Part shown: piece after piece, positions 1 to 25,245 of the stretch
Numbering within the stretch: the first letter of the stretch is position 1
Layout: the number at the start of each line of letters is the position of its first letter
Virus record (IMG/VR): IMGVR_UViG_3300009502_000997
Coordinates: 1 to 25,245 of that record
Origin: a virus
Length of the DNA stretch: 25,245 nucleotides
Reading direction: 5' to 3' (one strand)
Notes under the pieces: model-generated
What the model was told of the DNA's origin: nothing
Databases searched by the model: none
The model's input: only the letters and a program-made list of their open reading frames with translations
Position numbers and translations under genes: made by a program

Positions 1-1082
1 CCGACAACCTGATTGAGAGTTGTGCCGTCATCAAATTTTACAAGTGCTGTGATATTGTTTTCTGCATAGTCGTAGATGGTCCAAATCTGAGTAGAGATAG
101 TGTAGCGCATCTGACAATTCGCATATGTAACTCCCTCAACAGTGACTGGACCTACTGACCATTTAACTGCATCTTGCCCGTCGTAAATACCTACGATATT
201 TTCATAATTTGCTCGTGGAATAGCCCTTACAAAATCAATAACACGGCGTGATATCTCAATCGGCTGACTATTATAAGCGGTGTAGTTAAATTCATAGAAA
301 CCAGAAGAGTGATGGAAATATATACCCACTTTAGTCTGAACGATTGACTCTTGTGAATATGTTCCGACATTGTAAGCAGGAAATGGGTCGACATTCGAAG
401 CACTATAAACACGGAACATTTCATCCTGTTTGAAAACAATAAGTGCACGAGGAACACGCCATAGACCTGTTATTGACTGACCGTCCTGAGGAGAGAGATT
501 CTGAATGAAGTTCGTCGCAGTATAGGTGATGGAGTATGTTGACGGAGGTGTGAATTGGACAATATCCGAATAGTAGAGAGCATCATTCGCTTTACTTGCA
601 ATCCAAATGCGCCCTTCAAATCCCGCACTAATGTAATCACCAACAGGCATCGGTGTGGCAGGAACGAAGTTGGCGACTGCGGAGAACGCCCCACCGTTCG
701 ATGCTTGAAGAGCATCCGTGCCATTCACCATATAAAGATAGTTCAAGAACTGAGAGAACCGTGCTTTAGTCGTTACTGTAGTTGTGCGAGCAGTAGTCCA
801 TGCTGCACCATTCCAATAAGAAATATCCGTACCCACTTGTGAGTAGAGTTTCCTAACACCACCTTGTATGTTCAAAGTGCCGAAAGAAGTGATACTCCCT
901 CCACGCTTAGTATATAGATTTGCAACTCCAGGGCGTGTAGTCATCGCGCCAACTCTATCGAAGTTCATATTGACAGCCAATTGAACCGAGTTCTCTGGAG
1001 TTATTGTGTCATTCAATTGAGCAGACCGAATAATCCCTTCGGTTGGGTATGGAATCTTTACGTTTTTTAAGGTAGTTGACAT
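1..1082 (-). CDS. tail/DNA-stabilisation-like virion protein (3' end outside window)
   Basis: Open from an ATG at 1082 to the left edge without a stop, about 360 codons, so the C-terminus is missing. The N-terminus carries the segment NSVQLAVNMNFDRVGAMTTRPGV (residues ~31-53; asparagine-rich, then DRxGxxxTRPG). This layout is typical of podovirus tail proteins of the P22 gp10 (packaged-DNA stabilisation) or T7 gp12 (tail tubular B) type. The rest alternates short beta strands, with repeated pieces such as RKLYSQVGTDISYWNG and GRIWIASKANDALYYSD that look like beta-propeller blades. It is the last gene of the leftward late cluster seen here, preceded by two tandem hairpins instead of a ribosome binding site. 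The family assignment rests on pattern recognition only; coding status is very likely because the frame is long, aligned with the operon and has normal codon use. Confidence 0.75.
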   Translation of the reverse strand, partial: MSTTLKNVKIPYPTEGIIRSAQLNDTITPENSVQLAVNMNFDRVGAMTTRPGVANLYTKRGGSITSFGTLNIQGGVRKLYSQVGTDISYWNGAAWTTARTTTVTTKARFSQFLNYLYMVNGTDALQASNGGAFSAVANFVPATPMPVGDYISAGFEGRIWIASKANDALYYSDIVQFTPPSTYSITYTATNFIQNLSPQDGQSITGLWRVPRALIVFKQDEMFRVYSASNVDPFPAYNVGTYSQESIVQTKVGIYFHHSSGFYEFNYTAYNSQPIEISRRVIDFVRAIPRANYENIVGIYDGQDAVKWSVGPVTVEGVTYANCQMRYTISTQIWTIYDYAENNITALVKFDDGTTLNQVV

Positions 1083-1110
1083 CTGGGTTTGGGTAATCTA
1101 CCCAACCCAG
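1083..1110 (-). promoter_or_regulatory. bulged hairpin abutting a start codon
   Basis: CTGGGTTTGGGT and ACCCAACCCAG pair over 11 bp with one bulged base around the loop AATCT. The hairpin ends directly next to the ATG at 1082 of the downstream gene. It has no U-tract, so it is not a standard terminator. In the mRNA it would sit in the 30S landing region of the downstream start. Confidence 0.6.
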
Positions 1111-1113
1111 CCC

Positions 1114-1137
1114 CCATACCAGACAGAGGCTGGATGG
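1114..1137 (-). promoter_or_regulatory. second hairpin in the same intergenic gap
   Basis: CCAT-A-CCAG and CTGGATGG pair over 8 bp with one bulged base around a 7-nt loop. It starts just after the stop codon of the short collagen-like gene (1143) and 3 nt from the next hairpin. Both stems in this 60-nt gap carry a single bulge, which looks more like structured leader RNA or a processing site than chance. Confidence 0.5.
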
Positions 1138-1142
1138 AAAGA

Positions 1143-1745
1143 CTACGAAATTGCGCTAATCACTCCGTTGACCACCGTAATGCTCGTCACCGCTGAAGGA
1201 CCAAAGGAAGGACCTGTTACCGAAGGACCAGTGTAGCCCGTGTAACCAGTCTTACCTGTGTATCCTGTGTATCCTGTGTAGCCAGACGTTCCCGTGTAGC
1301 CAGTATAACCAGTGTAGCCCGTCACTCCAGTATAACCAGTGTAGCCAGTGAAGTTGCCAGGACCCGTATAGCCAGTAGTGCCTATCGGACCAGTGTAGCC
1401 AGTGTAGCCAGTTTTACCTGTGTAGCCAGTTGTACCTGTCGGACCAGTTGTACCAGTGTAGCCAGTATAGCCCGTGATTTGTGGACCTGTGTAGCCAGTG
1501 AAGCCAGTCGCGCCCATCGCTCCTGTGCCCATCGCTGTCCACGAAGGATTCGCAACAATTCCTGTCATCTGCCAGACAGCTGTGCCATCAAGTTCCTCAA
1601 GAACGCACTGTTGTGCGAAGAGGGTCGTGTAGGTCGTGCCAGTAGGTGGGTTGCCAGTGACCGTTCCGAACGTAATCAAATGGTTACCTGTTGCCTCCTG
1701 TTGCTGAATGTCGACTGTCGGAATAAGTGGATTCGTGTATGCCAT
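1143..1745 (-). CDS. short collagen-like fibre protein
   Basis: 200 aa. Residues ~1-75 form a non-repetitive head ([20 protein letters not shown]...), likely the attachment domain. Residues ~76-180 are Gly-X-Thr triplets (GYTGYTG, GFTG, GKTG, with GP interruptions). The C-terminus [13 protein letters not shown] is a short beta segment, as often ends phage collagen-like fibres. Collagen triplets form trimeric rods, so this is probably a virion fibre. It lies between the 464-aa structural gene and the left-edge tail protein. The start at 1745 is preceded by the AT-rich leader AATTAATTATTAACGTT and no Shine-Dalgarno. It shares its repeat chemistry, but not its head, with the longer collagen gene at 10491-11918, so the two fibres probably attach at different sites. 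Confidence 0.9.
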
Positions 1746-1768
1746 AACGTTAATAATTAATTTAATAA

Positions 1769-3163
1769 TTACGATGTGATAATCGTAGTGTCTTGCCCCG
1801 TATACAAGTTGTTAAACAAAGCTTGAACGAGGTCTTCGAATTTCTTAAGGTCTGGGTCATCGCTTCCCAGCGCAATATCCTTGCGGTACTTAATAGCATA
1901 ACGTAAATACCATTTATAGATTTCTCTATAATGCTCAGGGAGCAATTGAGAGAGTGAAGTGACAGGAACAATCTTTTTATAATAGTCAATGTAGACATTG
2001 TTACCTTGCATTGAATCGGGAAGAATTCGGTCAAAGAATAACCTATCCTCAAAGATTGTGTAATAAATAGGTTGAGAAATGGTCGGTCTTGACCATACTC
2101 GTGTGCCTATTGGAATTGCCCTTGTAATTCCAGTTACTCCTGTCAGTTGATTCGTCGTCAGGTCGCACCCAGTATATGCAATCTGCATTATTGTTTGAGT
2201 GTAGTCCGTCGTTGCAACATATGCCACACCAGAAGTTACATCAGGGAAATCCCCTGAACTGTCCAATGTGATTGTCGTTGCACCAATTCCCGATACCGTC
2301 GTTGTATAACCGCCCATTACTGAGAACGCTATTTGATTCCAAGACCTTTTATCAATGTAGCGAAGATTAAATGGAGTAAGTATATTTCCGATAAGAAAAC
2401 GAGCCGCCAACATCGACCTATCAGTCTCGTTATAGTCTATATCATCAGGAAGGTCGACATAATTTGTTCCTGCAAGACATTTAATTGGAAACTCAAACTG
2501 TTGTTGCCATGCATGACGGATTCCATACAACTTCGCTTCAGTGAATTTCCGCGCGTCGTCCACAGCACTGATACAGAAGTTAATATTAATCTTCGGGTCA
2601 TTCTCAGAAACACCCATCGCCATGAGAACAGGATAAATAATATTTGCCACGGAGGTGGGGTCGTAAGAATCAACACTAATCGGGTCGGAAAAATCGGATA
2701 ATAGACCCGATATTGAATTCTTCCATTGAACTTTATAGTAATCAGAAACCAGTCCTGTCGTGTCAAAAATAATCGTTGCCTGTTGAGTCACCTGAAATGT
2801 TGCTGTTGTGAGCGCTACATAAACTCCTGTAAGTGTTGCTGATTTCGATACGACAATTTGGTCGTAATTAAGTTCTTGAACAATATCACCGCGATTGTGA
2901 GCCATCGTTGTTGCCCCTGTAACAAAATTATTGACAGTGTTACTCGAAGAATTAACTATCTCAGAGTTCTCTGCTCCCAGTGGAGAAAGCAACACCTGGA
3001 TAGACCCTACTGTAAAGTCGGTAGCGTTCTCAACAGGGATGGCAATAGCCCCAACTGCGACGTTGTTGCTGATATATGTAGCGACTTTAATATCCAACTG
3101 ATTGGGAATATTAATGGTGTTCCCAATATTATGTTCTACAGTAATTTGGGGGAAGGCAGACAT
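1769..3163 (-). CDS. virion structural protein, possibly head-tail connector or tail component
   Basis: 464 aa, no signal peptide or membrane segment. The N-terminal ~170 residues are beta-rich ([21 protein letters not shown]..., then [18 protein letters not shown]). The middle has alternating strands and helices ([31 protein letters not shown]). The C-terminus is helical ([27 protein letters not shown]). I do not recognise a named family with confidence. Its place next to the gp10-like left-edge gene and the fibre gene would fit a tail or head-completion role. The start follows the SD-less leader TTCTATAATGGATTTTA. It is separated by about 40 nt from the glycan cassette upstream, the first real gap in that run of overlapping genes. 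Confidence 0.8.
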
Positions 3164-3204
3164 TAAAATCCATTATAGAACAGATTCCACCAATGCGGTA
3201 GTGG

Positions 3205-3789
3205 TTATACCCAACTTCTAAGATATTCGTGAATAGTGTGAGTATTTTCAGTGATTTTTGTTATACCTGACTGCCAGTCGAATGGTAGGAACCACTCAGC
3301 AGGATAGATTTTGATGTTATTCACCCACGGTCCCTGCTTGATTATCTCAGTCCACAGCCCCATTCCTGGCTGAAATATAAGTTCCCCTGTCCCTCGGAAG
3401 TTCCTTTGGAGTTTTCCTAGATAGTCTTGAATCAGTGGATGATGAGCAATTGAGCCAATAATTCCGTTTGCTATGAAGTAATTAGCCTCTTCACAGACGA
3501 ATAAGTCATCTCCAAGAACATCATCGAAAGGTTTTAGAACCTTCGTATCTGCATCCAAATAGATGCCGCCGTACTTTTCAAGGTATGCCATTCGTAGGAA
3601 ATCAGAGGCTTTCCCCCAATTATCAACACTGAGACACTCCTCCAAATAAGGACAATCGAATTCATGGAAGTTGTTGTTATCTATCCATAAATGCTCATAG
3701 CTGTCAAGTTTGTGTGTAGCAACACACTCCTTGACCAACTCAGGCATTTCTGGTCCAATCCACATGCTTATAATCCGTTTTGGTATCAT
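3205..3789 (-). CDS. GT32-like glycosyltransferase (DXD sugar-binding family)
   Basis: About 194 aa. It opens with IPKRIISMWIGPEMPE, the usual strand of the GT32/capsular polysaccharide glycosyltransferases. It contains the diagnostic block KASDFLRMAYLEKYGGIYLD followed by ADTKVLKP; the DAD in it is the metal/nucleotide-sugar-binding DXD. The enzyme would move a sugar from a nucleotide donor to an acceptor. I chose the ATG at 3789 because it overlaps the upstream stop as ATGA, like its neighbours; an in-frame ATG at 3810 would add 7 residues and lengthen the overlap. The upstream rmlA-like gene ends in A7-TGA exactly at this start (see the finding on frameshifting), so a fusion product is possible. 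Acceptor and sugar cannot be told from the sequence. Confidence 0.88.
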   Translation of the reverse strand: MIPKRIISMWIGPEMPELVKECVATHKLDSYEHLWIDNNNFHEFDCPYLEECLSVDNWGKASDFLRMAYLEKYGGIYLDADTKVLKPFDDVLGDDLFVCEEANYFIANGIIGSIAHHPLIQDYLGKLQRNFRGTGELIFQPGMGLWTEIIKQGPWVNNIKIYPAEWFLPFDWQSGITKITENTHTIHEYLRSWV

Positions 3790-4460
3790 TTTTTTGTCAA
3801 TGATGCCCATACCGAACTAGCGAGTAGAGAATCAAACGTGCCAGCGTCTGACCAGAAGCCACCAAAATCAATAACCTCTGTTGGGAGATTCTCTAAACAC
3901 CAATTATTCACATCCGTTATCTCTAATTCTCCTCGCGCAGATGGTTCCAGTGTTTTTATGAAAGGAAATATCTCAGGAGTATAGAAATAAAGACCAGTGA
4001 CAGCCTTGTTTGATGACGGGACACTAGGTTTTTCTACAATTTTTCCTTCATAAAAAACTCCGAACCGATTAGGATTTTCTACTTCTTTAAGAACAATCCC
4101 ACACCTTTTGGGTGGAACAACCGAAGAGCCGAAGATATTATCACCAAGGATAACCGCAAATTGTTCCTCTACAAAATCTTCTGCCAAGAGAAGTGCATGG
4201 GCAATCCCCTTCGCTTCTGCTTGGATTCTGTAGGTGATATTAACTTCATACTTTGAACCATCTCCTAGAACTGTAGCAAAACCTCCGATATTTTCACCGC
4301 TAGAAACAATAAGAATATCTGTAATTCCCATTCCCTTAAGAGTCATCAGGGGATAAGTAATCATCGGTCTGTCATACACAGGGAGAAGGTGCTTATTAAA
4401 CAAAAGAGTAAAAGGACTCAACCTCGTTCCCTTTCCTCCTGCAAGAATGATTCCTTTCAT
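3786..4460 (-). CDS. rmlA: RmlA-like glucose-1-phosphate nucleotidyltransferase, C-terminally short
   Basis: 224 aa. The start MKGIILAGGKGTRLSPFT and the later NKHLLPVYDRPMITYPL are the nucleotide- and sugar-phosphate-binding signatures of RmlA/RfbA (glucose-1-phosphate + dTTP giving dTDP-glucose, the first step to dTDP-rhamnose and other deoxysugars). GLYFYTPE, RGELEITDVN and WSDAGTFDSLL follow in family order. Cellular RmlA is usually near 290 aa; this one stops soon after the WxDxGT motif, so the C-terminal helical part is absent, as in short phage or archaeal forms. The ATG at 4460 overlaps the upstream GT2 stop as ATGA; an upstream in-frame ATG at 4472 is less likely. No rmlB, C or D is in the window, so later steps would need the host or genes elsewhere. 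Confidence 0.9.
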   Translation of the reverse strand: MKGIILAGGKGTRLSPFTLLFNKHLLPVYDRPMITYPLMTLKGMGITDILIVSSGENIGGFATVLGDGSKYEVNITYRIQAEAKGIAHALLLAEDFVEEQFAVILGDNIFGSSVVPPKRCGIVLKEVENPNRFGVFYEGKIVEKPSVPSSNKAVTGLYFYTPEIFPFIKTLEPSARGELEITDVNNWCLENLPTEVIDFGGFWSDAGTFDSLLASSVWASLTKK

Positions 4461-5548
4461 GTTGAAGCCCAATTAATAATTCCATTAATGATATCAAGGA
4501 AGTGGAGCTTCGATGCTCCGTATTCTTCTTTCCAAGGAAACTTCGTTGCACGCAACGCCCATTCACGAGCGAGTGTCTTATTCCCATGCCACTGATAGAA
4601 TTGCGCGATACGTTCAGTTGGTCTGCGATTAGTCGGGTCAAGTTCTTGTGCCTTTCGATAGCAGTCAAGTTCAAGGTCAAGTTTACCATCAAGTCCATAA
4701 ATATTCCCAAGAAATAAAAGAGAGTCTAGATGAGTTGGAGTTGTCGGATACTCCTGCGGAGGTAGTTTCATATAGAGGTGGCGAAGAAATTCTTTCTCTG
4801 CCGACTTACCACGACCAGAATAAAACAACTCACGCGCAAAATATTGACATTGTCTGTCTTTGCTCGGACTCAAAAAACAATCAACAGCAAGCCCCTTCAT
4901 ATAACCACCCCTATCAGACTCAGGATTTTGCCAGTGATGCACGGTGAGAGCATCCCTATCAAGACGTAGTCGCTGACCTTGCCCGACGAGCATCTCATGA
5001 ACATTGTTCTCCCAGTGAACGTATCGGCGGTCATAGAATTTGCATTGAAGAAACTCAATATCAGAATTACCTTCGGCATCATGAACAAATACCTGCATAT
5101 GCTCAAATCGAGTAATCGGAACTTCTTTCAAGATAGGTAGTACCTCTAATGCAGCACTCACTTTCTCCAGGTCCATTACCACAGTTTCATCAGCGTCGAG
5201 GCTGAGAATCATGTTGTTCTTCGCCATTTTCGCCACATGGTTGCGCGGGCGATTGAAACAGAAGAACTTGTCTCCTCCCTTCAGAATCGGTTCCTCGTCA
5301 TCAACTACGAACTTCCGATTGACTTCTTGAGCCTGTTTAGGTGTCAATGTTTTGACATATGCCGACCCTACTTCCTGTACGACACAACCATAATTCCTGG
5401 CGATATACACCGTATTATCGGTACTGCCAGTATCAAGAATGCAGACTTCACCACCATTATCTTGGAACTCTTTAAGTGAATCAAGAAGGTGTGGCAATGT
5501 CTTCTCTTCATTCTTTACTACTAGACAGATAGAGAATTTTATGTCCAT
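4457..5548 (-). CDS. GT2 glycosyltransferase with C-terminal TPR-like helices
   Basis: 363 aa. Residues ~4-125 are a GT-A fold of family GT2: FSICLVVKNEEKTLPHLLDS, the GGEVCILDTGSTDNT nucleotide-binding loop, and LDADE at ~117-121 as the metal-binding DXD. The middle keeps WENNVHEMLVGQG. Residues ~230-340 are helical repeats of TPR type (LFLGNIYGLDGKLDLELDCYRKAQELDPTNRRP). Glycosyltransferase plus TPR suggests a protein or large glycan acceptor. It is a clear paralogue of the N-terminal ~340 residues of the next gene upstream (5539-7851), with the same domain order and matching motifs, so the pair arose by duplication. It overlaps that gene by 10 nt and the rmlA-like gene by 4 nt, showing translational coupling. 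Confidence 0.92.
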   Translation of the reverse strand: MDIKFSICLVVKNEEKTLPHLLDSLKEFQDNGGEVCILDTGSTDNTVYIARNYGCVVQEVGSAYVKTLTPKQAQEVNRKFVVDDEEPILKGGDKFFCFNRPRNHVAKMAKNNMILSLDADETVVMDLEKVSAALEVLPILKEVPITRFEHMQVFVHDAEGNSDIEFLQCKFYDRRYVHWENNVHEMLVGQGQRLRLDRDALTVHHWQNPESDRGGYMKGLAVDCFLSPSKDRQCQYFARELFYSGRGKSAEKEFLRHLYMKLPPQEYPTTPTHLDSLLFLGNIYGLDGKLDLELDCYRKAQELDPTNRRPTERIAQFYQWHGNKTLAREWALRATKFPWKEEYGASKLHFLDIINGIINWAST

Positions 5549-7851
5549 ACTCGGTCAGCAAATCCGTACTTAATAGCACGTTCCGCATAGAGTTTATCAT
5601 CAGCATCGTGGCGCGGACCAGAATATGCCTGTTCATAGAGAGCGTCCATATCAGTTTTACTTCCAGCCATCATCGGATGGTCATGAAAGATAGTTGCTTT
5701 TTCTGCCCAACTGTATTTCCCTATTTTTTCTACGCGTGCGCGAAGCTCGTTATCACAGCCAGTATGCTTGTATCCTGTGTGGAATATTTCACCATCCAAG
5801 AACGGCAAAAGCTTTTTAGAAATAAGAAAGTGCGGGGCAACGTGTTCTTTTCTCCAATAGTGGTCGTTCAGACCCACCATTCCATCCATATCAGGGAATC
5901 GGCGAGCCATCTCCCAGACTGCTTCTTTAAGACAGTTCGGTTCCATCACACAATCATTCCCTAAGAAGAGAATCAAATCTCCTGTACTCTCATCTACGCA
6001 TCGCTTTAACATCGTTGGCGCACCAACATTGTTTGGAGGGAAATCATCTGCTTTTACAATGATTTCATAATTGTCGTAACCAGCATTTGCTTTAATAGAT
6101 TCGAGAAGTCGCTGAAGTTTTTCGGGGCGACCAAGAGTAGGAATACAGATAGACACCTTTGGTTTGATAAGCCATTTTACCCAAATAGAATCGTATATTT
6201 CATCTGGTCCCCCGAGTTCCTCATTGACTGCTTGCCTGACTCCAGACCATGCAGACACATAGTCATGCCCACAAAGAAGAATTTTCGCTTTATTCTTCCA
6301 TTTACGAATGTCATTTCTAACCTCCTCATAAGTATGTCCTGCATCGATAAAAACCATATCTACCGACTTATCAGGAACATCGAGAACAGCATCATTGATA
6401 TCTGCTTCAATCATTGTTAAATTCTTCCCCAAAAACTCTTTCAAATTTTCCTTAAACTCTCGAAGAACAGAACCATCTTTTGCTTGAGCGTGAGCATCAG
6501 GTTCAGCTATTGACCCTTTCCATGTGTCTATTGCAGTTACTTTAGGACATCTAGAAGAACATATAGCATGAGTCGACTTCCCCTTCCAAGACCCCAGTTC
6601 TATGACTGATTCCATCTGTTTTGCCGCGTTATAGACAAAATTTTGTTCTACAAATGAGAACCATCCTGATATAAAGTTGGCTGGATAATCAAAATAAAAT
6701 TGAGTATCACGATAATAAACAGGATATTCACGCAGATAATCCAAACAGATAAGGATATGTTTCTGTGCATTTGCGACATCACCAACCCAACCATACGCCC
6801 AATAGAGGAGTTCATACGGTTCTTGTTCGTACATCGCTTTATCGTTGGCATAATAATCGCTCCACGGAATGTCAAGAGATGCCTTAGCGTAGTGAATGAC
6901 CAACTGAGGTTGGTTATTTGACTTATAGAAACGAGCAAGTTTGATAAGAGCTTCCCGACGATTCGGGTCAAGATAAAAAGCTTTGTTGTACATTTCTACT
7001 TGTTTCTCTGCCTGATTCAGCATCCCGTAACAATCACCCATAAATATCATCGACTGTGCACGCTCGGTGAGCCATCCATTCATCGTAATATGCCGCTCGA
7101 ACTCTTTAAGAGCTGACTTCGGATGACCTGTCCACATGAGTTCGCGCGCGAAGTAGTGACTCTGGCGGTCTTTATCTTGATTTTCAAAACAATCCAAAGC
7201 AAGACCAACAAGATAATTACCTCGATGCTCTCCACCTGGAATCTGCCAATGTTCGAGTTTGGCAACTGATTCGTCAAGATATTTTATCTTTGCATTTTGA
7301 CCACCGAGCACTTCATGTACCACCCCAGACCATTGAACTACCCTTCTATCAAATGCCTTACTTTGTACGAATTGTACAGAAGGTCTTCCATATCCATCAT
7401 GAGCAAAAACAAATTGATACTCAAACTGTTGATATCCCTCATCAATAAGTTTATTGATTGCGCTAATGTCAAGTTTTGTATATTCCTCATCAGCATCCAT
7501 CGTAAAAACAAAATCATTCTTCGCTAGAGAAGTGCAGTAATTTCTTGCTGATGCAAAGTCAAATAAACGATTTCCTTCTTTAACTATAGGAGCTTCATCA
7601 CTAACAATAAACCGTTCATTAATTTTATCAGCCGTTTCTTTATCAATAACCTTAATAAATTTTTCACCAACCTCATGAACATTTAATTTACAAAGTCTAC
7701 CGAAATCAGCCGTACCATCAGTAGAACCAGTATCACACACAACAACTTCTCCACCGCACGCTAGAAATTCACTTAAACTTGCTATACATTTAGGGAGTGA
7801 TTTAATTTCATTTCGAGTAATAAGAACAACCGAGAATTTTGGAGTTTCCAT
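5539..7851 (-). CDS. three-part glycan enzyme: GT2-TPR, methyltransferase, second GT2
   Basis: 770 aa. Residues 1-~125 form a GT2 domain (FSVVLITRNEIKSLPKC, VVVCDTGSTDGT at ~37-47, DADE at 119-122). Residues ~225-375 are TPR-like repeats (MGDCYGMLNQAEKQVEMYNKAFYLDPNRRE). Residues ~413-560 are a class I SAM-dependent methyltransferase of the MTase-24 type: SVIELGSWKGKST is motif I, VTAIDTW motif II, and VDMVFIDAGHTYEEV and LLCGHDY follow. Residues ~563-770 are a second GT2 domain (VSICIPTLGRPEKLQRLLES, with GND at 631-633 in place of a DXD). One chain could thus transfer two sugars and methylate one. It is the first gene of the overlapping glycan cassette, 3 nt after the small membrane gene, with no Shine-Dalgarno. 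No internal stops or frame slips are seen, so the fusion looks genuine. Confidence 0.93.
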   Translation of the reverse strand: METPKFSVVLITRNEIKSLPKCIASLSEFLACGGEVVVCDTGSTDGTADFGRLCKLNVHEVGEKFIKVIDKETADKINERFIVSDEAPIVKEGNRLFDFASARNYCTSLAKNDFVFTMDADEEYTKLDISAINKLIDEGYQQFEYQFVFAHDGYGRPSVQFVQSKAFDRRVVQWSGVVHEVLGGQNAKIKYLDESVAKLEHWQIPGGEHRGNYLVGLALDCFENQDKDRQSHYFARELMWTGHPKSALKEFERHITMNGWLTERAQSMIFMGDCYGMLNQAEKQVEMYNKAFYLDPNRREALIKLARFYKSNNQPQLVIHYAKASLDIPWSDYYANDKAMYEQEPYELLYWAYGWVGDVANAQKHILICLDYLREYPVYYRDTQFYFDYPANFISGWFSFVEQNFVYNAAKQMESVIELGSWKGKSTHAICSSRCPKVTAIDTWKGSIAEPDAHAQAKDGSVLREFKENLKEFLGKNLTMIEADINDAVLDVPDKSVDMVFIDAGHTYEEVRNDIRKWKNKAKILLCGHDYVSAWSGVRQAVNEELGGPDEIYDSIWVKWLIKPKVSICIPTLGRPEKLQRLLESIKANAGYDNYEIIVKADDFPPNNVGAPTMLKRCVDESTGDLILFLGNDCVMEPNCLKEAVWEMARRFPDMDGMVGLNDHYWRKEHVAPHFLISKKLLPFLDGEIFHTGYKHTGCDNELRARVEKIGKYSWAEKATIFHDHPMMAGSKTDMDALYEQAYSGPRHDADDKLYAERAIKYGFADRVWT

Positions 7852-7854
7852 AGA

Positions 7855-8037
7855 CTAACCAAGAGGAGTCGCTGACACGGGGACATCATACTTGTTGAGG
7901 ACCGCCACAACAATTTTGAGCGCAACCGCCGCACCAATAAGCATAAGAGCTATATTGAGGTTCATTGTTATCTGCGTAAGTCCAGCACCACCAAGAGCAG
8001 AAGCGAGGTCTCCGATTGAAAGATTATTATTGTTCAT
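7855..8037 (-). CDS. small one-segment membrane protein, holin candidate
   Basis: 60 aa. One hydrophobic stretch, LNIALMLIGAAVALKIVVAVL (residues ~28-48), is preceded by a polar N-terminus MNNNNLSIGDLASALGGAG and followed by a short tail. It starts 1 nt after the stop of the papain-like peptidase gene. A small membrane protein beside a muralytic enzyme fits a holin, but nothing in the sequence proves pore formation. A membrane anchor for the glycan enzymes that follow is the alternative. Confidence 0.7.
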   Translation of the reverse strand: MNNNNLSIGDLASALGGAGLTQITMNLNIALMLIGAAVALKIVVAVLNKYDVPVSATPLG

Positions 8038-8038
8038 T

Positions 8039-9004
8039 TTATGAATTATTTAAGCTTGTTCGAGTAAGTATACCACAATAACCGACAGCGGGGGCGATGT
8101 TATGCGCCTTTTGATATTGTACCACAGCCGCGCGGGTCAATACGCCGAAATACCCTGTCTGGATAACCCCCAAACGCTTCTGAAGTTGGACTATATCGGG
8201 ATTCGTCTGCCCATAATACAAATCTTTATTGAACTTAAATTGGGTCGGCGCAGATGGATTGAAATCCACCGAAGGGTCGTCAATACAAATGACTTGAAGT
8301 GGAGCATAGTTTGAGAGGTTGTATTCTGCGTAGCCTTTTTCGTCCCAAACATCAGACCAAGAGTTTTCTAATCCTTCTAAGGAGTCGTTCCAATGCTCTC
8401 CAGTCACCTCATGTTGGCTAACAACAGGATGAGGTGGACGGAGAGGATTAATGTCTTGTGGAAGCCAAGATGGTGTCCACCACTCTGTTCCTACTTGAAA
8501 CATCAATCCTACAGCTCCTTTATGATATATGGCGTGTCGGATTGAATACTGGTCTGGATTGACGAATGAATAAGCTGGAATTTTATACTGTTTTGCTTCA
8601 TCTAACATTGCTTGTGTGATTGGTATTCTAGAATAAGCATTATCATCTAAGAGAACATCATTTGGACAGAGTGCATTCGTACAACAACCAATATCTGTAA
8701 GGACCTGTCCTACCACGCGTGGGTCGCGTCCGTCTGAATCCGCCATCCCTGGTGAAGTATAAGCATGAAGAAACCGAGGAGAAAAATCTATTACTTTACC
8801 TGTCTTCTTCCACCAGTAGAGTTGGAGAAGGCGAACCCACGCATGAGAGACACATGAGGAGCGTTGTCCTTGCATTAGAACAGGAAACATTGATGTGTCT
8901 GTTCTATAGGAAGTTGGAAGGACTTCTGGGACAGCGGCTGTAGCATAGGGATAGTCTCGTACATCGAGAGTTAGTATAGCACCTGTTCCTGGTTGTTCGT
9001 TCAT
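8039..9004 (-). CDS. papain-like cysteine peptidase with C-terminal peptidoglycan-binding domain
   Basis: 321 aa. QGQRSSCVSHAW (residues 45-56) is a papain-family (C1A) active-site block: Gln45 for the oxyanion hole and Cys51 as nucleophile. SQHEVTGEHWND (from ~197) and LENSWSDVWDEKGYAEY (from ~212) give the likely catalytic His198 and Asn214. Residues ~262-320 form a PG_binding_1 domain (DIVQLQKRLGVIQTGYFGVLTRAAVVQYQ...). No signal peptide is seen. The likely role is cleavage of peptide crosslinks or cell-wall protein, as an endolysin or a virion-borne entry enzyme; a C1A fold is unusual among endolysins, which are more often CHAP or NlpC/P60. It overlaps the upstream coiled-coil/membrane gene as ATGA and is followed 1 nt later by the holin candidate. 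AGTAGGT upstream of the start is one of the few plausible Shine-Dalgarno sites in the window. Confidence 0.9.
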   Translation of the reverse strand: MNEQPGTGAILTLDVRDYPYATAAVPEVLPTSYRTDTSMFPVLMQGQRSSCVSHAWVRLLQLYWWKKTGKVIDFSPRFLHAYTSPGMADSDGRDPRVVGQVLTDIGCCTNALCPNDVLLDDNAYSRIPITQAMLDEAKQYKIPAYSFVNPDQYSIRHAIYHKGAVGLMFQVGTEWWTPSWLPQDINPLRPPHPVVSQHEVTGEHWNDSLEGLENSWSDVWDEKGYAEYNLSNYAPLQVICIDDPSVDFNPSAPTQFKFNKDLYYGQTNPDIVQLQKRLGVIQTGYFGVLTRAAVVQYQKAHNIAPAVGYCGILTRTSLNNS

Positions 9005-9441
9005 AAATATTTACCTACTAAAAACTCTACAATTCCCATAACAAACAGAAGAGCTACACCATAACTCCATAATTTTGTTATAATTATCCCTTGAGATGAA
9101 GTCTTGGTTTCAAGACCGTCTAATCTCTTATCTACATCTGCTTTATAAAGACTGCAATAAGAATCCCTCATATTCAATTTTTCTGACTCCAGAGAAGCAA
9201 TCCTAGTAGCTGTCCCATCCGCAAGGGCTTTTATGTCATCACGAATACCTTTCATCTGCACTTGTGTCTCTGCACGAAATGTTATCAAAATATCATGGTC
9301 TTCCGAATCTTTTACTACGGTTATTTTAGATGCCTCTGTCGCAGAATTCGCTATAACATGCGCCGCCTCAGCTGCCGCGTTAGCAATAACTTTAACCGCC
9401 TCGGATGCTGCTGCTTCAATTTTTGATTGAGGATTTTTCAT
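9001..9441 (-). CDS. coiled-coil protein with C-terminal membrane anchor
   Basis: 146 aa from the ATG at 9441. An in-frame upstream start at 9495 would overlap the previous gene by 53 nt and add a proline-rich piece, so I prefer 9441, 1 nt after that gene's stop. Residues ~5-55 are alanine-rich helix with a near-repeat (EAVKVIANAAAEAAHVIANSATEA). Residues ~55-120 are predicted coiled coil. WSYGVALLFVMGIVEFLVGKYL at the end is one membrane segment. This shape recalls XhlA/haemolysin-type accessory holins and other phage lysis accessories. Together with the peptidase and the 60-aa membrane protein it forms a plausible three-gene lysis cassette; the assignment is by shape and context only. Confidence 0.8.
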   Translation of the reverse strand: MKNPQSKIEAAASEAVKVIANAAAEAAHVIANSATEASKITVVKDSEDHDILITFRAETQVQMKGIRDDIKALADGTATRIASLESEKLNMRDSYCSLYKADVDKRLDGLETKTSSQGIIITKLWSYGVALLFVMGIVEFLVGKYL

Positions 9442-9442
9442 A

Positions 9443-10489
9443 TCACATAAAGTTAAAGAAATTGCCTTTGGCGGTGGATGCGGCAACGGAAGCAATAGAA
9501 AATATGAAGATATAGGCGTTAGTGTTGCCTGTCCAAGTCCAAGTTTGAGTCGTTATTCCCGCTGTTGTTTTTATGGCATCTCCTAAAGCGTGGTGATTGG
9601 TTGGGTCGTTGAGTCGCACATTATCCACACCGAGAGTCGCAGAATATGGAGCTGTACCACCCAATGGATTTACCAAAGATACCACCATTGCGTTATTCGC
9701 AACTGTAGTGGTTATTCCACTTATCACATTAGCTGCAACTGTGAAATTGTTTGCCGTTGAGTGTGAGTCAAGTTGTCCTGTTTGGGCACAACCCGAATAT
9801 GACACAGCTCCGTGGGCAGCTTCTGCTGTCCCTCCACTACACGACCAAGCTAATGTATTTGAACCTGTTGCTGGAGCTTGGAGAAACCACGATTTATATG
9901 AACCAGGAGATGAATTGCCTGAGTCAAGAAAATCACTTGGTGTCATCGTTACTCCGTTGTATGTTGAATCATTAAAGGTTCGTCTCTGTTGCGAACCCCA
10001 CTCATGCCAGAGAAAAGGATTTGAACCAGTGACAGTAAAAGCAAAAGAACCAGAGGATGCTGTTCCGTCATAAGTCCAACCTGTCCCCACATTATCGAAC
10101 GCTATCGCAAATGAAAATATCGGAGGGAACGCAGGCATCTGCATCCCGTTCGGCGTCACCAGTTGCGGTATCGGTACAAACTTCCATCCGAACTCTGGGA
10201 CTTTAAAGAACTCTCTTATTGCATGTTCACAATGAGCAATCAAAGCTTCTGCTGTGTAGAATTTTCTTATAACAACTGTTTCTTTCAGCTCTTTATCATA
10301 ATAACTTTGAACACTTGCTTCACATCTAATTGTATCTCCTATTCCATTTTTGCCATACGCTTTCCCAAATATATATTCATACAGGCGGAAAGCATTGTAT
10401 GTCCAATTGTTAGAACACCATTCAAACTCTGGGAAATAGCGAGGTTTTCCAGTTAATTTTGCTAGAAGTTTTGAGAGGAACTTTCTCAT
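9443..10489 (-). CDS. virion protein with C-terminal beta-sandwich domain
   Basis: 348 aa. I chose the ATG at 10489 (MRKFLSKLLAKLTGKPRYFPEF), which lies 1 nt after the long collagen gene's stop; a longer start at 10504 would overlap that gene. Residues ~1-105 are a mixed alpha/beta domain unknown to me (YNAFRLYEYIFGKAYGKNG, YTAEALIAHCEHAIREFF). From ~125 to the end it has the pattern of a beta-sandwich found in many phage structural proteins: YNGVTMTPSDFLD, SYKSWFLQAPATGSNTLAWSCSGGTAEAAHGAVSYSGCAQTG and later strands. Such domains often bind carbohydrate or decorate fibres. Its place directly after the collagen fibre suggests a fibre-associated or receptor-binding role, which is inference. 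Confidence 0.8.
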   Translation of the reverse strand: MRKFLSKLLAKLTGKPRYFPEFEWCSNNWTYNAFRLYEYIFGKAYGKNGIGDTIRCEASVQSYYDKELKETVVIRKFYTAEALIAHCEHAIREFFKVPEFGWKFVPIPQLVTPNGMQMPAFPPIFSFAIAFDNVGTGWTYDGTASSGSFAFTVTGSNPFLWHEWGSQQRRTFNDSTYNGVTMTPSDFLDSGNSSPGSYKSWFLQAPATGSNTLAWSCSGGTAEAAHGAVSYSGCAQTGQLDSHSTANNFTVAANVISGITTTVANNAMVVSLVNPLGGTAPYSATLGVDNVRLNDPTNHHALGDAIKTTAGITTQTWTWTGNTNAYIFIFSIASVAASTAKGNFFNFM

Positions 10490-10490
10490 A

Positions 10491-11918
10491 TTAGGAAGAA
10501 GCAATGCACGTCCATTTTGTAGTGCCTGAGTTGAACATAAACCCTGCCGTTACTGGAGTGGTCGTTGATGCTGAAGTTAGCACAGGAGCAGTCACAGTGC
10601 TATTTTCAGTATTCACCCAAGTAATCGTCTGTGCTGCTGCACTTGAAGGAAGGACTTTCACTATAAGAAGTTGTCCGTCTGTTGCTGAAGTTGTGGTAAT
10701 CGTAATTGTCAAAGTAGCTGCGCTATCGTTCGTTACCTTATCAAGTCGATAGGTGATAGGAACTGTGGCAGCGTTTCCTGAAGCGGTAATATTGTTTTGT
10801 GTCCAAATGGTATTGGTAACATTTTGTGGTCCAGTATATCCTGTATAACCAGTGTAACCAGTAACGTTTGCAGGACCTGTGTAGCCAGTATATCCAGTTG
10901 CCCCATTTCCTGTATATCCTGTGTATCCTGTAGCAAGTCCTTGAGGACCTGTATAGCCAGTGTAGCCAGTTTTACCTGTGTATCCTGTGTAGCCAGTAAA
11001 ACCAGTGAAGCCTGTCGTACCAGTGTATCCTGTATAGCCAGTTAATCCTTGAGGACCAGTATAACCTGTATAACCAGTGATGTTCGGACCAGTGTAGCCA
11101 GTAAAACCAGTGAAGCCTGTCGTACCAGTGTATCCCGTATAGCCAGTTAATCCTTGAGGACCAGTATAACCTGTATAACCAGTGATGTTCGGACCAGTGT
11201 AGCCAGTGTAGCCAGTCTTGCCTGTATAACCAGTGTAACCAGTGAAGCCAGTAAATCCTGTCGTACCAGTGTAACCAGTATATCCAGTAAAATTTCCAGC
11301 TCCAGTATATCCTGTATAACCCGTATAGCCTGTGATTTGAGGACCTGTATATCCAGTATAACCAGTAGAACTGACTCCTGTATAGCCCGTATATCCAGTG
11401 AAGCCTGTGTATCCTGTAGCAAGTCCTTGAGGACCAGTGTAGCCAGTATAACCAGTATAGCCAGTCGTCCCTGTGTATCCTGTGTATCCTGTGAAGCCTG
11501 TGAAGCCAGTTGTATTTGGACCTGTATAGCCAGTGTAGCCCGTCACTCCTGTATAACCAGTGTAGCCAGTGTAGCCAGTTGTATTTGGACCTGTATAGCC
11601 AGTGTAGCCAGTCGTGCTCGGACCAGTGTAACCAGTATAACCAGTCTTGCCTGTATAACCAGTGTAACCAGTATAACCAGTCGTGCTCGGACCAGTGTAG
11701 CCAGTATAGCCAGTCGCGCCTGTTGGACCAGCTGGTCCAGCAGCTCCTGAATTAACCCACGCAGAAGTCAATGGGTCCCATACCCAAACAGTACCCGTCG
11801 CACCAACGACAGCAAACACTCCTGGAATTCCAGTAGGATACGCTGCAACGAGGGCGGCGTAGGTAGCAAAATATCCAAGATTATTCGGGTCTCCTAATTT
11901 ATTTGCGAGGTACGTCAT
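10491..11918 (-). CDS. long collagen-like fibre protein
   Basis: 475 aa. Residues 1-~60 are a compact head ([34 protein letters not shown]) of a type common at the N-termini of phage fibre proteins. Residues ~60-365 hold roughly a hundred Gly-X-Y triplets, mostly Gly-Tyr-Thr and Gly-Phe-Thr, broken by GPQGL, GPNTT, GPNIT and GKTG. The C-terminal ~110 residues are a beta-rich knob ([23 protein letters not shown]...). Triplets of this kind form a trimeric collagen helix, so this should be a long rod on the virion. The Y position is almost always Thr, the residue that carries O-glycans in Bacillus BclA; see findings. It overlaps the upstream coiled-coil gene's stop as ATGA. It contains a near-perfect 105-bp tandem duplication. 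Confidence 0.93.
10987..11196 (-). repeat. 105-bp tandem duplication inside the long collagen gene
   Basis: Two head-to-tail copies, 10987-11091 and 11092-11196, differ by a single base (tatcctgtat against tatcccgtat). Each encodes 35 residues, so the duplication keeps frame. Other triplets in the gene differ at synonymous sites, so this copy pair is recent. Confidence 0.9.
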
Positions 11919-12520
11919 AGCTTTACAGGGCGTTTAACTGGAGTGAATCGTTGAACATCAAAGAATATTCTTGGCAATTCTTCAATGACACGGTTCGTCT
12001 TAACGACGTTCTCCGTATTTACATCAATAACCTTTTGTACTTCGCCTTTCACAGTTCCAAGAAGCATCTCAATATCACGAAGGTTTTGTGCGCTCACTCG
12101 TGTAACATGTTCAACAACCTCATCAAGAACTTTTGCACGACCAAAAACTTTTTCATAAATATCGGTTGCAGAGGCAATCGTTTCTACTAAAAGATTTTTG
12201 GAAGTTTGAAGAGTTATAATCTCTCTACGCAGACTTGCAGCATCACCTTCAAGAGCGGCTTTCTCTATCTTTATCGCGGCAACCTCAGAGGAGGTCAATG
12301 TAGCCATCTCTTCCTCTTTCTTTGTAAGTTCTTCGATTCGCCCGAGGAGATGATTCGCACGATTTTCAAGGTCGGTATTTGAAGCGGCAAGTTCTTTATT
12401 ACTGCGAGTCAAAGATTCCTTCTCTGCGCGTAGAATAGCTAGTTCAGAGAGAATCGCATCCCTCTGACCAGCCCATGCTCTCAGTTGGGCATTTTGCTCT
12501 GGAGTAATCTCGGGTTCCAT
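11915..12520 (-). CDS. coiled-coil virion-cluster protein
   Basis: 201 aa. Residues ~10-115 are strongly heptad-like ([40 protein letters not shown]), with few breaks and no membrane segment. The C-terminal ~85 residues are helical and end in the basic tail TPVKRPVKL. No enzymatic motif is visible. It sits between a beta-sandwich gene (6 nt gap) and the collagen fibre gene (4-nt ATGA overlap), so it could be a fibre chaperone, a trimeric stalk or a capsid-internal protein. I cannot choose between these. Confidence 0.85.
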
Positions 12521-12526
12521 AGTGGT

Positions 12527-12853
12527 CTAGTAACGACGTGAGTAATCAACAGTTCCCTCAAATGTCCCAACAGTCACTACTAAAACGAAATCTTGCCCTG
12601 GAGGACATTTGAATCGAGCAACATTATCGTTGCCAGGTTCATCACTCTCAGTGAGACCTTGACCTTGGTCAAGAGTGAATCTCGCAAGGGTGTTCGTTCC
12701 TGACTTCACTATAAGAGTTCCTGCTGCACTCATGTCGCCCATAAGCTCATGAACATAAATCCATGAATCAGCTGCACCAGCAATTATAATATTCGTCCCT
12801 GGAGCCGCTGTAACTGCTATGGAAGTTTTAGCACTGTGTACGTCCTGTATCAT
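12527..12853 (-). CDS. small beta-sandwich structural protein
   Basis: 108 aa, almost all beta strand: SIAVTAAPGTNIIIAGAADSWIYVHELM, then GTLIVKSGTNTLARFTLDQGQG and FVLVVTVGTFEGTVDYSRRY. The layout resembles small phage proteins that lie just after the coat gene and are thought to decorate the capsid or serve as head fibres. It starts after the SD-less leader TAATAATTAACGAAATGTATT and is separated from the coat gene by a strong hairpin. Function is inferred from fold pattern and position. Confidence 0.82.
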   Translation of the reverse strand: MIQDVHSAKTSIAVTAAPGTNIIIAGAADSWIYVHELMGDMSAAGTLIVKSGTNTLARFTLDQGQGLTESDEPGNDNVARFKCPPGQDFVLVVTVGTFEGTVDYSRRY

Positions 12854-12886
12854 AATACATTTCGTTAATTATTAATCCGCCCAGAG

Positions 12887-12911
12887 GAGCACCCGACTAT
12901 TTCGGGTGCTC
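12887..12911 (-). terminator. 10-bp hairpin after the coat protein gene (possible processing or attenuation site)
   Basis: GAGCACCCGA and TCGGGTGCTC pair perfectly around the loop CTATT, with further CCAG/CTGG pairing outside an internal loop. It lies 12 nt past the coat gene's stop. On the transcribed strand it is followed by CTCTGGGCGG and not by a U-tract, so complete intrinsic termination is unlikely. It more likely stabilises the coat mRNA 3' end or reduces read-through. Confidence 0.65.
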
Positions 12912-12923
12912 TTGCTGGATTGA

Positions 12924-13958
12924 CTAGGTAGTCGCACCATCGCCAGCACTCCACATCCAACCGCGAAGGTCAGACGCGCCCATGACAGCGAGTGAGTTGA
13001 AGTTCATAACAAGGTCCTGGTTACCGAGAAGGTCTACAACTGCGGGTTCAGCGCGAGTTGGGAGAGCCTCGATATAGAGGAAACCATAGTCCTGATTTCT
13101 CATCTTCGAATCGAACATACCCCACGCAAGTCCAGTCATACCAAGATTCTCGTAGGCGGACAGTTCGACCACCGTAAAGGTGTCGGTAGCTGGCGCGTTA
13201 TTGAACAGGTTTGTTTGCTGAGGAGCAAGACCCTTATCAATAGTGCCTTTAATAGTCTTAGCGAACTGAGCCGTTGCAGACCCCGCGCGACACACGAGCG
13301 TGTCGAGTTGAGAAATCAACGGATTCCCGCGTCCATCTTTCTTGAGCGACTGTTGGCGACGTGCCGCGAGAAGCGAAGAATAGGTGAACTGAGGAGAATT
13401 AAGCGTGTCGACAATAACGTTTGACCACACTGGACCACCATCTTCACGAGGGTGAAGTGCCGTCCAATACTCAACCGCGTCAGCACCTATAGTTGAGATT
13501 GGCGTAGGCGTACCCACGTTGTTGATAGGAGTCCAAGTGAACGACGTATTGAAACCCTGCGCGAGAAGACACTGCGACAGGTAATTCTTTGCGTGTTCGA
13601 TTGCGTTCTTACCTTCAAGAACCTTCGACTTCACCGAAGACTTAATCTTTGCAGCCGCGCTCTCGAAGAGGAAGAAGTTTGACTGGAAGGTCAAACGAAC
13701 CTTTTTTGTGAAGTGCATTTGCACATAATTCTTCGTAAAGCCCTGGATAGGAGCATCGGACGCACCGATACCGCCATCAGGGATAATCTCACCCATGCCG
13801 AGACCAGTGACCCCGATGTCCGTATAGATACGCTCGTTGTTATCTACTTTGTACATCCAGTCGAGATACTCTGCCCGCACATTAGGCGACACTTTTGGAG
13901 CAACGTATTTTAGAACGTTGTTCACTATTGTCGCGTAATCGTTAATTGTTCCAGTCAT
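12924..13958 (-). CDS. major capsid protein (probable HK97 fold)
   Basis: 344 aa, no membrane segment or signal. It follows scaffold and decoration-like genes, the standard place for the coat gene. The N-terminal region (NDYATIVNNVLKYVAPKVSP, residues ~6-25) is helical like the N-arm. KNYVQMHFTKKVRLTFQSNFFLFE (~75-98) fits the extended-loop/strand region. FAKTIKGTIDKGL and ALPTRAEPAVVDLLGNQDLVMNF fit the later P- and A-domain elements. There is no obvious N-terminal propeptide with a protease site, and no separate capsid protease gene is seen, so maturation without cleavage is likely. The assignment comes from gene order, size and overall pattern; the exact coat family is unclear. Confidence 0.85.
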   Translation of the reverse strand: MTGTINDYATIVNNVLKYVAPKVSPNVRAEYLDWMYKVDNNERIYTDIGVTGLGMGEIIPDGGIGASDAPIQGFTKNYVQMHFTKKVRLTFQSNFFLFESAAAKIKSSVKSKVLEGKNAIEHAKNYLSQCLLAQGFNTSFTWTPINNVGTPTPISTIGADAVEYWTALHPREDGGPVWSNVIVDTLNSPQFTYSSLLAARRQQSLKKDGRGNPLISQLDTLVCRAGSATAQFAKTIKGTIDKGLAPQQTNLFNNAPATDTFTVVELSAYENLGMTGLAWGMFDSKMRNQDYGFLYIEALPTRAEPAVVDLLGNQDLVMNFNSLAVMGASDLRGWMWSAGDGATT

Positions 13959-13970
13959 ATAGGTTCAATA

Positions 13971-14384
13971 TTAAGCGACAGTAATAAAGCGGACGAGGAT
14001 AAGATTATCCGTTGTCGCGCCGAAAGTGCCGACCTGCTCTACAACACCTACCGCACTTGTCGTACCTGTGTTGTTCACAGTATACGCGTTCGCACCCATA
14101 ATCATCGCTTGCCCATTGTGAAGGATGTTTGAAGCATTAGTGGAACCCACTAGCCAAATATCATCCCTACTCAAATCAATCACAGGACACTGAGTCAATG
14201 CCTCAGCAGCTGTAATTGTTTGATTTGCTACACCCTCAATCGTATCGCGTGTAGAAGCAGATGTAGCTGCGACAAGCAAACCACCAGTCAGGTCATAGAG
14301 ATAACCCGATGTGGTAGCCGTACCAGCTGCCTTATTCTGCATCGACAGAGAACGGGTGTTCTTTATCGTTGATTGTACAAACAT
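13971..14384 (-). CDS. head decoration-like protein
   Basis: 137 aa. Between scaffold and coat, a position often used by lambda gpD-like or other capsid decoration and stabilising proteins. The sequence is beta-rich: GYLYDLTGGLLVAATSASTRDTIEGVANQTI, then QAMIMGANAYTVNN and ATTDNLILVRFITVA, with helix-poor loops between. Phage proteins that read 'value, label, time-like offset' in this way commonly have DUF2190 or decoration folds. The start follows the AT-rich leader ACAAATACATTTTT. The role is inferred from position and pattern. Confidence 0.75.
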   Translation of the reverse strand: MFVQSTIKNTRSLSMQNKAAGTATTSGYLYDLTGGLLVAATSASTRDTIEGVANQTITAAEALTQCPVIDLSRDDIWLVGSTNASNILHNGQAMIMGANAYTVNNTGTTSAVGVVEQVGTFGATTDNLILVRFITVA

Positions 14385-14411
14385 AAAAATGTATTTGTTA
14401 CAGTAACGTAC

Positions 14412-15305
14412 TTAGTCAGTAAGGAGTTCGAGTGCCTTTTCTTCGGACATTCCAGTTGCTTTAAGCTCGTCAAGAGACTTACGCATCTCTGGGGAATAAT
14501 CGTTTTTTGTGACCGTTCCGCCTGGGAACTGCATCGCATTAACTTTCTCCTGAACGTTTGCGCCCTTCAATACACGTTCTTGAAGCGACTCACTGGGCTT
14601 AAACATATTCTCGCGCGCAAGTTCCAAGACTGTCATCAGGTCCCGACCACTCTTGTTTTGCCAATTATAGTTGGAATCGACGAAGTCAAAGAAGACTTCT
14701 CGCGTATCTGCATCCTTAAGCTCTGTGTGTCTATCAATGAACTTGTCGAGAGTGCCTTTAACTTCTGTTGCGAGCCGTTCTTTTTGGACTATCATCTCGA
14801 TATCCTCCTTAGTGGCTCCTCCCAGTTGTTTCAAGCGTTCCCTGTCCGCCTTAATGGTCTCATCCTCCTCCTCAACCTTCTTTTCCGCTACTGCCTCTTG
14901 GTTAAGAGGGTTAATAAGTCTGTCAGTACCGTTCAGAGTTTTTATTTGGCTCTTAGTGGTCTTTATCTGCTCAGATATCTCGGTACGCTGGTCGTCCGTC
15001 TTAGCAAGTTTCCGCTTTTTAACCAAATCCAGGAGCTCAATTCGCTTCTCATAGGACTCATCAGACTCGAATTTTCCTTTGTTTGGTATACGGAATTCGT
15101 AAGCTTGTTCGTCAGCGGGAGGGGTGCTGGGCTCCTCCGCTTTCGGAGTTTCGGCTGCGGGAGTTACCTCCTCTGCTTTCTTCTCCTCTGGCTTGACCTC
15201 TTCAGGTTCCTTTCCAGCTTTTATCTCTGTGATTGCAGCATCGAGTTCTTTGTCAAGAGCTTCGTCTTCATTCACAGCAGGTGCTTCAATTTTGGATTCA
15301 TCCAT
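14412..15305 (-). CDS. capsid scaffolding protein
   Basis: 297 aa, highly charged. Residues 1-~85 are acidic and low-complexity (KAGKEPEEVKPEEKKAEE, proline- and alanine-rich). Residues ~95-205 are helical coiled coil (YEKRIELLDLVKKRKLAKT, ERLKQLGGATKEDIEMIVQ). The C-terminal end (PEMRKSLDELKATGMSEEKALELLTD) is a small basic/acidic helix pair of the type scaffolds use to bind coat. The position directly before decoration and coat genes supports this. CAGGAC about 6 nt upstream of the start is a weak Shine-Dalgarno candidate. The antisense strand is open for over 300 codons because of biased codon use, but that reading is not credible. Confidence 0.85.
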   Translation of the reverse strand: MDESKIEAPAVNEDEALDKELDAAITEIKAGKEPEEVKPEEKKAEEVTPAAETPKAEEPSTPPADEQAYEFRIPNKGKFESDESYEKRIELLDLVKKRKLAKTDDQRTEISEQIKTTKSQIKTLNGTDRLINPLNQEAVAEKKVEEEDETIKADRERLKQLGGATKEDIEMIVQKERLATEVKGTLDKFIDRHTELKDADTREVFFDFVDSNYNWQNKSGRDLMTVLELARENMFKPSESLQERVLKGANVQEKVNAMQFPGGTVTKNDYSPEMRKSLDELKATGMSEEKALELLTD

Positions 15306-15379
15306 ATAGTGTCCTGCCCGTATCGTGGGCGGTTACGATGGTTAAGATTAATCGTACATTCATTTCTTTAGGAGCGCAA

Positions 15380-15883
15380 CTAGTTGTCCCCAAGTTTAAC
15401 GAATCCGAGGATTCGGCGGAGTTTAGTTTTCAGTGTATCGCCGTTCACTGAACCTTCTGTGATGAAAGATATCGCGTGCTTTTGGAAGTCACCATCAAGT
15501 GACTCATTATCCTTCCCAACAGATAGAGAATATTTGAGAGGAATAATAATAATATAGACTTCCTTATCGATTGTTTTATAGAAAAGGAAATTATACTTCG
15601 GGTCAAAGATTTTGTTGAAAATTTCAACAAGGTCTTCTCTGTCGACAGGTTTTCCACATATTGCATTGAACGATGGTGGGACGACCCCATTATAGAAGTA
15701 ATCATTCACATCCATATCTTCACCTGAAGTATTTTTAAGAATAACAACCTGCTTCGATGCAACTTTTTTCATTTGAGTTGGAGCTGGAAATGCTTGAGTA
15801 ATTGGTGGAAGGATAGAGAATGCAGGATTAAGTGGTGGAACTGATACGATAGGTTCTTCAACGATTTTTTTAGCTCGTGGCAT
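15380..15883 (-). CDS. uncharacterised virion-cluster protein
   Basis: 167 aa, not recognised. Residues 1-~40 are proline-rich and likely disordered (MPRAKKIVEEPIVSVPPLNPAF). The rest looks like one alpha/beta domain (KQVVILKNTSGEDMDVNDYFYNGVVPPSFNAI, then EVYIIIIPLKYS) ending in TKLRRILGFVKLGDN. No membrane segment. The start follows the SD-less leader ACTTAATTAATTT. A 74-nt gap with no clear element separates it from the scaffold gene. Confidence 0.75.
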   Translation of the reverse strand: MPRAKKIVEEPIVSVPPLNPAFSILPPITQAFPAPTQMKKVASKQVVILKNTSGEDMDVNDYFYNGVVPPSFNAICGKPVDREDLVEIFNKIFDPKYNFLFYKTIDKEVYIIIIPLKYSLSVGKDNESLDGDFQKHAISFITEGSVNGDTLKTKLRRILGFVKLGDN

Positions 15884-15895
15884 AAATTAATTAAG

Positions 15896-16387
15896 TTATC
15901 CGACTTTAGGCGGTGTTGGTAATTTCACCTGTTTGAAAGACCGATAGAATTTATCGATATAGGTCTTCATATCAGGTGTGGTTTTTTTCTTCACTTCATC
16001 AATCATCTCACTGGTGAGTTCTGTGACTTTTGCGTTCTTCTTGATAGCAGCGATTTTATATGCCTCCTCAATAAGTGCAAATTCAAGAGGATATGGATGA
16101 GTATAATTCATCCGTATCACTTGCCCTTTCTTCATATCCTCGTCAAGTACACACATCAGTTGCCGAGCGACCTCAACAACATTAATTTTGTCTGTCTCAA
16201 CGAAGGTAGCTTCAAGGGTATCGTTGTTCACTTGACCAATAAGCATCGATGCCATCTCATCAGCTGATATCTCAAACTCATCCCCACTAGGGGTGATGAA
16301 TTTCATCAACCGTTTTTCGACAGCTTCAGGAGAGTATTTGATTTGCACCGTATACTTCTCCTTCTTCAATTCAATAGCTTTAGTCAT
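15896..16387 (-). CDS. uncharacterised virion-cluster protein
   Basis: 163 aa from the ATG at 16387 (MTKAIELKKEKYTVQIKY), which overlaps the upstream gene by 8 nt; a start at 16432 would make the overlap 53 nt. Not recognised. The N-terminal ~75 residues look like beta strands then a short helix (RLMKFITPSGDEFEISADEMASMLIG); the rest is helical (VVEVARQLMCVLDEDMKKGQVIRM, YIDKFYRSFKQVKLP). No membrane segment or enzymatic motif. Confidence 0.75.
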   Translation of the reverse strand: MTKAIELKKEKYTVQIKYSPEAVEKRLMKFITPSGDEFEISADEMASMLIGQVNNDTLEATFVETDKINVVEVARQLMCVLDEDMKKGQVIRMNYTHPYPLEFALIEEAYKIAAIKKNAKVTELTSEMIDEVKKKTTPDMKTYIDKFYRSFKQVKLPTPPKVG

Positions 16388-16613
16388 TGAGAGTGGTCTC
16401 GCCACTACGAACTTTGTCGATGACCACGACAAGTCGTTGTATAAGATTGCTTTCTATCTCAAGAGTCAGGGCGTTCACTAAGGTACCGAACTCAGTGTCC
16501 GCCATAACGGTGGTCAACTGTGTTCGGCACTTCTTCAGAAGTTCAATCGCACCAGGAGCGTGTTCGCTGGTGGCGAATGAAATCATCTTCTGGCGAATAG
16601 GTTCAGACTCCAT
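16380..16613 (-). CDS. small helical protein of unknown function
   Basis: 77 aa. Two or three amphipathic helices (GAIELLKKCRTQLTTVM, LVNALTLEIESNLIQRLVVVIDKV). It overlaps both neighbours (11 nt with the gene before it, 8 nt with the one after), so translation is likely coupled. No family recognised. Confidence 0.72.
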   Translation of the reverse strand: MESEPIRQKMISFATSEHAPGAIELLKKCRTQLTTVMADTEFGTLVNALTLEIESNLIQRLVVVIDKVRSGETTLND

Positions 16614-16815
16614 GTTTTTTCTTTTCTTCTAATAACTCTTTCTCTTGGTCAGAAGCTTCTTTTAGTAATTCTTCTTTAGACCCGCTCCGAAGAATTTTTA
16701 CTAATTCCTCGTGTTCATCAATAAAGTCCTGTAAGTCCATAGTAACGGTATCAGATTTTACCTGATTTTTTTTACCATTCTCAACGTCCTTGTAGACTTG
16801 TTTGATTGAGGACAT
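16603..16815 (-). CDS. small charged helical protein
   Basis: 70 aa. The first ~25 residues are lysine-rich; DLQDFIDEHEELVKILRSGSKEELLKEASDQEKELLEEKKK is probably one long helix or coiled coil. It starts 1 nt after the stop of the 42-aa lysine-rich gene. No family recognised. Confidence 0.7.
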   Translation of the reverse strand: MSSIKQVYKDVENGKKNQVKSDTVTMDLQDFIDEHEELVKILRSGSKEELLKEASDQEKELLEEKKKHGV

Positions 16816-16816
16816 A

Positions 16817-16945
16817 CTACTTCTTCGATGCGTGGGACGACTTCATCATGTCGCGCGCTGTCCCCTCCGTCTTCTTCTCAGCCGCTTTTACTGCCTTTGA
16901 CTCACTTTTTTCGTACTTTGCTGTCTCAACTTTTTTTGATGCCAT
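16817..16945 (-). CDS. 42-aa lysine/serine-rich peptide
   Basis: Reads MASKKVETAKYEKSESKAV and continues AEKKTEGTARDMMKSSHASKK; very basic, no hydrophobic core. It is packed 1 nt before the next gene and preceded by the leader TAATCATTAACTTTT, which resembles other starts in this cluster. It could bind DNA or be packaged in the head; that is only a guess from charge. Confidence 0.6.
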   Translation of the reverse strand: MASKKVETAKYEKSESKAVKAAEKKTEGTARDMMKSSHASKK

Positions 16946-16963
16946 AAAAGTTAATGATTATTA

Positions 16964-17047
16964 TTAAGCAGCTTCCTCTTCTTCTTTCGCTTCTTCTGCT
17001 GCCTCTTCTTCTGGTGTCTCAGGAACAACCTGTTCTTCGTTTTCCAT
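16964..17047 (-). CDS. 27-aa acidic peptide (tentative)
   Basis: Reads MENEEQVVPETPEEE then mostly Ala and Glu, ending in AA. It fills the gap between two small genes and keeps the operon's spacing. Low complexity makes it hard to test by codon use. It might be a real peptide or a spacer that happens to be open. Confidence 0.45.
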   Translation of the reverse strand: MENEEQVVPETPEEEAAEEAKEEEEAA

Positions 17048-17058
17048 AATAGTAGTGA

Positions 17059-17232
17059 TTAGACTTTACGCCCATGATAATTTGGACCGCCTGGAGCTGC
17101 ACCCGCTTTACGGGCGAGATTTCCGATAACTCCACCAGGAACTCCTTCCGCTTTTAACTGCGCGGCTCGACCACCGTGCCCAAGTTTATTGGACTTTCCC
17201 TCAAATGAACCAGATTTTTTTATTGATGCCAT
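17059..17232 (-). CDS. 57-aa basic glycine-rich protein
   Basis: I chose the ATG at 17232 (MASIKKSGSFEGKSNKLGHGG), 13 nt after the SleB-like gene's stop; an ATG at 17277 would overlap that gene by 32 nt. The core GHGGRAAQLKAEGVPGGVIG and ARKAGAAPGGPNYHG is unusually well ordered for such a short protein and looks like a conserved phage family, though I cannot name it. Net positive charge suggests contact with nucleic acid or capsid lumen. Confidence 0.7.
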   Translation of the reverse strand: MASIKKSGSFEGKSNKLGHGGRAAQLKAEGVPGGVIGNLARKAGAAPGGPNYHGRKV

Positions 17233-17245
17233 AAGTGAATCATTT

Positions 17246-17794
17246 TCATTTAGCGAATAACTTTTTCGTGTCATCATACGTTATCGAACCATCTTTATTG
17301 TGACTATAATAATACGCTCCATTCGTATTGTCAGGATATTGCCCTGACTTTATCTGTCCATATATATTGTTCACAATCGAATCGACTTGACCCTTCTTCG
17401 CAATAGAGGGGGCATCAGGAGGATTCGCATATTGATTATATTGTGAACTACCATATGCCTGATATTGATTCGGCATCGCAACCACTTGAGCGAGAGTCTT
17501 CGGTTGCCCATTAGCCGCATAAGCCTTCATGCGATTTAGAGCAGTATTCAGAATGACATTAGCTTCAAGATTCTGTTTATCAGGACTTCGGTTACTTAAC
17601 TCTCCATATAAAAGAGGTCTCATCGCTTGCATATCTGCATCTGAAATCTGCACTCCACGATTTGCTAAATTGTACGAAGTTGGTGAGGCTTCTGCTTTCG
17701 GCGCAGCATAGTAATTAGAAATACCCATTGCTGGTTTCACTAAATTATTATTCATCCACTGCCCTGCTGAGTTGTAAAGACTTTTTAAGTCCAT
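17246..17794 (-). CDS. SleB-like cell-wall hydrolase
   Basis: 182 aa. From residue ~53 it follows the Hydrolase_2 (SleB) pattern: MRPLLYGELSNRSPDKQNLE, with Glu65 as candidate catalytic acid, then VILNTALNRMK, TLAQVVAMPNQYQAY and finally NTNGAYYYSHN. This family cleaves peptidoglycan glycan strands. Residues 1-50 are a non-catalytic N-terminal extension without a signal peptide. It begins 3 nt after the portal gene's stop. Its place beside the portal and far from the lysis-like trio suggests a virion-borne enzyme that opens the wall during DNA entry; use as an endolysin is the alternative. Confidence 0.82.
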   Translation of the reverse strand: MDLKSLYNSAGQWMNNNLVKPAMGISNYYAAPKAEASPTSYNLANRGVQISDADMQAMRPLLYGELSNRSPDKQNLEANVILNTALNRMKAYAANGQPKTLAQVVAMPNQYQAYGSSQYNQYANPPDAPSIAKKGQVDSIVNNIYGQIKSGQYPDNTNGAYYYSHNKDGSITYDDTKKLFAK

Positions 17795-17797
17795 ACT

Positions 17798-20101
17798 CTA
17801 TTGACCTCCAAATATAGGAGGATTTGCTGCACGACCAACTGAAGCATCCACCCCCGCGCCCATCGGACTTTGAGGACGAGGTACTTCACCTGGAGCTTGT
17901 GGTTGCATTGGATTTGTTCCATCTGGAGACATCATTTGTCCAGGAGCTGCGGCATCTCCTGTTCCTGGTGGAATATTGGTTGGAACTCCTCCTGGTGGTG
18001 CTGGTACTGGACCAGTATGCTCAACACTTCCTCCAATACGAGATGGTTGAAGTCCCGCTTGTGCCTCAATCTCACGCTTCACATCTTCAGGAGCATCTTT
18101 ATATGCGAGAGATTCCGCTGGAGGTTTATTATTCGGTTTTGCATTTTGCGCTGCTTGTTGCATCGCAATTTGAGCTTGGGATGGCTTCTTTGCCATAATG
18201 TCATCGTAGTCAGACTTCGAAATGAAATCATAGATGTCCTGGTTCTGAATATCTAAAAGTTTTTCCAATGACATAAGCTGCGAAGAAGCAGCGTCTGGGT
18301 CTGCGTTTCGCAATGAGAAAATCTGTGTAATTTGGTTCGTAATGACTGGGAAAAGAGCCATAAATGTTTGTTTCTGAATTTCAAGTGATGGAAGAAGCAT
18401 TGAATCAGGGTCGATAATGAACTCAATATAGTCAGAAAGATGCCCATGTGCTTTCATCTCGTCGAACAATTTCTTCGAAGATATTGTACGAGTCGGAACA
18501 TTCTCCAACATCTCACCATCAGGAGTAAAGTCAAAATTAAGACGAAGATTCTTAGACGCGGCAGCCGCAAATTTGCCAGTACCTTGACCTTCATCGTCTG
18601 TAATTTCTTGTGATTCAACGAAGTAGTCAGGATTTTGTTTAGTGAATTCAGCAAGTTCTTCTTGTGAGTCAATCATAAAAACCTTATCGACAGGATATAT
18701 TTGTTGCATCCACGAATTTGCAATATGGGCATCAGTTTCAAGACCTTGCACCATAGAATTCTTCGGAGGAGTGAGACGATTGTACGCAGCTTCTTTCAAG
18801 ATGACAGTAGAACCAAGTGTGTTCTGTGAATCCGCACCCGCAACGATATTATTGACACCTGTATTTGCTTCAATAGATTCCTTTTGTTTATCTGCAAAAA
18901 TAATACCCTGCTGGACGTTACCTGTGGTTCGTATAACATCGATGTCCGTTCCAGGATGTTTTGGATTAACAATATTCGGTCCTCGCTTGTAAGTTGCAGT
19001 TCCATTTTGTACTTGAGCTCCGAAGAGAAGCGGAAAGATTTCCGCTTCAACCTGTTGAGCATTTAGGGAATTAATATAGGTGTACAACGCTGTATTTCCA
19101 CGCATCATTTCGTAGAGACCAACTCCGTGAGGGTCATTCAGATTCTTTATGAAACAGCGCGCGACTACAACCGACCCATGACTCCCGTAGTTCGGCATTT
19201 CCCCATCGTAGATAACCATTTTTCCACACGCAACAATATAACGATTGAGCATCGTGTTCTCGTAGTACCCAATAGTAACGGAACTTTTTGCTTTCTCTTG
19301 ATTTTCGTCCTTCGCCTCTTCAGAAACAGAGCAATACTCCAATTTCTTTTTATTTGCTTTCGCTGCTGGATATTTCTCGAAGAATTCGTCCTTCAACATA
19401 TCCTTCTCGTAGTACACCTCGAACTGAGACCAGTAATCGCCATTTGTAAAGCCAAGTCCGAGCCATGTCCTCTTCACATCGAGTGGTTCTCGGTACACAT
19501 CATCGAAAAGAATCTTATCCACTCCATTCCTCTTCACTGAAACGCGTCGTGGATACACTCGCCATGCCGCCCACCCGTATGTAAATAGATTTTGATACAC
19601 AAGCATCAGAGTATTACTTCCATTCGCCCCCGCCATAGACCAATTACGCTTCCAAAGTGTATACATCGCATGCCCGTAGATTTTGTCATCAGCGATAACT
19701 TGTGCATCAGGTAATTTTCCAGCAAGAACTGACGTTGCAATCATAATCTTCGAGAACGCTATTGGTTCTTGAGACACAGGTACGCCAGAACGATTCTGGT
19801 CACGGTCAGTAAGCTTTTGAGGATAGACATTAATATCATATGCGCCGTTAGCCATCTTGTTATAAAAGACCATTGAACCCCATCCACTCTTTTCATACAG
19901 TTTCTGCCCATACGAAACGTTCGTATTCATTATATTCATATCAATCTCCGACGCGAGAGCATCAAACTTCTCCCGATACTGGGATTTCTTCATCGCCTTC
20001 TTCTTCTTTTCGAGATACTCAATAGTATCTTTATCAGCCTTCTTGAGACTGGAGGTGTCCGTGGGTGTCGATGGTGTTGCAAGAGTTGTATCTTGTGGCA
20101 T
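17798..20101 (-). CDS. portal protein
   Basis: 767 aa from ATG at 20101; a TTG 9 nt upstream is also possible. Directly after large terminase (with one 40-aa gene between), the usual portal place. The N-terminal region is charged and helical. The central part (KMANGAYDINVYPQKLTDRD, SQFEVYYEKDMLKDEFFEKYP, YYENTMLNRYIVACGKMVIYDGEMP) matches large podovirus-type portals that form the dodecameric DNA channel. Residues ~540-640 are helix-rich stem/crown. The last ~110 residues are proline-, glycine- and methionine-rich and probably disordered (GPVPAPPGGVPTNIPPGTG). No Shine-Dalgarno; the leader is AT-rich with a repeated ATTTGCATTTGCATT. Identity by size, order and pattern. Confidence 0.88.
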   Translation of the reverse strand: MPQDTTLATPSTPTDTSSLKKADKDTIEYLEKKKKAMKKSQYREKFDALASEIDMNIMNTNVSYGQKLYEKSGWGSMVFYNKMANGAYDINVYPQKLTDRDQNRSGVPVSQEPIAFSKIMIATSVLAGKLPDAQVIADDKIYGHAMYTLWKRNWSMAGANGSNTLMLVYQNLFTYGWAAWRVYPRRVSVKRNGVDKILFDDVYREPLDVKRTWLGLGFTNGDYWSQFEVYYEKDMLKDEFFEKYPAAKANKKKLEYCSVSEEAKDENQEKAKSSVTIGYYENTMLNRYIVACGKMVIYDGEMPNYGSHGSVVVARCFIKNLNDPHGVGLYEMMRGNTALYTYINSLNAQQVEAEIFPLLFGAQVQNGTATYKRGPNIVNPKHPGTDIDVIRTTGNVQQGIIFADKQKESIEANTGVNNIVAGADSQNTLGSTVILKEAAYNRLTPPKNSMVQGLETDAHIANSWMQQIYPVDKVFMIDSQEELAEFTKQNPDYFVESQEITDDEGQGTGKFAAAASKNLRLNFDFTPDGEMLENVPTRTISSKKLFDEMKAHGHLSDYIEFIIDPDSMLLPSLEIQKQTFMALFPVITNQITQIFSLRNADPDAASSQLMSLEKLLDIQNQDIYDFISKSDYDDIMAKKPSQAQIAMQQAAQNAKPNNKPPAESLAYKDAPEDVKREIEAQAGLQPSRIGGSVEHTGPVPAPPGGVPTNIPPGTGDAAAPGQMMSPDGTNPMQPQAPGEVPRPQSPMGAGVDASVGRAANPPIFGGQ

Positions 20102-20157
20102 TTCAAACAATTATGAACCCTATTTAATGCAAATGCAAATAAAAAATGGTGGATAAC

Positions 20158-20280
20158 TCAAGAATTTTTCTTTTTTTCTTCCAAAAGAGCTTCTTCTTCA
20201 AGTTTTTTGCCTTGTTCATCCCAAATAGGAGGATATTCCCACCAATCAGGTCCTAAATACGCCTTCGGTTTCCTTTTCAT
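20158..20280 (-). CDS. 40-aa protein between terminase and portal
   Basis: Reads MKRKPKAYLGPDWWEYPPIW then a charged helix ending EEEALLEEKKKNS. It starts 5 nt after the large terminase stop and shares its strand. The tryptophan-rich middle (DWWEYPPIW) is unusual for random sequence. Unknown function; a small packaging or portal accessory is possible from position. Downstream, 20102-20157 is a short AT-rich leader of the portal gene. Confidence 0.65.
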   Translation of the reverse strand: MKRKPKAYLGPDWWEYPPIWDEQGKKLEEEALLEEKKKNS

Positions 20281-20285
20281 ATCTT

Positions 20286-22031
20286 CTATAGTTTTTGTGT
20301 TTCTCCAAATATCGCAGCCATATGGGAGAACCCTTCACTACCAGTTGTATCTTCCACATACTTCCCCTGCTCTTGAAGAACAGCGTATCCAATGCTCGCA
20401 GCCATGATTATGTCGTCATGCTTCTTGTCCATCGCCTCCGCTTTGCCTTTCGCGTTCCGAACGAAGGTAAACATCTCCCCAAGAAGCCCTGGAGGGAACC
20501 CTTGTTCCTTCCGCAAGAATATCGCCTTTAGAGAAGCAAGTGCGAACGGGCGAGTTGCACTAGTTGTCTTCCACCCAAAGTAACGCGTCACCTTCTGGGT
20601 GATATCGTCGAACACCTTTCGGTAATACAAGTTGATATACCCCATCTTCTCAAGGGCATCATTCACCCAGAGACCATCCTTGTTGCTCTCAATGCCGAGC
20701 AGTGCCCAGTTGTAGTACTTCCCGAGGTTGTACGCGTCCGTAGCCAGCTCGTCAGGCGGAACCTGCGAGCGGTACAACGCGTCGCAGTCTTGTGTCTTGT
20801 GGTTGATGACGTAAAGTACTTGCGCGTCCCCATGCGCGAGACCTTCCGCAGTATCCCCCCCGATGATGTACCGTGTTCCAATCTCAGGCATCTTCCAGAC
20901 TTCCAATCGCCCCGCTGATGTTTCCATAAAAGTCGGTTCGCCCTTTTCATTTGTGACGATTTCCCCCCTCTTCCCAGGGAGCATTTTAAGAAGAAGAGAT
21001 GCCACCTTCGCAATAGGGAAGTACGCCTGACCAGTCGATAGGAACGCTTCCTCAGGAGTTGTTGGGTATTCCTGCTTCAATTTCTTCACTGCTTCCGTAC
21101 TGTTCTTCCCACCAAACTGCAACCACTTCATGTAGTAGTACGTTATCTCAAGGTCCGTAAGCGAATTCTCAGTCTGATATGAAGCCCAGTCGATTTCGCA
21201 CTCCTCCATCTTCGCCACGGGTATCGTCTCGTATATCTTCGCCATCTCCGCGTCGTCGTACTGCCAGTTGTAGAAATGCGGCATGAATTGTACTTGAGAA
21301 AGAAGTGGTGTGATATCGTCCCTCTTCACCCAGTTCTCATTGAACATTTCGTAGAACCGCCCCGCCATGCCTTCAGCGGTACTCTCCACAAAGATGAATC
21401 CATCAAATGGTACCGTTGGGAATGTCCCCGTCTCCACCTCCTCCGCGCGCTTTGGGTACATGACGCACATCTTGGCGAACTCTGATATGTGAACGTAGTG
21501 GTACGTTCCCGAGCGACCTGATACCGACACTGCCAGCGATGAGGTCGCTCCCGCTTCAGGTCCGTAGTCAATCGTCACTTGAATTTTTCGCGCGCTGTTG
21601 TGATTCAGTTTGAAGAATGCCCCCTTCACATCCTCCGCCATGTTCCTTAACGCGAAGTCAATCTTCTTGTCGAATATCTCAGTCGCGTCCGTCACCTTGT
21701 GCGCGATGATGATTCCTTCCTTGTTCGTAGTGAAGAGTATCTCGTCTAGTATAAAAAGGTCGATGAATGTGGTAAACCCCAGTTGCCGCGCCTTCAGAAT
21801 GACGTGTCTGTGGTATGGATTTGGGATACAGAGGTAGTTGTTAAAAAAATGGGACTGTGCGCGGTTCATTTTGAACGGTTCCTTTGTACCATCTTTTGTA
21901 ATAATAAAATAAAGATTGTCCATCCTCCACCTCTTATTTTTTATCAAAGAAGGGTCGTCAATCAGTGCTTGAACTACCTCAGCATTGTGTTCCTTCAGAC
22001 TCTTATTCCCAGCATTGGAATTTGGTGGCAT
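20286..22031 (-). CDS. terL: terminase large subunit
   Basis: 581 aa. The ATPase domain shows the Walker A-like KARQLGFTT at ~80-88 (RQxGxTT variant, as in many phage terminases), Walker B with catalytic Glu in YVHISE (~179-184) and coupling segment FVESTAEGMAGRFYEMF (~214-230). The nuclease domain has acidic residues in GGDTAEGLAHGD (Asp393), LLGIESN (Glu448) and KKHDDIIMAA (Asp539/540), the three-site metal cluster of the RNase H-like fold. It packages DNA into the procapsid with TerS and portal. I start it at 22031 (MPPNSNAGNKSLKEH), 1 nt after the terS stop; earlier in-frame ATGs overlap terS. From ~20.4 to 22.5 kb the DNA is richer in GC than the portal region. Confidence 0.96.
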   Translation of the reverse strand: MPPNSNAGNKSLKEHNAEVVQALIDDPSLIKNKRWRMDNLYFIITKDGTKEPFKMNRAQSHFFNNYLCIPNPYHRHVILKARQLGFTTFIDLFILDEILFTTNKEGIIIAHKVTDATEIFDKKIDFALRNMAEDVKGAFFKLNHNSARKIQVTIDYGPEAGATSSLAVSVSGRSGTYHYVHISEFAKMCVMYPKRAEEVETGTFPTVPFDGFIFVESTAEGMAGRFYEMFNENWVKRDDITPLLSQVQFMPHFYNWQYDDAEMAKIYETIPVAKMEECEIDWASYQTENSLTDLEITYYYMKWLQFGGKNSTEAVKKLKQEYPTTPEEAFLSTGQAYFPIAKVASLLLKMLPGKRGEIVTNEKGEPTFMETSAGRLEVWKMPEIGTRYIIGGDTAEGLAHGDAQVLYVINHKTQDCDALYRSQVPPDELATDAYNLGKYYNWALLGIESNKDGLWVNDALEKMGYINLYYRKVFDDITQKVTRYFGWKTTSATRPFALASLKAIFLRKEQGFPPGLLGEMFTFVRNAKGKAEAMDKKHDDIIMAASIGYAVLQEQGKYVEDTTGSEGFSHMAAIFGETQKL

Positions 22032-22032
22032 G

Positions 22033-22515
22033 TTAGAAATCCAAATCCTCCTCTGTAGGAAGAGTTTCCACATCATGCAGTACCGTACCACTAGGCATTA
22101 TTGTTTGGTTTTCGATTTGATTCAAAATGACCGTCCGCAACTTGTTCTGTCCGAGTTTTGTGTTCGGTCCCGTCATGTCCTTCTCTTTCATGAGCGCGTT
22201 GTTGAATCTCCCCCACGCATTTCCGATAGCGTTCAGCGACCCGATGAGGTCCTTGTTCGTGAATGACTCCACCCCCCTCGCTTTGAACTCGTGCATAATC
22301 GTCAACGCGAGGTCGTTACTCTCCGCCGCGAGATTCGCCATGGCATTTGCGAACCCTCGGCTCTTCTCAATTTTTATCCCAGCGATGTTGGCGACACTTG
22401 GAGCGTACCCCACATCCAGCGCCAACTGCTTCTTGTTCATCATCTCTCCACCCCACATCCTGCGCGCATAGGCAATCTGTTTTGGGGTTGAACTGTTCTT
22501 TCGGTAGCCTGACAT
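22033..22515 (-). CDS. terS: terminase small subunit
   Basis: 160 aa from ATG at 22515 (MSGYRKNSSTPKQIAYAR). It has an N-terminal helix-turn-helix-like segment (STPKQIAYARRMWGG, KKQLALDVGYAPSVAN), as TerS uses to bind the packaging site. Helical oligomerisation region follows (FANAMANLAAESNDLALTIMHEF, DLIGSLNAIGNAWGRFNNALM), then an acidic tail ending EEDLDF that may bind TerL. It is the first gene of the leftward late cluster. In-frame ATGs at 22524 and 22527 are possible starts, but they sit within the best -10 candidate, so 22515 fits a (near-)leaderless mRNA. Confidence 0.9.
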   Translation of the reverse strand: MSGYRKNSSTPKQIAYARRMWGGEMMNKKQLALDVGYAPSVANIAGIKIEKSRGFANAMANLAAESNDLALTIMHEFKARGVESFTNKDLIGSLNAIGNAWGRFNNALMKEKDMTGPNTKLGQNKLRTVILNQIENQTIMPSGTVLHDVETLPTEEDLDF

Positions 22516-22522
22516 ACTTTCC

Positions 22523-22552
22523 ATCATACCATAATCTTTGTGGTGCTTGCAA
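22523..22552 (-). promoter_or_regulatory. candidate promoter for the late operon
   Basis: Read leftward: TTGCAA (22552-22547), 18-bp spacer, TATGAT (22528-22523). Transcription would start near 22516, right at the terS ATG, giving a leaderless message. Consensus match is moderate. Confidence 0.45.
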
Positions 22553-22565
22553 GTATATATATACT
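22538..22565 (+). promoter_or_regulatory. candidate promoter for the ribbon-helix-helix gene
   Basis: TTGTGG (22538-22543), 16-bp spacer, TATACT (22560-22565), about 16 nt before the ATG at 22582. It overlaps the late promoter candidate back to back. AGAGG directly touches the ATG, too close for normal Shine-Dalgarno use. Confidence 0.45.
22552..22565. promoter_or_regulatory. 14-bp perfect palindrome, likely operator
   Basis: AGTATATATATACT is its own reverse complement and covers the rightward -10; an 8-bp palindrome CTTGCAAG (22546-22553) abuts it and covers the leftward -35. Ribbon-helix-helix dimers bind such symmetric sites, so the adjacent regulator may control both directions. Confidence 0.55.
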
Positions 22566-22581
22566 ATGATATTATTAGAGG

Positions 22582-22818
22582 ATGAAAAAACAAACAAAAA
22601 CCGTAACATTCTGTCTCGATGATGAGTTATACACACGTCTTGTTTCAAGTTCAAAAAATCATAGTAGGAACTTTTCCGATATGGTTCGCATAATGGTTCG
22701 CCACTATATCGCTCAAGAAGATTTTACTAAAAAAACTGGCATAGCCGCTCCAGAAGGGCTTGGTGAGATAGGAAATATTACAGCAGGAGATGCTCCTAAA
22801 GGGTACATAAAAGCGTAG
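22582..22818 (+). CDS. ribbon-helix-helix (CopG/Arc-like) regulator
   Basis: 78 aa. Residues ~5-45 match the RHH fold: KTVTFCLDDELYTRLVSSS as the DNA-binding beta strand and helix A, then SRNFSDMVRIMVRHYI as helix B. RHH proteins act as dimers that put the paired strand into the major groove. The C-terminal ~30 residues (TKKTGIAAPEGLGEIGNITAGDAP) have no match to a toxin-binding tail that I recognise. No toxin gene is adjacent, so it is more likely a phage transcription switch than an antitoxin. It is the only gene at the divergence point, which carries a palindrome suited to its dimer, so autorepression and control of the late operon are likely. Confidence 0.85.
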   Translation: MKKQTKTVTFCLDDELYTRLVSSSKNHSRNFSDMVRIMVRHYIAQEDFTKKTGIAAPEGLGEIGNITAGDAPKGYIKA

Positions 22819-22830
22819 TTATGAACAAAA

Positions 22831-22897
22831 CCAACATAAGAAAAATCTTATGTCGTTGAGTATATGGCTTATCTAAGCCATATAACTTAAAACGACA
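22831..22897 (+). ncRNA. candidate structured RNA: two adjoining stem-loops
   Basis: ACATAAGA and TCTTATGT pair around AAAA (22834-22853). Next, bases 22851-22870 pair with 22875-22897 around the loop ATCT: 9 bp, one bulged A, 6 bp with one G-U, two bulged A, 5 bp, for about 20 pairs. The TGT at 22851-22853 is shared by both stems, so they compete or switch. No U-tract follows, so it is not a plain terminator. It could be the 3' UTR of the regulator gene or a small RNA; the strand is assumed from that gene. Confidence 0.5.
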
Positions 22898-23287
22898 CAA
22901 CAACATAATAATAGAAGAAGTAGCTTGTATATCGTTTCTATAGTATATTCTCTTATATTTACTTCCTATTATAAATAAAAAAGTATATAGGGTTATGTGT
23001 ATAATGATGTCAAGAATGGCTTATAACCTACCTTTTAATCACACACATAATGAAATCCTTATGTTGGTCCTCTCTGCTACGCTATGTGGATACTCTCTGG
23101 AATAACGACATAAGTATTATACCATATGTTGGTTATGTTGAAATAGAAGAAAAGTGTGACCACCTTTTTAATAGAATTTAAGGGGGGGGATGTTTTTAGG
23201 CTTACAATGGGTGAGGACTCTCTTTTTTCTATGATTAGAGAGGGGTGTGTTGGATAGGGGTAGCCCCCCTAGCCCTTTTAGAAATGT

Positions 23288-23320
23288 GTTGCTATGTGTT
23301 GTGATTACACAACACGCAAC
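23288..23320. repeat. 13-bp bulged inverted repeat beside ATGTGTTG repeats
   Basis: GTTGC-TAT-GTGTTGTG, loop ATTA, CACAACAC-GCAAC: 13 pairs with one 3-nt bulge. ATGTGTTG occurs at 23284-23291 and 23294-23301 (10 bp apart) and again at 23443-23450, next to ATGTGTTA at 23436-23443. Confidence 0.7.
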
Positions 23321-23471
23321 CAAGCGCATTGACATATAATATATGTATGTTGTGCATATGTGGCGTATGTATGCAGTGTGTGCGTATAATGTGCGCCTAT
23401 CGGCGCGCTGTATGATGTGGCGCGACTTGTGTTTTATGTGTTATGTGTTGTATCTACCCACCCCTACGCCC

Positions 23472-23500
23472 TTGACATATACTCCAAGTAATGCTGTAAT
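23472..23500 (+). promoter_or_regulatory. sigma70-like promoter
   Basis: TTGACA (23472-23477), 17-bp spacer, TGTAAT (23495-23500), with TGC forming an extended -10. A start near 23507 would give a ~115-nt leader to the first tiny gene. Confidence 0.6.
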
Positions 23501-23539
23501 TTCAACACATTCCCTCACGCAGTAAACACGTTTGACCGC

Positions 23540-23568
23540 TTGTATTATCCACTAAACAGGAGTATAAT
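23540..23568 (+). promoter_or_regulatory. sigma70-like promoter of the tiny-gene operon
   Basis: TTGTAT (23540-23545), 17-bp spacer ending AGGAG, TATAAT (23563-23568). A DnaA-like box (TTATCCACT) overlaps the spacer. The AGGAGTATAAT core is shared with the promoter at 24318-24346. Confidence 0.65.
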
Positions 23569-23585
23569 ACCCGCAGAAAGTTGAC

Positions 23586-23610
23586 CATTGATAAGAGAAT
23601 AAGAGAGTGC
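23586..23610 (+). repeat. left arm of 25-bp inverted repeat
   Basis: CA-N-TGATAAGAGAATAAGAGAG-N-GC: 23 of 25 bases match the reverse complement of 24292-24316, including a perfect 19-mer at 23589-23607. It lies in the 5' leader, about 11 nt before the first ATG of the tiny-gene operon. Confidence 0.9.
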
Positions 23611-23621
23611 TACCAACACCT

Positions 23622-23804
23622 ATGACTAAAAAAGATTACGAGCTGATAGCGCGTGCAGTGTACCGAGCACACGAGCCCGTGGACATTGACGGCATTACGA
23701 GCATTGATTACTCGTACCTGCTAGACGCATTACAGCAAGATAACGCGCGATTCAATCGCGCCAAGTTTACTACAGCGTGCGGAATGAAGCCCGAGACCGT
23801 ATGA
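23622..23804 (+). CDS. 60-aa conserved small phage protein
   Basis: Starts at the ATG (MTKKDYELIARAVYRAHEPV); an in-frame GTG at 23607 falls inside the inverted repeat and is less likely. The opening and the end QQDNARFNRAKFTTACG match a small, widespread phage protein type with pattern T(K/R)KDYxLIA...DNxRFxRxKFxxACG, function unknown. It leads an operon of four tiny genes, each joined to the next by a 4-nt ATGA overlap in the context GTATGA. No Shine-Dalgarno is visible. Confidence 0.85.
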   Translation: MTKKDYELIARAVYRAHEPVDIDGITSIDYSYLLDALQQDNARFNRAKFTTACGMKPETV

Positions 23805-24001
23805 TGTACCTGGACCAGTACGGCCATAAGTACCACGCGGATACCCGCAAAGAGCTTATACAAGCCGTGTGCCCGTACACCAAGAGCCCGCGCGTGAGCA
23901 TTATGTACCGCGATAAGAAAGACGGCACGACTGTACGATGTGGCTATGTCGTGAGCTATCACTGGCTAACCGCGTACCAACCTTACCAAATACCTGTATG
24001 A
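23801..24001 (+). CDS. 66-aa protein of unknown function
   Basis: Begins MMYLDQYGHKYHADTRKELI at the ATG overlapping the previous stop; a longer frame from 23777 exists, but the ATGA overlap decides the start. It looks like one small alpha/beta unit (SPRVSIMYRDKKDGTTVRCG, then VVSYHWLTAY). Rich in Tyr and basic residues. No family recognised; may bind nucleic acid. Confidence 0.75.
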   Translation: MMYLDQYGHKYHADTRKELIQAVCPYTKSPRVSIMYRDKKDGTTVRCGYVVSYHWLTAYQPYQIPV

Positions 24002-24159
24002 CCCGCGTACTAGCCGTGAAAATATACGAGTATCTGCTACGCACAGGCGAGGAAGGAACGTATATAAACCACGAAGGACGATATATCACGCGCGAGGACT
24101 GTACACGCGCCATATGGCGCAATATGTACACGCAAAAAGATAAACGCGCTACAGTATGA
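23998..24159 (+). CDS. 53-aa protein of unknown function
   Basis: Begins MTRVLAVKIYEYLLRTGEEG and ends TRAIWRNMYTQKDKRATV. The pattern helix, short strand pair (TYINHEGRYITRED), helix resembles a small winged-helix-like or DNA-contact unit, but it is too short to be sure. The start is fixed by ATGA overlap with the previous gene. Confidence 0.72.
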   Translation: MTRVLAVKIYEYLLRTGEEGTYINHEGRYITREDCTRAIWRNMYTQKDKRATV

Positions 24160-24281
24160 CCGCCGAAATGGAGAATGCGCTACTTGACAGCGCGATGAAC
24201 GTGTTTGATAAAGCATATTACGCCGAGCTTGAACACGAGCGTGATATGTTTGACGAGACGTGTGAGACACTTGACTATTAA
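24156..24281 (+). CDS. 41-aa acidic protein of unknown function
   Basis: Reads MTAEMENALLDSAMNVFDKA then an acidic helix ending DETCETLDY. Strongly negative, in contrast to the basic genes before it. Start fixed by ATGA overlap; stop TAA lies 10 nt before the right inverted-repeat arm. It may pair with a basic neighbour or mimic DNA, but only charge suggests this. Confidence 0.68.
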   Translation: MTAEMENALLDSAMNVFDKAYYAELEHERDMFDETCETLDY

Positions 24282-24291
24282 CTAATTAATT

Positions 24292-24316
24292 GCGCTCTCT
24301 TATTCTCTTATCAGTG
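24292..24316 (-). repeat. right arm of 25-bp inverted repeat
   Basis: Perfect reverse complement of the 19-mer at 23589-23607 (CTCTCTTATTCTCTTATCA at 24295-24313), with GC and TG flanks also matching. It lies just after the last tiny gene and immediately before the next promoter. Confidence 0.9.
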
Positions 24317-24361
24317 CTTGACTTTTGCATACAAGAGGAGTATACTTACCGCTATCAGTGC
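24309..24361 (+). promoter_or_regulatory. repeated 9-mer flanking a promoter (operator pair)
   Basis: TATCAGTGC at 24309-24317 and again at 24353-24361, 44 bp apart (about four helical turns). The first abuts the -35 and the second covers the expected start site, a typical layout for a looping or blocking repressor. Confidence 0.55.
24318..24346 (+). promoter_or_regulatory. sigma70-like promoter of the ubiquitin-like gene
   Basis: TTGACT (24318-24323), 17-bp spacer ending GAGGAG, TATACT (24341-24346). A start near 24353 gives a ~39-nt leader to the ATG at 24392. Confidence 0.7.
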
Positions 24362-24391
24362 ATTACACCGCATTGATTAACGTATACAGTT

Positions 24392-24634
24392 ATGCAAAAA
24401 GCAACAGGAAGTGCACCAGCCGGGAATAATATCGCAGTATCGGTTGTAGCCTTCGGCAATGACCCTATCGCGCTATTACTCCCAGTAGGCGCAACAGTAG
24501 CGAGCGCTCTCGCACAAGCGGGTATCGCACGCGGGGCATCCGACATTTTCGTGAGCGGACAGGACGCGGAAGATGCGGACATCCTTGAAAGCGGGGATGT
24601 ATTGAGTATCGTGAGTGCAAAGCAAGCGGGATAA
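24392..24634 (+). CDS. ubiquitin/ThiS/MoaD-like beta-grasp protein
   Basis: 80 aa. The pattern is that of small beta-grasp sulfur-carrier/ubiquitin-like proteins: IAVSVVAFGNDPIALLLPVGATVASALAQAGI is strand, strand, helix; then DIFVSGQDAEDADILESGDVLSIVSAK gives the V(n)G and LxxGDxLSIV strands typical of ThiS/MoaD relatives. The first ~13 residues are an extra polar tail. The C-terminus is SAKQAG: it ends in Gly but lacks the usual Gly-Gly, so conjugation or sulfur carriage is not assured. No thiamin or molybdopterin genes are near. It has its own strong promoter, no Shine-Dalgarno, and stands directly before a coiled-coil gene that may be its partner. The fold is fairly sure; the function is open. 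Confidence 0.78.
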   Translation: MQKATGSAPAGNNIAVSVVAFGNDPIALLLPVGATVASALAQAGIARGASDIFVSGQDAEDADILESGDVLSIVSAKQAG

Positions 24635-24651
24635 TAGGACATAGACAGGGC

Positions 24652-24671
24652 GTGCGATAGAAATATCGTGC
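24652..24671 (+). promoter_or_regulatory. hairpin with GAAA tetraloop
   Basis: GTGCGATA and TATCGTGC pair over 8 bp (two G-U pairs) around GAAA, a GNRA loop. It lies between the ubiquitin-like gene and the coiled-coil gene, 40 nt before the next ATG; no U-tract follows. Confidence 0.5.
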
Positions 24672-24710
24672 GACCCAGTGTGCGCCTTATACACGAACGA
24701 CACTGCAACT

Positions 24711-25245
24711 ATGATAAAAGCAAATGCAACAAAACCGAGGGCGAGCGCGCTTGAAATAGAAGCCGATGATATAGGCGTGGTAGCCGATTACCTTACGCGT
24801 GCGAGTGATATCGAGCACAGACGAAAAGAGGAACGTGTGGCGAGTATTCAGAACAACATCCGAGATTGTGGATTTTATGTTGAAAGAAGAAGAGGCGAAA
24901 TCGCAGATTATGAGCAAGAAATAGAGAAAAGCAAGAGCGAATTGGGCACGATAGAGCACGAAATCGCCAACCTACCGCCGACCCGCACGATTACCCTAAA
25001 TGAAGCGCGAGCAGATATACAGCGTGCGCTCGCGTTGCCGTTTGTGGAGAATATCGCCATTGAAAGAATAGACGACAAGGTTTATATCGTGGCTACGACC
25101 CGAAACGGCGTGCTGACCACGACACTAAAACGCAAGTTTAGCCGAGCCGAGAAATGGTATCGCGTAAAGCCGTATAAACTCGCGTTGCCGACATATAAAA
25201 TCCGTATCGGCACGGCGTTGCGCAATAGCATCACACAACACGAGG
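24711..25245 (+). CDS. coiled-coil protein with C-terminal domain, cut by window edge
   Basis: 178 codons are visible, with no stop. Residues ~35-90 are coiled coil (EHRRKEERVASIQNNI, YEQEIEKSKSELGTIEHEI). From ~93 a globular alpha/beta part begins with a helix (LNEARADIQRALALPFV), then strands NIAIERIDDKVYIVATTR, LTTTLKRKF, and KPYKLALPTYKIRIG. This helix-strand-strand-strand run ending in 'LPxYxIxIG' resembles the front half of E2/RWD-type domains seen beside prokaryotic ubiquitin-like genes. The catalytic Cys region would lie outside the window, so this is only a hypothesis. The start at 24711 is the first ATG after the ubiquitin-like gene; no Shine-Dalgarno. Confidence 0.8.
   Translation, partial: MIKANATKPRASALEIEADDIGVVADYLTRASDIEHRRKEERVASIQNNIRDCGFYVERRRGEIADYEQEIEKSKSELGTIEHEIANLPPTRTITLNEARADIQRALALPFVENIAIERIDDKVYIVATTRNGVLTTTLKRKFSRAEKWYRVKPYKLALPTYKIRIGTALRNSITQHE

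Follow-up and report, generated by a model that had tools for sequence, protein, structure and literature searches.

Genes and features at the right end of the window

The window, meaning the whole stretch of DNA that was analysed (25,245 nucleotides), corresponds to positions 1 to 25,245 of the IMG/VR virus record IMGVR_UViG_3300009502_000997. It belongs to the genome of a tailed phage: PHROGs recognises its terminase large subunit (phrog_2, 6.5e-26). Its late genes read leftward, and the two genes at the right edge, which encode a ubiquitin-like protein (Ubl) and part of an E2-like protein, read rightward. The record itself stops at 25245, inside the second of these genes, and no JAB or E1 gene was seen in it. 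A first-pass annotation had described a beta-grasp Ubl followed by an ORF with a coiled coil and an alpha/beta part at this edge, and this description held. The features are:

24318..24346, plus strand: putative sigma-70 promoter of the cassette, TTGACT-N17-TATACT (pattern and conservation in the related contig L002)
24392..24634, plus strand: ubiquitin-like protein, predicted beta-grasp, 80 aa, C-terminus KQAG followed by the stop
24648..24676, plus strand: RNA hairpin between the Ubl and E2 genes, fold z -3.1 in the window
24711..25245, plus strand: N-terminal 178 aa of a coiled-coil and E2-like protein, cut by the record end before the putative HPH...CLG active site

Elsewhere in the window, two putative tail or fibre proteins (10491-11918 and 1143-1745, minus strand) contain long collagen-like GYTGYTG repeats, and a sugar nucleotidyltransferase and glycosyltransferases, named by eye, are found between virion genes (3205-7851, minus strand).

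Scanning IMG/VR with the window Ubl or the E2-like protein returned one contig, L002, and the JAB protein of L002 then led to L004. L002 comes from the same kind of phage: its terminase is 93% identical at the protein level, and its small genes and Ubl gene are colinear with those of the window. The window Ubl shows 86% identity to that of L002 and 64% to that of L004, while for the E2-like fragment the identity is 53% with the L002 protein, which has 330 aa, and about 42% with the L004 counterpart. This identity, together with the colinearity of both ORFs with their counterparts in L002 and L004, shows that the two are real genes. When viral records were scanned again with alignments of Ubl, JAB and E2, L002 and L004 were the only matches, and scans of bacterial genomes with JAB and E1 alignments gave no relative, hence no host or chromosomal source was found.

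The Ubl gene had also been assigned its own promoter. The pattern is present and near-consensus, and TTGACA-N17-TATACT occupies the matching position in L002; no such pattern was found in L004. With 8 promoter-like sites observed in the region and 7.1 expected by shuffling, the bare pattern is at chance level, and the call is supported by its conservation in L002, not by the pattern alone.

The hairpin between the Ubl and E2 genes occurs in all three phages with differing sequences (z -3.1 in the window, -5.6 in L002 and -3.5 in L004), and no U-run terminator was reported at this site. It might be an attenuator or an mRNA-stability element, which through less read-through or a stabler Ubl message would yield more tag than enzyme; this possibility is inferred.

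The ubiquitin-like protein

Neither the Ubl nor the E2-like protein has a relevant family match in Pfam, PHROGs, NCBIfam or PADLOC scans. The AF2 model of the Ubl, made with the three aligned Ubls, has a strand-strand-helix-strand-strand arrangement and a mean pLDDT of 70; it is one of five models, the remaining four being at 43-46. Foldseek ranks SUMO, Caldiarchaeum ubiquitin, Ubl domains and MoaD at the top (probability 1.00, best E 4e-3). In VIA-align the leading match is a MoaD-type chain (Z 7.3); SAMP1 (Z 6.7) and Urm1 come close to it, and other beta-grasp proteins are also listed. The beta-grasp fold is a prediction of this model. Profile comparison of the Ubls across phage groups was uninformative. 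Such an outcome is common for divergent proteins of 80 residues.

The C-terminal AG is invariant in the three phages, and in L004 it is followed by two residues (NR), as if trimmed. That the window Ubl ends in QAG and not GG had been raised in the first-pass annotation as an objection to conjugation. The objection is weak, since the Ubls of the plasmid PRTRC cassette end in one Gly, Cap2 needs only one C-terminal Gly or Ala to conjugate cGAS (PMC10097602), and the L004 protein appears as if trimmed. On the evidence of PRTRC protein C and cGAS, a QAG end was not accepted as ruling out conjugation.

The coiled-coil and E2-like protein

The ATG at 24711 is the likely start of the second gene, rather than the upstream GTG at 24678, because the initial MIKA is invariant in the three phages. 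An N-terminal coiled coil is predicted in the model of the relative, with helices at 18-52 and 64-86. Strands resembling those of E2/RWD folds had been proposed for NIAIERIDDKVYIVATT and LPTYKIRIG; both are present in the window and coincide with strands predicted in the relative's model (E112-120, E123-130 and E162-167), and the fold has low-confidence support only.

The L002 protein of 330 aa comprises the coiled coil, the alpha/beta region, HQPHPHWGTPSVRGEIDQWRGICLGEFE, helices and an acidic Cys-rich tail. Beyond the point at which the window is cut, its gene encodes HPHWGTPSVRGEIDQWRGICLG, carrying HPH...GICLG, and the L004 protein contains HEPHAHWGTTSASEGQYRAICLGEYE, with the motif HAHWG...AICLG. 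A check set in advance, that the truncated gene should continue with HPH or HxH and then Cys-Leu-Gly, is met in L002 and L004 and cannot be read in the window; the catalytic half of the window's protein is missing there and is inferred from the relatives. Eukaryotic E2s have the active-site pattern HPN...G-x-[IL]-C-L. Judged from sequence alone, the HPH of the L002-type E2 would stand in place of this HPN.

In its strict form, H[PA]H..[ILV]C[LF]G, the motif picks out only four candidate E2s among the 151,731 translated residues of the examined loci. Each of the four genes comes after a Ubl gene and before a JAB gene, an E1 gene or both. The motif arose in 1/60,000 shuffles of three candidate E2 proteins. 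It was partly derived from these same E2s, so that specificity is shown without independent proof.

The AF2 model of the L002 E2 is poor (mean pLDDT 55) and has no significant Foldseek match. In VIA-align it matches mostly E2/UEV folds, with the Tsg101 UEV at Z 6.0 over 126 residues and further matches to the E2 part of Cap2, UBE2S, Ubc12 and UFC1, a Z of 6 being under the level that rules out a chance arrangement. CorA rows in the same list were set aside, as they are due to the coiled coil.

An alternative is that the alpha/beta domain joined to the coiled coil in the second protein is unrelated to E2, and that HPH...CLG is a metal site and not an E2 active site. The low-confidence model, the absence of a significant Foldseek match and the Cys-rich tail speak for it. 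It is contradicted by the place of the gene between Ubl and JAB/E1 in the cassettes, by the motif and by the predominance of E2/UEV folds among the structural matches, and there is very little reason to favour it. The E2 assignment retained here rests on the motif, the position, a low-confidence model and weak profile matches, which give a fair indication and not proof, the fold being the weakest link.

The four-gene cassette of L002 and L004

In L002 the genes of Ubl, the coiled-coil and E2-like protein, JAB and ThiF/E1 read rightward in this order, all adjacent, and L004 holds the matching four adjacent genes in the same order. The JAB and ThiF/E1 genes that the first-pass annotation had looked for downstream are thus found in both relatives. 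L004 has only the Ubl and E2 genes in common with the window, and with L002 it shares the four cassette genes and an HNH-like ORF (named by eye); its terminase, identified by eye, does not match that of the window. With the same cassette in different surroundings, the cassette therefore travels, or is kept, independently of neighbouring genes. L004 also encodes a GroEL/Cpn60-type chaperonin (1561-3168, minus strand; Pfam Cpn60_TCP1 1.7e-18).

The JAB protein of L002 matches Pfam Prok-JAB (1.8e-5) and contains the exact JAMM motif H-x-H-x7-S-x2-D (HSHHTMPAFFSERD). Its best solved structural match is the Rpn11 homologue of Caldiarchaeum, and a long extension follows the domain.

The E1 of the relatives matches Pfam ThiF (1.4e-16), and its best solved matches are UBA5 and also ThiF, Cap2, NEDD8 E1 and BubCD. 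The nucleotide-site motifs GVGTIG, NIATQAY and CVDSIDAR, which correspond to GxGxxG, N-x3-[QR] and D-x3-[AV]R, are present (relatives L002 and L004 only).

These genes could in principle form a sulfur-carrier system, in which the Ubl would be thiocarboxylated by the ThiF-like protein and would serve as sulfur donor for a cofactor, a nucleotide or cysteine, JAB acting as a hydrolase, like ThiS/ThiF or CysO/Mec+. The ThiF-type E1 without a large second domain, the presence of MoaD and SAMP1 among the best matches of the Ubl model and the annotation of the relatives' records as 'thiamine biosynthesis protein' are consistent with this. However, the examined loci showed no gene for thiamine, molybdopterin or cysteine synthesis adjoining the cassette, no phage E1 examined has the Zn-binding CxxC pairs found in E. 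coli MoeB and ThiF, and an E2-like gene with HPH...CLG is not known to play a role in sulfur transfer. The sulfur-carrier explanation is accordingly regarded as very improbable. Databases label the counterparts in phages of unrelated groups 'thiamine biosynthesis' or 'hypothetical', and the former annotation of the cassette E1s is likely to be wrong.

Counterparts in other phages

A tblastn search of 50,697 phage records with E1 matched 82 of them. The same search with Ubl and E2 gave nothing, known phages being reached by E1 and, weakly, JAB only. The names Ubl and E2 in these other phages are based on position, motif and inspection by eye.

The order Ubl-like, E2-like (HSH...C[TL]G), JAB, ThiF is found in crAss001 (gp79-gp76), DAC15 and Dulem virus 41, and likewise in three uncultured contigs (L013-L015); in bajarodcaudo virus the last three genes (E2-like, JAB and ThiF) were identified. 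The cassette of the crAss-like phages sits among replication genes, with genes for primase and uracil-DNA glycosylase as neighbours. In crAss-like cassettes E1 is followed by a gene whose function is unknown (L005 5669-6481, L008 5684-6433, L014 10687-11433) and which is possibly a fifth component.

Flavobacterium phage FpV21 has the Ubl, E2, JAB and E1 set with an interrupted JAB gene. The gene is split by a group I intron (L018, 2991-3939; Rfam RF00028, E 2.3e-9, just below the gathering score), inserted exactly at the catalytic HSH codons of JAB. The opposite strand of the insertion encodes a LAGLIDADG endonuclease. The crAss-like (crAss001) and Flavobacterium cassettes share the gene order of L002 and differ in the long C-terminal extension of the Ubl and the N-terminal extension of several E1s.

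Locus L010 contains Ubl, an E2 with zinc-finger-like Cys pairs, JAB and E1. In this E2-like protein (4473-5627) the E2 part is joined to a series of CxxC pairs that look like RING/treble-clef zinc fingers. The protein has no Pfam match and could be an E2-E3 fusion. Locus L011 contains JAB, E1 and a Ubl ending LKGA.

Xanthomonas phage PhiXhv-12 encodes a Ubl ending SGG, a coiled-coil-E2-Cys-rich protein and E1, and Erwinia phage Ep032, with a genome of about 227 kb, encodes E2 and E1. Both are like the window type in having a coiled coil, an E2-like part and a Cys-rich tail followed by E1, with the PhiXhv-12 Ubl upstream; this Ubl ends in GG, unlike the QAG of the window type. No JAB gene was seen in either phage within the 10.6 kb examined.

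E1 profile matches from the window family to other phages are firm (1e-11 to 8e-26), as is the JAB match to crAss-like phages (1.5e-12). The E2 match between the window type and the Xanthomonas phage is weak (E 4.5e-4 over 167 columns), and profile comparison did not link the window-type E2 to crAss-like or PRTRC E2s. In a tree of 18 E1s, a branch with support 87/84 (88% of bootstrap trees) separates the 13 phage E1s from PRTRC, ThiF, MoeB and TcdA, which is moderate evidence because of long branches and few outgroups. The gene content, order and motifs of the cassette and its spread over several phage groups are shown by these data, as is the fold of the Ubl at the level of prediction.

Comparison with known systems

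Ubl-E2-JAB-E1 cassettes of bacteria and plasmids are already known. The PRTRC plasmid cassette, which fits operon type 6d (Iyer, Burroughs and Aravind 2006, PMC1779556), has the order C (Ubl), F (hypothetical gene), B (E2), A (JAB) and ThiF, and the phage order matches it. Both have separate genes and a Ubl with a single C-terminal Gly (protein C in PRTRC), and the PRTRC JAMM motif HTHGRMPAFFSGVD is nearly identical to that of the phage. The phage cassette differs from PRTRC in its E2, which combines HPH...CLG with a fused coiled coil and Cys-rich tail, in the long extension of its JAB after the domain, and in its E1s, which fall outside PRTRC in the tree. Against the curated cut-offs of the family models, phage proteins reach 18.6 of 101.8 bits for PRTRC_A and 45.8 of 144.75 for PRTRC_ThiF, and the B and C models have no match in them. 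No PRTRC ParB or F protein was noticed among the ORFs of L002 and L004, both contigs ending soon after the cassette. By analogy the phage cassette may work in a similar way, but it is not classed as PRTRC, as the scores are far under the cut-offs. The phage Ubl treated in PMC1779556, lambda tail assembly protein I, is distinct from the cassette Ubl.

The bacterial systems Bil (BilABCD), type II CBASS Cap2/Cap3 and Bub have in common with the phage cassette, as it is inferred here, a tag, an E1, an E2 and a JAB. In Cap2 of CBASS, E1 and E2 are fused and the tag is cGAS, not a beta-grasp protein (PMC10097602), and BilB has a CEHH site (PMC11354881). Among PADLOC models, the phage E1 matches BilD (3e-7) and many CBASS E1-E2 models; with the Bil and type II CBASS models the matches are confined to E1, that of JAB being weak (0.03) and those of E2 and Ubl absent.

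Proposed function

The end of the window is likely (probability roughly 0.8) to be the left half of a phage-encoded conjugation cassette of Ubl, E2, JAB isopeptidase and E1, conjugation itself being inferred. A phage Ubl-conjugation module, the idea put forward in the first-pass annotation, is thus supported via the relatives, with an E2 fold that rests on a low-confidence model.

In the proposed mechanism, the ThiF-type E1 would adenylate the C-terminal Gly of the Ubl and accept the Ubl on a cysteine, which judged by position would be C170 in the L002 E1, and would then hand it to the Cys of HPH...[IL]CLG in E2 (C226 of L002). The coiled coil and Cys-rich tail of E2 may select the target or dimerise E2. 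The JAB protein would trim the Ubl precursor, as for the NR after AG in L004, and later remove the tag. It is also hypothesized that the cassette is expressed early and that it modifies proteins of the host or the phage, either during takeover or to counter host defences. Early expression is probable, as the cassette is oriented away from the late genes and its promoter is conserved in the window and L002. Catalysis, timing, target and benefit are inferred, as is the E2 fold; there is no experiment, no covalent-conjugate data and no substrate.

A rival to this role, differing in purpose and not in chemistry, is superinfection exclusion, in which the Ubl would be conjugated onto structural proteins of competing phages, as in the bacterial Bil defence, and would not directly benefit the phage that carries the cassette. 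It is supported by the four inferred activities being those of Bil and by the E1 matches to BilD and CBASS models given above. However, the crAss-like cassette lies among replication genes and not in a defence-like locus. Superinfection exclusion is considered unlikely; it remains possible and is not ruled out, there being no direct test. Takeover or counter-defence is the preferred role on account of the gene orientation, away from the late genes, and of the location of the crAss-like copies among replication genes.

Significance

No description of phage Ubl-E2-JAB-E1 cassettes was found in the open-access literature searched (subscription papers and preprints were outside the search), and those of crAss-like phages (crAss001 gp79-gp76) and Flavobacterium phages are not described as such there. 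The 'Jab' of a Crassvirales paper is a phage name, not a JAB protein. The phage-borne form with a coiled-coil-fused E2 and its spread over cultured phages are undescribed in that literature.

A bolder reading, towards which the balance leans only slightly, is that several unrelated tailed-phage lineages (crAss-like, Flavobacterium, Xanthomonas/Erwinia jumbo and the uncultured group of the window) carry a complete, reversible Ubl conjugation pathway that would reprogram the infected cell, a pathway of viral lineage with its own E1 branch. Bacteria deploy ubiquitin-like conjugation against phages, as in CBASS Cap2 and Bil. If the bolder reading is true, the phage cascade would be the first full Ubl-E1-E2-deconjugase cascade encoded by a virus, none earlier being known to us. 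The cultured carriers crAss001, DAC15, FpV21 and PhiXhv-12 (JAB not seen in the last) would allow phage protein tagging to be tested in laboratory systems, and with it the question of whether bacterial viruses tag proteins to control the cell.
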